NCBI RefSeq assembly: GCF_004803465.1
Contig: NZ_SRSF01000001.1
Coordinates: 682,501-746,500 of the forward strand
Direction of reading: 5' to 3'
DNA length: 64,000 nucleotides
Source: Neolewinella litorea
GTDB lineage: Bacteria; Bacteroidota; Bacteroidia; Chitinophagales; Saprospiraceae
The notes under the pieces are model-generated. The model ran no database searches, was not told the DNA's origin, and was given only the letters and a program-made list of their open reading frames with translations. The translations under genes were made by a program, and so were the position numbers. Positions 1 to 64,000 of this stretch are shown piece after piece (within the stretch, counting starts at the first letter, position 1; each line of letters begins with the position of its first letter).

Positions 1-258
1 CACCGCTTCGACGTCAACCTGCACACCACCCTGAGCGGGCCGGACAGCCGCGTTACCCACTCGATCGACGTGGGGCTTTACAATGTCTACAACCGGCACA
101 ACCCAGTATACTACGAGATACGGCCCGAGTATTCGGTGGGTGAAGAAGGCTTGGTGAGCCGTGAACAGTTTTACAAGATTTTTGTCGCACCAGTACTCCC
201 TTCGTTGAGTTATCAGGTTACCATTGGCAAGCCCGTTCGGCCAGAATTTGGCAAATGA
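1..258 (+). CDS. TonB-dependent receptor, C-terminal fragment
   Basis: The reading frame is open from the first base and ends at a TGA at 256-258, giving the last 85 residues of a protein whose start lies outside the window. The visible part alternates polar and hydrophobic residues, as in outer-membrane beta-strands. It contains NVYNRHNPVYY, a stretch typical of the last strands of SusC/TonB-dependent receptors (a standard loop after 'LYNVYN'), and ends with a strand LPSLSYQVTIG close to the C-terminus. Such receptors are 22-stranded barrels that import ligands using TonB energy. The next gene encodes a DUF4249 lipoprotein, the usual partner in Bacteroidota, and its possible first ATG overlaps this stop codon. 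Only the tail is seen, so the substrate cannot be inferred. Confidence 0.65.
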   Translation, partial: HRFDVNLHTTLSGPDSRVTHSIDVGLYNVYNRHNPVYYEIRPEYSVGEEGLVSREQFYKIFVAPVLPSLSYQVTIGKPVRPEFGK

Positions 259-284
259 TTGACAAAGGGTTATTTTTACTGACC

Positions 285-1220
285 ATGCGGTACGTCCCCC
301 TTACCACATTGCTCAGGCAGTCCGGAGTACTGTTTCTCAGCTTTTTTGTCTTCGTCGCTTGTGAAGAAGCCGTGGACCTGGAGTTCGACGTGCCCAAAAG
401 CAAGCTTGTCCTTTCCTCCAGCTTCTACCCGGCTGAGCCAGTGATCCTGCGCGTCAGCGCCACCCGCCCGCGTGGAAACGCCCCCGCCCAAGAAATATCG
501 GATGCGCAAGTATCCCTTTTCGAGGGTAATAAACTGGCCGAAGTGCTTACCTACTATCCAGGTACCGAAACCGCTGCCGGTGGCTCGTACCGAACCGTAC
601 ATTTCAGGCCCGAGGTAGGACACGAATACACCATTCACGTTTCAGCCCCCGGATACGATCCGGTTACGGCCATTTCATCCATTCCGGAACCGGTGGCGAT
701 CAACTCTCTCGCGGTCAAGAACCTGACGGTGATGGAGGAGGAGGGCGAGTTCGTTTACGACTACTATTTGCAGATAGACTACGCTGACCCTGCCACCGAG
801 ACCAACTATTACGATCTGCGGATCAGTCAACTCGTGGTTCCCTTCAAGATTACCGCCCGCGGCGATACCCTCCGACTCGATCCCGTACCCAAAGCCGTCA
901 GTACGCCTACCCAGGCAGCCATGGAAGGCAATACGGTGAGCTTACTCTTACAGGACAAGCAAGCAGAATCCATCCTGGAGGTCCACCTTCAAAGCCGCCT
1001 GAATCCGGAGAATGAGCTCCTGGATCGTATCGTTGCCGAACTGCGGACGGTGAGTCCCGAATACTACTTCTACCAGCGCAGCCTGGCGCTGCCCAACGAC
1101 CTGGGCGGAACGGGCCTCGATGAACCCGTCATTTATTTCAACAACGTGGAAAGTGGCCTGGGGGTGTTTGCCGGCTACAACTCCGTGCAGCGCGATTACT
1201 TTCCCTCCTACCACGACTAA
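285..1220 (+). CDS. DUF4249 family lipoprotein
   Basis: A 311-residue protein with a lipoprotein signal: a short basic start, a hydrophobic run and the lipobox FVAC, with the modified cysteine at about residue 26. After it comes EEAVDLEFDVPKSKLVLSS, the opening typical of DUF4249 proteins. The domain starts with a beta-sandwich-like part (about 35-140) containing VILRVSATRP and a 'GHEYTIHVSAPGY' strand. The start at 285 gives a normal-length signal peptide. An in-frame ATG at 255 overlaps the upstream stop (ATGA) and would add ten residues, so translational coupling is possible. DUF4249 genes follow TonB receptors in Bacteroidota and the proteins are thought to sit on the outer membrane beside the receptor. 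Their exact role is unknown. The family assignment is by pattern, not by search. Confidence 0.8.
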   Translation: MRYVPLTTLLRQSGVLFLSFFVFVACEEAVDLEFDVPKSKLVLSSSFYPAEPVILRVSATRPRGNAPAQEISDAQVSLFEGNKLAEVLTYYPGTETAAGGSYRTVHFRPEVGHEYTIHVSAPGYDPVTAISSIPEPVAINSLAVKNLTVMEEEGEFVYDYYLQIDYADPATETNYYDLRISQLVVPFKITARGDTLRLDPVPKAVSTPTQAAMEGNTVSLLLQDKQAESILEVHLQSRLNPENELLDRIVAELRTVSPEYYFYQRSLALPNDLGGTGLDEPVIYFNNVESGLGVFAGYNSVQRDYFPSYHD

Positions 1221-1231
1221 CCAGGAGAAAC

Positions 1232-1807
1232 TTACTCCTCCACGGGAGGTACTACGACAATTACGAAGGTCTGCGCCCACCGGTCATGCAGCGCCCGGTT
1301 CCACGGGTCCATGAACATCCACACCGCGGAGAAGGTCGGGAAGTTGTTGCCCAGGCTCACCAGAAAGTTATCGGTGAGGGGGAAGCTATTGAGGAAATCA
1401 CTGTACTCCCAAACGTCGTTGACTTCCGAAAATCCGGGCGACTGAAATATCCGGATGTAGACGAACAGGGTAATGAATCCGGAAACCGCCCAGGGGAGAT
1501 AGCGGATCAGACTCTGGTTCAATGACATGTTTTGGTTGGTGCCCTGATTGACCACGCGCAGGCGCATTAGCGCCTTGCCGGCAGTCGCTCCGAAGTAGGC
1601 TTCGGTCAGGGGCTTGTACACGAACTGAAGGAGCCACATGATCACTATACCCGCCAGGAACGGCCGTTCTACCATAAAATAGTAGATGCCGTACAGCAAC
1701 GGAGAAAGCACGAAAAAATCGACAATAGCCGCGGCCAGCCGGGGCAAGAAGCCGGCGGTCGGAACGGTGGTCGGATCGGGAAGGTCCTGGAGGGCTTGAG
1801 ACGTCAC
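1232..1807 (-). CDS. RDD family membrane protein
   Basis: A 191-residue integral membrane protein. The RDD signature is visible: an arginine at 23 and an aspartate at 30 in the first hydrophobic helix (RLAAAIVDFFVLSPL), then a GATAGKALMRLRVV segment at about 74-87, matching the family's 'GK...L.VV' motif. Further hydrophobic segments lie at about 32-65 and 105-125, and the tail holds DPWNRALHDRWAQT, another conserved RDD element. RDD proteins are small membrane proteins of mostly unknown role, some linked to Na+/H+ exchange. It lies immediately downstream of dnaG on the same strand with an 18-base gap and could be co-transcribed. It ends 11 bases from the convergent DUF4249 gene, with no clear terminator between them. 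Confidence 0.8.
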   Translation of the reverse strand: MTSQALQDLPDPTTVPTAGFLPRLAAAIVDFFVLSPLLYGIYYFMVERPFLAGIVIMWLLQFVYKPLTEAYFGATAGKALMRLRVVNQGTNQNMSLNQSLIRYLPWAVSGFITLFVYIRIFQSPGFSEVNDVWEYSDFLNSFPLTDNFLVSLGNNFPTFSAVWMFMDPWNRALHDRWAQTFVIVVVPPVEE

Positions 1808-1825
1808 ACGGTAGCGGGTTAGGTT

Positions 1826-3883
1826 TTACCGGCTCAAAACTACGGTACCCAACTCCTTTGCCAGAGCCAAACGCATTTCGTCGAGCTTCATTTGCACTTT
1901 TAGATGGGTGCGCAGCTTTTCAAAGTTGCCTTCTTGCTCGTATTGGGCGATGAGACGCGAGTTCTCCCGCCCCTTTCGCTCGATCTTTTCCATTCGGAAA
2001 ATGCGCAGAAAAATTTCCGCGGCCAGGCGATGATTGTCTTCGGGCATCTTCTGACTTAGGCGCAGACCATACTTTTCTTTCCAGTTCGGACTGTAGGTGT
2101 AAGGGGTGGTAAGGGCCTCCACGGCGAGTTTGCGGATGGATTCGTCGGCGTGCCGAGTATACCAGTCGGAAGGTGGCGGCGTGGAATTGGATTGCAGGTA
2201 TTGCATGACTTGCTGCACAATGTCGCGGTAGCGTTCAACGTCAAAATCCGCCAGGACATCGGCCACGTTGGCCGTCAAATACTGTGCAACACTGGTACCT
2301 GAGGCTTCGTCGTACAATTTATGACCGTCCCGCACCAGCAACTGGACGATATATTTTTCCTGGAAACTGTGCCCTACTGCAATGGTTTGCGGATCGACGT
2401 CGAGGGGAGGCGTTGGCGCTAAACCTATACCGGTTTCTGGGGGCAACTCCGGGTTTTCCACGGCGGAAAGCCAGGCAGGTTCCTCCATCCCCTCCCACTC
2501 ATCCGCGTCGGGCCGGGGGGCGGATCGATCGCTGGGTTGTTCCCGGGCCCGACGCCTGTCGTCCCGTTCCCGCGTTTTCCGCGCCTCCGTGCGGCGATCG
2601 GCGATGGCCTTATTGACCAGTTGCACGAGTAGTCCTTCTTCCAGTCCGAGTTTGCTGCTGAACTGCTGCAAATAACCCGCCCGCTTAAGTGGGTCGCTTA
2701 CCAATGCCAGGGTCGAACCGATATCGCGTATGGCGGCGCTGCGGGCCGCCACGTCCTGCCCGGCTTCCTCAAGCAAAATATCGGCCTTGAAAAAGAGAAA
2801 ATCCTGCCGCGTCTCCTCCAGGTATTTTTCGAATACCGTTGTACCAACCTCCTGCATGTAACCGTCGGGGTCTTGCCCATCCGGGAGCACGACCACTCTT
2901 ACGTTCAGGTCCGCGGCCAGCAGGACGTCTACTCCGCGTAAGGCGGCTTTCACGCCGGCTTTGTCACCATCATAAAGTAGGGTGACATTTTCGGTGAACC
3001 GCTTGACGAGTTTGGCCTGGCCAGGGGTGAGGCTGGTTCCGGAGGTAGCCACCACGTTGCGGATGCCCGACTGGTACAGGCTGATAACGTCAGTGTAGCC
3101 TTCTACCAGATATACGTTATCCAGTTTACGGATGGCCTGCCGGGCCTGAAACATGCCGTAGAGGACGTCCGATTTATGGTATATCTCCGTCTCCGGGCTG
3201 TTGATGTACTTGGGGGCCTTGGCGTCTTTTCGCAGGATCCGACCGGCGAAGGCAATGGGCTTCCCCCCCAGGTTGTGGATGGTGAACATGACCCGATCGC
3301 GAAAAAAGTCGCGGCCGTTGCGGATCAGGCCGAGTTTTTCCAGTTGCTCTTCCTTGTAGCCCGCTTTCAGGGCAGCTTGGTACAGACCATCGGTCGAAGA
3401 AGGAGCATACCCGAGTCCGAACGTTTTCAGTGTTTCCTTGCGAAAACCCCGGCTGCGGAAGTAGCCCAAGCCTACGCTTTTTCCGATCTCCGTCTGGTGG
3501 AGCTGGTCTTCGTAGTACTGCCGTGCGAAGTCATTGGCAATGATCAGGCTATCCCGTTCCTGAATTTCCGCCCTTACCTCCTCGCTGATTTCGGTTTCCT
3601 CGAGTTTTATGTTGTATTTTTGTGCAATCCATCGGATGGCATCCGGAAAGCTGAGCTGCTCCAGTTCCATCAGGAACTTCACGGGGTCGCCCCCTACCCC
3701 ACATCCGAAGCACTTATAGATGTTTCGGGCGGGGTTGACGTTGAAGGACGGGGTTTTCTCGTTGTGGAAGGGGCACAATCCGGTGAAGTTATTGCCACGC
3801 CGGCGCAGATTAACGAAGTCACCTACGACGTCTTCTACCCGCGCCGTGTCGATAACTTCCCGTACGCTCTCCTCGGTTATCAT
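1826..3883 (-). CDS. dnaG: DNA primase
   Basis: A 685-residue bacterial primase, which makes the RNA primers for DNA replication. The N-terminal CHC2 zinc ribbon is complete: C37, H40, C58 and C61 in a C-x2-H-x17-C-x2-C arrangement. The catalytic core has the TOPRIM acidic motifs YLVEGYTDVISL (glutamate at about residue 261) and LLYDGDKAG (about 303-311), with ATSGTSLTPGQ between them. The C-terminal third (from about residue 440) begins with a charged, low-complexity linker (RRTEARKTRERDDRRR) and is poorly conserved, as expected for the helicase-binding domain. Length is normal to slightly long. In many bacteria dnaG sits beside rpsU and rpoD; here it is followed by an RDD protein and preceded by a 253-base gap that may hold a small RNA. 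Confidence 0.97.
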   Translation of the reverse strand: MITEESVREVIDTARVEDVVGDFVNLRRRGNNFTGLCPFHNEKTPSFNVNPARNIYKCFGCGVGGDPVKFLMELEQLSFPDAIRWIAQKYNIKLEETEISEEVRAEIQERDSLIIANDFARQYYEDQLHQTEIGKSVGLGYFRSRGFRKETLKTFGLGYAPSSTDGLYQAALKAGYKEEQLEKLGLIRNGRDFFRDRVMFTIHNLGGKPIAFAGRILRKDAKAPKYINSPETEIYHKSDVLYGMFQARQAIRKLDNVYLVEGYTDVISLYQSGIRNVVATSGTSLTPGQAKLVKRFTENVTLLYDGDKAGVKAALRGVDVLLAADLNVRVVVLPDGQDPDGYMQEVGTTVFEKYLEETRQDFLFFKADILLEEAGQDVAARSAAIRDIGSTLALVSDPLKRAGYLQQFSSKLGLEEGLLVQLVNKAIADRRTEARKTRERDDRRRAREQPSDRSAPRPDADEWEGMEEPAWLSAVENPELPPETGIGLAPTPPLDVDPQTIAVGHSFQEKYIVQLLVRDGHKLYDEASGTSVAQYLTANVADVLADFDVERYRDIVQQVMQYLQSNSTPPPSDWYTRHADESIRKLAVEALTTPYTYSPNWKEKYGLRLSQKMPEDNHRLAAEIFLRIFRMEKIERKGRENSRLIAQYEQEGNFEKLRTHLKVQMKLDEMRLALAKELGTVVLSR

Positions 3884-3956
3884 GCCGTAAAGGTACGCAA
3901 ATTATTAGTCGGCCATTTGTCAGTAACTGGCAAAGCTGCCCGGCTAAAACATTGAT

Positions 3957-4138
3957 TTACAAGGCATTTAAGAACTTTTTAACCATTTCAGACATTTCTA
4001 AGCACATACTTAGCGTGTCTTCGGTTGTCTATATATACAAAGAGCGGAGCGGCCCGCCATCGCCGCAAGATTTAATGGGTGTTCTCATAGTGTGTGGACT
4101 GTCCCGGTAGCCTTTAGGTTATTCGGGGCAGTTTTTTT
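3957..4138 (+). ncRNA. candidate small RNA (5' end unknown)
   Basis: The gap between two minus-strand genes (dnaG, starting at 3883, and the anti-sigma gene, ending at 4137) contains a well-formed plus-strand intrinsic terminator at 4099-4138. There is no plus-strand reading frame before it, so a plus-strand transcript without a protein product would explain it. The segment has G/C-rich self-complementary pieces (for example around 4044-4068, GCGGAGCGGCCCGCC followed by CGCCGC). I see no convincing TAnnTTTG promoter, so the left boundary is arbitrary. It is not tRNA, SRP RNA or tmRNA as far as I can read. A 6S-like RNA is possible but unproven. Confidence 0.3.
4099..4138 (+). terminator. Rho-independent terminator (plus strand)
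   Basis: The 5' arm 4099-4112 (CTGTCCCGGTAGCC) pairs with 4117-4131 through 14 base pairs with one bulged T and a TTTA loop. It is followed directly by seven T residues at 4132-4138. On the minus strand no T run follows the stem, so the signal is directional. The T run overlaps the stop codon of the minus-strand anti-sigma gene. Confidence 0.8.
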
Positions 4139-4943
4139 ATGAGCCCACCTCTCCGATCACCTGAAGTTGTGTCAGATCGGGGGTCGGCTTGCCGCCCTCG
4201 TCTTCCAGGGTGATGGCAAAAGCCGCGGCGTTTGGCACGAAGGGTACGTTAAGCAAGGCCTCCTGTGAAAGGTCACGGTCCAGCACACCGAGATCCTGCG
4301 GGCCCTGGGCATCGATGGCCCAGAGTTGATATTGTTTGCCGGCGGGCGGCGGGGGCAGGTTAGCCGCGGAGAAGAGCACGGTACCGTCGGTCTCATTATA
4401 AAAAACGAGGGCGCGGCTCTCAGGGGCATTATCGGAACCGGACAGCAGGATGCCACGGGTATCTACGTCGGTGAGTACCGCAAGTTGCTCTCGATCCGCC
4501 TCATATTCGCTAGCGATTTGCGCGCAGCTGGCCTGCATAATGGACAATTCCTCGCGGGCGTCCTGCAGTTCATCCTGACGTTCGCGGTGTTCCAGGTAGA
4601 AATAGGCCAGGGCGGCCAGGGTAAGGGCAAGTAAAGCCAGCATCAGCCAGGTCACCCACCCGCTGCCCCCGGATGTAACCTCGGAGGTGGCCGGCGCAGC
4701 GGGGCTAGATGTAGTCGGGCGAATGCGGCTGAGCACGGAGGTAAGTACTTCCGGCGGCGGGGGCGTGGCCTGCCCCTGCAGCAACGCGTATTCTTCCAGA
4801 CCGATCTCGATCTGCTCGATCTCCTCCCTGACCTCCGGATACTGCTCCGCATACGCCTCCACCCGCCGACGTTCGTCGGGGGAAAGACGATCGAGAACGT
4901 AGAGTTCCAGAACGCCGGAGTTTATGTATGCTGTGAGGTCCAC
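4137..4943 (-). CDS. anti-sigma factor, RskA-type C-terminal domain
   Basis: A 268-residue membrane protein that probably holds the sigma factor encoded just upstream. The first 55 residues are a helical segment starting DLTAYINSGVLELYVLDRLS, typical of the cytoplasmic sigma-binding part. No HxxxCxxC zinc motif is present, so it is not a zinc-binding anti-sigma domain. A proline-rich linker (60-64), one transmembrane helix (about 96-117) and a coiled-coil stretch (118-155) follow. The extracytoplasmic part (about 160-268) has the RskA/anti-sigma-K pattern, with PPAGKQYQLWAID and a FAITLEDEGG ending. It starts 18 bases after the sigma gene, a standard sigma/anti-sigma operon. In known systems stress-induced proteolysis or release frees the sigma factor; that is inferred here. 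Confidence 0.8.
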   Translation of the reverse strand: MDLTAYINSGVLELYVLDRLSPDERRRVEAYAEQYPEVREEIEQIEIGLEEYALLQGQATPPPPEVLTSVLSRIRPTTSSPAAPATSEVTSGGSGWVTWLMLALLALTLAALAYFYLEHRERQDELQDAREELSIMQASCAQIASEYEADREQLAVLTDVDTRGILLSGSDNAPESRALVFYNETDGTVLFSAANLPPPPAGKQYQLWAIDAQGPQDLGVLDRDLSQEALLNVPFVPNAAAFAITLEDEGGKPTPDLTQLQVIGEVGS

Positions 4944-4961
4944 TGAGGTGAATGGCGAAGG

Positions 4962-5549
4962 TTAAGTGATGAAATTAAACAGGCAAACAAAGAGGATTAT
5001 CAGTTCACTTTTCAGGATTTCCCTCAGTTTCTGCAGGGCACGCCGTGAGCGGGTCTTCACCGTACCCAGGGGCAGGTCAAGTTCCTCGGCAGCTTCCGCC
5101 TGAGTGTAATCCTTGAAGTAGAGCAGGTCGATGATCGACCGGTAGTTGGCGTCGAGCCGCGTAAGCAGGTTGGACAGCCCAATGTGCTCCACGGACATTG
5201 TCTCGCTGTTGCTGCGATTAATTACGACAACATCAAGCTCATCGGTTTTCCCAGCCTTGCGGTAAGATTTGGATCGGACGCGGTCAATGGCGGCGTTTCT
5301 CGCGATGCGGGCCATCCAGGTGAACAGCCTGCTCTTGGCCGGGTCGTACTGACCGACATTGTCCCAAATCCGCATGAGTACATCCTGCAGGACTTCCTCG
5401 GCTATCCGCTGTTCGGTGACGATCTGGCCGATAATGTTGTTCAAGGCCCCGCCGTAGTGTTCAAACAGGTATCGCATGCCGGCCTCGTCCCGCTTGCGCA
5501 GCAGCTCCAGCAGAACGTCTTGTCTGTCTTTACCGGCCGTGGCGGACAT
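4962..5549 (-). CDS. ECF RNA polymerase sigma factor (sigma-70 family)
   Basis: A 195-residue sigma factor. Region 2 spans about residues 25-100, with EEVLQDVLMRIWDNVGQYDP and FTWMARIARNAAIDRVRS, the helix that melts and reads the -10 region. Region 4 spans about 130-185, with the helix-turn-helix DYTQAEAAEELDLPLGTVKT and a following RRALQKLREIL helix. Region 3 is missing, as in extracytoplasmic-function sigma factors. The start at 5549 (MSATAGK) was chosen because the longer open frame to 5981 runs antisense through the opposite lytic transglycosylase gene and carries no sigma homology. The C-terminus ends in an unusual hydrophobic tail (ELIILFVCLFNFIT), which may be a membrane or anti-sigma contact. 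It forms an operon with the anti-sigma gene. The target regulon is unknown. Confidence 0.92.
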   Translation of the reverse strand: MSATAGKDRQDVLLELLRKRDEAGMRYLFEHYGGALNNIIGQIVTEQRIAEEVLQDVLMRIWDNVGQYDPAKSRLFTWMARIARNAAIDRVRSKSYRKAGKTDELDVVVINRSNSETMSVEHIGLSNLLTRLDANYRSIIDLLYFKDYTQAEAAEELDLPLGTVKTRSRRALQKLREILKSELIILFVCLFNFIT

Positions 5550-5675
5550 TAATTCATAAGAATTTAGCGGCCCCGAATTAGATCGGGAGGGGAATTGGGG
5601 GTAAATAATTCGCCGTTGGAGACGGTAAATTATTTGATTGAGCAAGCGGTTTAGGTACGGCAGCCGACACGTTAA

Positions 5676-5683
5676 TACCTTTG
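5676..5683 (+). promoter_or_regulatory. probable promoter -7 box for the lytic transglycosylase gene
   Basis: TACCTTTG matches the Bacteroidota -7 consensus TAnnTTTG exactly. It lies 44 bases before the ATG at 5728, in the divergent gap shared with the sigma factor gene. The -33 element is weak (TTTA at 5650-5653, 22-base spacer). Confidence 0.4.
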
Positions 5684-5727
5684 GGCGAAGAGCGAACCGG
5701 TGCCTACCGGCCACAAAGTAACAAATT

Positions 5728-6663
5728 ATGAAAGCATTGATCAGTGGAATCGGAGTTGGGGCGGTTTTTCTGCTGGGATGGCTCATCCTGCTCAGCACGG
5801 GGGACGGCCGGCAGCACCCGGCCACAGGGGAGCAGGATACGAACGACACTATCCCAGCCGGCCACCTGGCCCAGGTAGTGCGCCCCATGGACCTGAGCGG
5901 TCCATTTTCCTTCGCCGGAGAGGAACTGCCCCTCGACAATTTCGACGTGCGCGAGCGACTCGATCTGGAACTGATGCGCAACGCCTACTTCCACCGCAAC
6001 ACACTGCTACTGCTCAAGCGTCAGGGACGCTATTTCCCTACCCTGGAGAAAATCCTGCGCGAGGAAGGCGTGCCGGACGACCTGAAGTACCTGGCCGCCG
6101 CCGAAAGCACCCTCGACGAGGTAGTGAGTCCGGCGGGGGCCCGCGGCGTGTGGCAAATGATGGCCCCTACGGCCCGGGCCTATGGCCTGGAGGTAAACGA
6201 GGAAGTGGACGAGCGGTATCACCTGGAAAAAGCTACCCGGGCCGCCGCCAGCTACCTGAAGGATTATTACCGGCAGTTCGGCGACTGGAGCAAGGTAGCC
6301 GCCGCATACAACATGGGTGGACCCAACCTGAAAAAATGGATGGACCGCCAACGTGCCGAGGAAGTTTTCGATCTCGACATCAACAACGAAACGATGCAAT
6401 ACCTTTTCCGCATCGTTGCGCTCAAGTACATTATGGAGTACCCCGAGAAGTTCGGCTACCACGTGCCGGAAGCGGCTCGTTATCCGGTGCTCGACAACTA
6501 CCGTACGGTCACCGTCACCGAATCCCAATCCAACCTTGGTGAGTTTGCCCGGGCCCACGGAACCACCTACCGGATGCTGAAACTGTATAATCCCTGGCTG
6601 GTGTCCGGCAGCCTTACGGTGCGCAACGGCCGCACGTACACCATCCGAATCCCCAACGTCTGA
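5728..6663 (+). CDS. membrane-anchored lytic transglycosylase (SLT domain, MltD-like)
   Basis: A 311-residue peptidoglycan lyase. The first 25 residues form a hydrophobic anchor or signal (ALISGIGVGAVFLLGWLILL). The catalytic SLT domain covers about residues 95-225. It contains YLAAAESTLDE with the presumed catalytic glutamate E126, then SPAGARGVWQMM and VAAAYNMGGPNL, all hallmarks of family 1 lytic transglycosylases. The C-terminal 55 residues (YRTVTVTESQSNLGEFARAHG, then YRMLKLYNPWL) resemble one LysM-type cell-wall binding repeat. Such enzymes cut glycan strands between MurNAc and GlcNAc to form 1,6-anhydro ends. The start is preceded by an exact -7 promoter box. The next gene begins 10 bases after the stop, so they probably share a transcript. 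Confidence 0.88.
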   Translation: MKALISGIGVGAVFLLGWLILLSTGDGRQHPATGEQDTNDTIPAGHLAQVVRPMDLSGPFSFAGEELPLDNFDVRERLDLELMRNAYFHRNTLLLLKRQGRYFPTLEKILREEGVPDDLKYLAAAESTLDEVVSPAGARGVWQMMAPTARAYGLEVNEEVDERYHLEKATRAAASYLKDYYRQFGDWSKVAAAYNMGGPNLKKWMDRQRAEEVFDLDINNETMQYLFRIVALKYIMEYPEKFGYHVPEAARYPVLDNYRTVTVTESQSNLGEFARAHGTTYRMLKLYNPWLVSGSLTVRNGRTYTIRIPNV

Positions 6664-6673
6664 TTCCCGGTCC

Positions 6674-8170
6674 ATGAAGTCCAAGCTGATCCGTCCCTAC
6701 GCCTATTACGTCCGTCGCCGCCTGAAATTCCGGGCCAGGATGGCCGTAGCGTTACAGGAAGAGATCCGCCGGGACCTCGTCCGTACCGCCCGCGATACCC
6801 GATTTGGTCAGGACCACGATTTTGCGGCCATCCAGAATTACCAAGACTTTACCGAACGGGTACCCATCGGCGATTACGAGGCCTTTCGGCCTTACGCCGA
6901 CCGCATCAAGGCAGGTGACCGCGATGTAAGCTGGCCCGGCCGCCCCCGCTACCTGGCCAAGACGAGCGGCACGACCAGCGGCGTCAAATACATCCCCCTG
7001 ACCCGTGACAGCCTGCCCAACCACTTTGGATCGGCCCGCAACGCACTCTTCAACTACGTGGGCGAAACCGGTCACGCCCGCTGGCTGGACGGGAAAATGA
7101 TCTTCCTCAGCGGAAGTCCGGAAATGGACGACACCAACGGTATCCCCACCGGGCGCCTTTCCGGCATTGTCAACCACGAGGTACCGGCCTGGCTGCGCAC
7201 TAACCAGTTGCCCAGCTACGCAACCAACTGCATCGAGGATTGGGAGACCAAGCTCGAGGCAATAGTTGATGAGACCATAGCAGCCGACATGCGCCTGATC
7301 AGTGGAATCCCCCCCTGGGTGCAGATGTATTATGAGCGACTACTGGCTCGCAGCGGAAAATCGACGGTCAAGGAATTGTTTCCAAACCTGGAGATGTTTG
7401 TCTACGGTGGGGTCAACTTCGAGCCCTACCGGGAAAGCCTGGAGCGCCTCGTGGGTGCCCGTATCCCCAGCGTCGAAACCTACCCCGCCAGTGAAGGATT
7501 TATCGCTTTCCAGGATAGCCAGACCGAGCCGGGCCTGCTGCTGAACACCAACAGCGGCATCTTTTTCGAATTTGTGCCCACCGAAGAAATGGGTTCGGAC
7601 GCTCCCCGGCGGTTGTCGCTGGGAGAAGTTGAGCTTGGAGTCAACTACGCCCTGGTTCTTTCGTCGACGGCCGGACTGTGGGCCTACGACATCGGCGATA
7701 CCGTTGAGTTCGTCAGCCTTACGCCCCATCGAATCCGCGTGACCGGGCGCACCAAGCATTACATCTCTGCCTTCGGCGAACACGTGATCGGCAAGGAGGT
7801 AGAAGCAGCACTCCGGGAAGTGGCCGCGCGCCACCGCGTGGAGGTTACCGAATTCACCGTTGCCCCCCAGGTGTCGCCCCCTTCGGGCCTACCCTATCAC
7901 GAATGGCTGGTTGAGTTCGGCCGCCCGCCGGAAGACGCCGCCCGCTTCGCCGAGGAACTCGATCGGGCCATGGTTGAACAGAACGTATACTACCGTGATC
8001 TGATTGAAGGCAAGGTCCTGCGCCCCCTGGTGCTGACTTCCCTACCGCCCGGAGCATTCCGCCGGTACATGAAGGAATCGGGCAAACTTGGCGGTCAAAA
8101 CAAGGTGCCGCGCCTCTCCAACGACCGCGGTATTGCCGATCGCCTCGGAGGAGGTAAAGGTGATCATTAG
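6674..8170 (+). CDS. GH3 auxin-responsive family adenylate-forming enzyme
   Basis: A 498-residue protein of the plant-GH3-like branch of the acyl-adenylate superfamily. The A3-type ATP-binding motif KTSGTTSGVKYIP starts at residue 96. YPASEGFIAFQ (about 272-282) matches the adenine-binding region. TGRTKHYISAFGEHVIGKEVE (about 359-379) is the hinge before the mobile C-terminal domain. In plants GH3 enzymes join amino acids to jasmonate or auxin. The role of bacterial homologues, common in Bacteroidota, is unsettled; carboxylate activation followed by amide formation is the expected chemistry. The long N-terminal helix is basic (YYVRRRLKFRARM). It lies 10 bases after the lytic transglycosylase and just before a beta-glucosidase. 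No carrier-protein gene is adjacent. The substrate is unknown. Confidence 0.87.
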   Translation: MKSKLIRPYAYYVRRRLKFRARMAVALQEEIRRDLVRTARDTRFGQDHDFAAIQNYQDFTERVPIGDYEAFRPYADRIKAGDRDVSWPGRPRYLAKTSGTTSGVKYIPLTRDSLPNHFGSARNALFNYVGETGHARWLDGKMIFLSGSPEMDDTNGIPTGRLSGIVNHEVPAWLRTNQLPSYATNCIEDWETKLEAIVDETIAADMRLISGIPPWVQMYYERLLARSGKSTVKELFPNLEMFVYGGVNFEPYRESLERLVGARIPSVETYPASEGFIAFQDSQTEPGLLLNTNSGIFFEFVPTEEMGSDAPRRLSLGEVELGVNYALVLSSTAGLWAYDIGDTVEFVSLTPHRIRVTGRTKHYISAFGEHVIGKEVEAALREVAARHRVEVTEFTVAPQVSPPSGLPYHEWLVEFGRPPEDAARFAEELDRAMVEQNVYYRDLIEGKVLRPLVLTSLPPGAFRRYMKESGKLGGQNKVPRLSNDRGIADRLGGGKGDH

Positions 8171-8209
8171 TGTTGAATGCTTAGCTTAGCGCCGAACCAT
8201 TTTCCCGCT

Positions 8210-10450
8210 ATGCGTAACCAGTTGACCCTGCTCCTTGTACTAATCGCTTGCACCTGCGTACGCGCCCAACCTGCCTTTTCCTTTCTCACGGAAGACGAGA
8301 ACGCCTTTGTCCGGTCTGAATTGCAACGCCTGACGCTGCGCCAGAAAGCGGGCCAGATGACCCAGGTGGCCGTCGACCTGGTCTTTGAAGGACCAACCTA
8401 CGTACTGACCGTACCTCCGGTAATGAGCGAGGAACGGGTGAATCGGATTATTGGTGAACTGGAGATCGGTTCCGTCCTGAACGTGCCCAGCCGCTCCATC
8501 CCAACCGTGGAAGAATACCACGACTACATCGGCCGACTGCAGGCCAAAGCCATGGAGACCACCGGTATCCCTATCCTTTACGGGCAGGACGCCGTCCACG
8601 GTGTCAACTACGTACGGGGTTCTACGCTTTTTGCCCAGCCCCTCGGGGTAGCGGCCTCCTTCAATACGGAGCTGGCCCGTGAACTGGCCCGTATCACCGC
8701 TTACGAAATGAAGGCCGCCAGCATTCCCTGGAACTTCAGTCCGGCGATGGACGTAGGTCGCCACCCCGCCTGGCCCCGTAACTGGGAAAGCTTCGGGGAA
8801 GACCCGTACGTGAATCAGAAATTCGGACTGGCCATGGTGCAGGGGTACCAGGGTGACGACGTGAGCGATAAAACCAGCGTGGTGGCGTGCCTGAAGCACT
8901 TCACTGGTTACGGCTCACCCCGCACCGGCCGCGACCGCACGCCCTCCTACCTACCCGAACGACAACTGCGCGAATACTACCTGCCGCAGTTTCAGGCCGC
9001 GATCGACTCCGGCGCGCTCACCGTTATGATCAATTCCGGAGAAATCAACGGCATCCCGGTACACACCAGCAAGGAATTGCTCACGGACGTGCTGCGGGGG
9101 GAAATGGGCTTCGAAGGACTGCTGGTATCAGACTGGCAGGACGTACGCTACCTCTACGAGCGGCACCAGGTGGCCCGCAACCTGAAGGAGGCCGTGAAAA
9201 TGGCCATTGACGCCGGTATGGATATGAGCATGACGGCCGTGACTACCGAATTCCCCGAGGTGGTAGTCGAACTGGTGCAGGAGGGAGCGCTCACTGAGAG
9301 CCGCATCGACACATCGGTCGCCCGTATCCTGGCGGTGAAGGTGGCCCTCGGGTTGTACGAGAAGCACCTGTGGGACCCGGCCGAGTTTCCGGATTTTGGC
9401 AGTGAGCGGTTTGCCCGCAAGGCCCTGCAGTCGGCGGAGGAAGCCATTGTCCTGCTGAAGAACGACGGGTTACCGCTTCCCATCGGTGCCGATCAACGCG
9501 TCCTGTTGGTAGGACCCACGGCCGATAACATGCGTAGCCTGAACGGGGGTTGGACCTACAGCTGGCAGGGCGACAAGGCCGATGAATATTTGCAGGAGTA
9601 CAACACCATTCGCGAAGCGCTGGAAAAGGAATTCCCCGATCGGCTGACGTACGTGGAAGGGGCCAGTTTCGATACCCTCAAGAACGTGGAGGCGGCCGTA
9701 ACCGCCGCCGTTGAGGCCGACATTCTAGTGGTATGTCTGGGCGAATTGTCCTATACGGAGGATCCGGGCAACATCAACAGCCTTATCCTGCCCGAAGCGC
9801 AGCGCCGGTTGTTTAACGAATTACACGCAACGGGCAAGCCCATCGTACTCATCATGGCCGCCGGCCGGCCCCGCCTGATGTCGTCCATGGCCAACCGTTC
9901 CCGCGCGGTACTCTTTGCTCCCTACCCCGGCCCCCGCGGCGGGGATGCCCTGGCGGCCATTCTATCGGGCCGGGTCAATCCCAGCGGCAGGCTCCCCCTC
10001 ACCTACCCTCGCCATCCCAATGCGTTGGAAACCTACGATCACAAGGCTACCGAAGCGCGTAACGGCAGCTTCAATCCCCTGTTCGAGTTTGGTGCCGGAC
10101 TGAGCTACACCGATTTCAAATACAGTGAACTGTCGCTGAGCAGCCGCGTCATGAACCCCGGCGATAGCCTGGAAGTGAGTCTGCGGGTCACCAACGAAGG
10201 CGACCAGGCAGGTAAGCACGCAGTGCTGCTTTTCACATCGGACCTTGTAGCCAGCGTTACGCCCAGCGTGCGCCGTCTGCGGCGCTTCACCAAACTACAC
10301 CTGGAGCCCGGCGAGTACCGCGACATCACCTTTATCCTGACGCCGCAAGACCTGGCCTTCATTGGCCGTGACCAGCGGGCCGTGACCGAGGCGGGCACCT
10401 TTCGGGTTTCCGTGGGCAACCTTACCAAAGAATTCGATTACGAAGATTAA
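8210..10450 (+). CDS. secreted beta-glucosidase, glycoside hydrolase family 3
   Basis: A 746-residue exported glycosidase. The ATG at 8210 gives a clean signal peptide (NQLTLLLVLIACTCVRAQ). An in-frame ATG at 8177 would add eleven residues and spoil it. The N-terminal TIM barrel holds YGQDAVHGVNYVRG, WNFSPAMDVGRHPAWPRNWE and SFGEDPYV, then VACLKHFTGYG (the KHF substrate motif). The catalytic nucleophile is D308 in LLVSDWQD. The second alpha/beta domain begins near residue 410 with AEEAIVLLKNDGLPLP and contains VVCLGELSYTEDPGN, which may supply the acid/base residue. A fibronectin III-like domain (about 640-746) ends the protein. The enzyme should release terminal beta-linked sugars in the periplasm. 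The upstream gene ends 40 bases before. The metalloprotease gene follows after 9 bases. Confidence 0.92.
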   Translation: MRNQLTLLLVLIACTCVRAQPAFSFLTEDENAFVRSELQRLTLRQKAGQMTQVAVDLVFEGPTYVLTVPPVMSEERVNRIIGELEIGSVLNVPSRSIPTVEEYHDYIGRLQAKAMETTGIPILYGQDAVHGVNYVRGSTLFAQPLGVAASFNTELARELARITAYEMKAASIPWNFSPAMDVGRHPAWPRNWESFGEDPYVNQKFGLAMVQGYQGDDVSDKTSVVACLKHFTGYGSPRTGRDRTPSYLPERQLREYYLPQFQAAIDSGALTVMINSGEINGIPVHTSKELLTDVLRGEMGFEGLLVSDWQDVRYLYERHQVARNLKEAVKMAIDAGMDMSMTAVTTEFPEVVVELVQEGALTESRIDTSVARILAVKVALGLYEKHLWDPAEFPDFGSERFARKALQSAEEAIVLLKNDGLPLPIGADQRVLLVGPTADNMRSLNGGWTYSWQGDKADEYLQEYNTIREALEKEFPDRLTYVEGASFDTLKNVEAAVTAAVEADILVVCLGELSYTEDPGNINSLILPEAQRRLFNELHATGKPIVLIMAAGRPRLMSSMANRSRAVLFAPYPGPRGGDALAAILSGRVNPSGRLPLTYPRHPNALETYDHKATEARNGSFNPLFEFGAGLSYTDFKYSELSLSSRVMNPGDSLEVSLRVTNEGDQAGKHAVLLFTSDLVASVTPSVRRLRRFTKLHLEPGEYRDITFILTPQDLAFIGRDQRAVTEAGTFRVSVGNLTKEFDYED

Positions 10451-10459
10451 AAACTGACC

Positions 10460-12904
10460 ATGCGATACCTCTCGCTGCTGCTCTTTCTGGGCCTGACTGC
10501 CTGTTTCACCCCCCGGGAAACCGTCCAGACGGAACCCGACATCCCATCCGTGCAAACACAAGCACCGGATGCCACGGCCAAAATCGAGAAGAAGCCCAAG
10601 TTCAAAGCCTACGGGGAGGTAATCACGCCGGAGGCCGAAACGGATGAGGGGCTCTTTACCGTACACCACGTTGGTGAAGAGTACTACTTCGAGATACCCT
10701 TCAGTTTGCTGAACCGCGACCTTTTGCTGGTTACCCGCATTGCCAAAATCCCCGCCGAACTGGGCGGCGGCTACCTTAACGCCGGGTCCAAAACCAACGA
10801 GCAGCTCGTCCGCTGGAACCGCGTGGGCGACGCTGTACATCTCACCTCCGTCTCGTACAGCAGCGTGGCTGATACCTCGTTGCCCATCAATATGTCGGTG
10901 CAGGATAACAACTATGCGCCAGTGGTCATGGCCTTCAAGATCGCCACTTTTAACCCCGATTCCACCGCCGCCGTCATTCCGGTGAAGGAGTTGTTCGTCA
11001 GCGACGTGCAGGCCATCTCCGGCCTGAGTAAGCGGCTGCGCAAGGAATACGAGGTCCGCAGTCTGGACAAGGATCGCAGTTTCATCAGCCGCATGGCCAG
11101 TTATCCGGAAAACGTCGAGGTGCGGCACGACATGACCTACGCGGCCAACGATCCGCCCTCGAATGCCCGTACCGGCACGATCAGTATGCAACTCAGCCAG
11201 TCGATGTACCTGCTGCCGGAGCAGCCCATGCAGCCGCGCCTCTACGATGAGCGCGTGGGCTGGTTCACGGTGCGCCAGGTGGACTACGGCTCGGAGGCCC
11301 TGAAGGCCGACGAAAAACGCTATATCAAACGCTGGAAACTGGTGCCCAAGGATCCCGAGGCCTACGCGCGCGGCGAATTGGTGGAACCCGAAGAACCGAT
11401 CGTATACTACCTCGACCCCGCTACTCCTGAGAAATTCCGGACCTTCTTCCGGCAAGGTATCGAGGATTGGCAGGAAGCCTTCGAAGCCGCGGGCTTCAAG
11501 AACGCCATCGTGGCCCGCGACGCCCCCTCCCGGGCCGAAGATCCCGACTGGAGTCCGGAGGATGCCCGCTACTCGGTGGTCCGCTACGTAGCCTCCACCA
11601 CCCGCAACGCCATCGGCCCGAGTGTCGTCGACCCCCGGTCAGGGCAGATCATCGAAAGCGACATCATCTGGTACCACAATCACCTGCGCAGTTACCGAAA
11701 CCGGTACATGCTGGAAACCGGTGCCGCCAACCCCTCGGCCCGGACCCTGGATACCCCCGATGCCGAGATCGGCGAAATGATGCGCCGCGTCATCAGCCAC
11801 GAAGTAGGGCACGCCCTCGGCCTTCCCCACAATATGAAGGCGAGCTACGCCTACCCGACCGACAGCCTGCGGTCCGCCACCTTCACTAACACCTGGGGAC
11901 TTGCGTCGACGATCATGGACTATACCCGCTATAATTACGTTGCCCAACCCGGTGACGATGGCGTCCGGTGGGTAAGGATGCTCGGCCCGTACGACATATA
12001 CGCCATTAACTGGGGCTACCGCTACCTGCCCGAGGCCCGGAGCGCGGCGGCAGAGAAGGACAGTCTCAACGCCTGGATCGCGGAAAAACAGGGCGACCCG
12101 GTATACCTCTTCGGTGGTTACAGTTCCTCCGACCCCAGCGCCCAAACCGAAGCGGTGGGCGACGATCCCGTTAAAGCCAGCCGTTACGGAATGAAGAACC
12201 TACGGATCGTGGCCGCCAACCTGGCCGACTGGACCACCCGCGACGGTGAGGACTACGCGGACCTGGAAGAGCTCTACGGAGAACTCCTGAGCGTGTGGTC
12301 GCGCTACGCCGCGCACGTTACGGCTAACATCGGTGGCGTGTACGAGCAGCTCAAGACTACGGATGAAGAAGGCAATGTTTACTCTCACCTCTCCGAAAAG
12401 GAGCAAGCGGAAGCCGTAGACTTCCTCAACGAAGAGGTATTTTCTACGCTGGAATGGCTGATGCCCGAACGCATCGTGGCCAATATCGGACCTTCCGGCA
12501 TCGTGCAACGCATGCGCCGCCTGCAGTCCCGCCAGCTCAACAACCTTTTGGACGCGGACCGCCTGCTCCGCATGGTCGAAAACCAGGCCCTCAACGGATC
12601 GGCGGCCTACACTGCCCCCGAGATGCTGGAGCAACTGCGCCGTGGTCTGTGGGCCGACGCAATGGAAGGCAGGTCCATCGACGGCTTCCGTCGCAACCTG
12701 CAGCGGGCCCACGTCGAGCGATTGACGGAATTGCTTAACGAGGATGCGGAAGACGCGACCGACATTGGGGCGCTGGCCCGGGCCGAACTGTCAGCTATTG
12801 CCCGCCTGGCCCGTAGCGCTGCCTCCCGTTACCGCGAGGGTATCGTCAAGTATCACCTCCAGGAGGTCGAGGCCGACATCGAGGCCACCCTTACCGCCAA
12901 GTAG
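10460..12904 (+). CDS. zinc metalloprotease lipoprotein, metzincin type (DUF5117/DUF4953-like)
   Basis: An 814-residue protein with a lipoprotein signal (lipobox LTAC, cysteine at 15). A long N-terminal beta-rich part (about 35-300) includes YYFEIPFSLLNRDLLLVTRI, as in the DUF5117 domain. The protease domain is defined by HEVGHALGLPH at 447-457, an HExxHxxGxxH zinc site, followed about 38 residues later by TIMDYTRYNYV, the methionine turn of metzincins. The C-terminal 280 residues are helical and charged. In Bacteroidota such proteins are secreted or outer-membrane anchored peptidases; their substrates are not established. It is the last gene of the plus-strand run from 5728 and ends 8 bases before the convergent amidohydrolase stop. 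Confidence 0.87.
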   Translation: MRYLSLLLFLGLTACFTPRETVQTEPDIPSVQTQAPDATAKIEKKPKFKAYGEVITPEAETDEGLFTVHHVGEEYYFEIPFSLLNRDLLLVTRIAKIPAELGGGYLNAGSKTNEQLVRWNRVGDAVHLTSVSYSSVADTSLPINMSVQDNNYAPVVMAFKIATFNPDSTAAVIPVKELFVSDVQAISGLSKRLRKEYEVRSLDKDRSFISRMASYPENVEVRHDMTYAANDPPSNARTGTISMQLSQSMYLLPEQPMQPRLYDERVGWFTVRQVDYGSEALKADEKRYIKRWKLVPKDPEAYARGELVEPEEPIVYYLDPATPEKFRTFFRQGIEDWQEAFEAAGFKNAIVARDAPSRAEDPDWSPEDARYSVVRYVASTTRNAIGPSVVDPRSGQIIESDIIWYHNHLRSYRNRYMLETGAANPSARTLDTPDAEIGEMMRRVISHEVGHALGLPHNMKASYAYPTDSLRSATFTNTWGLASTIMDYTRYNYVAQPGDDGVRWVRMLGPYDIYAINWGYRYLPEARSAAAEKDSLNAWIAEKQGDPVYLFGGYSSSDPSAQTEAVGDDPVKASRYGMKNLRIVAANLADWTTRDGEDYADLEELYGELLSVWSRYAAHVTANIGGVYEQLKTTDEEGNVYSHLSEKEQAEAVDFLNEEVFSTLEWLMPERIVANIGPSGIVQRMRRLQSRQLNNLLDADRLLRMVENQALNGSAAYTAPEMLEQLRRGLWADAMEGRSIDGFRRNLQRAHVERLTELLNEDAEDATDIGALARAELSAIARLARSAASRYREGIVKYHLQEVEADIEATLTAK

Positions 12905-12912
12905 CGGTCCAG

Positions 12913-14466
12913 CTATTCGGCCTTGGCTTCCCGGACCATGGCCTTGACCGCCTCGCGGAGTTTGACGGCATCATATACGATGCCGTCCTTGATCGTGTAC
13001 CGGATCCCTTCGGTGGTGGTTACCTCATTGTCCTCCGTGAGACGGGTGGTACCGGTGCCGTACAGGACCTTCAGGTCGGCCAGTGGGTTATCCCCCACGA
13101 TGACCAGGTCGGCCAGTTTGCCCGCCTCCACGGTGCCGATCCGGTCTTCCATGCCGAGCGCTTCTGCTCCGTTCAGGGTAGCGGCTTGCACCACCTCCAG
13201 AGGGTGGAATCCGGCCTCGCGCAGCAGTTCCAGTTCGCGGATGTAGCCGAAGCCATACAATTGATAAATGTATCCTGAGTCGGAGCCGGCCGTGACCCGG
13301 CCGCCCCGGTTCTTGTACTCGTTGACAAAGGTCATCCACAGCCGGTAGTTCTCCTTCCAGTTTACCTCCTGCTCCGTTCCCCAGTGGTGCCAGTAGCTGC
13401 CGTGGCTCACGCGGCTGGGGGCGTAGAATTTCATCAGGCTCGGCAGGGTGTATTCCGCGTGCCAGTCGGCGTTGCGGGCCCGCATTACGTCGCGGTTCGC
13501 GTCGTAGATGTTAAAGGTCGGATTCAGGGTGAAGTCCAGTTCCAGCAGTTCGTTCATCACCGCGTTCCAGTGCTCGCTGTAGGGGGCGGCGGCCTGTTGC
13601 CAGAGGTTTCCGGCCTCCCCGAAGCGGTGCTCCTCGTTCTGGTAGTTGTAGTCAACCGGGTAATCCTGTACCCGGCGGTCCTCGAAAAGAGCTTCGGGTA
13701 AGCCGTACCAGTGTTCCATCGTCGTCAGGCCGGCCCGGGCGGAATGCAGCACGTTCCAGCGACCTACATCCATCTGCGCGTGGTGCATGGCGCTGCGCAG
13801 GCCCAATTTCTTGTTCTCCTCCAGGGCCGCCTGCATCAGGTCGGGGCGGGCTCCAAAGAATTTGATGCCATCGCTACCCTTTTCCTGATTCGCGCGCACC
13901 CAAAGCCGTACCTCCTCTGCGGTAGTGAACGGTTCCTTACGGCCCATTCCGAATCCGGTGTAGGCCAGGATGCGGGGAGCGGCGATTTCGTTGGTAGCCG
14001 AGCGGCGGCGGTGGTCCAGCGTCCATTCCAGACCGTTGAAGCTGCCCGGTTCGCGTACGGTGGTGATGCCGTGGCCCAGCCACAGTTTATATACGTAGTC
14101 GGGCGTCGTACCCTGGGCGTTGCCGCCGGTGTGGCCGTGCATGTCTACGAACCCCGGCAACACATACATACCCGAGGCGTCGATTTCCCGTCCGCCCGGC
14201 CGGAGCGGGGGCCGGCCCGCGGAATCAATAGGTACGCCGGGGAAACCGACGGTCTGCACCGAAACGATCCGGTTGCCTTCGACCACGATATCAACCGGGC
14301 CGGTGGGCGGGGCCAGGTTACCGTTGATCAGGATCGCCCCCCGGATGATCAGCTGCTCAAACGGACCGCTTCCGTAGTCGTCGCCGCGCGGTTTCGCGTC
14401 GGACATTTGGGCGCGTACGCTGGTGCAAAGGAGTAGCAGAAAGAGCAGAGGGAGGTGGCGCATCAT
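12913..14466 (-). CDS. secreted amidohydrolase family protein
   Basis: A 517-residue metal-dependent hydrolase of the amidohydrolase superfamily. The ATG at 14466 gives a signal peptide (RHLPLLFLLLLCTSVRAQ), so the longer frame to 14517 is not used. An N-terminal beta-sandwich has the IVVEGNRIVSVQ pattern. GFVDMHGHTGG (about residue 110) provides the first metal-binding HxH. ITTVREPGSF follows. SAMHHAQMD carries the later histidine, and VTAGSDSGYIYQLYG the conserved aspartate. The C-terminus shows GKLADLVIVGDNPLADL, the usual return of the composite beta-sandwich. Related Bacteroidota proteins are annotated as imidazolonepropionase-like or prolidase-like enzymes. The substrate cannot be read. 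It is convergent with the metalloprotease and divergent from the DUF3098 gene. Confidence 0.88.
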   Translation of the reverse strand: MMRHLPLLFLLLLCTSVRAQMSDAKPRGDDYGSGPFEQLIIRGAILINGNLAPPTGPVDIVVEGNRIVSVQTVGFPGVPIDSAGRPPLRPGGREIDASGMYVLPGFVDMHGHTGGNAQGTTPDYVYKLWLGHGITTVREPGSFNGLEWTLDHRRRSATNEIAAPRILAYTGFGMGRKEPFTTAEEVRLWVRANQEKGSDGIKFFGARPDLMQAALEENKKLGLRSAMHHAQMDVGRWNVLHSARAGLTTMEHWYGLPEALFEDRRVQDYPVDYNYQNEEHRFGEAGNLWQQAAAPYSEHWNAVMNELLELDFTLNPTFNIYDANRDVMRARNADWHAEYTLPSLMKFYAPSRVSHGSYWHHWGTEQEVNWKENYRLWMTFVNEYKNRGGRVTAGSDSGYIYQLYGFGYIRELELLREAGFHPLEVVQAATLNGAEALGMEDRIGTVEAGKLADLVIVGDNPLADLKVLYGTGTTRLTEDNEVTTTEGIRYTIKDGIVYDAVKLREAVKAMVREAKAE

Positions 14467-14607
14467 ATAGATTACTGTGTGGTGGCGGGAATATTGTCGT
14501 GTCGCAAGAAGGAACACGGGCGCTGCTAAAGTACATTGCCCGGCCTTACGGGACCTAGTAGCCCACGAATTCCATTACCTTCGCGGTGCCTAACGAATGA
14601 GCAGACC

Positions 14608-14946
14608 ATGAGTAAACGGAAGAAGCAGAAAAGCCGTCCGACCGGCACCCCAGAGCCGGAGGCCGAATCCGTTCGGGTAGTGGCCAAACCAAAAACCAGT
14701 GCCGTACCCCGCAGTGCGGCGCGTACCGATCAACAGCCGCTGGTGTTTGGGAAGGACACCTACCTCTGGCTTGGCGGAGGCTTTCTCCTGATCGTAGTGG
14801 GCTTCCTGCTCATGACTGGCGGCCGGGGCGATGATCCCAATGTCTTCGACGAAAGCGTCATTTACAGCTGGCGCAAAATCACCCTGGCGCCCATCATCAT
14901 CCTCTCCGGACTTGGGGTAGTGACGTACGCGATCTTCAAAAAATAG
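14608..14946 (+). CDS. DUF3098 family membrane protein
   Basis: A 112-residue protein starting MSKRKKQKSRPT. The first 48 residues are basic and low in complexity. The rest is the DUF3098 pattern: LVFGKDTYLWLGGGFLLIVV, a first transmembrane helix (about 55-72), then DDPNVFDESVIYSWRKITLA and a second helix (about 90-108). The start at 14608 avoids an upstream extension that crosses the likely promoter. The function is unknown. In Bacteroidota this gene usually sits between ftsX and uppP, and here uppP follows 3 bases after the stop, so cotranscription is almost certain. ftsX is not upstream: the next gene left is the divergent amidohydrolase. Confidence 0.85.
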   Translation: MSKRKKQKSRPTGTPEPEAESVRVVAKPKTSAVPRSAARTDQQPLVFGKDTYLWLGGGFLLIVVGFLLMTGGRGDDPNVFDESVIYSWRKITLAPIIILSGLGVVTYAIFKK

Positions 14947-14949
14947 CAA

Positions 14950-15744
14950 GTGCTAGAATTGTTCCGCGCCATCGTCCTGGGTATCGTCCAGGGGCTCACT
15001 GAATTTTTGCCCGTCAGCAGCAGCGGCCATCTCGAACTTACGAAGTGGATGTTCGGCGACACCAGCCTGGCCGCCGAGAGCATGCTCATGACGGTAACCC
15101 TCCACGCCGCCACGGCCCTGGCGACCGTCGTAGTGTTCCGCAAGGACATCGGAGAAATCCTAACCGACCTCTTCCGCTTTGAATGGAACGGCGGTACGAA
15201 ATTCGCCGCCCTCATCATCGTAAGTATGGTTCCCGCGGCTATCGTGGGAATACTCTACGACGACCTGCTTACTACCCTCTTCGACCGACAGATCGTGCTG
15301 GTCGCGCTCATGCTGGTCGTGACCGGACTCCTGCTGTTTCTGGCCGACCGGGCGCAGCGTACCGACAAGGCCGTGGGGTGGCGCGACGCCATTCTCATCG
15401 GCCTGTCGCAGGCGGTAGCCATCCTGCCTGGCATCAGCCGGTCTGGGGCCACGATTTCCACCAGCGTGCTGCTGGGCATCGACCGCGAGAAATCAGCAAG
15501 GTTTTCTTTCCTTATGGTCGTCCCCCTCATACTAGGTAAAATGGCCAAGGACCTGATCGACGGGGAGTTCACCGCTACTACCTCCACACCCGAGCTCGTC
15601 GCCGGCTTTCTGGCCGCCTTTTTCACCGGGATTCTTGCCTGCGTGTGGATGATCAAACTGGTCAAGCGGGCCAAGCTCAAGTACTTCGCCTACTACTGTT
15701 TCACCGTGGCGCTGGTCGTACTGCTCATCAAGTTTATCGCCTAA
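14950..15744 (+). CDS. uppP: undecaprenyl-diphosphate phosphatase
   Basis: A 264-residue polytopic membrane enzyme that dephosphorylates undecaprenyl pyrophosphate so the lipid carrier of cell-wall and polysaccharide synthesis can be reused. The start codon is GTG, 3 bases after the DUF3098 stop. Two conserved motifs are present: GIVQGLTEFLPVSSSGHLEL at 11-30, with the catalytic glutamates and serines, and AILPGISRSGATIS at about 157-170, with the essential arginine. About eight hydrophobic helices can be counted. Length matches the BacA/UppP family (about 260-275). The downstream truB starts 9 bases after the stop, so DUF3098, uppP and truB form one operon. Confidence 0.95.
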   Translation: MLELFRAIVLGIVQGLTEFLPVSSSGHLELTKWMFGDTSLAAESMLMTVTLHAATALATVVVFRKDIGEILTDLFRFEWNGGTKFAALIIVSMVPAAIVGILYDDLLTTLFDRQIVLVALMLVVTGLLLFLADRAQRTDKAVGWRDAILIGLSQAVAILPGISRSGATISTSVLLGIDREKSARFSFLMVVPLILGKMAKDLIDGEFTATTSTPELVAGFLAAFFTGILACVWMIKLVKRAKLKYFAYYCFTVALVVLLIKFIA

Positions 15745-15753
15745 ACCACCGCT

Positions 15754-16467
15754 ATGTTACCCGCCGCCACCACTCCCCCGTTTTCGTTTGCGGAGGGTGC
15801 CCTTTTCCTGATTGATAAACCGGAAGGCTGGACCAGTTTTGACGTAGTCAACAAGCTACGGTGGAAGATCCGCAAGCGCCTAGGCGTGAAGAAATTCAAA
15901 GTGGGTCACGCCGGCACCCTCGACCCCATGGCTACCGGACTGCTCAGCCTTTGCGTGGGTAAGTGGACCAAGCGGCTGCAGGAACTCGAAGGCATGGACA
16001 AGGAATACACGGGCACCATCCGACTCGGCGCCACCACGCCCTCGTACGACGCGGAAACCGAGATCGACGAAACCTACCCTACCGGGCATCTTGACCTGCC
16101 CCTGCTCCAGCGCGCCGCCGCCCAATTTATCGGTCCGATTGAGCAACTGCCGCCGGTCTACTCGGCGATCAAGGTGGATGGGCAACCCCTGTATAAACGG
16201 GCCCGGCGCGGCGAGAAAGTGACCGTACAGCCGCGGGCGGTACGCGTGGACCGCTTCGATCTGCACAATTTCACCGGCGAAACGGTAGACTTTACCGTCA
16301 CCTGCGGCAAAGGCACCTACATTCGGTCCCTGGCCTATGATTTGGGGCAAGCCGTAGATAGTGGTGGCCACCTGGTGGCCCTGCGGCGCACGGCGGTCGG
16401 CCCCTACCGGATCGAGGATGCGTGGCAACTGGACGACCTCCTGGATGCTATTGGTGACCCGGCCTGA
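15754..16467 (+). CDS. truB: tRNA pseudouridine(55) synthase
   Basis: A 237-residue enzyme that converts U55 in the T-loop of tRNAs to pseudouridine. The family start LFLIDKPEGWTSFDVVNKLR (17-36) is followed by VGHAGTLDPMATGLL with the catalytic D57. YTGTIRLGATTPSYDAE and PPVYSAIKVDGQPLYKRARRG are the next conserved blocks, and CGKGTYIRSLAYDLG (about 187-201) closes the catalytic domain. The C-terminal PUA-type extension is absent or very short, as in many Bacteroidota TruB proteins. It is the last gene of the DUF3098-uppP-truB unit and ends 6 bases before the convergent glpK stop codon. Confidence 0.96.
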   Translation: MLPAATTPPFSFAEGALFLIDKPEGWTSFDVVNKLRWKIRKRLGVKKFKVGHAGTLDPMATGLLSLCVGKWTKRLQELEGMDKEYTGTIRLGATTPSYDAETEIDETYPTGHLDLPLLQRAAAQFIGPIEQLPPVYSAIKVDGQPLYKRARRGEKVTVQPRAVRVDRFDLHNFTGETVDFTVTCGKGTYIRSLAYDLGQAVDSGGHLVALRRTAVGPYRIEDAWQLDDLLDAIGDPA

Positions 16468-16473
16468 CGCCGA

Positions 16474-18003
<1,530 letters not shown>

Positions 18004-18015
18004 TCACCGGGGGAG

Positions 18016-19236
18016 TCAGGGGGCCACGACGGCGGATTCCAGGATCTCGTGGTAGGTCTCCATGAGCTCCCGGGCCAGTACGCGGCGGTCGTAGTGTCGG
18101 TTGAAAGCGGCGTGGGCGTTGCGTCCGATGGCTTCCAACTTGCGGCCCCTGCGGCAGCATTCCTCGATCACCTCGGCAAACTGCTCGGGCGTATCGGCAA
18201 TGAAGAGGTCGCGACGGTTACGCGCCTTGATGCCTTCCAATCCGACGGTAGTGGTGACCACCACCCGGCCCAACGACATGGCCTCCAGGATCTTGGCCCG
18301 CATGCCGCCGCCGCTCAACAGGGGGACAATGCTGATGCTGTGGGACGCTACGAAGGCGCAACTGCTTTCGACCTCGCCATGGATCACGACGTTCGTCATT
18401 TCCAGCTGCTGAATGCTGTGCGGCATGTTCCGGCCGGCAATGTGGAACTTCACCTCCGGGCAGCGCCGGTGGATGAGGGGCCACACGTTGTTGAGGAACC
18501 ATTGCAAGCCTTCCAGATTGGGCAGCCAATCCAGTGAGCCGATGAAGTGCAGGTGGGGCGGCTCGGAGAAACTGTCGTAGCGCGGAGGTCCGCAGAGGGT
18601 TTCCAGTCCAATCGGCAGCACGTAGGTGCGCCCGCGACTGCCGAGCCGCTCGAAGTTCTTCTTGTCGCGCTGCGTGATCGGAAGCAGCAGGTCGTACTGG
18701 TTGAGCTGGCTTTGTTCGTACTCCCGCAGTTGGCGGGTTATGTGACGCAGGTACCAACGCTTGGGCGCGAAGGAAATATTCTGGCAGCAACGCTCCCAGA
18801 TCTCGTGTTCCACGTTGTGGGAACGCATTACCACCTGGGCGTCCGAATTTAACCGTATGGTGCGGATGTAGGGGGCCAGGTAGAGGGTTTCGAGTTGCAC
18901 GATGTCGAAGCGCTCCTCGCGCAGCCAGCGCTCCAGTGCTTCGTGGTAACTAGCCTGGTGGAACCGGCTGATGTGATAGGAAGTGCCCCGTACCAGATTG
19001 GAGAAGGCATCGATGGGACTGATCTGATTGTCGACGGCCACCGTGCGCACCTCGCGGTAGTGACCCATTTCGGCCGGCAGGGCAGCGCCGGCGAAGAAAT
19101 GCTTGGTCGTATTCATGGCCAGCAGGCTCACTTCGCACCCCAGCTCGCTGAGGCTCTTCGTCAGACCGTGAATGGCCAGGCTCTCGCCGTCCTTCAGCGG
19201 ATACGGAAACTTCTTGGTTAAGACGAGTAACTTCAT
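18016..19236 (-). CDS. glycosyltransferase family 4-like protein
   Basis: A 406-residue GT-B fold glycosyltransferase. The N-terminal Rossmann-like domain begins MKLLVLTKKFPYPLKDGES, with the typical 'FPYP..GG' loop, and continues with IVQLETLYLAPYI and VVMRSHNVEHEIWER. The C-terminal donor domain has HFIGSLDWLPNLEGLQWFL (about 229-247), FHIAGRNMP, and the nucleotide-sugar site LLSGGGMRAKILEAMSLGRV (about 304-323), whose KILEAM is the GT1/GT4 acceptor-donor motif. VVTTTVGLEGI follows. It resembles sugar transferases that build surface polysaccharides, but donor and acceptor are unknown. No other polysaccharide gene is near. A hairpin at 19330-19357 separates it from the M1 peptidase upstream. 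Confidence 0.87.
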   Translation of the reverse strand: MKLLVLTKKFPYPLKDGESLAIHGLTKSLSELGCEVSLLAMNTTKHFFAGAALPAEMGHYREVRTVAVDNQISPIDAFSNLVRGTSYHISRFHQASYHEALERWLREERFDIVQLETLYLAPYIRTIRLNSDAQVVMRSHNVEHEIWERCCQNISFAPKRWYLRHITRQLREYEQSQLNQYDLLLPITQRDKKNFERLGSRGRTYVLPIGLETLCGPPRYDSFSEPPHLHFIGSLDWLPNLEGLQWFLNNVWPLIHRRCPEVKFHIAGRNMPHSIQQLEMTNVVIHGEVESSCAFVASHSISIVPLLSGGGMRAKILEAMSLGRVVVTTTVGLEGIKARNRRDLFIADTPEQFAEVIEECCRRGRKLEAIGRNAHAAFNRHYDRRVLARELMETYHEILESAVVAP

Positions 19237-19319
19237 GTGAATAGGGCTGGGTGGGGCATTCTCTGCTCAGGGGATACCGCCACCCCGGTCTTTCGTGGCC
19301 TGGCCGGCAAATTTCTTCC

Positions 19320-19357
19320 CGAAAGTAATGCGGGAAGGACACCCTGGCCCTTCCCGC
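19320..19357 (-). terminator. possible terminator of the M1 peptidase gene
   Basis: On the minus strand, just after the peptidase stop, 19349-19357 and 19330-19338 form a 9-bp G/C-rich stem (GCGGGAAGG with CCTTCCCGC). The tail is only moderately T-rich (ATTACTTTCG), so termination may be partial. Confidence 0.45.
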
Positions 19358-19366
19358 AGTCCCGGT

Positions 19367-21187
19367 TTATTCCCAGACGTTGTTGTCCAGATCGTCCTCA
19401 AACATCCGGTGCCGGGCGTTGAGTTCCACTTTCTGGATCAATTGCTTGTCAAAATCCAGCTCCAGGCTGTAGGCGGGATTGGTCCACCCCCAGTCGGGCA
19501 GCACCGTCCAATCGGCGGCGTACTCTGGCTGGGGCTTCTCGCCGCGCAGTATTTCGGGTGCGATGTAGTAGTACTTCTCACTGCCGTCCTTCAGGGTTAC
19601 GGTCAGTTCCAGGGGCATGGGCATACGTCCCACGCGCTGCAGGTCGACGCGGGTCTTTCCGGTACCGTCCAGGTCCTCGACGTCGGTCACCGCGTAGTCG
19701 GGGTAGTCGGTACCGTTGACCCAGTATTCCCGGTACCAGTCGAGCTCCAGGCCAGAGCACTTCTCGGCCACCCGGATGAAATCGTTGTCGTTCGGGTGCT
19801 TGAACCGCCAATCGTGGTAGTACCGCTTGAGGGTACAGTTAAAAGCTTCCTCCCCTACGATGTAGCGCAGTTGCTCCAGGAACACCGCTCCGTTCACGTA
19901 GCTGGCTACGCTGTAGGCGGAGTTGGTCGCGAAGTGATCGGAGTGGACGGTGAGGGGTTCCTGCAGTCCCGACTGCCGGAACCCGCGCAGGCTGGCGTAG
20001 GTGCGTTCGTGGGGGTTGTCGGTGGCCTCACCGGCAATTAGGCCTTTCGTCCGCAGGTGGTTCATCACTTCATTGGAGGCCCAGCTGGTGAAGCCTTCGT
20101 CCATCCACGCATATAGGGCTTCGTTGGTGCCCATCAGCATCTGGTACCAGGTGTGCATGAGTTCGTGTACGCTTACGCCCACCAGACTGCTCATGGTGCG
20201 CTCCCCTGTGATCAGGGTAGCCATGGGGTATTCCATGCCGCCGTCGCCGCCCTGGATGAAGCTGTACTGCTCGTAGGGGTAGGGTCCGTAATGCGCGTTG
20301 ATGTAGTTGAATGCCTCGTCCATGATCTTGGGCAGTGCTTCCCAGTTGTCGGTGGTGGCCTCCCCGGGCTGGTAGTAGAAGTTCAGGGTGGTACCATCAT
20401 CGCGCTTCAGATCCGTATGGGTATAGTCGGGGTCTGCCGCCCAAACAAAGTCGTGCACGTTGGGCGCGACGAAGTGGTAACTCACCTTGCCGTTGCCGGT
20501 CGGGGCGGGCGTTCCCTGGAGGTAGCCGGTCGCGGCCACCACGTAGTCCTCGTCGATATTGATCGTGACGTCGAAGTCACCCCACACCCCGTAGAATTCG
20601 CGACCGATATAAGGGTTAGCGTGCCATCCCTGATAGTCGTACTCGGCCAGCTTAGGGTACCACTGGGCCATGCTGAACCGGATGCCCTCGGCGTTATCAC
20701 GCCCGCTGCGGCGGATCTGCAGGGGTACCTGGGCGTCCCACTCCATGGTGAAGGTGGTGCTGTCGCCGGGCAGGATGGGTTCGTCCAGGGTCACTTCCAG
20801 GATGGTCCCCACGGTTTCGTAAGAAAGGCTGCCGCCCTCGCGTTCCAGGCTGTTCACCTTGATGTAACCGATCTCATCGGGCTGCAAATTACTGATGCGG
20901 TCGGCCACCCGTTCGTCGGCGTCCGGCAGGTTCAGGTTGCGCAGGTCCATTTGACTACCCGGCTGGAAGGCGTTGAAGTACAGGTGGTAAAAGACCTTGG
21001 TCAGGGTATCCGGCGACTGGTTGTAGTACTTCAGCACCTGGGTACCGGTGTACTGGTTGGCGTCGGCGTCCATTTCAATGTCCATATCGTAGGCCGCACG
21101 TTGCTGCCAGCGGTCGGGCTGGGCTAACAGGAGGGCGGGAACGCAGGTGCAGAGCAAGAGGTAAAAGCGAAGCGCGGGGGTTGACAT
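19367..21187 (-). CDS. secreted M1 family metallopeptidase (aminopeptidase)
   Basis: A 606-residue exported peptidase with a signal peptide (ALRFYLLLCTCVPALLLAQ). The N-terminal beta-saddle domain (about 25-250) includes YTGTQVLKYYNQSPDTL. The catalytic domain has GGDGGMEYPMATL, equivalent to the GxMEN exopeptidase motif of M1 enzymes. The zinc site VHELMHTWYQ (histidines about 341 and 345) has the third ligand 18 residues later in WMDEGFTSWAS, so HExxH-x18-E is exact. SVASYVNGAVFLEQLRYIVG and LDWYREYWVNGTDYPDYAV are further family blocks. The protein should trim amino-terminal residues from peptides in the periplasm or outside the cell. A short family variant without the long HEAT-like C-terminal domain is likely, given the length. 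Confidence 0.92.
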   Translation of the reverse strand: MSTPALRFYLLLCTCVPALLLAQPDRWQQRAAYDMDIEMDADANQYTGTQVLKYYNQSPDTLTKVFYHLYFNAFQPGSQMDLRNLNLPDADERVADRISNLQPDEIGYIKVNSLEREGGSLSYETVGTILEVTLDEPILPGDSTTFTMEWDAQVPLQIRRSGRDNAEGIRFSMAQWYPKLAEYDYQGWHANPYIGREFYGVWGDFDVTINIDEDYVVAATGYLQGTPAPTGNGKVSYHFVAPNVHDFVWAADPDYTHTDLKRDDGTTLNFYYQPGEATTDNWEALPKIMDEAFNYINAHYGPYPYEQYSFIQGGDGGMEYPMATLITGERTMSSLVGVSVHELMHTWYQMLMGTNEALYAWMDEGFTSWASNEVMNHLRTKGLIAGEATDNPHERTYASLRGFRQSGLQEPLTVHSDHFATNSAYSVASYVNGAVFLEQLRYIVGEEAFNCTLKRYYHDWRFKHPNDNDFIRVAEKCSGLELDWYREYWVNGTDYPDYAVTDVEDLDGTGKTRVDLQRVGRMPMPLELTVTLKDGSEKYYYIAPEILRGEKPQPEYAADWTVLPDWGWTNPAYSLELDFDKQLIQKVELNARHRMFEDDLDNNVWE

Positions 21188-21383
21188 CTGGTTTATTTGG
21201 GGTTAACGGGGTAGGTACGACCCTCACGCAACGTTCGCGGGCCGCAATGTGCTGACCGGGGCGGCCATTTTCACGCAATGGTAACAGATTTGTTGGGAAA
21301 GGACCGGGTTCCCAGGTGAATTTCTGCCCTGGCTCGACCCGAACGTAGTTCCCCCGGGCCGGGTTATTTGTAAAAATCATTCC

Positions 21384-22289
21384 ATGACCGATTCACCGCC
21401 CCTGATCGTCGTGGCCGGCGCATCTGGCGACCTGGGCGCCCGTATCGCCCGCGAAATTATGAATCGCGGTGGACGCCTCCGGGCCCTCGTGCGACAGAGC
21501 ACTCCCCGATCCAAAACGCGGCCCTTGCGCGACCAGGGTGCCGAGATCCGGGTGACCAATTTTGACGACGTGGTCGAGTTGACCGATGCCTGCCGGGGTG
21601 CAACCTGCGTACTATCTGCCCTGTCGGGACTGGAGGACGTAATCGTGGGGGTACAAACACGCTTGCTGGAAGCGGCGGAGGCAGCTGGCGCACCCCGCTT
21701 CATCCCTTCCGACTTCGCCCTGGACTTTACGCAATTGCCGCGCGGCACCAACCGTAACCTGGATTTTCGCAAGACCTTTCAGGAGCGCCTGGAGCAGTCA
21801 CCGCTCGCCGTGACCTCCATCCTGAACGGGATGTTCGCCGACCTGCTCAACGGGCAGGCCCCTTTCATCGTCGACCGCATTCACCGGGTGCTCTACTATG
21901 GCGACGACCACCAGCAAATGGACTTCACTACAATGGACGATACGGCGCGCTACACCGCCCTGGCCGCGATGGACGCCGACACTCCGCGGTACCTTCGCAT
22001 CGCTGGCGACGTGCTCGACGCCCACGGCCTGGCCAGGGCGGCCGAAGCGGCCCGCGGTGGAAAATACCGTCCGCTGCGGATCGGAGGGATTGGTGTACTG
22101 ACTACCCTCATCGGCGTCACCCGTCTGTTCGTCCCCGGCAGGGACGATACCTACCCCGCCTGGCAGGGCATGCAGTACATGCGCAATATGATGAGCGGGC
22201 GGGGCAAGCTGTCTCCACTCGACAACCATCGTTACCCCGACTTTAAGTGGACGCCGGTTCGGGAAGTGCTCGCCCGTGCCACGGAATAA
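21384..22289 (+). CDS. NmrA-like NAD(P)-binding protein
   Basis: A 301-residue Rossmann-fold protein of the atypical short-chain dehydrogenase group. The dinucleotide loop is GASGDLG at 12-18 (GxxGxxG) after a beta-strand PPLIVVA. A basic loop after the second strand (ALVRQSTPRSKTR) suggests NADP(H) preference. Further along, ATCVLSALSG and RFIPSDFALD match the NmrA/isoflavone-reductase pattern, in which the SDR catalytic tyrosine is often missing. YGDDHQQMDFTTMDDTARYT and YLRIAGD are also typical. Members act as reductases or as redox-sensing regulators; which applies here is not visible. It is divergent from the M1 peptidase gene, with a 196-base gap that holds no clear promoter. Downstream is the repeat array. 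Confidence 0.82.
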   Translation: MTDSPPLIVVAGASGDLGARIAREIMNRGGRLRALVRQSTPRSKTRPLRDQGAEIRVTNFDDVVELTDACRGATCVLSALSGLEDVIVGVQTRLLEAAEAAGAPRFIPSDFALDFTQLPRGTNRNLDFRKTFQERLEQSPLAVTSILNGMFADLLNGQAPFIVDRIHRVLYYGDDHQQMDFTTMDDTARYTALAAMDADTPRYLRIAGDVLDAHGLARAAEAARGGKYRPLRIGGIGVLTTLIGVTRLFVPGRDDTYPAWQGMQYMRNMMSGRGKLSPLDNHRYPDFKWTPVREVLARATE

Positions 22290-22395
22290 AGTGGGACCTA
22301 TGCGCCACGATGGTATCGAGCTCCCAACCACCACCCCGGCAGGTATGGTGGCACTGGCACCCGCGCGTGTCGTCAACATCTTCAGCGGAACGAGA

Positions 22396-22706
22396 GGTAA
22401 GCGGTTGGACGGTACCCCCAGCGTCCAACGGGTAAGCGGTTGGACGGTACCCCAGCGTCCTACGGGTAAGCGGTTGGACGGTCCCCCTAGCGTCTAACGG
22501 GTAAGCGGTTGGACGGTCCCCCTAGCGTCTACGGGTAAGCGGTTGGACGGTCCCCCTAGCGTCCAACGGGTAAGCGGTTGGACGGTCCCCCAGCGTCCAA
22601 CGGGTAAGCGGTTGGACGGTCCCCCCAGCGTCCAACGGGTAAGCGGTTGGACGGTCCCCCCAGCGTCCAACGGGTAAGCGGTTGGACGGTCCCCCAGCGT
22701 CCAACG
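22396..22706 (+). repeat. nine tandem 34-35 bp units, each with an inverted repeat
   Basis: Nine direct units start at 22396, 22431, 22465, 22500, 22534, 22569, 22603, 22638 and 22673, with no spacer between them. Each begins GGTAAGCGGTTGGACGGT, runs through a C-tract of four to six, and ends AGCGTCCAACG or a variant. The arms GTTGGACG and CGTCCAAC form a perfect 8-bp stem around a 10-base loop in six units (1 and 5-9). Units 2-4 have substitutions or a one-base loss in the right arm. Unit length alternates 34/35 mainly through the C count. Units 7 and 8 are identical. The array fills most of the 460-base gap between the convergent NmrA and regulator genes. No credible coding frame crosses it, because length changes break every frame. 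Nothing else is seen in this gap. Confidence 0.95.
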
Positions 22707-22749
22707 GTTACGGAGTCCAAACAACTTTCAGAGCCGCAGCCCCACGGAA

Positions 22750-23070
22750 CTAGTTCTCCATTATTTTCAAAAACTCCTCCAATTCTTCCAGGTGCCGCTC
22801 GAACGCCTCCCGGCCGGCCGGTGTAGCGCGGTAGCTGGTGCGGGGCTTATCGTCTACGAAGCGCTTCTCCGTCTCGATCTGCCCGGCCTTGTGCAATGCC
22901 TTTATGTGCCCGGCCAGGCTGCCGTCACTTAGTTTCAGGGCATTGCGCAGGGTGACAAAATCGACCCAGTCGTTGACCAACAGGATACCCATCAGTCCGA
23001 GACGGGTTCGGTGATTGTACAGCTTGCTGAGGCCCGCTACCGTTGATTTGACCGCTTCGACCTTATTCAT
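22750..23070 (-). CDS. winged-helix transcriptional regulator
   Basis: A 106-residue DNA-binding protein. The start at 23070 (MNKVEAV) overlaps the stop of the membrane-protein gene (ATGAATAA context). An alternative ATG lies two codons upstream at 23076. The fold reads as a single winged helix: RTRLGLMGILLVNDWVDFVT, the recognition region LRNALKLSDGSLAGHIKALH, a wing with ETEKRFVDDKPRTSYRATPA, and a C-terminal dimerisation helix ending HLEELEEFLKIMEN. This matches the PadR/MarR-like 'HTH_34' type. The overlap with a membrane-protein gene is the common arrangement in which such a regulator controls its own membrane partner. That function is inference. The gene ends about 40 bases from the repeat array. 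Confidence 0.82.
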   Translation of the reverse strand: MNKVEAVKSTVAGLSKLYNHRTRLGLMGILLVNDWVDFVTLRNALKLSDGSLAGHIKALHKAGQIETEKRFVDDKPRTSYRATPAGREAFERHLEELEEFLKIMEN

Positions 23071-23716
23071 GGGCATCGTATTTGAGGTACAGCCAGTAGC
23101 CGTAAGCAATGTGCAGCAGCCCGAAACCCAGGGCCCAGCAGTACAGACCGTACGCCGGAAATGCAAGCGCCAGCAGGCCGATACCGATCTCCAGGTACGC
23201 CAACACCCGGAGGTCCTCCGTAGTGAAGTTGCTGCCGTTCAGCAGCGCAAGTCCATAGAACACCAGGGTAGCCGGAGCAACCAGTTCCGCCTCGCCGTGG
23301 TAGATTAGGCCCAAACAGAAGGCACCCCCTGCCGCCAGGGGTACTGCCAGGTTGAGCAGTAGTTTATAGGTTCTTCGATCGGCGATCGTATAGCCCAATC
23401 GCGCTACCCGCCGGTGGGTAAAGTAGACTGCCGTGCTTACCGCAGCGGCCACCACCATCGCCGCTACGGCTAACAGGAATGGCAGGGGCTCCACGCCCCA
23501 GGGGTGTAGTCCGGCTCCCGATTCGGCAGCTGCAAGGTAAAGCGGAGGATGGCCCGCCACCACCCGGTAGGCCGCCACCAGCGCTACACCAACGAGCGCG
23601 CAGCAGCCCGCCCCTACCCCGGACAGGCCGCTCAGGCCGATGAAGTAACGGGACCGCTCCATCAACTGCCGGATATGGCGCAGATCAGAAATAGGCGTAG
23701 AAACGTGAAGGGCCAT
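23063..23716 (-). CDS. membrane protein of unknown function, six helices
   Basis: A 217-residue polytopic membrane protein that I do not recognise as a named family. The N-terminal 20 residues are soluble and charged (SDLRHIRQLMERSRYF). Hydrophobic helices follow at about 28-52, 78-99, 122-140, 148-160, 172-185 and 190-207. A basic cytoplasmic loop lies between helices two and three (THRRVARLGYTIADRRTYK). No catalytic motif is seen. It is co-transcribed with the downstream winged-helix regulator, whose start overlaps this stop. Regulator/membrane-protein pairs of this size are common in Bacteroidota, and the membrane partner is usually uncharacterised. An exact -7 promoter box lies 17 bases upstream of the start. 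Confidence 0.75.
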   Translation of the reverse strand: MALHVSTPISDLRHIRQLMERSRYFIGLSGLSGVGAGCCALVGVALVAAYRVVAGHPPLYLAAAESGAGLHPWGVEPLPFLLAVAAMVVAAAVSTAVYFTHRRVARLGYTIADRRTYKLLLNLAVPLAAGGAFCLGLIYHGEAELVAPATLVFYGLALLNGSNFTTEDLRVLAYLEIGIGLLALAFPAYGLYCWALGFGLLHIAYGYWLYLKYDAHE

Positions 23717-23732
23717 AAAGCACTTTGTAAGC

Positions 23733-23740
23733 CAAAGTTA
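23733..23740 (-). promoter_or_regulatory. probable promoter -7 box for the membrane protein-regulator operon
   Basis: On the minus strand this reads TAACTTTG, an exact match to TAnnTTTG, 17 bases before the start codon at 23716. A TTG at 23765-23767 could be the -33 element, but the 24-base spacer is longer than usual. Confidence 0.45.
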
Positions 23741-23847
23741 AGACATTTCTTTTCACTTCGTCAGCAAGGGCCATAAAAACTTTCCGGGCCCAAACAAACG
23801 TTTCCCCCCGGCCCTTTACCCACCACCAAGGCAAGTGTACTAAACAT

Positions 23848-25053
23848 ATGGTCAACTCCTCCGACACCCAGCTCCCCGATGGTGCCGCCGCCCTGCTGGT
23901 GGCCCTGGCCACCCCCTCCCCGCAGGGCGAGATCGGCATTCCGGTGTTGTTGTGGGGCCGTCCCGGGGTGGGAAAGTCGAGTTTTATCGAAGGACTTGCC
24001 ACGCCCGACCTCCGGGTCACGACCCTGATCGCTTCCATTCACGACCCCACCGACTTCAGTGGACTTCCCTTTCTGGAGAACGGCCGGGTAAAGTATGCCA
24101 CGCCGGAATGGGTCGAGGACTTCCGTTCCAGCCCCGCCGGCATTCTGTTCCTCGACGAACTGAGCACGGCTCCGCCGTCTGTCCAGGCGGCCCTGTTGCG
24201 GGTGGTTTTTGAGCGCAAGGTGGGCTTCACCCCCCTCCCCCCGGGCGTACGTATCGTGGCGGCCGCTAACCCTCCAGACCTCATGGTAGGCGGCTGGGAG
24301 CTCTCCCCGCCCCTGCGTAACCGCTTCGTGCACCTGCAGTGGGACATACCCCAATCGCTTTACGTCCGCTCGTTGACTCACGGTTGGGACCGTGGACAGT
24401 TGCCGCACATCGACGCTGCCCGGCACCGTCGATTGCTCCCCGAGTGGAAAATTCGCATCGGCGGCTTCCTGCAGCTGCGGCCCGACGCCCTCCACGGCAA
24501 TCCGGAAGACAACCCCTTCGGATTCGCTAGCCCGCGCAGTTGGGACTTCGCCGCCGCACTTCTGTGCTCGTGCGAACTCCTGGGTTACCGACTCGACGAT
24601 CGCGATGGTTATGGTCAAACGGTAGTGCTCAATCTGGTCGCCGGTTGTCTGGGAGAAGCCACCGCCCTGCAGCTCGTAGAACACCTGAGTAAACTGCGAC
24701 TGCCCGATCCGCGTAAAGTGCTGCACGGCGAGGCTTCCATCACGGTCAGCGAACTGGACGACGCCGAGCTGTTCGTACTTTTTTACGGAATGAACGCACT
24801 ATTGTTGCCTGAATTGGAGTCCGACGAACTACTCGGTCAATCCCGCCGGTACCTGGAATTGGCGCAGGCGGTCTTCGACGATAGTCGACGCGACGTAATC
24901 TTCGTCCACCTCAAGGAACTGGCACGCGCGGGATGGTTGGCCCACCTCACCGCCGGTGGTACCAACGACCCGGAGCTTCAGGAGGTGATGGAACTCATCG
25001 GTACGGTTTTCAGCGATGAGGCCTTCAACGAATTCGTAAATGTCCTCGGGTGA
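23848..25053 (+). CDS. MoxR-type AAA+ ATPase
   Basis: A 401-residue AAA+ protein of the MoxR/AAA_5 type. Walker A is GRPGVGKSSF at about 37-46. GILFLDELS (about 99-107) is Walker B, followed by TAPPSVQAALLRVVFERKVG, the pre-sensor helix typical of MoxR ATPases. VRIVAAANPPDLMVGGWEL is the sensor 1 strand with the asparagine, and LSPPLRNRFVHLQWDIP holds the arginine-finger region. The C-terminal 190 residues are helical, include the lid and end in a less conserved part. MoxR ATPases usually remodel or load metal centres together with a VWA-domain partner. Such a partner follows here and overlaps the end of this gene by 14 bases. Its operon promoter was not identified. Confidence 0.9.
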   Translation: MVNSSDTQLPDGAAALLVALATPSPQGEIGIPVLLWGRPGVGKSSFIEGLATPDLRVTTLIASIHDPTDFSGLPFLENGRVKYATPEWVEDFRSSPAGILFLDELSTAPPSVQAALLRVVFERKVGFTPLPPGVRIVAAANPPDLMVGGWELSPPLRNRFVHLQWDIPQSLYVRSLTHGWDRGQLPHIDAARHRRLLPEWKIRIGGFLQLRPDALHGNPEDNPFGFASPRSWDFAAALLCSCELLGYRLDDRDGYGQTVVLNLVAGCLGEATALQLVEHLSKLRLPDPRKVLHGEASITVSELDDAELFVLFYGMNALLLPELESDELLGQSRRYLELAQAVFDDSRRDVIFVHLKELARAGWLAHLTAGGTNDPELQEVMELIGTVFSDEAFNEFVNVLG

Positions 25054-26272
25054 CCGGCAGCAAACGGCCGAGCGGATCCGTTTCGCCCGGGCCTACGCCG
25101 CCGAGCACCTGCCCTGGTTCGCTCCGGCACTTTTCCGGTGCCGCATCGTACTGTCTGAGGCCGTGCGCGTTGCCGCCGTAGACCGGCACTACAACGTGTA
25201 CTGGAACCCAGACGTCGTGAACAAGCTGTACAGCGACCCTGATCGTTCCCATGCCCTGAGTGAGCTGGCGTTCCTTTGGGTGCACGAGATCAGTCACCGA
25301 CTGCGACAGCACGGTGAGCGGGCGGAGGCCACTGGGGTAAGGGGCCAGGCGGCCAGTCGTCGCTGGAACGTAGCCTGTGATCTGGAGATCAACGATTCCG
25401 AATGGAAGGGCCTCCGTATGCCGAAGGCCTATCCCGGTCACCACGCGCGTGCTCTAGGGTGGCCGGAGGGAGAATTGGCAGAAACCTACTACCGGCGACT
25501 CACGGAAGAGGCCGCCCCCCCGCCTGATATTCCCGACGAGGGCAGCGGAGTACACGGGCAGGCCCGCCCGTGGGAGGACGGAGACCATCAGCGAATGACC
25601 CCGCTGGACGAGGAAATTTTGCGCCGCGAAGTGGCCCGCCTGACGCGCGAAGCCGCGGACCAGACAGTGCCGGTAAGCTGGCGGGAGTGGGCCGCCGACG
25701 TGCTCCGCAGCGGCGTCAACTGGCAGCAACGCCTGGGGCACCGATTGAGCATTGCCCTCCAACGTGGCCGCGGCATGCGAACGGATTACGCCTTTGGGCG
25801 ACCCAATCGACGGCAGTCCGTCTACCACCCCGTGCTTCCACCCAGTCTTTCCGGCGCGCGTACCGCCAGCGTAGCAATCGTGGTCGACACCTCGGCCTCC
25901 ATGAAAGGCGCTGACTTACAGCGTGCGTTAGCCGAGGTGGCCGCCATCATTCGGCAACTGGAAGCGCCGGTGACCATCATTCCCTGCGACCTGCGCGCCC
26001 ACGAGCCAGTACGCATCGTGTCGGAGCGAGAGGCCTTCCAGGTCAGCCACCTTCCTGGCGGCGGCGGTACCGATATGCGGGCGGGCCTGAGCGCAGCCTT
26101 GGACCTCCAACCCCAGCCCGATTCCGTTCTGGTGATTACCGACGGCATGACGGCTTACCCGGAGAAGCCCTACCGCCTCCCCCTTATTTTCGCCATCCTC
26201 GGCCGCAGCGAGGACAAGCGGCTCCCCCCCCAGCCACCCTTTCGGCCGGACCAGGTGGTGGAAATCCGTTAG
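25040..26272 (+). CDS. putative metallopeptidase-like / VWA-like domain protein (DUF2201 type)
   Basis: A 410-residue protein with two recognisable parts. The N-terminal half resembles the putative metallopeptidase domain found before VWA-like domains: LAFLWVHEISHRLRQHGERA carries HEISH at 82-86, and RRWNVACDLEINDSEW follows. The C-terminal half (from about residue 275) is VWA-like: VAIVVDTSASM gives the metal-site DxSxS at 283-287, and LPGGGGTDMRAGL supplies the threonine and VLVITDGMTAYP the late aspartate. These match the DUF2201 family. The gene overlaps the MoxR ATPase gene by 14 bases, so the products are very likely partners. By analogy with other MoxR-VWA pairs the ATPase would act on a target bound by the VWA protein. 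Whether the HExxH site is active is unknown. Confidence 0.85.
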   Translation: MSSGDRQQTAERIRFARAYAAEHLPWFAPALFRCRIVLSEAVRVAAVDRHYNVYWNPDVVNKLYSDPDRSHALSELAFLWVHEISHRLRQHGERAEATGVRGQAASRRWNVACDLEINDSEWKGLRMPKAYPGHHARALGWPEGELAETYYRRLTEEAAPPPDIPDEGSGVHGQARPWEDGDHQRMTPLDEEILRREVARLTREAADQTVPVSWREWAADVLRSGVNWQQRLGHRLSIALQRGRGMRTDYAFGRPNRRQSVYHPVLPPSLSGARTASVAIVVDTSASMKGADLQRALAEVAAIIRQLEAPVTIIPCDLRAHEPVRIVSEREAFQVSHLPGGGGTDMRAGLSAALDLQPQPDSVLVITDGMTAYPEKPYRLPLIFAILGRSEDKRLPPQPPFRPDQVVEIR

Positions 26273-26297
26273 GGCATTGGTGCGTTTATCCTAGTCT

Positions 26298-27824
26298 ATG
26301 GCTTCTGTTGATTACCGTTGGACGATTCCCACCCGCTACGGTCCGGCTACCTACGGGCTTTCTTTCGCCACCAGTGGCAAAGTGGAGGTAGCAGCTCTGC
26401 CCTTCGCCGCCCTCCCGGAAAGTGTACTCAAACTTACCTACGGCAGCAATTGGGAGGCTGTACACACCTATCTGGGAGCGCTGGCCCCTACCCTTCCCCA
26501 TCGCATCCGGGCGGCCATCTTGCTAAAGGATGCTCCCCCGCCCTTCGGTGCGGTGGTCGCTGCGTATCGTGAGTCGATTCTCCAAATGGGAAAGGACGGT
26601 TCTCGGCCCACCCGCACCGGGGGCATGGGAATTTATGCTTTCGGCGAGGACGAAGTCAACGACGCGCTGAAACGGTTGGCTGACAGTGAGGCAATCGCAC
26701 ATCTGGAACATACCGACGACCGGCTGCTGGATTACCTGCAAACCCTGCTCCCGGTAGCCTCGGAAAAAACCTCCCGCCTGGTCTATGGCGTACTGAGGGC
26801 GCTCGGCACCCCGAAAGCCAGAGAAATTCTGCTGCGTTGCCTGGAATCGGAAGGGCGGCACCCGTACACTCCGGAAATTTTGCAGAGTCTGGCGTCCTAC
26901 ACCAGTCGGGAAACCCTGCAGCGCCTCAGAGCCGTGTATGATGCGGGCAAATTTGCCGAGGATGATTTGGAGGAGTACCTGCGTTTGCTGAGCCGTTTTC
27001 CCGGCTTCGGACTTCGTGATCACCTCACAGAGCTGCTGGACCGGCATCCCGATCAGGTGGAATTGATCGTCCAGGCCATGCGCAGTCTATCAATGCCCGA
27101 TGCGTCAGTAGCCGGAACCATAAGGGAGAAGTTCGACGCGGAAAACCATTACCCGGTGTTGGACCGACTGCTGCGGGCAATTAACACGCTTAACGTCCCT
27201 CCCTTTACAGTGGACCTGGCGGCGATGAACCGCAAGGTGGACGCACCCGCCTTCACCGAGGTGCCGCCCGTAAACTGGCCGCAGCAGCTGGAGCCAGGCT
27301 GGAGAGAACTCGTGCGTCGGACCTCACTGGCGGCGGCAATAGCGGTAGTGACAGAATACCTGGAACGGCCCGAGCCCCGCCTGCAGCGGAATGCCCTGTT
27401 GCAACTTAAGGTAGTCCTGTCGGAACATGAGCTATCCGACCCCTTACCGGGGCCGCTTGAGTCCCGCCTTCGACAATTACTGGCCTCCCGGTACGATAAG
27501 GTCTACGTAGAAGTACTGAACGTGCTGGGTCAGCGTAACGTACCGCTCGCCGACCCTGCCGCTATGCTACAGGCCGTGCTGGAAATCGCCATCGGTAACC
27601 GTTACCGCTTCGTGGTACTCACCGCCCTGCGTCGCATCGGTGATACCGAACCGCTCCGCCATCTTACCCGATCGTTCCTGCACCGGCAGGTGGTCGCGGC
27701 CATCGATTCCGACCGCCTCGAACAGATCGCCGCCTTCCTGCCTTTCGTAGAAAAATACCTGGGCGAAACCGCCGGTTTACGACGGAGCCTGCAGGAGCGT
27801 CTGGCGAAATCCGCCGAGCGGTAA
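26298..27824 (+). CDS. helical-repeat (HEAT-like) protein of unknown function
   Basis: A 508-residue soluble protein without signal peptide or membrane helix. I do not recognise a named family. From about residue 100 onward it is built of short paired helices rich in leucine and arginine, in HEAT-repeat style (for example ALGTPKAREILLRCLESEGR, LQSLASYTSRETLQRLRAVY and LLDRHPDQVELIVQAMRSLS). A last set lies at 350-500 (NALLQLKVVLSEHEL, VLNVLGQRNVPLADPAAMLQ, VLTALRRIGDTEPLRHLTRS). The first 80 residues (YRWTIPTRYGPATYG) look beta-rich. It starts 25 bases after the VWA gene and is almost surely in the same operon. Helical-repeat proteins often act as scaffolds, so it may be the adaptor of the MoxR-VWA pair. 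This is inference. Confidence 0.7.
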   Translation: MASVDYRWTIPTRYGPATYGLSFATSGKVEVAALPFAALPESVLKLTYGSNWEAVHTYLGALAPTLPHRIRAAILLKDAPPPFGAVVAAYRESILQMGKDGSRPTRTGGMGIYAFGEDEVNDALKRLADSEAIAHLEHTDDRLLDYLQTLLPVASEKTSRLVYGVLRALGTPKAREILLRCLESEGRHPYTPEILQSLASYTSRETLQRLRAVYDAGKFAEDDLEEYLRLLSRFPGFGLRDHLTELLDRHPDQVELIVQAMRSLSMPDASVAGTIREKFDAENHYPVLDRLLRAINTLNVPPFTVDLAAMNRKVDAPAFTEVPPVNWPQQLEPGWRELVRRTSLAAAIAVVTEYLERPEPRLQRNALLQLKVVLSEHELSDPLPGPLESRLRQLLASRYDKVYVEVLNVLGQRNVPLADPAAMLQAVLEIAIGNRYRFVVLTALRRIGDTEPLRHLTRSFLHRQVVAAIDSDRLEQIAAFLPFVEKYLGETAGLRRSLQERLAKSAER

Positions 27825-27891
27825 GACCGTTCCCGCCCTACCCTTTTCGCCCCTAAACTTATTACTCACCCTCCAAACCCATACGATCAGT

Positions 27892-29118
27892 TTGGCCGAC
27901 CCACAGTTGAAACGTAACCTTGGATTGCTCGATATTTTAATGTTTGGCATTGGCGGCATTGTCGGTGCCGGGATATACGCCATCGTAGGCGAAGCGGCCG
28001 GCATCAGCGGCCATTTGCTCTGGGCCAGTTTTCTCGTTGCGGCCGTAGTAGCCTTGCTCACGGCCACCACCTACGCCGAGTTCGTGAGCCGATTTCCCGA
28101 CGCCGGCGGCAGCTTTGAGTATGTTAAACAGGGCTTCGGTCGCACCACGGCCCTGTGGTTCAGCATCATGATGCTCTTTACGGGTGTGGTGGCCGCGGCG
28201 GCCATCGCCATCAGTTTCGGTCAGTACCTCGGTCGCTTGCTCGAAGTACCGCTGTGGGTGACCACCGCGGGCGTCATTATCCTCATGGGCCTCATCAATG
28301 CCGTAGGCGTGCAGCAGGCCAGCTGGTTCAATACCCTGGCAACGGTCGTTACCCTGGCCGGACTGGCTGCCGTGGTTTTCTTTGCCGTCCCCGAGTGGGG
28401 CTCCGTGCCGCTACTCAGTTCTGAGGGCGTGGGCTGGACCGGTATCGCATCAGGAGGTGCACTCATTTTCTTCAGTTTTATTGGCTACGAAGACCTGGTA
28501 AAGATGGCCGAGGAAACCCGCGATCCGCGCAAGACCATGCCGCGGGGCATTCTGATCTCCGGGGTGGTCGTGCTACTGATTTACCTGTTGATCGCGGTAA
28601 GCGCCGTATCCGTAATTCCGCCCGACGACCTGGCACGTGAATCTGGCCCCCTGGCCGCCGTTTTGCGGCGGAGCGCGGGTGCCGGGTGGGCAACGGCAAT
28701 CGTGGTAGTGGCATTGTTCGCGACCAGTAAGACCATCCTTTCCAATATCCTCGGAACCAGCCGGTTGCTGTACGACGTGGCCCGCGACGGGGGAATGCCC
28801 TGGCTCCAGCGACTTACCCAGGTCAACGAATCCACCGGCACACCCCTATTGGCTACCTTGCTGATCACCCTGCTGGCGCTTGGGTTTGGGCTCATCGGCA
28901 ATCTGAAGGTGGTGGCCAGCATCAGCAACATCTTTATTATGCTGGTTTTTCTCGCCGTAAACGCCGCCCTGCTGAACTACCGGCGGTTGCATGCCGACGA
29001 GCAGGATCCCCCCTTTCGGGTTCCCCTTTCCGTGGGGCGGTATCCCCTACCCACCATTTTGGCCTTCGCGGGCGTACTGATCCTGCTCGGCTTTAACGTG
29101 GCCAACATTGTCGGGTAA
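27892..29118 (+). CDS. APC family amino acid permease
   Basis: A 408-residue transporter with about twelve hydrophobic helices. The first helix carries the APC signature GLLDILMFGIGGIVGAGIYA (11-30), in which the broken helix binds the substrate carboxylate. TYAEFVSRFPDAGGSFEYVK follows the second helix and is equally conserved. IFFSFIGYEDLVKMAEETRDP (about 193-213, listed in two pieces: IFFSFIGYEDL and VKMAEETRDP) is the helix-6 region. The start codon is TTG at 27892, since no in-frame ATG occurs between the previous gene and the first helix. It sits 67 bases after the helical-repeat gene and is convergent with smc, with only 9 bases between the stops. The substrate cannot be told from sequence. 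Confidence 0.88.
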   Translation: MADPQLKRNLGLLDILMFGIGGIVGAGIYAIVGEAAGISGHLLWASFLVAAVVALLTATTYAEFVSRFPDAGGSFEYVKQGFGRTTALWFSIMMLFTGVVAAAAIAISFGQYLGRLLEVPLWVTTAGVIILMGLINAVGVQQASWFNTLATVVTLAGLAAVVFFAVPEWGSVPLLSSEGVGWTGIASGGALIFFSFIGYEDLVKMAEETRDPRKTMPRGILISGVVVLLIYLLIAVSAVSVIPPDDLARESGPLAAVLRRSAGAGWATAIVVVALFATSKTILSNILGTSRLLYDVARDGGMPWLQRLTQVNESTGTPLLATLLITLLALGFGLIGNLKVVASISNIFIMLVFLAVNAALLNYRRLHADEQDPPFRVPLSVGRYPLPTILAFAGVLILLGFNVANIVG

Positions 29119-29127
29119 TGCCGTCTG

Positions 29128-32100
29128 CTAGCGTGCCGAAAATGCCGTGCTACCCTCCAGATCCGTGAATTGGACCGGAACTACGCCGGAGCCCCCCTGC
29201 TCGGTGGTATAAACCCCGTAAATTGAGTCGACGGCCTCCATCGTAAGTTTGTTGTGGGTGACGATGATGAACTGGCTGTCGCGGCTGAATTTCTTCACAA
29301 TGCGGTTGAATTTCGCAATGTTGGCATCGTCCAGTGGAGCGTCCACCTCGTCGAAGATGCAGAAAGGGGCGGGTTTCAGCAGGTATAACGCGAACAACAG
29401 GGCGGTGGCGGTGAGGGTCTTTTCCCCACCGGAGAGCTGGCTGATCGTCTGCGGTCGCTTGCCCTTGGGTTTGGCCACGATCTCGATGGCCGACTCCAGG
29501 GGATCCTCGGGATCTAACAGAATGAGGTCGCAATTGTCGTCCTCGGTAAAGAGGCTCCGGAACACATCGATGAAGTAGACCCTTACGCGCTCGAAGGCAT
29601 CCAGAAACTGTACGGTGGCGGTGTTCTCGATCTCCTTGATGGTTTTCAGCAGCGTGCTCTTGGCCGCGATAATGTCATCGCGTTGCCCGGTGATGGTTTC
29701 GTGACGCTCCTTCATTTCGTCGTATGCCTCTACCGCCATCGGGTTGATCTCCCCGTAGTTGCCGATCCGGCTGCGGAGCCGCTCAACCCGCATTTCCAGT
29801 TCCGTCACCGTGCCCGTCCATTCATCCACCTCTACGGCGGCGAGCTGTTCGAGATCCAGGTCGAATTCGATTTTGAGCCGCTCCTCTACTCCGTTCAGCT
29901 TGAAGCGTACGTCGGTGAATTTCTCCCGCAGTTGATTGACGCGCACTTGGGCGTCCTGCCGTAGCCGGTTCTCCTTCCGCAATTCATCCTCCCGGGCTGA
30001 AATGAGTGAGCGCGCCTCGTAGTATGCCTTTTCCGCCGTTCCGAGCGTGGCCTGGTACGCTTCCTTTTCCTGCCGCATCTGCACGATGTTGCGGTCGAGC
30101 GTGCCCTCCTGCTGTGCGATCTGCTCACCCTCACGGGTCAGTGACTTCAGTTGTTCCCGGTTGTTGATTTCCTGACGTTGCAATTCCTGCCGACGGTGAT
30201 TGCGGAAATTGAGTTCCCGTTCCAGGCTTTCCACCCGGTTCTGCTGTTGGATAAAGAGGATGTTTTCCTGGTTGTACGCGGCACTGGCGGCGGACAATTC
30301 TTCGCTGAGGCGGCGGTAGTCTTCATCGGTACCGGCTACATTGTCCCGCAGCCGATCGATACGGGCGCGCAACTCGATCAGTTCCTGGTCGATCTCCCGG
30401 TTCACCTGTACCAGTTTCTCCGCTTCGGCCTGAAGTTGGGTATTCTTCGATTGGGTGTCGCGGAAATAAGATTGGAATCCTTCGGCCCGGGCCTGCAGAC
30501 CAGCCGCCCGCTGTTGCAGTTTGTTTAGGTCACGCTGCTTCTCGTTGATCTGCCGGTCAAGGCGCCGCCCGCGCAGTTCGGTTAGGGCAGACCGGTGCGC
30601 TTCAAGCTCGGCACTCAGGCCAGCGGACCGGCTTTCGGCCGTCCGAATTTCCTTTTCCAACAGCTCCAGGTTCTTCTTCCGGCCGATTTTTTTGCCCTCG
30701 AAAAGCCCAACGGATCCCCCCGTAATGGAAAACGAGCGACGAATGAATTGTCCGCCGCGGGAAAGTACCGTTATGCCCTCATCCGGCGCGGGGGGCAGCT
30801 GGTCTTCCGCGGTCACGTACACTTCCCGGAGCAGCCGGTCGGTTAATTTCCGGTAGGGTTCATCGACCGTGACCACTTCCCGGGCCGGGCGGGTTCCGTC
30901 GGGAGCCACGGCCGGCGCTGCCGACGCTTCGGAGATGGCTTCCAGCACGAAGAAATGGGCCTTGCCCTTCTGCTTGTCGGCAAGCAGGCGGATGGCGTCG
31001 CGGGCCTCTTCGGCCGATTGCACGACGTAATGATTCAGGTAGGGCTCCAGGAAATTTTCGATCGCGGCCCGGTACTCAGGTTCCACCAGCAGCAAATCGG
31101 AAAGCAGTTGGGGGTCAGCCGTCCAGCTCTTGTTCTTACTCAGATAGCGGATCGATTCCGGGAATCCCTCCAGGCTGTCGATCATGCTTTTGGTCAGCTT
31201 GAATTCGTTGCGCCGGGCGTCGAGCCCCCGGTTGATGCGCCCCAGTTCGGCCTGAATGCGCTCCGATTCCGCTACCGCGTGCTCGATGGCCGTCTGCCGT
31301 TTGGCCTCGCGGTCCTCCAGCTCAGCCAGGTCTGCGGAGACCTTTTTTTCCTCCTGACTCAGCTGTTCGATTTCCGTTTCCAGCGTAGCGCGTTCACCGG
31401 TACGGGACTCCATTTCCTCCAGGTTACGGTCAACCTGGAAGCGGAAGTTGTCGATCTGATTGGCGTTGATGGCGCGCCGCTTTTCGAACTCGAATACCTT
31501 GCGTTCCTCCTGCTGTTGCTCACGCAGTCCCGTATCGAGCTGCGACTTTAGCCCGGCGTGCCCTTCGCGGACCCGTTTGAGGGCTTGCTCGGCTTCACTC
31601 CGAGACGTTTGGCTTACCGAAAGTTTTTCCCGTTCCGTACCGAGCTGGTCGGACATCTGGGCGATTTGGGTAGAGAATTCCTCTAACTGGCCACTCGCGG
31701 AATCTATATCCGCGGCCAATTTCCGCGTCTGCTGTTCGATGAAGGTTTTGCGCTGTTGGAGCAGGCGCTGTTCATTTTCCAGCCCCCGGAGTTCCCCGAC
31801 GAGTGCATTGAGCTTCCGCTGTCGCTCACCCACCAGTCGCTCCTTGTCCTCGTGCTGCTGTCGCTCCCGGTCCACCTGCGTTTCCAGCTCAGTGATCCGG
31901 GCCTCGGTTTGCCGGTAGGCGTTTTCGGCCTGGTCGGTCTCCTCCTTCAGGCGAGCATGATCAAGCCGCAGCTTTTCCACGCGGATTCCGGTGAGCAGCA
32001 GGCTGAGGTCGCGGTACTGTCCCTTCAGGTCGCGGTACTTGCGCGCACGCTTGGCCTGCTTTTCGAGGCTGGTCAGGTTGTTGGTGATCTCGTGTAGTAC

Positions 32101-32679
32101 GTCCTCGATCCGGTCAAGGTCCTCCTCTGTACTCTTCAGCTTGCGCAGCGACTCCTTTTTGCGGTTCTTGTACTTGCTGATCCCCGCGGCCTGTTCGAAC
32201 ATGCGCCGACGGCTGTTGTCCTTGTCGGCCAGGATATCATCCACCATGCCCAGGGCAATGATGGCGTAGGAGTTGGAGCCGATGCCGGTGTCGAGGAAGA
32301 GGTTGCGGATATCCTTCAGGCGGCACTGCACGCCATTCAGGCGGTATTCCGAATCTCCGCTGCGGTAGAGCATGCGAGTCACCGTCACGGTGGAGTAATC
32401 GGTGGCCAGCAGTGCCTTGTCGTTCTCGAAGGTGAGGCTCACCGAGGCCAGGTTGCCGGGCTTCTTCTTACGGGTGCCGTTGAAGATGACCGAGGCCATT
32501 TTGTCGAGGCGCAATTCCGAACCTTTCTGCTCGCCCAGCACCCACCGGATGGCATCTACGATATTACTCTTGCCGGAGCCGTTCGGGCCCACGATTCCGA
32601 TCACGTCGGCGTCGAAGTTCACCACCGTCTGGCTGGCGAAACTCTTGAATCCCTTTATCTCCAGTTGCTTCAGTCGCAT
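29128..32679 (-). CDS. smc: chromosome segregation protein SMC
   Basis: An 1183-residue SMC ATPase of full length. Walker A is GPNGSGKS at 31-38, within IVGPNGSGKSNIVDAIRWVL. The C-terminal head has the ABC signature LSGGEKTL (from about 1082) and Walker B FCIFDEVDAPLDDAN (FDE at about 1109-1111), with the D-loop directly after. Long coiled coils (about 170-500 and 680-1000) flank the hinge, which contains YRAAIENFLEPYLNHYVVQS and a conserved glycine-rich end RGGQFIRRSFSITGG. SMC forms the ring that organises and separates chromosomes with ScpA and ScpB, which are not adjacent. The gene is monocistronic or cotranscribed with the LysM gene upstream (54-base gap). Confidence 0.98.
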   Translation of the reverse strand: MRLKQLEIKGFKSFASQTVVNFDADVIGIVGPNGSGKSNIVDAIRWVLGEQKGSELRLDKMASVIFNGTRKKKPGNLASVSLTFENDKALLATDYSTVTVTRMLYRSGDSEYRLNGVQCRLKDIRNLFLDTGIGSNSYAIIALGMVDDILADKDNSRRRMFEQAAGISKYKNRKKESLRKLKSTEEDLDRIEDVLHEITNNLTSLEKQAKRARKYRDLKGQYRDLSLLLTGIRVEKLRLDHARLKEETDQAENAYRQTEARITELETQVDRERQQHEDKERLVGERQRKLNALVGELRGLENEQRLLQQRKTFIEQQTRKLAADIDSASGQLEEFSTQIAQMSDQLGTEREKLSVSQTSRSEAEQALKRVREGHAGLKSQLDTGLREQQQEERKVFEFEKRRAINANQIDNFRFQVDRNLEEMESRTGERATLETEIEQLSQEEKKVSADLAELEDREAKRQTAIEHAVAESERIQAELGRINRGLDARRNEFKLTKSMIDSLEGFPESIRYLSKNKSWTADPQLLSDLLLVEPEYRAAIENFLEPYLNHYVVQSAEEARDAIRLLADKQKGKAHFFVLEAISEASAAPAVAPDGTRPAREVVTVDEPYRKLTDRLLREVYVTAEDQLPPAPDEGITVLSRGGQFIRRSFSITGGSVGLFEGKKIGRKKNLELLEKEIRTAESRSAGLSAELEAHRSALTELRGRRLDRQINEKQRDLNKLQQRAAGLQARAEGFQSYFRDTQSKNTQLQAEAEKLVQVNREIDQELIELRARIDRLRDNVAGTDEDYRRLSEELSAASAAYNQENILFIQQQNRVESLERELNFRNHRRQELQRQEINNREQLKSLTREGEQIAQQEGTLDRNIVQMRQEKEAYQATLGTAEKAYYEARSLISAREDELRKENRLRQDAQVRVNQLREKFTDVRFKLNGVEERLKIEFDLDLEQLAAVEVDEWTGTVTELEMRVERLRSRIGNYGEINPMAVEAYDEMKERHETITGQRDDIIAAKSTLLKTIKEIENTATVQFLDAFERVRVYFIDVFRSLFTEDDNCDLILLDPEDPLESAIEIVAKPKGKRPQTISQLSGGEKTLTATALLFALYLLKPAPFCIFDEVDAPLDDANIAKFNRIVKKFSRDSQFIIVTHNKLTMEAVDSIYGVYTTEQGGSGVVPVQFTDLEGSTAFSAR

Positions 32680-32733
32680 TCGGCCCGCGAAGGTAGTAAG
32701 TAGCGGTCGGTTTACGTCATCCGCCGGAGTATT

Positions 32734-33597
32734 CTAAAGGTGCCGGGTACGGACGTAAAATTCCTTGTCCCGGACGCCAAAGGCCTTTACGAGTAGCGGA
32801 CTGACTACGAGGATGACGCGGCTGTCGTACACCTGTTCGGGGATGCGGCCAACCACCTGGGCGTAGATTGTCTTGCGGCTGCGGGGTTCCTCGATCTCGA
32901 CGAGGCTGCCTATCGGGGCAGTGCGGTGGAGCACCATCCATTTGGACCGGTCGCCGCTGTTGGTCCAGGCCGCCTTGCCGTTCGTGAGCCGGAGCCTCTT
33001 GTCCGCCATAACCGTATCCCACTGGACGTGGAGCGGGCGGTTGCGCAGCAGGTAGGGATCTTCCACCTTTACCTGTGATTCGGGCCGGATGCCGTCGATT
33101 CGCAGGTAGCCGATCTTGATCACCTGGCCCGGGGTCAGTTTGTCGGCGGATAGGCCCGGATTGAGGGCCCGGAGCAAACTGTCGTTCGGCAATCCCAGGG
33201 TACGCCGCGTAAGGCCGTAAAGGGTTTCCCCGGGTGCCATACGGTACCGGATCGGCACGAACCAGGCTACGCTGTCGCGGGAAAAGGACGGCCGGATGAC
33301 GGAACGTGGGATGGCCACGGTCACCTTGGTGCCGGGAGTATAACCTTTCCTTAACGCGGGGTTCAGTCGGTAGAGTTCGTCCAGACTGAAGCCGTAAAAG
33401 CGCGCGGCACCGTAGAGCGTCTGCTTGGGGGCCAGGTAATGGTTGAAGAGGAGATGCCCGGACACCGGATCGGCCTGGACGACCACCGTATCGGAGGGGA
33501 GGAGGAAGTAAAGGCTGTCACCCGTTGCTCCCAGGGAAGGCAGCAGGCAAGCGACACTTACGACTAAGCTAAGGAGGAACTTTGGTGGGAAAAACAT
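32734..33597 (-). CDS. secreted LysM protein with C-terminal DPBB-like domain
   Basis: A 287-residue exported protein. The start at 33597 gives a signal peptide (KFLLSLVVSVACLLPSLGA); the longer frame runs into the regulatory region before clpC. Two LysM repeats bind peptidoglycan: one at about 55-100 (APKQTLYGAARFYGFSLDEL ending TKVTVAIP) and one at about 120-165 (MAPGETLYGLTRRTLGLPND ending GQVIKIG). The last 80 residues (HRTAPIGSLVEIEEPRSRKT, then YAQVVGRIPEQVY and KAFGVRDKEF) follow the double-psi beta-barrel/RlpA-like pattern seen at the end of many Bacteroidota LysM proteins. It probably acts on or at the cell wall. It is divergent from clpC and lies just upstream of smc on the same strand. 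Confidence 0.8.
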   Translation of the reverse strand: MFFPPKFLLSLVVSVACLLPSLGATGDSLYFLLPSDTVVVQADPVSGHLLFNHYLAPKQTLYGAARFYGFSLDELYRLNPALRKGYTPGTKVTVAIPRSVIRPSFSRDSVAWFVPIRYRMAPGETLYGLTRRTLGLPNDSLLRALNPGLSADKLTPGQVIKIGYLRIDGIRPESQVKVEDPYLLRNRPLHVQWDTVMADKRLRLTNGKAAWTNSGDRSKWMVLHRTAPIGSLVEIEEPRSRKTIYAQVVGRIPEQVYDSRVILVVSPLLVKAFGVRDKEFYVRTRHL

Positions 33598-33842
33598 GTA
33601 TGGTAGCAGTAATGCACAAGGACCCGGGAGAGCCGCCCCCTGGAGGCCTTCGTAAAGGTACGCAGAAGTGATCGGAGGTCGGTGCGGACGCCCTTTTCTT
33701 AGGAATTTCTTAAGTCGTTCACCAATTATTTGAGCCGCGGCACGGCGGCGGCGAGCAAAATAAACCAACTATTGAGAACTAGCTTTGTTTGTATACTGAA
33801 ACCAAAGAAGCATGCCGAATTATGTTGGCACGCTCGGGCGAG

Positions 33843-33889
33843 TTGTCAGGATATTTTGTCAGTCCATACGAGGTGGCACAGTTCTTTCA
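33843..33889 (+). promoter_or_regulatory. sigma-54-like promoter with upstream direct repeat before clpC
   Basis: TGGCACAGTTCTTTCA at 33874-33889 fits the -24/-12 promoter pattern TGGCAC-N5-TTGCA, with correct spacing and one mismatch (T for G in the -12 element). Upstream, TTGTCAG occurs twice, at 33843-33849 and 33856-33862, 13 bases apart, a possible activator or heat-shock operator. The clpC ATG lies about 98 bases downstream. A partial -7 box, TACCTTTA at 33899-33906, is an alternative. In the rest of the 389-base gap (33598-33986) I see no other signal or gene. Confidence 0.4.
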
Positions 33890-33986
33890 ATTAGCCCTTA
33901 CCTTTAAGGCAGGGCCTGCTTTGTTGTAGTGTTCATTGCACCTGCGTCCCCGCCAGCTTATTTATTACCCCTCCAAAGTTTATTGA

Positions 33987-36551
33987 ATGAATCCTCCACA
34001 GCGGGAATTTAACCCCGAAATTAAACAGGCGATGGCCCGTGGCAAACAGGAGGCCGAGAAGATGGGCCACACCTATGTAGGCCCAGAACACCTGTTGCTC
34101 GGCGTCCTGAGCATGGGCAACACACTGGCCACCCGGGTGCTGCGCAACCTGGCCGTGGACATCAATGCCCTGACCGATACGCTGCGCGAAAACATTCAGC
34201 GCAACGGCGGCCAGTCGAGCAGCCACACCCTATCCAAGCTCCCCCTGAACGACAAGGCCGACCGCGTCCTGAAGGTTACTTTTCTGGAAGCCAAGGCCCT
34301 CAAGACTTCGCAGGTTAGTCCCGAACACCTGATCCTGTCGATTCTGCGCAACAAGGAACTGCCCGCTACCAAGATCCTGCGGCAGTTCGAAGTGGAATAC
34401 GAAATCTATAAAGCTGAACTTGACTACGTGAAAGACGAAAAAGACTTTACCGAAGACATTTCCTTACCCCTGAACCAGGCTCCCGGAAGCGGCGACGAAA
34501 GCTTCGAGGACGACGACGCCGGCCGTGGTGGTCAGGGTCGAGGTGGTCGCGGTCAAGGCAGCACCAAATCGCGTACCCCTGTTTTGGACAACTTCGGCCG
34601 GGATATCACCGCCCTGGCAGACGAAGATCGCCTGGACCCGATCATTGGTCGCGAAACGGAAATAGAGCGCGTCTCTCAAATTCTGAGCCGACGCAAGAAG
34701 AACAACCCGATCCTGATCGGTGAACCCGGCGTGGGTAAGACGGCCATCGTAGAAGGTCTCGCCCTGCGGATTCGTGACCGGAAGGTCAGCCGCACGCTGT
34801 TTGATAAGCGTATCGTCATGCTGGACCTGGCTGCCCTGGTAGCGGGTACCAAATACCGCGGTCAGTTCGAGGAACGCATGAAGGCGATCATGACCGAGCT
34901 TGAGAAGAGCCGCGACGTGATCCTGTTCATCGACGAGATCCACACCATCGTCGGTGCCGGCGGTGCCACCGGATCGCTGGACGCCAGCAACATCTTCAAG
35001 CCTGCTCTCGCCCGAGGCGAACTGCAGTGCATCGGTGCCTCCACCCTGGACGAATACCGCCAGCACATCGAAAAGGACGGTGCCTTGGACCGCCGTTTCC
35101 AGAAAGTGCTCGTCAACCCGCCCAGTGCCGAGGAAGCCGTGCACATCCTCAACAACATCAAGCCGAAATACGAAGACTTCCACAACGTCAACTACTCCGA
35201 CGACGCCATCGAAGCCTGTGTAAAGCTCAGCGACCGGTACATCACGGACCGCTTCCTGCCGGACAAGGCCATCGACGTGCTCGATGAAGTAGGTGCCCGC
35301 ACCCACCTCAAGAACATCACCGTTCCCAAGCACATCGAGGAGGTCGAGAAGAAGATTGAGGAGGTCAAGGAGCAAAAGAACTCCGCGGTCAAGAACCAGC
35401 AGTACGAACGGGCCGCCGACCTGCGCGACCAGGAAAGTAAACTGCAGCGCAACCTCGAGGACGCCAAAAAGCAGTGGGAGGAGGAATCCAAAACGAAGCG
35501 CTACCCCGTCAACGAGGAAGACATCGCCGAAGTAGTGAGCATGATGACCGGCATCCCCGTACGTCGCGTCGCCCAGAACGAGAGCAAGAAGCTCGTCGGC
35601 ATGGAAGGTGACCTGCAATCGGTGATCATCGGGCAGGACGACGCCATTACAAAAGTGACCAAGGCCATTCAGCGCAACCGCGTAGGACTCAAGGATCCCA
35701 GCAAGCCCATTGGTACCTTCATCTTCCTCGGCCCCACCGGGGTTGGTAAGACGGAGTTGGCCAAGGCCTTGGCCAAGTACATCTTCGACAGCGAAGAAAG
35801 CCTGATCCGCATCGACATGTCGGAATACATGGAGAAATTCAGCGTAAGCCGTTTGATCGGTGCGCCTCCCGGCTACGTCGGTTACGAAGAGGGTGGTCAG
35901 CTCACTGAGAAGGTGCGGCGCAAGCCTTACAGCGTGATCCTCCTCGATGAGATCGAAAAGGCTCATCCCGACGTTTACAACATCCTGCTGCAGGTGCTGG
36001 ACGACGGACAGCTTACCGACGGTATGGGACGCAAGGTGGACTTCAAGAACACCATGATCATCATGACCTCCAACATTGGTGTACGCCAGTTGAAAGACTT
36101 TGGCCAGGGGGTAGGTTTCGCTACGAAGGCCCGCACGGAAAACGCCGAGTCTAACAGCAAATCGGTCATCAACAATGCCCTGAAGCGCACCTTCTCGCCC
36201 GAATTCCTGAACCGGATCGACGACGTGGTGATCTTCAACAGCCTCGGTCAGGAGGAGATCTTCCGCATCATCGACATCGCCCTATCCGACCTGTACAAGC
36301 GACTCAGTGGTATGGAATTCAAACTTGAACTCGCCGAGGATGCCAAGAAGTTCGTGGCCGAGAAAGGCTTCGATCCACAGTTTGGCGCGCGTCCGCTCCA
36401 CCGGGCAATCCAGAAGTACATCGAGGATCCGCTGGCCGAGTACATACTGAATAACAATCCCGAAAGTGGTACCTCCCTGGTCGCCAAGCTTAACGAAAGC
36501 GGCGACGGTCTGGTCATTGCCCAGCAGGAGGCGGTTACTTCCGAGGAATAA
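33987..36551 (+). CDS. clpC: ATP-dependent Clp protease ATP-binding subunit
   Basis: An 854-residue class I Hsp100 unfoldase. The N-terminal double Clp-N domain (about 5-150) contains [21 protein letters not shown] glycine/arginine-rich linker ([13 protein letters not shown], about 177-191) separates it from the first AAA+ domain, with Walker A GEPGVGKT at about 245-252 and Walker [14 protein letters not shown] motif ([20 protein letters not shown], about 471-490) marks it as ClpC rather than ClpA or ClpB. The second AAA+ domain has GPTGVGKT at about 582-589, [16 protein letters not shown] and the sensor region [20 protein letters not shown]. The ClpP-binding loop would lie near VGFATKAR. ClpC feeds unfolded proteins to ClpP, which is not in the window. 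A strong terminator follows, so the gene is probably monocistronic. Confidence 0.97.
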
Positions 36552-36563
36552 ATTTGATTTAAC

Positions 36564-36606
36564 GCCGGCCGGTACTCAATGGAGTGACCGGCCGGCTTAC
36601 TTTTAT
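36564..36606 (+). terminator. Rho-independent terminator after clpC
   Basis: GCCGGCCGGT (36564-36573) pairs perfectly with ACCGGCCGGC (36587-36596). The stem extends inward by four more pairs around an AATG loop, and a TTACTTTTA tail follows. It starts 12 bases after the clpC stop codon. Confidence 0.85.
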
Positions 36607-36728
36607 CCTCTACCCCGGACCCTTGCCGAATAAGGCAAATAATTTACTGAACTGGGGGATGCGAGGGCAGTAGGATGAACTTTACTATCCTGCGTACTTT
36701 TACATTTTATAACATAACCCAACATCTA

Positions 36729-37376
36729 TTGGCTAAGAGAAGAGGCGGCGGCCGTAACCGTTATACACGTAGAGAAGAAACTACTCCCCAATTTCGGATC
36801 AATGATATGATCCGCGTACCTGAGGTGCGTCTGGTCGGCGATAACCTGGAAGAGATCTCCGGCGAAATCGGCACCAAACTCGAAAGCGGAACCGTTTTCG
36901 ATACCCGCCAGGTAAAAGGATGGGGTCGCGACCTCGGTCTCGACCTGGTGGAGATCAGTCCGAATGCCTCCCCCCCGGTTGTACGGCTGACCGACTACAA
37001 GAAGTTCCTCTACGAGAAAAAGCGGAAAGAAAAAGAAATACGCAACAAGGCCGTCAAGACGGTCATCAAGGAAGTGCGCTTCGGCCCCAATACCGACGAT
37101 CACGACTTTGAGTTCAAAACCCGCCACGCCCGGGGCTTCCTCGAGGATGGGGCCAAGGTTAAGGCCTACGTTCATTTCCGCGGGCGCTCGATCGTCTTCA
37201 AGGACCGTGGCGAACTACTGCTGCTCCGCTTCATGAAGGAGCTGGAAGACCTGGGTGCCGCCGAAGCCATGCCGAAAATGGAAGGCCGACGCATGAACGT
37301 CATCATCAGTCCGAAGAAGAGTTCCAAAAAGTCCTCCAAGTCCAAATCGGACTCCGATGACGACTCCAACGACTAA
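36729..37376 (+). CDS. infC: translation initiation factor IF-3
   Basis: A 215-residue factor that stops premature joining of ribosomal subunits and checks start-codon and initiator tRNA choice. The start is probably the TTG at 36729 (giving MAKRRGGGRNRY), because IF-3 homology starts here and the preceding ATG at 36675 would add an 18-residue hydrophobic leader with no counterpart. The N-terminal domain holds QFRINDMIRVPEVRLVGDN and the linker basic helix DYKKFLYEKKRKEKEIRNKA. The C-terminal domain has KEVRFGPNTDDHDFEFKTRH and VKAYVHFRGR. The tail is an unusual lysine/serine/aspartate run (KKSSKKSSKSKSDSDDDSND). Non-AUG starts are known for infC and allow autoregulation. rpmI and rplT do not follow. 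Confidence 0.95.
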   Translation: MAKRRGGGRNRYTRREETTPQFRINDMIRVPEVRLVGDNLEEISGEIGTKLESGTVFDTRQVKGWGRDLGLDLVEISPNASPPVVRLTDYKKFLYEKKRKEKEIRNKAVKTVIKEVRFGPNTDDHDFEFKTRHARGFLEDGAKVKAYVHFRGRSIVFKDRGELLLLRFMKELEDLGAAEAMPKMEGRRMNVIISPKKSSKKSSKSKSDSDDDSND

Positions 37377-37396
37377 TCACCGTCAACTTACCATCG

Positions 37397-37436
37397 GGGC
37401 GTCCGCTTACTCTAGTAGGCGGACGCCCTTTATTTT
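37397..37436 (+). terminator. Rho-independent terminator after infC
   Basis: GGGCGTCCGC (37397-37406) pairs with GCGGACGCCC (37419-37428). The stem continues inward (TTACT with AGTAG, including one G-T pair) around a two- to four-base loop, then TTTATTTT. It begins 20 bases after the infC stop, so engB has its own promoter or relies on read-through. Confidence 0.9.
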
Positions 37437-37459
37437 ACCGCCTCCCAAACCAGCACCCC

Positions 37460-38089
37460 GTGGCCCAGATCAAGACCTCCCGTTTTCAATCCTCCCACGC
37501 CCGGGTCGACCAGGCCCCGAAGGACGGGCGACCGGAATTTGCCTTTATCGGCCGGAGCAACGTAGGCAAAAGCAGCCTCATCAATATGCTCACCCAGCGC
37601 AAGGAACTGGCCCACACCAGCGGCAAACCGGGTAAGACCCAACTCCTTAACTATTACCTGATCAACGACAGCTGGTACCTCACCGACCTGCCCGGCTACG
37701 GCTACGCCAAACAGAGCAAGAAGACGCGGTCCAAGTGGGAAACCCGGATGGAAAACTACTTCCTGAAAAGACAGTCCCTGGTCAGCGCATTCGTACTCAT
37801 CGACAGCAACGTTCCCCCACAGGATATCGACCTGGAGTTTGTCAATTGGTTGGGTGAGCACGGAATTCCCTTCGTGCTGGCCTTCACCAAAACGGATCGA
37901 CGCAAGGCCCGCGACGGAGAACACGTGACCGCCTTTCAGGAGCGTCTGGCGGAGTACTGGGAAGAGCTTCCGCCCGTCTTCCTCACCAGTGCCAACAAGG
38001 AGATCGGACGGGAGGAGATCCTGGAGTATATGGAAACCGCCCTAAATACGGTAAATTGGGCCTTCTACGCTGATACCGCCACCTCCTGA
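37460..38089 (+). CDS. engB: ribosome biogenesis GTP-binding protein YihA/YsxC
   Basis: A 209-residue small GTPase required for assembly of the large ribosomal subunit. It starts at a GTG (37460), since IF-3's terminator ends 23 bases before and the protein homology begins at once with KTSRFQSSHARVDQAPKDG. G1 is GRSNVGKSS at 31-39, switch I supplies TSGKPGKTQLLNYYL (G2 threonine), G3 is DLPGYGYAKQSKK, G4 is AFTKTDRRK, and G5 is TSANKEIGRE. The insert KKTRSKWETRMENYFLKRQS after G3 is typical of the EngB family. Length is normal. It is followed after 24 bases by an acyltransferase gene on the same strand. Confidence 0.96.
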   Translation: MAQIKTSRFQSSHARVDQAPKDGRPEFAFIGRSNVGKSSLINMLTQRKELAHTSGKPGKTQLLNYYLINDSWYLTDLPGYGYAKQSKKTRSKWETRMENYFLKRQSLVSAFVLIDSNVPPQDIDLEFVNWLGEHGIPFVLAFTKTDRRKARDGEHVTAFQERLAEYWEELPPVFLTSANKEIGREEILEYMETALNTVNWAFYADTATS

Positions 38090-38113
38090 TCCGGGGTGGT
38101 AAACACCGACTAA

Positions 38114-39874
38114 ATGAGTGCTACACCGGAAACCCCCCGACCCATTCCTGCCCACTTCGAGTGGGAAGGACAGCGGTACACCCATACGGTTCCCGATGTG
38201 CACGACTGGGAGATTTACAAGCTGAGCGAAGACCGCGAAGCCTTCGTAAAGCAACTGGAGTCGTCGAGTGTCAACCGCATCATGCAGGAACACGGCGATT
38301 CGCTGACGGACTTGCTGAGCAAAACGATTTTCAGTGAGCAGGAACGCACCCGCAATGAACCGTGGAAAGTAGACCCGCCCCAGGAACGCAGCTATTGGAA
38401 ACGGCAAGCCAAACTCCTGGCGACCCACAGCCTCGACGAAGACGAACCCGCCACCGCCGAAGAGGCCGCGCAATCCATCCTGCGCCGTATCGTGCACCGC
38501 TACGCCGAGGAGATCGTGGGCACCTTCAAGATTCCCACCTTCCGGTTTGCCCGCCGGTTTCTCACGTTTTTCTTCGGACGCCTGCTGAATGCCGCCACCG
38601 GCCGGACGTTCACCAGCCTCTTCTCCAAGAAGATTCTGCTGGAACAGAAACTTCAAGTGCGCGGCTACGTCGACCAGGTTCGCGAGCTCAGTCAGAAGGG
38701 AACCGTGGTGATGGTACCTACCCACTTCAGCAATCTCGACAGTATCCTGATTGGTTACGCACTGGATCAGGTTGCGGGACTTGAGGCCATGTCTTTCGGT
38801 GCGGGGCTGAACCTCTACAATACCGGATATACGGCCTACTTTATGAACCGCCTCGGCGCCTACCGCGTCGACCGGCGGAAGCAAAACCCGGTGTACATGA
38901 CGACTCTGAAGATGATGAGCAAACTGCTCATTCAGCGGGGCGTCCCTTCGTTATTCTTCCCTGGCGGCACGCGATCACGGTCGGGCTCCCTGGAGACCAA
39001 ACTGAAGCTTGGTTTGCTGGGCACCGCCGTTGAGGCCCAGCGCGCCCGTTACCAGGAAGGGCGGGACGACAAGGTGTACATCGTACCCGTAATTCTCAGC
39101 TACCCCTTCGTGCTCGAGGCCCAGTTCCTCATCGAGCAACACCTGCGGCGGGAGGGGCAGGACCGCTACATCAAGGCCAAGGACAGCTTTCACTCCCTGC
39201 GCAGCATCCTTAAGTTCGTTTGGGGCGTCTTCAGCAAGGGAAATGAAATTACGATTAGCCTCGGCCAGCCCCTCGACGTGCTCGGCAACCGCGTGGAAGC
39301 CAGCGGAAGGAGCTATGCTATGAGCGGCCGTCACGTATCTACGCGGGAATATTTTCGCGACCAGCACGGTCGCATCAACCAGGATCTCCAACGCGAAAGC
39401 GAGTATACGCGCTTACTGGCCAACAAAATTGTGGACCGGTACCACGTCGACGGGATCGTATTACCCAGTCACCTCGTGAGCTACGCTGCTTTTGCCATGC
39501 TCGAGCGCAGTTTCCCAAAAGACGATCTGTACGCCCTCCTGCGATTGCCCGCGGAAGATTTCTACTTCCACGAAACGGCGGTGGCCACGGTAGTCGAACA
39601 ACTGCGTGACCAGCTACTGGCCATGGAGCGGGAAGACCGGGCCAAACTCAGCCAGGAATTGCGCGGCACGGGCCGCGACATCATTCGCCACGGTATAGAC
39701 AGCATCGGCAATTATCACATCGACAAGCCCCTCCGCTACGACAGTGCGGGCCGTATCGTCAGTGACAATTTCTCCATGCTCTACTATTACCACAACCGCC
39801 TTTCCACCTACCGGCTGAAGACTAAGGTCCGTCGGTGGCCTCAGGAAATGATGGGCGACGAACGCAAGGAATGA
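38114..39874 (+). CDS. PlsB-like glycerolipid acyltransferase
   Basis: A 586-residue protein with a central acyltransferase domain (about 190-390). Block I is VPTHFSNLDSILIGY with H204 and D209 in the HxxxxD catalytic pair. NTGYTAYFMNRLGAYRVDRR is block II. Block III reads FFPGGTRSRSGSLETKLKLG, closer to the PlsB form (GGxRSRTG) than to the PEGTRS of PlsC. VPVILSYPFVLEAQFL is block IV. The first 170 residues are helical and charged. The last 190 (after residue 395) are also helical and have no motif I recognise. The enzyme should transfer an acyl group to glycerol-3-phosphate or lysophosphatidate at the inner membrane. Its 3' end overlaps the convergent kinase gene by 34 bases. Confidence 0.82.
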   Translation: MSATPETPRPIPAHFEWEGQRYTHTVPDVHDWEIYKLSEDREAFVKQLESSSVNRIMQEHGDSLTDLLSKTIFSEQERTRNEPWKVDPPQERSYWKRQAKLLATHSLDEDEPATAEEAAQSILRRIVHRYAEEIVGTFKIPTFRFARRFLTFFFGRLLNAATGRTFTSLFSKKILLEQKLQVRGYVDQVRELSQKGTVVMVPTHFSNLDSILIGYALDQVAGLEAMSFGAGLNLYNTGYTAYFMNRLGAYRVDRRKQNPVYMTTLKMMSKLLIQRGVPSLFFPGGTRSRSGSLETKLKLGLLGTAVEAQRARYQEGRDDKVYIVPVILSYPFVLEAQFLIEQHLRREGQDRYIKAKDSFHSLRSILKFVWGVFSKGNEITISLGQPLDVLGNRVEASGRSYAMSGRHVSTREYFRDQHGRINQDLQRESEYTRLLANKIVDRYHVDGIVLPSHLVSYAAFAMLERSFPKDDLYALLRLPAEDFYFHETAVATVVEQLRDQLLAMEREDRAKLSQELRGTGRDIIRHGIDSIGNYHIDKPLRYDSAGRIVSDNFSMLYYYHNRLSTYRLKTKVRRWPQEMMGDERKE

Positions 39875-40506
39875 AGATCGACCCGGTGGATACCCGGCTC
39901 GTAAGTCTGGATGATGGCTTCCACCATTCGATCGTACAGCGACGCATCTTCCGTGAAATCCTGGTCGTCCAAATCCAGGATGAGCACCGGGGTATCCTGC
40001 AGGGTTCGGAAATAATCGAGGTAGGTTGATTGAACCGACTGCAGATAGTCGTCCTGAATTTGGGTCTCGAAGTCGCGTCCCCGCTTGCGTATGTTGGCTT
40101 GCAGCGCACTGACGGGGCGGTGGAGATATACAATAAGGTCCGGCTTGGGAAATCCGGAATCCATGACCCGGTAGATGCGGTTGAAGAGGCGAAATTCCTG
40201 CTCGCTCAGGCTGTTGCGGGCGAAAAGCAGGGTCTTGATGAACAGGTAATCGGCAACAGTACCGCCGGTAAAGAGCTCATTGCGCGACAACTCCCCGTGC
40301 AATTGCTTGTGTCGCTCCGCCATAAAAAACAGTTCCACGGGAAAGGCATAGCGGTCGGGCTCCCGGTAGAAAAGGGGGAGAAAAGGATTGTCGCTGAATT
40401 CTTCGAGAATAAGCCGGTGGTTGAACTGCTCGGCCAGGCGGCGCGCCAGGGTGGTTTTGCCGGCACCGATATTACCTTCCACGATCACGAACGGATGTAA
40501 AGTCAT
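39841..40506 (-). CDS. deoxynucleoside kinase family protein
   Basis: A 221-residue kinase that phosphorylates deoxynucleosides for salvage. The ATG at 40506 leads straight into the P-loop EGNIGAGKTTLARRLAEQ (G11-T18). EEFSDNPFLPLFYREPDRYA fits the substrate-binding region. FFMAERHKQLH supplies a family motif (the ERH equivalent of the DRS/ERS motif). RVMDSGFPKPDLIVYLHRPV and QANIRKRGRDFE (lid arginines) follow, as in deoxyguanosine/deoxyadenosine kinases. The start lies only 14 bases from the divergent folK start, and the end overlaps the convergent acyltransferase by 34 bases. The preferred base is not readable. Confidence 0.88.
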   Translation of the reverse strand: MTLHPFVIVEGNIGAGKTTLARRLAEQFNHRLILEEFSDNPFLPLFYREPDRYAFPVELFFMAERHKQLHGELSRNELFTGGTVADYLFIKTLLFARNSLSEQEFRLFNRIYRVMDSGFPKPDLIVYLHRPVSALQANIRKRGRDFETQIQDDYLQSVQSTYLDYFRTLQDTPVLILDLDDQDFTEDASLYDRMVEAIIQTYEPGIHRVDLHSLRSSPIIS

Positions 40507-40520
40507 AACTACATTTAGGG

Positions 40521-40967
40521 GTGGCAAAACTAACCCTATCCATCGGATCCAACCTCGGCAACCGGGAGGAAATCCTCGCGCGCGCCCGCAAGGCGCTAAC
40601 CGCCGTCCTCGGACCGATCCGCTACGCCAGCCCCGTACTCGAAACCCCACCCTGGGGCAAGGAGGACCAACCTTCTTTCCTCAATCAACTTCTCGTCGTC
40701 GAAACCGCAGCGAACCTATCGGGAAAGGGCATACGCGATGAGCTTCACCGCTTGCTGTCCAGCACACAGGAAATTGAAAACAAACTGGGCCGGCAACGCG
40801 ACCTCCACTGGGGGCCGCGCACGATCGATATCGATCTGATTTTCGTGGACGATCTCCTGTACGAAGACGAGCGCATCAGCCTCCCCCACCCCTGGTGGAA
40901 GCAGCGAAGCTTTGTCACCGACCTGCTGCCGGACGACCATCAATACGCACCGCGGTATTTTCAATGA
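40521..40967 (+). CDS. folK: 2-amino-4-hydroxy-6-hydroxymethyldihydropteridine diphosphokinase
   Basis: A 148-residue enzyme of folate synthesis that transfers pyrophosphate from ATP to 6-hydroxymethyl-dihydropterin. It starts at a GTG (40521). The opening LTLSIGSNLGNREEILARAR is the family N-terminus. SPVLETPPWGKEDQPSFLNQ holds the pterin-contacting residues, and RDLHWGPRTIDIDLIFVDD is the PROSITE-like HPPK signature with the two metal-binding aspartates. LPHPWWKQRSFVTDLLPD is the conserved C-terminal strand-loop; the family usually has RxFVLxPLxD. The start is 14 bases from a divergent deoxynucleoside kinase, so regulation is probably shared. The 3' end overlaps the convergent DUF6503-like gene by 53 bases. 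Confidence 0.95.
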   Translation: MAKLTLSIGSNLGNREEILARARKALTAVLGPIRYASPVLETPPWGKEDQPSFLNQLLVVETAANLSGKGIRDELHRLLSSTQEIENKLGRQRDLHWGPRTIDIDLIFVDDLLYEDERISLPHPWWKQRSFVTDLLPDDHQYAPRYFQ

Positions 40968-41745
40968 CGGATAACTCCGGCAGTTCGCCAGCCGCAAAGC
41001 GGGCACCAATCGCGTCAATGTCCCGATCATCACCGTCCAGGCCGTAATTGATGTAGTCCTGCACCAGTACGCCCCCTACCTTTCTTTTGTTGATGGCCTT
41101 GCGAAACCGGATACCCCCGTCGTCCGCTTCGAAGGTGTACGCCAGATAGTCCAGTTCCCCGGTATCCCGGTTAAAAAAGTAATGGTAGACGTCGTCGTGG
41201 TCGGTACCGCCACCCTCCGCGTCAAAGGTTACGCGCACCCGGTCGTAGAGCTTGCCTTCGAGCGTGACCGTTTCCAGCAATTCAATATTCACGGCCGGAT
41301 CGTACAAACCATACGGCAACATGAAAAAGTAGCGCACGGAATTCACCGAGGCCGCGTATGCGGTACTGTCCTTGGCCGTCAACTGTAGTAAACTGTCGTT
41401 GCGGAACCGTTCCAATCCCTCGTTGGTCAGCACGTCGCGCACGGCGTTACCCAGGCTATCGGTAAAACTACGTGTATAGGTAAAGCGCCCGCGATCGGTC
41501 TGAATACCGTATTTCCGCTCCCGGAACGTAAAACTGATCTGGGTAGAATCAAAACCCGACATTCCGTGGGCTTCAACGGCGCGCTCCAGTACATCCTTCG
41601 CGTCGGCAGGTGCATATTCCTTAGAACCCGGGGCGCGGTCGCAGGTGCAAAAAATCAGCAACAGGAGCCATGCGAGCAGGTTGGCAAGATTAGCCGGGCG
41701 GTCGCTTCGCTCACTTTTTGCCGGTCGTGGCGTTAGGGTAGTCAT
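40915..41745 (-). CDS. DUF6503-like lipoprotein
   Basis: A 276-residue exported protein. The start at 41745 gives a long basic N-terminus (TPRPAKSERSDRPANLAN), a hydrophobic stretch LLAWLLLLIFC and CTC, where one cysteine may be lipidated. The mature part begins with APADAKDVLERAVEAHGMSG, followed by beta-strands such as ISFTFRERKYGIQTDRGRFT, LPYGLYDPAVNIELLETVTL and YHYFFNRDTGELDYLAYTFE. That resembles the DUF6503 family of Bacteroidota lipoproteins, which may adopt a LolA/LolB-like beta fold. The function is unknown. Its start codon overlaps the opposite-strand start of the next gene (CATG at 41743-41746), and its 3' end overlaps folK by 53 bases. Confidence 0.72.
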   Translation of the reverse strand: MTTLTPRPAKSERSDRPANLANLLAWLLLLIFCTCDRAPGSKEYAPADAKDVLERAVEAHGMSGFDSTQISFTFRERKYGIQTDRGRFTYTRSFTDSLGNAVRDVLTNEGLERFRNDSLLQLTAKDSTAYAASVNSVRYFFMLPYGLYDPAVNIELLETVTLEGKLYDRVRVTFDAEGGGTDHDDVYHYFFNRDTGELDYLAYTFEADDGGIRFRKAINKRKVGGVLVQDYINYGLDGDDRDIDAIGARFAAGELPELSVIENTAVRIDGRPAAGR

Positions 41746-42199
41746 GAAATCGGTTTGCTGTTTGCTGGTGGGGATCATATTGGCTTGCTCCTGCGGGCCC
41801 GCCCAAGATACAACCACGGGTAAGGATGGCGCAGACCAGGTCGCCCGTCGGGAAGCGATCTATAATGGAGCATACCAGAACCTCGATGCCGCCGTGATGC
41901 AGCGACTGTTGTCCGACTCCTATGTAATCACCTACACCGGGCAGGCGGCGGGCAAAACGAAAGCACAGTTCGTGGATGAATTAGGGCAGCTGCGCCTGGT
42001 GTTTCCGGAACTGCGGATCATCGTCGACAGCAGTAAGGTGATCCCCTACCAGGATCTGTACATTGTGCAGGGCATCCGGACATTTAATTGGCGGGCCAAC
42101 GGCGAACCGGGCACCTACCGGGAGCGATTCACCAACCGCTGGAGCCGGGAAGAGGGGGATTGGGTGATGTTGGCCACTAAGATTGACCCCGTCCGCTAG
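41744..42199 (+). CDS. NTF2/SnoaL-like (DUF4440) lipoprotein
   Basis: A 151-residue exported protein. The signal KSVCCLLVGIILACSCG has a lipobox-like ACSC, so it is probably anchored to a membrane. The mature domain reads as a small cone-shaped NTF2-like fold: RREAIYNGAYQNLDAAVMQR, LLSDSYVITYTGQAAGKTKA, FVDELGQLRL, then IIVDSSKVIPYQDLYIVQGI and RERFTNRWSREEGDWVMLAT, the DUF4440/SnoaL pattern. Such domains are binding proteins or enzymes of varied function. The ATG at 41744 is shared with the opposite-strand start of the DUF6503-like gene. The acetyltransferase gene follows 3 bases after the stop and is likely cotranscribed. Confidence 0.78.
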   Translation: MKSVCCLLVGIILACSCGPAQDTTTGKDGADQVARREAIYNGAYQNLDAAVMQRLLSDSYVITYTGQAAGKTKAQFVDELGQLRLVFPELRIIVDSSKVIPYQDLYIVQGIRTFNWRANGEPGTYRERFTNRWSREEGDWVMLATKIDPVR

Positions 42200-42202
42200 A
42201 TC

Positions 42203-42682
42203 ATGATTCGTCTCCTCCAACCCGCGCCGAATGAATACAGGCATTTGCTGCGCACCCGATCCCTGGATGGTTGCAGGGTTATACCCGACGCACTTCCCGA
42301 ATGGGTAATTGTCGACCAGGGTTTGCGCGGGGTAACCGACCACCCCCTGAGCTATCGCTACAGCATCCCATTTCTGATCCTGTGCACCGACCGCAACACC
42401 ATCGTAGGGAACATTGGTGGCAAGGGTTGGTTGCCGGAGGAGGAGGAAGTCGAACTTGGGTACCACATGGCTGCCGCGTTTCGGGGGCGGGGATACATGA
42501 CGGCGGCCATTGCGGCGGTACAGCACCTGGCCAGACAAGATCGGATATCCCTCCTGGCCCACCTGGAAACAGACAACGAAGCCAGCCGTGCCGTGCTGCG
42601 GCGCAATGGATTTACCCGTGAAGCCCTGGTTGAACTGCCGGACAGCTTGCTGTTGGAACGGTGGAGCTGGTCACCGGATTAA
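42203..42682 (+). CDS. GNAT family N-acetyltransferase
   Basis: A 159-residue acetyltransferase. Motif D/A is ELGYHMAAAFRGRGYMTAAI (about 84-103), whose RGRGY loop binds the acetyl-CoA pyrophosphate. The following LLAHLETDNEASRAVLRRNG (about 117-136) and FTRE are motif B, very like RimJ/RimL-type enzymes (N-x-AS-x-x-V-L-x-K-x-GF). The substrate, an N-terminal amine or a small molecule, is unknown. It lies 3 bases after the NTF2-like lipoprotein gene. Its last 12 bases overlap the end of the convergent surface-protein gene. Confidence 0.87.
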   Translation: MIRLLQPAPNEYRHLLRTRSLDGCRVIPDALPEWVIVDQGLRGVTDHPLSYRYSIPFLILCTDRNTIVGNIGGKGWLPEEEEVELGYHMAAAFRGRGYMTAAIAAVQHLARQDRISLLAHLETDNEASRAVLRRNGFTREALVELPDSLLLERWSWSPD

Positions 42683-44992
42683 GACCACCCCACCCTTGAG
42701 CGCCTCGGGGTCGCCTTCGGCGTTGGTGAAGGTGACGTCCCATAGATATCCCCCGGCCGGACTGTTGCTGCCCTGGTAGGTACCGTCCCAGCCGGCCTCG
42801 AAATTATCGGTCTCGAAAATCTTTTCCCCCCACCGGTTCCAGATCCGCAAGCGGTAGCCGGTGGCCCCTTCCCAGATCCCCTTCGGGCGCCAGTCGTCAT
42901 TGAGTCCATCGCCGTTGGGAGTGAAGGCATTCGGCGCGTGAAATGTATTCTTGAGGTACATCCGGATGTCCTTGGTAATGGTATCCAGGCAGCCACTCGG
43001 GTGGCTAACGTACTGCGTGACGGACAGCGTGGAGGTGTCCCGCAGTCGGTAGGTAAAATCAGGACCGGGTATGCTGAATATTGCCTCCCCCGTGGGATCG
43101 GAAATGACGTAACGTTGGCTGTTCGCGCCGATGCTGCGGTCGAGGATATTGACGTCGGGGAAGATGTTGGAGGGTTGCTCGGGAGAAAATTCAAAATTGG
43201 CAACGGGAGCTTCCCGGACGTCCACCAGTTGTCGGAAGGTGGTATCCACGAAGCACCCCAGCGGTGAGGTAATGCTGAGGTATACGTCGTAGATGCCCGT
43301 ATTCTCATAGGTATGTACGGGATCGCGATCCCCTGAAGTGTTGCCGTCGCCAAAGCGCCATTCGAAGAGGTAGGTATCGTCGATCGGATTGGAGCGATTG
43401 AGGAATCCGTTGGTGAAGGGGGCACAGCCAAAGGCGTCCTGCGGCTCCAATATAATGGTCCGGGGTGCCGGGAAGTAAGCAACGTTACGCACGGCCAGAT
43501 CCTCGCAACCGTTCTCGTCGGTTATGGTCAATTGGGCTGGAAAGTCCCCCGGCACCATGTACTGATGTATGGGACTGCGTTGGGGGTTGACGGTGGTCTG
43601 GTCACCAAATTCCCAGGCGTAGTCGGTAATGGCCTGTCCACCCGCCGTGGTCGACAGGTTAGTAAAGACGATGGGTTCGGGTTCGCACAGTACCTCGGTG
43701 CTGGTAAATTCCGCGGTCAGGTCGGGATAGACACCGAGCAGGAACTTGGCGGTGTCCTTGCAATTGTCCGCAAACGACTCCCGGTTCAGGAGCATGACGC
43801 CTTCGTAGATGCCCACCTCCTTGATGTCGGTAAAGAAATCCCGGTCGCGGCCAGTGAGGAGTTCCCCTCCCGGTCCGATCAGTTCCCAGTCGTAGCTGGT
43901 AATGGAGGTAATGCGCGTGCTTTCGTTCAGGATGACATTGGGCCCGGGTCCGCATTGCCGGATAAAGAAGCGACCCTGCTCGTCCATCTCGGTTTCCAAC
44001 AAATCGGCGGTTACGGTATTGCCGCAACGGCTGACGCTAAGCTGAAATTCACGCTTTGTTTCGCTGAGGAGCACGGGGTTGGGTCCGCGCGTCCACTCCT
44101 CGACGCAGATGCCCAGTACGTGCGTTCCCGGGTAGATGGGAACGCCCGACAGTTCCCCGGTGTCGGCATCGATCTCGAGGGTACTGCCTACGCCCAACTG
44201 GTTGTCCACCGAATAAGTGGGGGCCACCCAGGGAACGGAGGTGTACGGATAGGGGCTTTCCTCCTTGGGTACGATATCGTCGAAGTAGGTAGCGGTTTGC
44301 TGCCGCTCTCCCTCTCCGGGGTCCGTTCCGCCTCCAAGTTTGGGATCGCAGAACTTGTAGGAAAGGCTGTCGCCATCGGCATCCGTGGCTCCCAGGTCAA
44401 TGCGGAATACCTCGTTAATGCAAATGGCGATGGGCGGGTCAATGTTGAAGTCAGGGCTGGTGTTGCATCGCTGCTGGGCCTCCGGGGTGAGTTGGATGAA
44501 GTAGGTGGCGCCGATTTGGCGGGGGTTGATCAGGTTGCGAATGGATTCGTTGCGGCAGCAGCGCTGATAGACGAAGGTGTAGGTCTGGTCCGATACCGGC
44601 AACTCCTCAATAAAGGTATAGACGCCGATCTCTTGACAGATCGGTTCGTTTATCACCAGACAGGGGTTGCCAAGGTTGATCGAAACCGGATCGAAACGGG
44701 ACAGGGTGATCACCCGGGTCGGGTTGTAGTAGCGGTCACCCTCGTAGATGCTAATGTTGGCCTCTGCACTCGGTTCGGTCGGCGTTTGTCGGGGGTCGTT
44801 GCCGTCGAAGAGCGCCCCTTCGCCGATACAGTCGCGGTACATATTTATGGTGATCCGGTACCGCATGATACCGGTCGAGGGATCATCGTTGAGGAAGCCC
44901 AGGCACTCGTATTGGAATTCTCCACCTACGATATGGTCGGCCCGTAAGCCGGCAGGCAGCAAGCCGACCAGAAGCAGCAACAGGCAAAACAT
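42671..44992 (-). CDS. large surface protein with PKD domains and T9SS type B C-terminal domain
   Basis: A 773-residue secreted protein. The ATG at 44992 gives a good signal peptide (FCLLLLLVGLLPAGLRA); a TTG six codons upstream is possible. The N-terminal part has cysteine-containing strands (GEFQYECLGFLNDD, IYVYQRCCRNESIR-like region). Two or three PKD-type domains follow: one with ITDYAWEFGDQTTVNPQ (about 455-470) and HQYMVPGDF, another with YLFEWRFGDGNTSGDRDPVH and YENTGIYDVYLSI. The final 90 residues (NTFHAPNAFTPNGDGLNDDW, then RLRIWNRWGEKIF and GGYLWDVTFTN) are the gliding-motility/CHU_C domain, the type B sorting signal for type IX secretion. It is probably an adhesin-like surface protein; no catalytic motif is seen. 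It lies beside no T9SS structural gene. Confidence 0.9.
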   Translation of the reverse strand: MFCLLLLLVGLLPAGLRADHIVGGEFQYECLGFLNDDPSTGIMRYRITINMYRDCIGEGALFDGNDPRQTPTEPSAEANISIYEGDRYYNPTRVITLSRFDPVSINLGNPCLVINEPICQEIGVYTFIEELPVSDQTYTFVYQRCCRNESIRNLINPRQIGATYFIQLTPEAQQRCNTSPDFNIDPPIAICINEVFRIDLGATDADGDSLSYKFCDPKLGGGTDPGEGERQQTATYFDDIVPKEESPYPYTSVPWVAPTYSVDNQLGVGSTLEIDADTGELSGVPIYPGTHVLGICVEEWTRGPNPVLLSETKREFQLSVSRCGNTVTADLLETEMDEQGRFFIRQCGPGPNVILNESTRITSITSYDWELIGPGGELLTGRDRDFFTDIKEVGIYEGVMLLNRESFADNCKDTAKFLLGVYPDLTAEFTSTEVLCEPEPIVFTNLSTTAGGQAITDYAWEFGDQTTVNPQRSPIHQYMVPGDFPAQLTITDENGCEDLAVRNVAYFPAPRTIILEPQDAFGCAPFTNGFLNRSNPIDDTYLFEWRFGDGNTSGDRDPVHTYENTGIYDVYLSITSPLGCFVDTTFRQLVDVREAPVANFEFSPEQPSNIFPDVNILDRSIGANSQRYVISDPTGEAIFSIPGPDFTYRLRDTSTLSVTQYVSHPSGCLDTITKDIRMYLKNTFHAPNAFTPNGDGLNDDWRPKGIWEGATGYRLRIWNRWGEKIFETDNFEAGWDGTYQGSNSPAGGYLWDVTFTNAEGDPEALKGGVVLIR

Positions 44993-45237
44993 TCGATGGA
45001 TGGCGTCCAAAGCGGGGAGGTTTATCTTGGCTTACGTACAATCTTAGGGACAAAATACAGTTTCCTTAGCGGAACGATTATCCGCAAATGCAGCGGCAGT
45101 TGTCGGATAGCCGTCCCGAGCCTTCATTGTACTCTTTTCCAACTTACATGAGGCCGCGCAGGCTATATAGTCTGGCCTTTCGAATCCCTAATCCACGCTT
45201 TCAACTTCTATTGAAGTGAAAGTATCACAGTTAATTA

Positions 45238-45837
45238 ATGAATTTACGGACTAACTATACCCCCAGTGTTCAACATCAACATCCGGTCCGCGGCACCGAA
45301 GCCCTAACTACCCTGAGCGCGGGCGGCCTGGTGCTGTTGCCCACGGCCAATCTCTGGCAGGTAGTGGCCGATGCCTCCCGCCGGACAGCCGTTTCTTCCC
45401 TGCTGGAAACCTGCCCCATGACCCGGCGCAATCATCCGGAACTAATTTTCGCCGACCGCGAAGCCCTGCTGGATTGGTTTCCCAACCTGCACCCCAAGAT
45501 CGATACCCTGCTCATCTACCACGGTCGGGCCCTGACGGTAAGTCTTCCCGCCAGTCAGAAGGTACCGATGGCCATGGTCGACCACCGCGATGAGGTTAAC
45601 ATCCGCCTAGCCATGGACAGCTTCTGCTACCGCCTGTGTGAAGACCTCGAAGGACCGCTTGCGGCCGCTTTCGCCATGGGCCACGGGCAAACGCTGCTGC
45701 CTACCCGATTCGGACAAATCAACTCGGATGTGCTTTACCGGGTCGACTACACGGTGACGCGCCGGCAAAAGGAAACCCTGGGCAGCCGACCGGCGGTACA
45801 CGTCCGAATGGACGGGGAGGAATTACAGTTTCTCTAG
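45238..45837 (+). CDS. divergent Sua5/YciO/YrdC family protein
   Basis: A 199-residue protein with the YrdC-like fold order: [20 protein letters not shown] at about 18-37, like the family's 'L..G.iV..PTdT', then [20 protein letters not shown] replacing the usual KKRP...PL segment. [20 protein letters not shown] corresponds to the dsRNA-binding core, then [20 protein letters not shown] and TRFGQI...DVLYRVDY, the P/TSAN region being altered to [10 protein letters not shown]. Classical TsaC/Sua5 makes threonylcarbamoyl-AMP for tRNA t6A37. The changed KxR and TSAN motifs make that activity doubtful, so it may be a paralogue with another role. The gene lies 44 bases upstream of prfA, where a second Sua5-like protein often occurs. 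Confidence 0.6.
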
Positions 45838-45880
45838 CCTCCCGCCGTATCTTGGCCCGCCCCAGTTAACGGCGCGTGCT

Positions 45881-46945
45881 ATGATCGACCAGCTTGAAGC
45901 AATTTATCACCGGTTCAAAGACCTTGAGGTCCAGCTTTCCGACCCTGAAATTATCACCGACCAGGATCGCTTTACCCGCGTCAACAAGGAATACGGTAAG
46001 CTCAAGCCCATTGCCGATACCTACCTGGTCTACAAGGACCTGACCGACAACCTGAAAAGTACCGAAACCATGCGGCGCGATCCCGACCCGGAGATGCGCG
46101 AAATGGCTCAATTGGAATACGAGGAACTCCGGCAACAGAAGGAGACCCTCGACGAGAAGGTCAAGGTCATGCTCATACCCAAGGATCCGGAAGATGAGCG
46201 CGACATCATCATGGAAATCCGCAGCGGCACGGGAGGCGACGAAGCCGCCCTCTTTGCCGGCGACCTCTTCGATATGTACAAGCGCTACGTGGAATCCATG
46301 GGCTGGAAGATCGAGGTCATCGACGAGAACGAAGGTACCGCCGGCGGCTACTCCAAGGTGGTTTTCGAGGTCCACGGCGACGACGTGTACAGCAGCCTGA
46401 AGTTTGAATCCGGCGTACACCGGGTGCAGCGCGTCCCCAAGACCGAAAGCCAGGGCCGGGTGCATACCTCTGCCGCCACGGTTGCCGTCCTGGCCAAGGT
46501 GGAAGAGGCGGACATCAACATCAACAAGGCCGACCTAAAGATCGACACCTTCCGGGCTTCCGGGGCCGGCGGACAGCACGTCAACAAGACGGAGTCGGCC
46601 ATCCGCATCACCCACCTGCCTACGGGCATCGTGAGCGAAAGCCAGGATGGGCGCAGCCAGCACAAGAACAAGGAAATTGCCATGGCCCAGCTCTATCGCC
46701 GGATCAAGGACGCACAGGATACGGCCGCGGCAAACGAACTGGCCAGTGCCCGCAAGTCGCTCGTCGGCAGCGGAGACCGCAGCGAAAAGATCCGGACCTA
46801 CAACTACCCGCAAAACCGGGTGACCGACCACCGCATCAACCTTACCCTGCACAGCCTCGACAAGGTTATGGGCGGCAACCTTGAGCCGGTGATCGAAGGC
46901 CTGCAGGTAGCGGAAAACGCCGCAAAAATGAAAGAGGGCATCTGA
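45881..46945 (+). CDS. prfA: peptide chain release factor 1
   Basis: A 354-residue class I release factor that reads UAA and UAG. The catalytic GGQ tripeptide is at 230-232 in [20 protein letters not shown]. The domain before it has [20 protein letters not shown] and [20 protein letters not shown], with PKT in place of the usual P(A/V)T anticodon-like motif, a modest variation. The helical N-terminal domain starts [20 protein letters not shown]. The end has [20 protein letters not shown]. The gene follows the Sua5-like gene by 43 bases. The next gene starts inside its stop codon (TGATG), so it is translationally coupled to a phosphatase-like lipoprotein. The hemK/prmC methyltransferase is not adjacent. 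Confidence 0.97.
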
Positions 46946-47475
46946 TGAATACCAGAAAATCTTTGCTCCTTTCCTGCCTGCTGCTCATATTCCTATCGGC
47001 CTGCAACCCAGCTCGCCAACAGGCCAAGGCCGAATACGGCGACCAGGCCGTCAGCACCCTCATCCTGGTCCGCCACGCGGAAAAGCAGTTCGGCCACGAT
47101 CCGGAGCTGACCGAAGAAGGTACACTCCGCGCCCAGCGCCTGGCGGACATGTTGCGGACCGTTGAACTGGACGCGGTGTACAGCAGCGACACCAAACGTA
47201 CACGCCTCACCGCCGCCCCCGCGGCGCAGCAGGCGCAGCTCAAGGCCCGACTCTACGATCCGAACGCCCTGAACTACTTTGCTCGCCAGCTCCGGAACCG
47301 GCACCCGGGCGAAACCGTACTCGTGGTCGGCCACAGCAATACCACCCCGGAACTGGCCAACCTCCTCGCAGGCACCGACAGTATACCGCGCTTTAGCGAA
47401 CTGGATTACGGCAACCTCCTGATCGTTTCCCTGCCCCCCATCGGCAAGGCCCGCATCCTTAAATTGCGCTATTGA
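46945..47475 (+). CDS. histidine phosphatase family lipoprotein
   Basis: A 176-residue exported phosphatase-like protein. The signal peptide ends in the lipobox LSAC with C20. The histidine-phosphatase core has LILVRHAEKQ with the RHG-type motif (R43 and catalytic H44), ELTEEGTLRAQRLADMLR, VYSSDTKRTRLTA and the second histidine in VLVVGHSNTTPELANLLAG (about 125-143). The compact size and the lack of an inserted domain resemble SixA-like phosphatases, but here the protein is secreted. Its substrate could be a phosphohistidine or a small phosphorylated compound; this is open. The start overlaps the prfA stop, and the next start overlaps its own stop, so three genes are coupled. Confidence 0.86.
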   Translation: MNTRKSLLLSCLLLIFLSACNPARQQAKAEYGDQAVSTLILVRHAEKQFGHDPELTEEGTLRAQRLADMLRTVELDAVYSSDTKRTRLTAAPAAQQAQLKARLYDPNALNYFARQLRNRHPGETVLVVGHSNTTPELANLLAGTDSIPRFSELDYGNLLIVSLPPIGKARILKLRY

Positions 47476-48623
47476 CCTTGGCCGTACCCGACCTGCTCAG
47501 CCTAGCCCTCGCGGTCTTTTTTCCAGTGCTGGCCATTCTGGCGGGAAGGCGAAAATGGCTGCCCGACTGGAGCAGCAGCATCATCCTTTGCTACGGTATA
47601 GGAATCGTGGTCAGCAACCTTCGCCTTTGGCCGGTCAACTCCGTGCTCATGGAAAGCCTGGCGGGGGGAAGTATGCTCCTGGGCCTCCCCCTTCTGCTTT
47701 TTGCCGTTCGCCTGCGCGACAGCTACCGGCACGCCGGCAAGATGCTCTTCTCCTTCGCCCTTTGCTGTCTGACCGGCATCCTTTGCACCTGCGGAACCGC
47801 CCTGTACTTCGCCGATCAGTTCGAGAACAGTTGGCAGGTGGCGGCTATGCTTACCGGACTGTACACGGGCGGCACCCCCAACGTTCAGGCCATCGGGGTA
47901 GCCCTGTCGGCACCCCCGGAATATCTCGTGCTCATCCAGGCAGCTGACGTGCTTCTGGGTGGAGCCTATCTGCTGGGACTGGTTACCTTCCTGCCGGCCC
48001 TGTACGCGCGCATCTTCCCGCCAACGCCCTTGCAAGGGGGCGCGGACGCGGGTGCTATATCCTCAGACGATAGCGGCGGACTCTGGCTTGGCGGCCTGCA
48101 ACTAAGTGCGGCGGCTACGGTGCTGGTGGCGAGTGCCTTGCTGTGTCGGGTGTTGACCGGGATCTGGTTTGATCCCACGGTACTGATTCTCTTAATCACC
48201 ACCCTCAGTCTGGCGCTGACCCTGCACTCGGGAGTGGAGTCGCTGGGTAACACCTATCCTCTGGGCGAATATTTCGTCCTCATTTTCTGTGTGGCGCTGG
48301 GTCTACTGGCCGACTTCCGTGATCTGGCTGATCACGGGCTGGAACTGCTCTACTTCTCGGCCGTGGCGTTGGCCGCCACTACCCTGCTGCACCTGGTGCT
48401 GGCACGTCTTTTCCGGCTCGACCGGGATACGGTCATCTTGAGTTCCGTGGCCGCATTCTATGGACCGGTCTTTGTGGTTCAGGTGGCGGCCGCGATCCGC
48501 AACCGGCAACTGCTGGCGGCGGGGATAGCCGTTAGTCTAATCGGATTCGGGATCGGCAACTACCTGGGGATCGGCGTGGCCTACGCGCTTCGGTGGCTTG
48601 GTAGTGGTGCGGCGGCGGGGTAA
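47472..48623 (+). CDS. DUF819 family membrane protein
   Basis: A 383-residue polytopic membrane protein with about ten to eleven hydrophobic helices. The DUF819 pattern is visible in WSSSIILCYGIGIVVSNLRL, SLAGGSMLLGLPLLLFAVRL, and LTGLYTGGTPNVQAIGVALS, which corresponds to the conserved 'GTGGSxN' region. VALAATTLLHLVLARLFRL is the conserved end. The start is probably the TTG at 47472, which overlaps the upstream stop (TTGA), or the TTG two codons on. The function is unknown; YjcL-like proteins are thought to be transporters. The last 87 bases overlap the convergent AI-2E family gene. Confidence 0.8.
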   Translation: MTLAVPDLLSLALAVFFPVLAILAGRRKWLPDWSSSIILCYGIGIVVSNLRLWPVNSVLMESLAGGSMLLGLPLLLFAVRLRDSYRHAGKMLFSFALCCLTGILCTCGTALYFADQFENSWQVAAMLTGLYTGGTPNVQAIGVALSAPPEYLVLIQAADVLLGGAYLLGLVTFLPALYARIFPPTPLQGGADAGAISSDDSGGLWLGGLQLSAAATVLVASALLCRVLTGIWFDPTVLILLITTLSLALTLHSGVESLGNTYPLGEYFVLIFCVALGLLADFRDLADHGLELLYFSAVALAATTLLHLVLARLFRLDRDTVILSSVAAFYGPVFVVQVAAAIRNRQLLAAGIAVSLIGFGIGNYLGIGVAYALRWLGSGAAAG

Positions 48624-49790
48624 CAGACTCAGGCTGCTCCGGCCAGAGAAGATATTGGATAGGCGGTAACGGGGTTCATTGAACTCCTTCAGGAACTTGC
48701 CCGACTCCTTGTACAAGTCATCGCTCAACAACAGGGCAACCGGCCGCAGCGGCTCGATGTGGGTGAGGATGATCCGGACCATAGCGAGCAGGGGTATGGC
48801 CAGAATTACGCCAGCGATACCCCAAAATATACTGCCGATCAATACCGAGATAATAGCCGCCAATGCGTTGATCTTCACACTGTTGCCCAGCACCTTCGGC
48901 GTTATGAAATTGCCTTCGATGAACTGCACCGTGATGTAGAGCACGATCACGGCCAGGGGTTGCCAGATGGTTTCCGTGGTGGCGATGGCGAAAATGAACG
49001 GCAGCAGTCCCCCTATCGCTGTTCCGATGTAAGGAATGACGCCCAGTATGGCGGCAAGGAAGCCCCAGATCAGGTAGTAATCGATGCCGATGGCGAAGAG
49101 CCCGATGCTATTTAAAGTGCCGAGAATAAGCATCACCAGACCCATACCACCCAAGTAATTTTTGGCTACCTGCTGGACTTCCGTAAGCGTTTGCAGGCCC
49201 TCTTCCTGGTTCTCCCGTTGCAGTTGACCTAGCAGAAAATTCTTGATCGGCGTGCGGTACAGCAGGAAGAAAAAGGTGTAGATCATCACCAGTGAGAAAT
49301 TGGCCAGGAGTACGCCGCTCGTGGACAGTCCGGTCGACAGGATGCCGAGTGGCCGATCGCTAACGCTGGTTATTGCCTCATCGATGTATTGCTCTACGTC
49401 CCTGCCGGACAGGCCGAAGCGATGACCTCCATATTCGGCCCACTCGTAAACGGTTTCCTGCAGACCGGCAAAGATGTCATCGGCTTCCGTAAGGATCTCC
49501 CGAATCTGGTTGATAAAAAATACCAGGACGCCAAATACAACCATGCCCGCCGTGATCAGCGTGAGCACCACGGAAATAATCCTGCTGGAAAGGTTGCACT
49601 CGAACTGGTGGCACACGGGCTTGAGCATCAGGGAGAAAAAGAGTCCGAATGCAATAGGGATAAAAAAAGAACTGCCTGCGTACAGCGCGAAGAGCACTAT
49701 AGACAGACAGATCATGAAATGGGCCAGCCGTTCGAAGCTTACGGAGCCGGACGAGGACGGCGGGCGAATTTTTTTGGTGCTTTTGGCCAT
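48537..49790 (-). CDS. AI-2E family transporter
   Basis: A 417-residue membrane protein of the AI-2E/PerM exporter family. The N-terminal 20 residues are soluble and basic. Seven or eight hydrophobic helices follow, starting at about 25. The central soluble segment has ILTEADDIFAGLQETVYEWA and FFLLYRTPIKNFLLGQLQRE. The conserved transporter core is LMILGTLNSIGLFAIGIDYY, LWGFLAAILGVIPYIGTAIG and FIEGNFITPKVLGNSVKINA, with the family's 'P...G..i.i.pl' region. The best known members export autoinducer-2 or sodium, and others have unknown substrates. It begins at the stop codon of the DUF4199 gene (TAATG), so both are one operon. Its 3' end lies 87 bases inside the DUF819 gene. Confidence 0.88.
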   Translation of the reverse strand: MAKSTKKIRPPSSSGSVSFERLAHFMICLSIVLFALYAGSSFFIPIAFGLFFSLMLKPVCHQFECNLSSRIISVVLTLITAGMVVFGVLVFFINQIREILTEADDIFAGLQETVYEWAEYGGHRFGLSGRDVEQYIDEAITSVSDRPLGILSTGLSTSGVLLANFSLVMIYTFFFLLYRTPIKNFLLGQLQRENQEEGLQTLTEVQQVAKNYLGGMGLVMLILGTLNSIGLFAIGIDYYLIWGFLAAILGVIPYIGTAIGGLLPFIFAIATTETIWQPLAVIVLYITVQFIEGNFITPKVLGNSVKINALAAIISVLIGSIFWGIAGVILAIPLLAMVRIILTHIEPLRPVALLLSDDLYKESGKFLKEFNEPRYRLSNIFSGRSSLSLLPRRRTTTKPPKRVGHADPQVVADPESD

Positions 49791-50296
49791 TAATCTTCGG
49801 GAGAACCGCCTCGCTTGTAGTATTGCATGAAGACGAAGCCAATAATCACCACAAACACAAGGGTTTCCATGGCGACGAAGAAGCTGTTCATCATGGCATC
49901 ACCGAAGGTGTTGTTGTCGTTGAGGAACTGCTCGAAACCGAGTTCAGGACTGATAGCGGAAAGCATGATGTTCAAGGTGGCAATGAGGCCGGTGGCCCAT
50001 ACGCCAATGCGGAACATCAGTCCGATCTCCGCTTTAAAAACGTCGTTCCCACTGTAGATCGCCTCCGCATACTGCTTGGTAGCATACCAGGCGATGGGGA
50101 TAATGAGCAAGTGCTTGGCGAACCGCACACTCATGGGCAGGTCGACAAAGAGCTGGTTGACGATCAGCAGGTATATGCTCACCGCGGCACCCAGAATCAG
50201 TCCGTATTTCCGCCCTTCCTTATCGACGTTGAAATTGGCGGCGGGGGTATCTAGGTGCGGGGGATTTTCTCGGGTTGCTGGGCTGGTCTGAGCCAT
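49790..50296 (-). CDS. DUF4199 family membrane protein
   Basis: A 168-residue membrane protein with four hydrophobic helices (about 36-55, 65-81, 105-126 and 142-165), the DUF4199 topology. Typical segments are EGRKYGLILGAAVSIYLLIV, YATKQYAEAIYSGNDVFKAE and FMFRIGVWATGLIATLNIML (read as LMFRIGVWATGL). The family is common in Bacteroidota and often lies next to a glycosyltransferase, but its function is unknown. The start at 50296 (MAQTSPATRE) was chosen over a longer frame to 50323. It overlaps the AI-2E gene start at its stop codon. It lies 81 bases downstream of the DUF2383 gene on the same strand. Confidence 0.78.
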   Translation of the reverse strand: MAQTSPATRENPPHLDTPAANFNVDKEGRKYGLILGAAVSIYLLIVNQLFVDLPMSVRFAKHLLIIPIAWYATKQYAEAIYSGNDVFKAEIGLMFRIGVWATGLIATLNIMLSAISPELGFEQFLNDNNTFGDAMMNSFFVAMETLVFVVIIGFVFMQYYKRGGSPED

Positions 50297-50377
50297 TGAT
50301 ACTGGTGAATTTGTGAAGCGCAAAGGTATGAAACTACCACTTTAAAAGTGCCGACGCGACGGTCGGGTTCCGTATTG

Positions 50378-50902
50378 TTAACGCGTTTCCGGGTCGTAAT
50401 GCTCGTTGAAGTCCTGGGGTACGGTCTTGTACCGGTCAGCGCGGTTGACCCAGATCAGGACTTTTTCGTGCTGCTTCTGCAGCAGTTCGCGGGCAAAATC
50501 GATCAGATTGGGGTTGCCGAGAGCGTGTTGGTAAGCGTCGCTTACTCCCTTTTCATTTTCGTGGGCCAGTTCACTCAGCTCGACCGTGTTCTTGCTTTGC
50601 ACTGCCCGATTGAGGGCCTGCTCCCGCTTTTTCAGCACGGTTTCACCCGTCCGCGAAGGCGTGTGTACGCCTCCGGCCATGTCGGCAAGAATGCGGTTTA
50701 CCTCTTCCATCATCTCTTTATGGTAGTCGGCCAGCGCGCGGAAGTAACCGGCGGCCGTTTCGTCCGAAGACTCGATACCCGAAGCCATCCCCCGGTAGTA
50801 TCCCGCGGACTGCCGGTGGAGGATAGCAATCTCGTTCAGGGTGGCATCGGTGCCTTCCGGTCTAACCTCGTAGGGTGTTTTCATATCAGATTCGTTGTCC
50901 AT
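50378..50902 (-). CDS. DUF2383 ferritin-like four-helix-bundle protein
   Basis: A 174-residue soluble, strongly helical protein without signal peptide. The fragments TLNEIAILHRQSAGYYRGMA, GYFRALADYHKEMMEEVNRI, VLKKREQALNRAVQSKNTVE and ISDAYQHALGNPNLIDFARE (read as VSDAYQHALGNP) resemble the DUF2383 (PA2169-type) four-helix bundle, a ferritin-like fold often without metal ligands. Glutamates and histidines (E-N-E-K, Q-K-Q-H-E-K) are present but do not form an obvious EX2H iron site. Members appear in stress and biofilm-related clusters. The gene is 5 bases downstream of the DUF2945 gene and probably shares its transcript. Confidence 0.72.
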   Translation of the reverse strand: MDNESDMKTPYEVRPEGTDATLNEIAILHRQSAGYYRGMASGIESSDETAAGYFRALADYHKEMMEEVNRILADMAGGVHTPSRTGETVLKKREQALNRAVQSKNTVELSELAHENEKGVSDAYQHALGNPNLIDFARELLQKQHEKVLIWVNRADRYKTVPQDFNEHYDPETR

Positions 50903-50907
50903 GTCGC

Positions 50908-51117
50908 TTAGGCTTTTTCAACTTCGGATTCCAGTTTAAGTACCCGATCTCCGTTGTCCTGTTTAATCAGAAGGGCTTTATTCCCGGATTCTCCCTTACG
51001 GGTGACCTCGCTTCCTTTAAGGGTGCGAGTTACCTCCTTGGTAAAGGTTTCCTCTACGGTTCCGGTAGCGGTGCCGTTGCCCCACTTCCACTTGACTTTG
51101 CTGCCTTCTCGGATCAT
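50908..51117 (-). CDS. DUF2945 (hypervirulence-associated TUDOR-like) protein
   Basis: A 69-residue protein. The start IREGSKVKWKWGNGTATGTV and the later EVTRTLKGSEVTRKGESGNK and ALLIKQDNGDRVLKLESEVE match the small beta-barrel DUF2945 domain, known from stress-related bacterial and fungal proteins. It contains about five beta-strands and no membrane segment. The function is not defined. It sits between a helical-bundle protein and a lipoprotein gene, all on the minus strand. The terminator at 51137-51183 lies just upstream, so transcription of this gene must start in the short space after that hairpin or come from read-through. Confidence 0.78.
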   Translation of the reverse strand: MIREGSKVKWKWGNGTATGTVEETFTKEVTRTLKGSEVTRKGESGNKALLIKQDNGDRVLKLESEVEKA

Positions 51118-51136
51118 TGTTGCTGGATTGGTAATA

Positions 51137-51183
51137 ATAAAAAAGCCCGATGGAGTGGGTTATTACCTTACTCCACCGGGCTT
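51137..51183 (-). terminator. Rho-independent terminator of the helical lipoprotein gene
   Basis: On the minus strand, AAGCCCGGTGGAGT (51183-51170) pairs with ACTCCATCGGGCTT (51156-51143), with one G-T pair. A T run (TTTTTT at 51144-51139) and further T-rich sequence follow. It begins about 30 bases after the lipoprotein stop at 51213. Confidence 0.88.
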
Positions 51184-51212
51184 GGGTTGTTCAGATGCAG
51201 GTCTCGAAAGAC

Positions 51213-51677
51213 TTACTCAAGGTCGCCTTCGGGATCAAAGGTGCGCTCGATGTTGGTGAGCAGCTCATCAGACTCACGACGGAAGTCGTTCCAGCCTTGG
51301 TTGATGTCACCTTCGAAGTCGTTCCAGCCGGCTTCCCAGTTGGCACCTACACGTTCCATACGCATGTCGATGTCATTGCGGTAAGCTTCGAGTTGGTTGT
51401 ACTCTTCTTCCATTTCCATGCGGGCTTCTTCAGAAGCACCTTCCATGTCGCGCTCGAGTTCCGTCATACGGGCATCGATATTGGTGCGGGCGTCCTGGAA
51501 CTCACGCTCGAGTTCGTCGCTTTGGGCGCGGACTTCAGCACCTACGTTAGACAGGGCGTTTTCGGTCTCGTACTCGATCTCATCTGCGGCGTTGTCAGCG
51601 GGACTGTTTTCAGCGCAGCTATAGAACAGGCCACTGAAGGTGAGAAGCAGGGCGAGGGATAAAATGCGAATTTTCAT
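51213..51677 (-). CDS. helical, charged lipoprotein
   Basis: A 154-residue lipoprotein. The signal KIRILSLALLLTFSGLFYSC places the lipid cysteine at 21. The mature part is almost wholly helical and rich in glutamate and arginine (DELEREFQDARTNIDARMTE, LERDMEGASEEARMEMEEEY, WEAGWNDFEGDINQGWNDFR), with aromatic residues at regular spacing, so it is probably a coiled coil or an apolipoprotein-like helix. I do not recognise a named family; sll1863-like stress proteins look similar. A strong terminator follows. Codon use is less GC-rich than in its neighbours, with many GAA and GAG codons, suggesting high expression. A role in envelope stress is only a guess from the neighbours. Confidence 0.78.
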   Translation of the reverse strand: MKIRILSLALLLTFSGLFYSCAENSPADNAADEIEYETENALSNVGAEVRAQSDELEREFQDARTNIDARMTELERDMEGASEEARMEMEEEYNQLEAYRNDIDMRMERVGANWEAGWNDFEGDINQGWNDFRRESDELLTNIERTFDPEGDLE

Positions 51678-51763
51678 AGTTATGATTTTTTGTTCAGGTT
51701 ACCGGGAGTGCACCGGCTGTATCAATAGTGTTGGTTTGCACTCTTCTCCTTTAAAACAGGTAT

Positions 51764-52720
51764 CTACTGGCCATGTTCGCTGGGGTGTTCCCTACGGTCC
51801 GCTCCATTTTTGTTAAAAGCGGCCATATTCTCCGACAGTTTCTCGCCTCCCTTGATTCCGAAGTCGAGGGTACGAATGGGGAATGGAATCATGATATCGT
51901 TGTCGTCGTAGACGCGCTTGATGGCCATAATTGCCTCACTTTGAGCATGGAGGTAGTCGGCCTGTCCGCTTTTCCCCATATCCAGCCAGAACCTCAGGGT
52001 GTAGTTGATGGAGCTGTCGCCAAACTCGTTGAAGAAAAGTTGCACGTCTTTGGTGTCGTCGTGGGGCACCTTTTCCTTTATCGCGCGGATGGTCAGGTCG
52101 CGCACCTTTTCCAGATCGTCCCCGTAACTCACGCCACATGACAGGTCGACGCGCCGCATCCGCAGTTTGGAGTAATTTTTGATGGGTTCCTGGACCACAG
52201 TCTTGTTCGGGATCATTACGTCCTGACCTTGCAGCGTGACCAGGGTGGTATGGCGCAGGGTCACCTCATGCACCTTTCCGAAGTAACCGGCAACCTCGAT
52301 GAGGTCACCTTCGCGGAAGATATTGCGCACCGATAGCATAATGCCGCTGAAAAGGTTGAGGATGGGATCCTGAAAGGCGAGGCCGATGGCCAGACCGACA
52401 ACGCCGGCACCGGCGAGTACGCTTTTCACCACCCCAGTGAGGTCGAGTACCGATAGAGTGAGAAACAAAAAGGCCAGAACCAGCAATACGGTCAGGAAGG
52501 AACTGATCAAGCTCGCCACCGTGGAGTCGGAGACCAGCCGGTAGCTCAGCCGGTTAAAATACTTTTTGGTAAAGCGAGTAACTATGGCCCCGATGACGAC
52601 CACGATGATGGCCAGCAAGATGTTTGGCAGGTGCCGCAACAGGCTTGCCCACCAACGCTGGAGTTCATCAAATAGCGGCTGGAAGTCAAGTTCCAGTCCG
52701 AAAAGTTCAAATAACAGCAT
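51764..52720 (-). CDS. mechanosensitive ion channel, MscS family
   Basis: A 318-residue small-conductance mechanosensitive channel. Three transmembrane helices are seen at about 30-55, 75-95 and 100-130. The third (VKSVLAGAGVVGLAIGLAFQ) is the glycine/alanine-rich pore helix. The beta domain follows with NLFSGIMLSVRNIFREGDLI and LRHTTLVTLQGQDVMIPNKT, both typical of MscS. The rest (ELRVDL-like RRVDLSCGVSYGDDLEKVRD) forms the cytoplasmic alpha/beta cage. The channel opens on membrane tension to release solutes during hypo-osmotic shock. The start at 52720 gives a normal-length N-terminus. It lies between the helical lipoprotein gene and a heptose-kinase gene, all on the minus strand. Confidence 0.93.
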   Translation of the reverse strand: MLLFELFGLELDFQPLFDELQRWWASLLRHLPNILLAIIVVVIGAIVTRFTKKYFNRLSYRLVSDSTVASLISSFLTVLLVLAFLFLTLSVLDLTGVVKSVLAGAGVVGLAIGLAFQDPILNLFSGIMLSVRNIFREGDLIEVAGYFGKVHEVTLRHTTLVTLQGQDVMIPNKTVVQEPIKNYSKLRMRRVDLSCGVSYGDDLEKVRDLTIRAIKEKVPHDDTKDVQLFFNEFGDSSINYTLRFWLDMGKSGQADYLHAQSEAIMAIKRVYDDNDIMIPFPIRTLDFGIKGGEKLSENMAAFNKNGADRREHPSEHGQ

Positions 52721-52778
52721 GCGTGTAGGGGTATACGTTGAGTTAGACCCCGGTATAACTCTGAATGGAGAATCGTGT

Positions 52779-53744
52779 TCAAGTGTGGGATTCCCAGGCC
52801 GCCCGCAAGGCCGGCAAGTCGACCGACACAACTCCCGGCAGCGCGATTACCTGGGCTCCGGCCAGATTGGCCAGCCGGGCTGAATCACTCAAGGACATAC
52901 CGGCAGCCAGACCGCAGGCCGCCACGCTAATTACAGTGTCACCGGCACCGCTCACGTCCGCAATCCGACGGGCGTGCGTGGGGTGGATCGCGGATCGCGT
53001 GCCGTCGTGGGCATAGATGCCGTGTTCCGAGAGGGTGATCATGACCGATCTGCATTCCAGCCGCTGGAAAAGCTGCGCTGCGGCGCGGTCCAGATCCTCT
53101 AATACCGGTCGTACGGCAAAGTCGCACTGCTGCTGGATCTCCCGCAGATTGGGCTTGAAGAGCCCGACACCCCGATAGGACCAGAAATGCCGCTCCTTGG
53201 GATCGACGGCCGTTAGAATGTCATGGTTGGCCGCCATTTCCAGTACGCGGCGAATCACCTCGGCCGTCAGGACGCCCTTATTGTAGTCCTGGAGTATGAT
53301 CAAATCGCAGGGGTTGTCCGTCAGGTGCGCCCCAATGCATTCCAGCAGGCGGTCGGCCGTATCCTGCCGCAGATCTTCAGTGGTTTCCCGGTCCACGCGC
53401 AGCAGTTGCTGGCTCTGGGAAATGACGCGGGTTTTCAGGGTAGTGACCCGGTCTGCGTCGCGCTGCAGAAGAGAGGTATCTACCGACCGTTCACGCAAGA
53501 GGCAACCGAGTACGCCGGCGCCTTCGTCCTCCCCCACGGCACCGGCGACCCCCGCCCGGACGCCCAAGGCAGCCAAATTCAGGGCTACGTTGGCGGCACC
53601 ACCGGGGCGGTCTTCCTGCTTCAGGTAGCGCACGACGGGAACCGGTGCTTCGGGACTGATGCGGGTAACCGACCCGTACAGGTAGCGGTCGACCATCAGG
53701 TCGCCCACTACCAGTACGCGGAGGTGTGAAAAATCGGGGAACAT
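52779..53744 (-). CDS. rfaE1: PfkB-family sugar kinase, heptose 7-phosphate kinase type
   Basis: A 321-residue ribokinase-family protein. The N-terminus LRVLVVGDLMVDRYLYGSVT and RISPEAPVPVVRYLKQEDRP match the heptose kinase RfaE1/HldE N-domain. GGAANVALNLAALG follows, the substrate-side motif, and TLKTRVISQSQQLLRVDRET is another family block. Near the C-terminus DVSGAGDTVISVAACGLAAG (about 263-282) holds the anion hole and catalytic aspartate of PfkB kinases. This kinase makes heptose 1,7-bisphosphate for lipopolysaccharide core synthesis. The nucleotidyltransferase half (RfaE2) is absent and not adjacent. It starts 14 bases after ndk ends, and both are on the minus strand. Confidence 0.88.
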   Translation of the reverse strand: MFPDFSHLRVLVVGDLMVDRYLYGSVTRISPEAPVPVVRYLKQEDRPGGAANVALNLAALGVRAGVAGAVGEDEGAGVLGCLLRERSVDTSLLQRDADRVTTLKTRVISQSQQLLRVDRETTEDLRQDTADRLLECIGAHLTDNPCDLIILQDYNKGVLTAEVIRRVLEMAANHDILTAVDPKERHFWSYRGVGLFKPNLREIQQQCDFAVRPVLEDLDRAAAQLFQRLECRSVMITLSEHGIYAHDGTRSAIHPTHARRIADVSGAGDTVISVAACGLAAGMSLSDSARLANLAGAQVIALPGVVSVDLPALRAAWESHT

Positions 53745-53758
53745 TATCCGTGGTGGAA

Positions 53759-54181
53759 CTAGGAGAAGATCTCCGTTCCGGCGAAGTGGAAGCTGCCCTC
53801 TATGGCCGCGTTCTCGTCGCTGTCGCTGCCGTGTACGGCATTTTCACCGATGCTGGTGGCGTACTTGGCACGGATGGTGCCTTCGGCGGCCTCGTCGGGA
53901 TTGGTGGCACCAATAAGGGTGCGGAAATCGGCTACGGCGTTCTCCTTTTCCAGGATAGCGGCAACAATGGGGCCGCTGCTCATGAAGGTGACCAGCTCGT
54001 CGTAGAAGGGGCGTCCCTTGTGGACGGCGTAGAACTCACCGGCCTTTTCCGCGCTGAGCCAGGTGTACTTCATGGCGACGATGCGGAAGCCGGCCTCGTT
54101 AATCTGAGCGAGAATGGCACCGATGTGACCGTTTTTGACGGCATCGGGCTTGATCATGGTAAAGGTGCGGTTGGTAGCCAT
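53759..54181 (-). CDS. ndk: nucleoside diphosphate kinase
   Basis: A 140-residue enzyme that balances nucleoside triphosphates by phosphate transfer through a phosphohistidine. The start at 54181 leads into [20 protein letters not shown], the conserved N-terminus with the K and Y/F contacts. [20 protein letters not shown] follows, and the active-site histidine is H117 in [15 protein letters not shown], the NAVHGSDS signature. A minus-strand exact TAnnTTTG box lies at 54209-54216, so the promoter is well placed. The following kinase gene starts 14 bases after its stop. The family length of 140-155 residues fits. Confidence 0.97.
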
Positions 54182-54208
54182 GGGTGGGTATGTTATTGTT
54201 TGAGCGGG

Positions 54209-54216
54209 CAAAAGTA
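54209..54216 (-). promoter_or_regulatory. promoter -7 box for ndk
   Basis: On the minus strand the sequence is TACTTTTG, an exact fit to TAnnTTTG, 27 bases upstream of the ndk start. The -33 element is not clear. It is arranged back to back with a plus-strand promoter for the nrnA-like gene. Confidence 0.5.
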
Positions 54217-54222
54217 GGAAGT

Positions 54223-54254
54223 TTTGGCCACCCCAGCATTTTTTCGGAACTTTG
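54223..54254 (+). promoter_or_regulatory. promoter for the nrnA-like gene
   Basis: TTTG at 54223-54226 (in TTTTGG) and GAACTTTG at 54247-54254 are separated by 20 bases. This fits the Bacteroidota -33/-7 pattern with one mismatch in the -7 element. The expected transcription start lies a few bases before the ATG at 54273, giving a short leader. Confidence 0.5.
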
Positions 54255-54272
54255 CGCGTCTTTTTGCACCTT

Positions 54273-55304
54273 ATGGACGATCGAATAGAAAAAGCCAGAC
54301 GGCTGCTGGCCCAACGCCAGGAGATCGTTATCTTCAGCCACCGCAACCCGGACGGTGACGCCGTGGGTTCCAGCCTGGGCCTACAGCACTACCTCGAAAG
54401 CCAGGGGCATAGCTGCCAGATTCTGCTGCCCTCGGACTATCCGGAGTTCCTGACCTTTCTGCCCGGTATCCAGTCTATCGTCATCTACGATAACGATCCG
54501 GAGCTGGCGCAGGACATCATCAAGAATGCCACCCTGTTCTTCATCCTGGATTTCAACGCCTTCGACCGCATCGACCGCATGGCGGACGGTCTGGCGGACG
54601 ATCCCCGGCCGCGGATCATGATCGATCACCACCTATACCCGGACGAAATCGCCGATCCGATCTTCAGCGACCCAACGGCCAGCTCTACCTGTGAGCTGAT
54701 CTACCGCTTCATCGACGACCTCGGACACCGTTGCCACGTCGGCAAGGAGATATCCGACAGCCTGTATACCGGAATCCTGACCGATACCGGAGGCTTTAAA
54801 TACAGTACCTCCCCTGCCCTGCTCCGTACGGCTGCCGAACTGCTGGAGGCCGGTACCGACGCCTACAAGATCGCCGATCACGTCTGGAACAACCAGTCTG
54901 AAAAACAACTTCGCCTCCTTGGCCATTGTCTGGCCAACCGGATGGAACTCATTCCCGAATACCGTACCGGACTTATATACCTGAACAAGAAGGACTACGA
55001 GGATTTTGACATCCAGCGTGGCGATACCGAAGGGATCGTCAATTACGTGCTCAGGATGCCACAAATTATGATCGCCGCCTTCATTCACGAGCAACCGACA
55101 ATCGTCAAGCTCAGCCTGCGGTCCAAGGGCACCATGGACGTGCAACAAATCGCCAAAGCCCACTTCAGAGGGGGCGGGCACCGCAATGCCGCAGGGGGTG
55201 CTAGCTTTGCCCCCCTTGGCGCCACAATCAATCGCTTCAAACGCCAACTGCCCAAATACGCGGCGGAAATTGAGGCCGCTTATTTGGAATTCAACAATCA
55301 ATAA
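54273..55304 (+). CDS. DHH/DHHA1 family phosphoesterase, NrnA-like
   Basis: A 343-residue DHH-family phosphoesterase. The N-terminal DHH domain contains [20 protein letters not shown] (about 20-39), [13 protein letters not shown] and the naming motif [11 protein letters not shown] (about 113-123). [17 protein letters not shown] and [16 protein letters not shown] supply further metal-site residues. The C-terminal DHHA1 domain ends in [15 protein letters not shown] (about 300-314), the substrate-binding glycine motif. NrnA-type enzymes degrade nanoRNA and dephosphorylate pAp; cyclic dinucleotide breakdown is another known activity of the family. The start at 54273 is preceded by a plausible promoter. 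The FKBP lipoprotein gene follows 4 bases after the stop. Confidence 0.9.
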
Positions 55305-55308
55305 TTTT

Positions 55309-56226
55309 ATGCAAACCAGAATTTTCCTCCTCTTCGCAGGATTATCGCTTTTTGCTGCCTGTGGAGACTCGGGCAAGGAAGGCATGATCACCACCGACCT
55401 GGGCAACCGCTACAGCTACGTCACCACCAACGACGACGGCCAACTGGCGAACGCCGGCGACTATATCTACTTCCACGCCCAGCTTAAGACGGAGGGCGAC
55501 AGCGTAGTGATCGATACCCGCGAGGGCGGCGGCGACCAACCAGTGATCCAGGCGCTTTCGGACAGCATCGTCAACGAAAACACCGGCCCCGTAGAGGACA
55601 TCGTCCGCAAACTGCGCGTCGGAGAACGCGCCATCATCCGCACCAACATCAGCGAGTACCCGCCCCAGGCCAAGCCCCAGGGCATGGAAAACGATAGCAT
55701 CCTGCTGTACGACATCGAGGTAACCGAAGTGGTGAACCAGGAAGAATTTAACACCCGCCAGGAAGCACTTCGCGCCGAAGCCATGGCCAAGGCCGAAGAG
55801 ATTCGCGCCCGGGAACCCCAGGTGATGGAGTTCACCGATCAGGTGTACCAGGACTACAAGTCGGGCACGCTGGAGAGCGAGCTGCAGACTACGCCAAGCG
55901 GAGTGAAGTACATCATCCACGAAGAAGGAAGCGGCAAGGAAGCCGAAGCCGGACGCGGCGTAGTGGTGCAGTACATAGGACGTCTGACCTCAAACGGTGA
56001 GGTATTCGACCAGAGCTTCGAGCGCGGACAGGGCATCCCCTTCCCCCTCGGAACCGGACGGGTGATTCCCGGTTGGGACGAAGGCATCGACCTCCTGCAG
56101 GAAGGCGACCGCGCTACCCTGATCATCCCCGCCGAAATGGGTTACGGTGCCCAGGGCACCCCTGACGGCAGCATTCCGCCGAACAGCGAACTGATGTTCT
56201 ACGTCGAATTGGAACAGGTACAATAG
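55309..56226 (+). CDS. FKBP-type peptidyl-prolyl isomerase lipoprotein, two FKBP-like domains
   Basis: A 305-residue exported lipoprotein (lipobox FAAC, C18). The start at 55309 leaves a normal signal peptide. A first FKBP-like segment (about 45-150) has ANAGDYIYFHAQLKTEGDSV and a DIVRKLRVGERAIIR core but lacks the full aromatic pocket, so it is probably inactive. A helical linker (about 150-190) carries charged repeats. The second, C-terminal domain (about 200-305) is a typical FKBP: VVQYIGRLTSNGEVFDQSFE, GTGRVIPGWDEGIDLLQEGD and GYGAQGTPDGSIPPNSELMF. It probably helps folding or quality control of envelope proteins. A near-perfect terminator follows. It is 4 bases downstream of the phosphoesterase gene. 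Confidence 0.92.
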   Translation: MQTRIFLLFAGLSLFAACGDSGKEGMITTDLGNRYSYVTTNDDGQLANAGDYIYFHAQLKTEGDSVVIDTREGGGDQPVIQALSDSIVNENTGPVEDIVRKLRVGERAIIRTNISEYPPQAKPQGMENDSILLYDIEVTEVVNQEEFNTRQEALRAEAMAKAEEIRAREPQVMEFTDQVYQDYKSGTLESELQTTPSGVKYIIHEEGSGKEAEAGRGVVVQYIGRLTSNGEVFDQSFERGQGIPFPLGTGRVIPGWDEGIDLLQEGDRATLIIPAEMGYGAQGTPDGSIPPNSELMFYVELEQVQ

Positions 56227-56250
56227 CCTGCCGGAAACTGATCTTAAGTA

Positions 56251-56294
56251 CAGCGGCCCCTTCCTTCCCGGAAGGGGCCGCTGTCGTTTTATTT
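56251..56294 (+). terminator. Rho-independent terminator after the FKBP lipoprotein gene
   Basis: CAGCGGCCCCTTCC (56251-56264) pairs perfectly over 14 bases with 56270-56283, with a five-base loop, and the tail TCGTTTTATTTT follows. The T run is on the plus strand only and reaches into the stop region of the convergent enoyl-CoA hydratase gene. Confidence 0.88.
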
Positions 56295-57071
56295 TCCGCG
56301 GAAGTTGGCGATGCGCTTTTCTACGAACGCCGAGGCGCCCTCGCGAAAATCCTCGGTTTTCGTCACCGCCCCGAAGGCCGCCGCTTCGGCCGCGTAGCCC
56401 TCCTTGCCGTCGTAGTAGGCATTGATCGCGCGGATACTCTGCTGTATCGCAATGGGCCCCTTGCTGCCGATCACGCGCAGCAGCTCTACGGCCTTTTCCC
56501 GCGCTTCCTCCTGGGGCAGCACGTAATTAACCAGTCCGAGACGGTGAGCTTCCTGCGCGTCGATACGGTCTCCGGTCAGGATCAGTTCGGTCGCTTTGCC
56601 CTTACCGATGTATTGATTCAGGCGCTGCGTCCCTCCGTAACCGGGGATGATTCCCAGGTTGACTTCGGGTTGCCCGAAACTGGCATTTTCTGTCGCCACG
56701 CGCAGGTGGCAGGCCATTGCCAATTCGCAGCCGCCACCGAGGGCAAACCCGTTCACCAGGGCGATCACCGGGCGGTGGAACCGCTCAATGAGAAAGAATA
56801 TTTCGTGGCCCCGTTGCGCCATGGTTTCGCCGTTGCCGTCTTCGGCTACCGCCAGAAATTCCTTGATGTCTGCACCGGCCACGAAAGCGCGATCTCCGGC
56901 CCCGGTCAGAATGACGCCGTGGAAATCATCGTGATCCTGGTAGCCCGCGGAAAAGAAATGGCGGATCTCAGTGAGGGTCTGTACGTTGAGGGCGTTTAGC
57001 GCCTTGGGTCGGTTGATGGTGAGGAAGATTATGCGATCTTTCACTTCCACCAGAAGGTTTTCGTAGGTCAT
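56289..57071 (-). CDS. enoyl-CoA hydratase/isomerase family protein
   Basis: A 260-residue crotonase-fold enzyme. The N-terminal strand-turn ENLLVEVKDRIIFLTINRPK is followed by GDRAFVAGADIKEFLAVAED, the oxyanion-hole loop. The central block ALVNGFALGGGCELAMACHL holds the glutamate usual in hydratases (about 113), and ASFGQPEVNLGIIPGYGGTQ has the second glutamate (about 136-139). QQSIRAINAYYDG and the end EDFREGASAFVEKRIANFRG are also typical. It should hydrate 2-enoyl-CoA in fatty-acid or branched-chain acid catabolism. It sits 22 bases downstream of ilvN on the same strand, which puts acyl-CoA metabolism beside branched-chain amino acid synthesis. Confidence 0.9.
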   Translation of the reverse strand: MTYENLLVEVKDRIIFLTINRPKALNALNVQTLTEIRHFFSAGYQDHDDFHGVILTGAGDRAFVAGADIKEFLAVAEDGNGETMAQRGHEIFFLIERFHRPVIALVNGFALGGGCELAMACHLRVATENASFGQPEVNLGIIPGYGGTQRLNQYIGKGKATELILTGDRIDAQEAHRLGLVNYVLPQEEAREKAVELLRVIGSKGPIAIQQSIRAINAYYDGKEGYAAEAAAFGAVTKTEDFREGASAFVEKRIANFRGK

Positions 57072-57093
57072 GGGGGTTAATATACCCTCCTTT

Positions 57094-57654
57094 TCAGTTT
57101 CCTACGCCGGCCTCGATTTCCTGCAGGTAACTGTTCAGTCGCTCCATGGGCTTTACGATAGCCACGCGGCCAGAGCGAACGAATTCATAGAGGCCTACCT
57201 GCCGAAGTTCCGTCAGCAGGGCCTCGGTTTCGTATTCGTGGCCGGTCTTTTCTATGACGACGTATTCCGGTTCGATAAGGAGGACCCGGGCGTTGTGGCG
57301 CCGTATGAGCATCTCCACCTCGTTGCCGTTGTTGAATACCTCGATCGGGACCTTGTAGAGGGCTATTTCCTGGTAGACGATGTCCTTGTCCTCGTAGTAA
57401 AAGGCTTTGAGGACGTCGACCTGCTTGTCCAATTGGGCTACCAATTTAATGACCATCTCCTCCGTGACTTCGACTACGATGGTGAAGCGGTGGATGGACT
57501 CGTCGCTGCTCGCGCTGGTGGTCAGGCTGCTGATATTCAGGTTGCGGCGGTTAAAGATGCCGACTACGCGGGACAGCAAGCCGGTCTGATCTTCAGTGAA
57601 TACCGTGATGGTGAAGGAACGCTTCATGCGGCGGGGATTGAGGAGAAGGGACAT
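57094..57654 (-). CDS. ilvN: acetolactate synthase small (regulatory) subunit
   Basis: A 186-residue subunit that binds valine for feedback control and activates IlvB. The ACT domain reads FTITVFTEDQTGLLSRVVGI (from about 14), FNRRNLNISSLTTSASSDES and FTIVVEVTEEMVIKLVAQLD. The C-terminal part (ALYKVPIEVFNNGNEVEMLI, VIEKTGHEYETEALLTELRQ and LYEFVRSGRVAIVK) is the IlvN C-domain. The first ATG at 57654 overlaps the ilvB stop codon (TAATG). An ATG nine codons in (57627) is an alternative that matches other proteins better. The operon order is ilvD, ilvB, ilvN; ilvC is not in the window. Confidence 0.95.
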   Translation of the reverse strand: MSLLLNPRRMKRSFTITVFTEDQTGLLSRVVGIFNRRNLNISSLTTSASSDESIHRFTIVVEVTEEMVIKLVAQLDKQVDVLKAFYYEDKDIVYQEIALYKVPIEVFNNGNEVEMLIRRHNARVLLIEPEYVVIEKTGHEYETEALLTELRQVGLYEFVRSGRVAIVKPMERLNSYLQEIEAGVGN

Positions 57655-59423
57655 TAGCGTTGTGGATTCAGGTCTTCAGGACCGAGGATGACCTCACTGA
57701 TGGATTTTCCGCTCGGTACCATCGGGAAAACGTTGTCTTCCTTCACCGTATGGAGGTGTAGCAGGTACGGGCCGGTGTGGGCCAGCATTTCCCGGATCGC
57801 GTCGTTTACCTCCGCCGGATCCTTTACGGAACGGCCCGCTACGCCAAAGCCGCGGGCTATGGTCACGAAATCAGGATTCTGCAATTCCACGGAGCTGTAG
57901 CGTCGCTTGTGAAACAATTCCTGCCACTGGCGGACCATGCCCAGGTAATTGTTGTCAAGCAGGACAATCTTTACCCCGACGTTCCACTGGGCGCAGAGAC
58001 CGAGCTCTTGCAGGGTCATCTGGAACCCACCGTCTCCGATGAAGGCCACGACTTCCCGGGAGGGGTCGGCGTATTTGGCTCCGAACGCGGCTGGCAAACC
58101 ATAGCCCATGGTACCCGCGCCTCCGGAGCTGACCCACTGGTCGTGCCCCTTGTATTCGTAGTAGCGGGCGGCCATCATCTGGTGCTGGCCGACGTCGGTG
58201 GCCACAATGGCCCGACCGTCGGTTTGCCGGCTGACTTCGCGGATCACCTGACCCATACGAATCTGGCCATCGGTAGTTGGCTTAATTGCTTCGCTGATGA
58301 CGCGTTGCTGTTCAATTTCCGCGCATTGGCGAAAACGCGCCACCCAATCGGGATAGGTCTTTTCGTCGAGCAGCGGGAGCAACTGTTCGAGCACTTCGCG
58401 GGCGTCGCCCAGGACGGGGGCTACGGCCCGGACGTTCTTGTTAAGTTCGGCGGGGTCTACTTCGATGTGGACCACCTTGGCGTCGGGAAGGTATTGATCC
58501 AGCCGGCCCGTTACCCGATCGTCAAACCGCATCCCGATGGCGATGACTACATCGGCCTCGTTCTGGAGAAAGTTGGGGCCGTAATTGCCGTGCATGCCCA
58601 GCATCCCGGTGAAGAGCGGATGATCATTCGGCAGCGTCGACAAACCGTGGCAGGTTACTCCTACGGGGATGCCCGTGTGGTCTACGAACTGGCGAAATAT
58701 TTCCTGGGCGTGGGCGATGTGTATACCGTGGCCGGCGAGGATCATGGGCCGCGAAGCACCGTTGATCAACTCAGCGGCAGCCCTCAGTTCACGTCCCTTG
58801 GGCTTGTTGTGCGGTACGTAGCTGCGGATAGACAGTTCCTCCGGATAGGCGAAATCAACCATGGCCAGCTGGGCGTCCTTGGTGATGTCGACCACCACCG
58901 GCCCGGGCCGACCACTGTTGGCGATAAAAAAAGCTTTCTTGAATACCCAACCAATCTCTTCCGGTTTGGTGATCTGGTAGTTCCATTTGGTGACCGGAAT
59001 GGTGCTGTTGACCACGTCCACTTCCTGAAAGGCGTCGCTGCCCAGCAAAAAGCTTGGTACCTGACCCGTAATGGCGACAATGGGAAGACTATCGAGTTGG
59101 GCATCGCAGAGTCCGGTAATCAGGTTGGTAGCCCCCGGTCCGGAGGTGGCCATGCAAACGCCGGTGCTGCGCTTGATACGGGCGTAGCCCTCAGCGGCGT
59201 GGATGGCGCCCTGCTCGTGGCGGGGCAGGATATGGGTGATCTGGTCTTCGAAATCGATCAGCGCGTCGTAAACGGGCATAATGGCCCCGCCGGGGTACCC
59301 GAAGATGGTGTCTACACCCTCATTGACGAGGCACTGCAGCAGTGCGTGGGCCCCACTAATGCGCTGGGTACGGGGGGTCCCGTTTTGCCGGGTGGGTGAC
59401 AGGGTTTTGGACAATTGGGCCAT
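57654..59423 (-). CDS. ilvB: acetolactate synthase large (catalytic) subunit
   Basis: A 589-residue thiamine-diphosphate enzyme joining two pyruvates (or pyruvate and 2-ketobutyrate) in isoleucine/valine synthesis. The N-terminal Pyr domain has [20 protein letters not shown] and [20 protein letters not shown], with the catalytic glutamate in [31 protein letters not shown] and [20 protein letters not shown] follow. The FAD-binding middle domain spans about 205-360. The PP domain has [20 protein letters not shown] and the metal-binding [15 protein letters not shown] with [16 protein letters not shown]. Length and all motifs fit. The overlap with ilvN points to translational coupling. Confidence 0.97.
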
Positions 59424-59442
59424 GGAAAAATAATTTACTCGG

Positions 59443-61125
59443 CTAGCGATCGGTTACGCAGCCTTCTGATGCACTACTTACGGAACGGGCGTACTTGCGG
59501 AGCACGCCGAAGGTGGCTTTCTCCGCCGGGGCTCGCCAGGCGGCGCGGCGCCGCCGCAGGGTTTCTTCGTCTACCTCCACATTGAGGACGTTAGTGTCGG
59601 CGTCAATGTTGATGATGTCTCCCTCCTCCACCAATGCCAGTGGGCCGCCGACCTGGGCTTCGGGGCTGATGTGACCCACCACGAAGCCGTGGGTACCTCC
59701 GCTGAAACGGCCGTCGGTAATGAGGGCAACCTGTTTGCCCAGGCCCTGCCCCATGATTTCACTGGTGGGTTTGAGCATTTCCGGCATTCCGGGCCCGCCC
59801 TTGGGTCCACAGTACCGGATCACCACCACGTCACCCGCCTTGATCTGCCGTTGACGGATGGCGGTATTGGCGGCGGCTTCGGAATCAAAGACGCGGGCCG
59901 GACCCATGAAATGCGTTCCTTCCTTACCGGTGATCTTGGCCACACTGCCCTCCGTGGCAAGATTGCCGTACAGTATCTGGAGGTGGCCGGTGGCCTTGAC
60001 CGGACGATCAAGAGGGTGAATGATGTGCTGGCCTTCGCGCAGGCTTTCCACCTCGATGAGGTTCTCGGCCAGCGTTTTACCGGTCACGGTGAGGCAATCG
60101 CCGTGCAGCATACCTTGTTTCAGCAGTTCCTTCATCACGGCTGGCACGCCGCCGACGTAGTAGAGATCCTCCATGACGTACTTGCCGCTCGGCTTCAGGT
60201 CAGCCAGGAAAGGCGTGCGGTCGCTGATACGCTGGAAGTCGTCGATGGTGATGTTGATACCGGCACTGCGGGCAATGGCCAGCAGGTGCAGTACGGCGTT
60301 CGTGCTGCCGCCAAGTACGGTCAGCGTGACGATGGCATTCTCGAAAGACTCGCGCGTCAGGATGTCCAAGGGCTTGATATCCCGCTGCAGCAGTTCAAGC
60401 ATATGGCCGCCCACCCTGGCGGTGTCGGCCCGTTTATCGGGGTGATTTGCCGGGATACTGCTGTTGTAGGGCAAGGCCATACCCATAGCCTCGATAGCGG
60501 TCGCCATGGTGTTTGCGGTGTACATACCCCCGCAGGCCCCGGAGCCGGGGCAGGCGTGCCGGATCACGCCTTCGTACTGGGTTTGGTTGACTTCTCCGGT
60601 GCGGTACTTGCCCAGCACCTCGAAGGCGGAAACGACGTCCAGCTTTTCCTCCTTATAGCAGCCGGGGCTGATGGTGCCACCGTACACCAGAATGGCGGGC
60701 CGATTAAGCCGGCAAAGCGCTATCATGGCTCCGGGCATATTCTTGTCGCAGCCTACGACGGTTACCAGGGCGTCATACCACTGCGCGCCCGCCACCGTCT
60801 CAATACTGTCGGCGATCACGTCGCGGCTCGGCAGGCTATAGCGCATGCCGTCGGTACCCATGCTCATTCCGTCACTGACGCCGATCGTATGGTAAATCAG
60901 GCCCAGCAAATCATTCTCCGCGTTGACCCCGGACTTGACCTCCCGCGCCAGGTCATTGAGGTGCATGTTGCAGGGATTGCCCTCCCACCCCGTGCTGACG
61001 ATACCCACCTGTGCCTTGTCCATGTCTGCGTCGGTCAGACCGATGCCGTAGAGCATGGCCCGGGCGGCGGGCTGTTCGGGGTTGTTGGTAACGTTGCGGC
61101 TGTAATGGTTCAGTGGTCGGATCAT
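59443..61125 (-). CDS. ilvD: dihydroxy-acid dehydratase
   Basis: A 560-residue iron-sulfur enzyme that dehydrates dihydroxy acids to the keto acids of valine and isoleucine. The cluster cysteines are in [15 protein letters not shown] (about 121-135) and [20 protein letters not shown] (about 189-208), plus a cysteine in [12 protein letters not shown] near residue 50. The conserved [17 protein letters not shown] lies at about 270-286. The end has [20 protein letters not shown] and [20 protein letters not shown]. It is the first gene of the ilvD-ilvB-ilvN operon (19-base gap to ilvB). A hairpin lies 18 bases upstream of its ATG and may be part of its leader. Confidence 0.97.
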
Positions 61126-61133
61126 AGATAGCG

Positions 61134-61171
61134 AATAGTAAATAGCCGCCCTCCGTTGATGGAGAGCGGCT
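61134..61171 (-). promoter_or_regulatory. hairpin just upstream of ilvD (leader structure or terminator)
   Basis: On the minus strand AGCCGCTCTCC (61171-61161) pairs with GGAGGGCGGCT (61154-61144), a G/C-rich stem of ten or eleven pairs with one mismatch. The tail ATTTACTATT is weakly T-rich. The stem ends only 18 bases from the ilvD ATG, leaving no room for a promoter after it. A partial promoter (TTTC at 61216-61213, TATCTTGT at 61191-61184) sits before it. The element may therefore lie in the ilvD leader. No branched-chain-rich leader peptide was found. Confidence 0.4.
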
Positions 61172-61247
61172 ATATCGCTACAAGATACCGTAGGGTACTG
61201 CGCGATCTGAAATCGCTATTTTGGAGAATTACGACGTCCGGCCAGGA

Positions 61248-61910
61248 CTAATACCGACGCTTGTCCAACCGAAACGTAGCCTGGATTCCCAGCTGGTAGG
61301 TCAGCAGTCGGCTCTCGGAAGTTGCCGCCCCCCCTTCCGCGTCGGGGATATCGACGCCGTCGAAGTCGGAAAAATGATATCGCACGCCGGCAAGGGGCGT
61401 AATGGTCAGCAAATTGCTGAGTCCGAAGTCGAGACCGATGCCGCCCGCCAGACTCGCCGTGGTGGAACTGCCAGAGTAGGCGCCATCGAGGGTGGCCAAC
61501 GTGTGGCGCGATATCCCGGGGGCTACCTGCAGGAAAAATCCCTTCTCTAGTTGCGGACCTTGCTTGCCGAAGGTCGGACAGTCGCAATCGGTAGCCAGGT
61601 CAAAGACGTAGATGTTTGTTTTGAACTGAAACCCGTAAGTTTTCCAATCCTGCGTACTTTCATTCAGGGCATAGTACACAGTTGGCAGAAATTCAATTCG
61701 TTGCTTAGGTAGCCTGAACCAATAGTTCAAGGCTACTTCCGTTCCATCTGCATAATCCAGTGGATGCTCGAGTGCAGGTCCGTTATCGTAAGAAAGCGTA
61801 GCCTGATTGAAGTTGCGGAAGACGCTCAACCCTACCTGAGCCGACAGTGAGGAGGTAAGCAGGACGGCCGGCAACAAGAGGATGAGGAAGCGAAAAGTAG
61901 CGTTGGTCAT
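61248..61910 (-). CDS. outer-membrane beta-barrel protein
   Basis: A 220-residue exported protein. The start at 61910 gives a signal peptide (TNATFRFLILLLPAVLLTSS ending LSAQ). Alternating strands follow: VGLSVFRNFNQATLSYDNGP, EVALNYWFRLPKQRIEFLPT, VYYALNESTQDWKTYGFQF and KTNIYVFDLATDCDCPTFGK. Glycine- and aromatic-rich strands near the end (AGGIGLDFGLSNLLTITPLA, VRYHFSDFDG, LTYQLGIQATFRL) are typical of an 8-stranded porin-like barrel with a terminal strand LGIQATFRL. The function is unknown. The two cysteines (CDC) are unusual for a barrel. It lies 122 bases upstream of ilvD and could be cotranscribed, unless the hairpin between them ends its transcript. Confidence 0.78.
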   Translation of the reverse strand: MTNATFRFLILLLPAVLLTSSLSAQVGLSVFRNFNQATLSYDNGPALEHPLDYADGTEVALNYWFRLPKQRIEFLPTVYYALNESTQDWKTYGFQFKTNIYVFDLATDCDCPTFGKQGPQLEKGFFLQVAPGISRHTLATLDGAYSGSSTTASLAGGIGLDFGLSNLLTITPLAGVRYHFSDFDGVDIPDAEGGAATSESRLLTYQLGIQATFRLDKRRY

Positions 61911-62019
61911 TGTGTGCGAACGCCCGGTGCCGCACCAAAATTGCACCGCGGCCGGGGCAGGGTGCGGCACCCGCGGCAGCGCCTGATTAGTAGCCCCTTA
62001 ACAGAAGGCAGGCAACCTA

Positions 62020-63141
62020 GTGTCAAGTGGGGGGGTTAACTTTGATGTAACTCAACTAAACTTTTTGCTCCCGCTCCTCCTCTCATCCCTCCTGGCTGTG
62101 TCCGCGGATTCCCTCCCCCCCGACGGACCCTACCTCTTTTACGAGAGCGATTCTCTGGTGGCCCACTGGGCCGATACCGAAGAGCGGACGACCGGGAAAG
62201 TGGTCTTTAGCCCCGATAATTTTGCGGCGCTTCCCGAGTTTGCCTCCTTCGATCCGGGTTACGTAGACCCCGACCGGAGTTTTATTCCGGAAACCACCGC
62301 CCATTATTCCGGCGTGAGCAAGGTCGCGGCCATCAGCGACATCCACGGACAATTTGAAACCGGTCGCGAACTCCTGCGGGCCAACGGCATCATCGACAGT
62401 GCCTCCAACTGGGCGTACGGCGACGGGCACCTCGTCATCGTCGGTGACATTTTCGACCGCGGTGACCAGGTGACCGAATTGCTTTGGTTGGTCTACAAGC
62501 TCGAACAGCAAGCCGACCGGGCGGGTGGCCGCGTGCATTTCTTGCTGGGCAACCATGAGACAATGATCCTGGAGGGCGACGAACGCTACCTTAATGCCCG
62601 CTACCGTACCACCAGTGGACTGATCGGGGAATTTTACAAGGACCTGTACGGACCGAACACCTACCTGGGGCGGTGGCTGCGGAGTCTGCCCTTGGCCGTG
62701 GAAATTAACGATATCGTATTCATCCACGGTGGACTGAGCCGAAGCGTAGTGCGGGAAGTGCGCAGCATCGACCAGATCAATCAGCTCTACCGCGATTATC
62801 TCATTGACGCCGAGGACCTATCCTCCGTAACTGATAAGAGCGCCCGCCTTGAGTTGCTTTACGGCCGCACGGGCCCCCTATGGTACCGGGGCTACTTTAG
62901 CCGGGAAGGATTCTCGGAGCAGGACCTGAAGTTTGTGCTGCGCAAGATCGATGCGAAAGGTATCGTGGTCGGCCATACCAGCTTCACAGCCGTGAGCAGT
63001 TACTTCGATAATCGGGTGATCGCGGTCGACTCAAGCATCAAATTTGGCAGTGTCGGGGAGATTTTAATTATCGAAGATGGGTCGTATTTTAGGGGAACCA
63101 TCAGTGGGAAGCGAATCCCACTGAAGGGTTCGACTAAATGA
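62020..63141 (+). CDS. secreted metallophosphoesterase
   Basis: A 373-residue protein with a hydrophobic N-terminus (FLLPLLLSSLLAVSADS), probably exported. The start is unsure: GTG at 62020 is used here, but a TTG at 62065 would give a shorter leader. An exact -7 promoter box (TAACTTTG, 62037-62044) lies inside the longer reading frame, which favours the later start. The calcineurin-like domain is clear: AISDIHGQFETGRELLRANG (D107, H109), then VIVGDIFDRGDQVTELLWLV (GDxxDRG), VHFLLGNHETMILEG (GNHE) and VFIHGGLSRSVVREV. VVGHTSFTAVSSYFDNRVIA provides the last metal histidine. It is a protein phosphatase-like member of the family; the substrate is unknown. The next gene starts 1 base after its stop. 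Confidence 0.87.
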   Translation: MSSGGVNFDVTQLNFLLPLLLSSLLAVSADSLPPDGPYLFYESDSLVAHWADTEERTTGKVVFSPDNFAALPEFASFDPGYVDPDRSFIPETTAHYSGVSKVAAISDIHGQFETGRELLRANGIIDSASNWAYGDGHLVIVGDIFDRGDQVTELLWLVYKLEQQADRAGGRVHFLLGNHETMILEGDERYLNARYRTTSGLIGEFYKDLYGPNTYLGRWLRSLPLAVEINDIVFIHGGLSRSVVREVRSIDQINQLYRDYLIDAEDLSSVTDKSARLELLYGRTGPLWYRGYFSREGFSEQDLKFVLRKIDAKGIVVGHTSFTAVSSYFDNRVIAVDSSIKFGSVGEILIIEDGSYFRGTISGKRIPLKGSTK

Positions 63142-63142
63142 C

Positions 63143-64000
63143 ATGCGACTCACTACTCTCCTACTCCTCTTTTCGGCCGCGCTGACGGCCCAACCGTCAC
63201 TCTTCGATGCCCTGTACACCCAGGGTGATACGGCGGTAATCAGCCTGTCAACCGAATGGAAGCCCCTCGTCCGCAAGAAAAAGGACAAAGAATACCAACC
63301 GCTGACCCTCACCGTAAACGGGTACACCCTTCCGGGAGAGGTACGCACCCGCGGCCATATGCGCCTGGAAGTCTGTCGTTTGCCTTCTCTAAAGGTCAAA
63401 CTTGACAAGGAGATGCTGACCGGTCTTGGCTATAGCGCACTCAATGATCTGAAAGTGGTGTTGCAATGCACCAACAGCTCAACGGGTGAATCTTACCTGC
63501 GGCGCGAGAAGTTGATGTACGATCTGTACGCGCTGGTCAGCGATTTTCACCACCGTACGGTGCCCATTCGACTTATCAACTCCGAAGGCGATACGCTACA
63601 GGGTTTTCTGGTGGAAAGCGAGGAGCAACTCGAGCAACGGTACCAGGCACGTATCGTAGAGAGTGATCGCGTGAGCACAGGTTCCCTTGACAAGCAGACA
63701 TACATCAGCATGTGCCTGTTCAATTACCTGATTCTGAATACGGACTGGAGCGTGTACAACCGGCATAATGTCGAATGCCTGCGCCCGGACGAGGGAGTGG
63801 CCTATCTACCCATCCCCTACGATTTTGACTACAGCGGCCTGGTGGGCACCCACTACGCGGTGCCCCACGAATCGATGGAGATCCTTTCCGTGAACCATCC
63901 CAAATTCCTGGGTCGGGGCATAACCCTCCCAGAACTGACTACGGCCGCCAAATTGTTTTTGAGTCGGGAGGCGGAGATGCGGCGCCTGATTGAAAGTTAC
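63143..64000 (+). CDS. CotH-like putative kinase domain protein, truncated at the window edge
   Basis: The frame from an ATG at 63143 stays open to the end, giving 286 residues. A signal peptide (LTTLLLLFSAALTAQ) shows export. The pattern resembles the CotH atypical-kinase family: LPGEVRTRGHMRLEVCRLPS with the RxRG loop, LKVKLDKEML, DLKVVLQCTNSSTGESYLRR and LMYDLYALV. After VPIRLINSEGDTLQGFLVES (the family's 'G.y...E' segment), NYLILNTDWSVYNRHNVECL is the catalytic-loop equivalent, and YLPIPYDFDYSGLVGTHY holds the DFD metal-site motif. CotH proteins phosphorylate proteins or act on surfaces; the role here is unknown. It starts 1 base after the metallophosphoesterase stop, so a kinase/phosphatase-like pair is possible. 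The C-terminus is outside the window. Confidence 0.6.
   Translation, partial: MRLTTLLLLFSAALTAQPSLFDALYTQGDTAVISLSTEWKPLVRKKKDKEYQPLTLTVNGYTLPGEVRTRGHMRLEVCRLPSLKVKLDKEMLTGLGYSALNDLKVVLQCTNSSTGESYLRREKLMYDLYALVSDFHHRTVPIRLINSEGDTLQGFLVESEEQLEQRYQARIVESDRVSTGSLDKQTYISMCLFNYLILNTDWSVYNRHNVECLRPDEGVAYLPIPYDFDYSGLVGTHYAVPHESMEILSVNHPKFLGRGITLPELTTAAKLFLSREAEMRRLIESY

Follow-up and report, generated by a model that had tools for sequence, protein, structure and literature searches.

The Repeat Array and Its Flanking Genes

The window, which is the whole stretch of 64,000 nucleotides that was analyzed, belongs to a genome (G000) of 4.40 Mb in 39 contigs. It carries a tandem array of hairpin-forming units between the 3′ ends of two convergent genes, as an earlier note on this DNA had stated; one gene is NmrA-like (plus strand) and the other is for an HTH_34 regulator (minus strand). 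The features of the locus are listed below.

21384..22289, plus strand: gene of an NmrA-like NAD(P)-binding protein (Pfam PF05368, 3e-17), the upstream convergent gene
22290..22395, no strand: spacer of 106 bp from the NmrA stop to the array (sequence search)
22396..22706, plus strand: nine-unit tandem array, very probably of REP type (TRF, unit table and covariance-model matches)
22396-22430, 22431-22464, 22465-22499, 22500-22533, 22534-22568, plus strand: array units 1-5 (unit table)
22569-22602, 22603-22637, 22638-22672, 22673-22706, plus strand: array units 6-9 (unit table)
22403..22430, plus strand: hairpin of unit 1, with arm GGTTGGACGGT, loop ACCCCC and arm AGCGTCCAACG (unit table)
22707..22749, no strand: spacer of 43 bp from the array to the HTH_34 stop (sequence reading)
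22750..23070, minus strand: gene of a winged-helix HTH_34 regulator (Pfam PF13601, 8e-28), the downstream convergent gene

The array spans 311 bp and consists of nine abutting units, with coordinates (22396-22706) that were exact by both TRF and unit reading. At a score threshold of 50, TRF reported a single array in the window (22396-22707), with a period of 35 (9.0 copies, 93% matches) and also a period of 69. The units measure 35, 34, 35, 34, 35, 34, 35, 35 and 34 bp in order, the last ending at 22706, so the nine tandem units of 34-35 bp described in the earlier note were confirmed. A CRISPR array, which that note had also denied, was ruled out because the repeats abut with no unique spacers between them. 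No match up to E 5 was obtained with Rfam across 22200-22800.

The hairpin layout of unit 1 recurs in every unit, with a defective 3′ arm in units 2, 3 and 4, and the consensus unit folds at -13.2 kcal/mol (z -1.48 against shuffles). When one mismatch at most was allowed, the arm CCGTTGGACGG had 15 matches within the array and a single further one in the rest of the window, against a mean of 2.7 and a maximum of 10 in 100 shuffles. Copies 1-2 carry a GGTACC variant and copies 3-5 a CCTAG variant, and arm defects were found in copy 3 (CGTCTAAC) and copy 4 (CGTCTACG), all as previously described; the damaged 3′ arm of copy 2 (CGTCCTACG) had been missed. Unit length varies in the C run and in the 3′ arm. 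The shared variants make a stepwise duplication of the units plausible. The further proposal of a recent expansion at the right side was borne out in part: units 7 and 8 are identical, as are units 6 and 9, but units that lie farther apart in the array were not more different from each other (r=0.05, permutation p=0.37).

A Dispersed Palindrome Family

The search of the unit in this genome and in relatives that the earlier note had proposed revealed a dispersed family, which is also present in congeners. BLAST of the unit against its own genome gave 32 matches, five of them inside the array. The dispersed hairpins have the form CGTTGGACGGT-N6-ACCGTCCAACG, with a loop that is mostly C6 or G6, and additional single arms lie about 4-9 bases from them in either orientation. 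Sixteen hairpins were aligned, two of them taken from the array and 14 from 13 dispersed places, and a covariance model was built from them. In the own genome the model recovered the 13 places and the array, and among the 150 of 2776 first-look candidates that were scored no full hairpin was found beyond its source places. As in a REPtron, the palindromic copies are dispersed and mostly intergenic, at 13 or more other places. The exact arm CGTTGGACGGT was counted 37 times outside the array, against two for the reversed pattern; both 13 and 37 are lower bounds. The array itself is without this exact arm.

A GT[AG]G tag within 8 bases 5′ of the arm was found at 0 of 15 arms in the array, 12 of 54 at the dispersed loci of the same genome, 7 of 111 in the relative G004 and 0 of 49 in the relative G017. 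With no GT[AG]G at the hairpin foot (0/15 arms), the array differs from canonical GTAG-tagged REPs. Nor does the family reach the usual REP abundance of more than 100 per genome (PMC2817692), with at least 13 places and at least 37 exact arms in the own genome. Many palindrome families comprise 20-100 units or fewer (PMC3733652).

A second REP-like family was also observed in the own genome (GTCGGACNACTTA, 11 exact copies, on contigs C12, C23, C36, C37 and C38). It matches the REP of the relative G016, and it was absent from those RAYT flanks of this genome that were read, a part of the total.

A Candidate RAYT Gene Between Inverted Repeat Copies

Reading between two repeat sites led to the detection of a candidate RAYT gene.

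C1:1170913-1171548 of the own genome, strand not given: candidate RAYT gene (ORF of 211 aa), with inverted repeat copies on both sides

Two of the 13 dispersed places face each other, inverted, across this ORF, which is the arrangement of a REPtron, a RAYT gene between two inverted repeat copies. The ORF matched NCBIfam NF047646 (REP_Tyr_transpos) with E=2e-10 and 40.5 bits against a curated cut-off of 80 bits. With Pfam Y1_Tnp it gave no significant match (E 0.14); this search passed over it and returned five other genes, including an IS200-like one. A PDB sequence search gave one match (E 0.25), which was taken for chance.

In an alignment of 16 sequences (the own protein and 15 relatives), the HUH histidines (HxH), YxHxNP and WxxSS were invariant, the own motifs being DHFH and YIHDNP. 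Modelled with AlphaFold from 32 sequences, a 53%-identical homologue (Lewinellaceae bacterium SD302) reached a pLDDT of 90.9, whereas a single-sequence model of the own protein gave a pLDDT of 38.5 and no usable fold. The best PDB match of the SD302 model was 4ER8, a RAYT with a REP hairpin (E=9e-7, TM 0.55/0.62, 12% identity), followed by IS200/IS605 transposases. The HUH motif, the catalytic Tyr and the Y1 fold, the last as predicted from the 53% homologue, are those of a RAYT/TnpA_REP. A pairwise dN/dS was defined in 1 of 15 pairs (0.19), with silent sites saturated in the others; pN was 0.22-0.31 and pS 0.70-0.94.

Two other genes of this kind were observed in the same genome. A second, distant RAYT-like gene (34% identical) lies near position 464549 of contig C23 (L257, 463300-466300), with a palindrome of its own, GGCAGACGTCGGACGTCTGCC, on both sides. 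Another lies on contig C36 (L049, 118000-123000), where the long ORFs around it translate into repetitive sequence in several frames, suggesting a closely packed tract of some other repeat.

The RAYT Locus and Its Repeats in Relatives

RAYT homologues (E up to 1e-5) were found in 32 of 60 genomes and matches of the repeat model in 7 of 60, the own genome being included in both counts. The repeat matches were many in G000, G004 and G017, and G012 had four of them at two places; the marginal matches in G001, G046 and G058, one in each, were left out of the family. The matches in G004, G017 and G012 bore out the structured repeat in relatives that the earlier note had looked to. A related hairpin of G012 (L085, 1510-1570) has an A/T-rich loop and AGCGTCC arms, and two further arms come after it at intervals of 18 bp.

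The RAYT gene lies between vWA and hemD at 7 of 12 loci tested (G000, G004, G007, G012, G016, G017 and G020), and these neighbours were not seen at the other five. The palindromes that flank it mostly differ among these seven members of the genus, though G000 and G004 have the arm in common. Counts of three exact k-mers, each taken from a RAYT flank, were made for 12 genomes of our choice. The own k-mer CGTTGGACGGT occurred 37 times in G000, 84 in G004 and 16 in G017 (reversed control 0-7), 1-6 times in five other RAYT-bearing genomes and 0 times in four without a RAYT match. The k-mer from the G020 flank was counted 30 times in G020 and 0-2 times elsewhere (reversed control 3-9 per genome), and that from the G016 flank 52 times in G016, 11 in G000 and 0-3 elsewhere (reversed control 0-6). 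By these counts the k-mers stand out chiefly in genomes with a matching flank, and the sequence of the repeat follows the RAYT from genome to genome. There are exceptions to this pairing, since G000 holds 11 copies of the G016 type and G017 holds 16 exact arms of the own type, though the palindromes beside the RAYT of G017 are a variant.

Sixty-one loci with RAYT homologues were compared (52 hand-picked from 80 homologues and 9 from relatives). An inverted match of at least 14 nt between the two flanks was found at 24 of them, against 1 of 61 when flanks were swapped. Direct flank matches were as common as inverted ones (25/61), as is expected of palindromes.

Tandem arrays of the family were found elsewhere as well, namely 35 bp × 2.5 in the own genome, 35 bp × 2.9 in G017, and 18-bp arrays of the same arm in G004 (× 17.7, 10.7, 9.8 and 6.2). 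The three longest of the latter (L254, L255 and L256) have linkers that are GGGTGGC or GTCTGAC-like. Tandem clusters also lie beside the RAYT gene itself, with 17 bp × 4.7 in G004 and × 3.6 in G017.

The Intergenic Site and Host Function

In G017 and G004 the NmrA gene, the HTH_34 gene and the next membrane-protein gene follow in the same order, with HTH_34 proteins 85 and 83% identical, respectively, to that of the window. In both, the NmrA and HTH_34 genes are convergent and array-free, with gaps of 6 and 13 bp. These are the only two of eight other NmrA loci with an HTH_34 neighbour within 1.5 kb, the remaining six being uninformative on the array. Because the orthologous gene pairs stand 6 and 13 bp apart without an array, about 450 bp would have been gained in the lineage of the window or lost in that of G017 and G004, a gain being simpler. 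Some 149 bp of the gap between the two genes is non-REP. No other full copy of the 106-bp spacer was found in the own genome and five relatives, the best partial match being 33 bases in G016 (E 4e-4).

On the far side of the HTH_34 pair, at 23848-26272 of the window, an AAA_5 (MoxR-like) ATPase gene is followed by an ORF of 410 aa that appears vWA-like by eye.

The suggestion that the array acts as a bidirectional terminator did not hold for an intrinsic terminator. No such site (a hairpin followed by a T run) was found inside the array, and its RNA fold was no stronger than that of shuffles (z = 0.01). The sole terminator-like site, at 22729-22744 on the minus strand, is weak, lies outside the array and occurs at shuffle frequency (1 vs 0.7). 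As DNA, the array folds better than shuffles (z -3.89, 0/100), an excess that inverted repeats give anyway. The alternative suggestion of a protein-binding or recombination role pointed in the right direction, since the same repeat flanks the gene of a predicted REP-type HUH transposase.

Sixty repeat clusters from three genomes were placed relative to genes in fetched loci, with a rough gene caller that missed the RAYT itself. Thirteen lay in convergent, 33 in co-directional and 10 in divergent gaps and 4 inside called genes; hence 56 of 60 were outside called genes by this caller, a few of them overlapping a gene edge. This placement resembles that published for REPs, in which co-directional and convergent gaps predominate (PMC3733652). 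We regard the array as most likely a REP cluster that is tolerated at two gene 3′ ends, any host role being hypothetical.

Comparison with Known Systems

TnpA_REP subclass 2.6 is mostly from Bacteroidetes and has atypical flanking palindromes without GT[AG]G (PMC6006769). The present system resembles the REPtrons of this subclass in its HUH enzyme with Y-I-H-x-N-P, its tag-less flanking palindromes, its copies elsewhere in the genome and its host phylum, Bacteroidota. The subclass table gives NH[LIV]H and YIH[QN]NP, against DHFH and YIHDNP here, and the passages of PMC6006769 on subclass 2.6 describe no arrays of 9-18 abutting units such as those found here. As compared by motif and flank features, the array fits subclass 2.6; the fit covers the array (tag at 0/15 arms), while the own dispersed loci carry the tag at 12 of 54 arms.

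Intergenic palindromes, inverted copies around a RAYT and tandem clusters are shared with the REP/BIME and REPIN clusters of E. coli and Pseudomonas (PMC2817692, PMC3116915), such as the 16 ordered REPIN clusters of SBW25, the largest of which holds four REPINs plus a REP (PMC3116915). Unlike these, the own hairpins have linkers of only about 6-9 bases, the copy number is low and the array is tag-less. The GTAG and CGTC superfamilies are also small palindromes near gene 3′ ends, with CGTC families in Bacteroidetes among other phyla, but the CGTC superfamily as described in PMC3733652 has an unpaired tag and no associated transposase, whereas here CGTC forms part of the paired arm and a RAYT gene lies between copies of the family. 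BrickBuilt of Porphyromonas gingivalis, also of the Bacteroidota, is a minisatellite of spacerless tandem 23-nt repeats that is dispersed and intergenic (PMC4596501); it is a MITE with leader and tail ends, and the abstract and outline of PMC4596501 give no link to a RAYT. The array is thus most likely a new Bacteroidota case of a known type of tiny mobile element and no new system.

Origin of the Array

We consider it highly probable that the array is a REP cluster of a lineage-specific family, with the RAYT at C1:1170913-1171548 as its predicted cognate enzyme. One REP would have entered the convergent gap between NmrA and HTH_34, probably by RAYT cutting and joining of a single-stranded hairpin, and would then have grown locally into nine units through slippage, unequal recombination at the hairpins or RAYT rejoining. 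Cutting and joining of single-stranded REPs is known for other RAYTs (PMC8266576) and is assumed for this one by analogy. Several findings stand against this explanation: the candidate RAYT is under the NF047646 cut-off, the good structure model is that of a homologue, the copy number is low, the array is without GT[AG]G, about 149 bp of the intergenic DNA is not REP, and the covariance model revealed no full hairpin in the own genome beyond its source places.

A neutral minisatellite, grown by slippage of a chance palindrome and with no tie to a mobile element, would explain the length variation in the C run and 3′ arm, and local amplification is in any case a likely contributor. The dispersal of the family, which has copies at no fewer than 13 other places, flanks a RAYT gene on either side and occurs in congeners, contradicts the minisatellite as a complete explanation, and we regard it as extremely improbable. 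An array kept by selection, as a two-sided transcription barrier, a protector of mRNA 3′ ends or a binding array of the gyrase/IHF type, with its REP origin incidental, would suit a site between two gene 3′ ends; E. coli BIMEs are bound by gyrase and IHF (PMC2817692), and 13 of the 60 clusters are convergent (the others being 33 co-directional, 10 divergent and 4 intragenic by the rough gene caller). The missing terminator-like signal, the RNA fold at shuffle level, the arm defects in three of nine units and the array-free sites of two relatives make it improbable.

Within the REP explanation itself, the array may have grown by repeated RAYT-mediated insertion of adjacent single REPs instead of local duplication. 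Tandem clusters do recur, even beside the RAYT of G004 (17 bp × 4.7) and G017 (× 3.6). Every one of the nine units carries AGCGTC in its 3′ arm, a sequence absent from the 14 other aligned hairpins; this favours a single founder. Neighbouring units also have loop variants in common, and insertions from the dispersed pool should rather have introduced the common form. The single-founder argument is weakened because the array-type base also occurs in a lone-arm cluster of the own genome (L054, GTTGGACGCT) and in the G012 copies (AGCGTCCAAC), and the former makes more than one donor possible. On balance, repeated insertion seems rather unlikely, and we favour local expansion of one entered REP.

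A previously unexplained minisatellite is thereby tied to the RAYT/REP system of a lineage that is Lewinella-like by its nearest named RAYT; in an open-licence text library no REP work on this group was found. More speculatively, and as a doubtful proposal, the RAYT of this genus may keep a single chromosomal location while the REPs that belong to it are replaced from lineage to lineage and are prone to form arrays in which 9-18 arms or hairpins nearly abut, perhaps made by the RAYT itself through strand rejoining on a hairpin ladder and possibly serving as a store of RAYT sites or as a decoy. The RAYT locus shared by seven genomes, where the flanking repeats mostly differ, is a natural series that can test joint change of RAYT and REP, and the growth of REP arrays can be tested at the array site, which is occupied in one genome and empty in two others.

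A further tandem repeat with a palindromic core was seen about 1.2 kb from a REP site (L006, 2778-2968), with 6.9 copies of a 26-bp unit, GCTGCCTCAGGCAGCGCCAGCACAAT.
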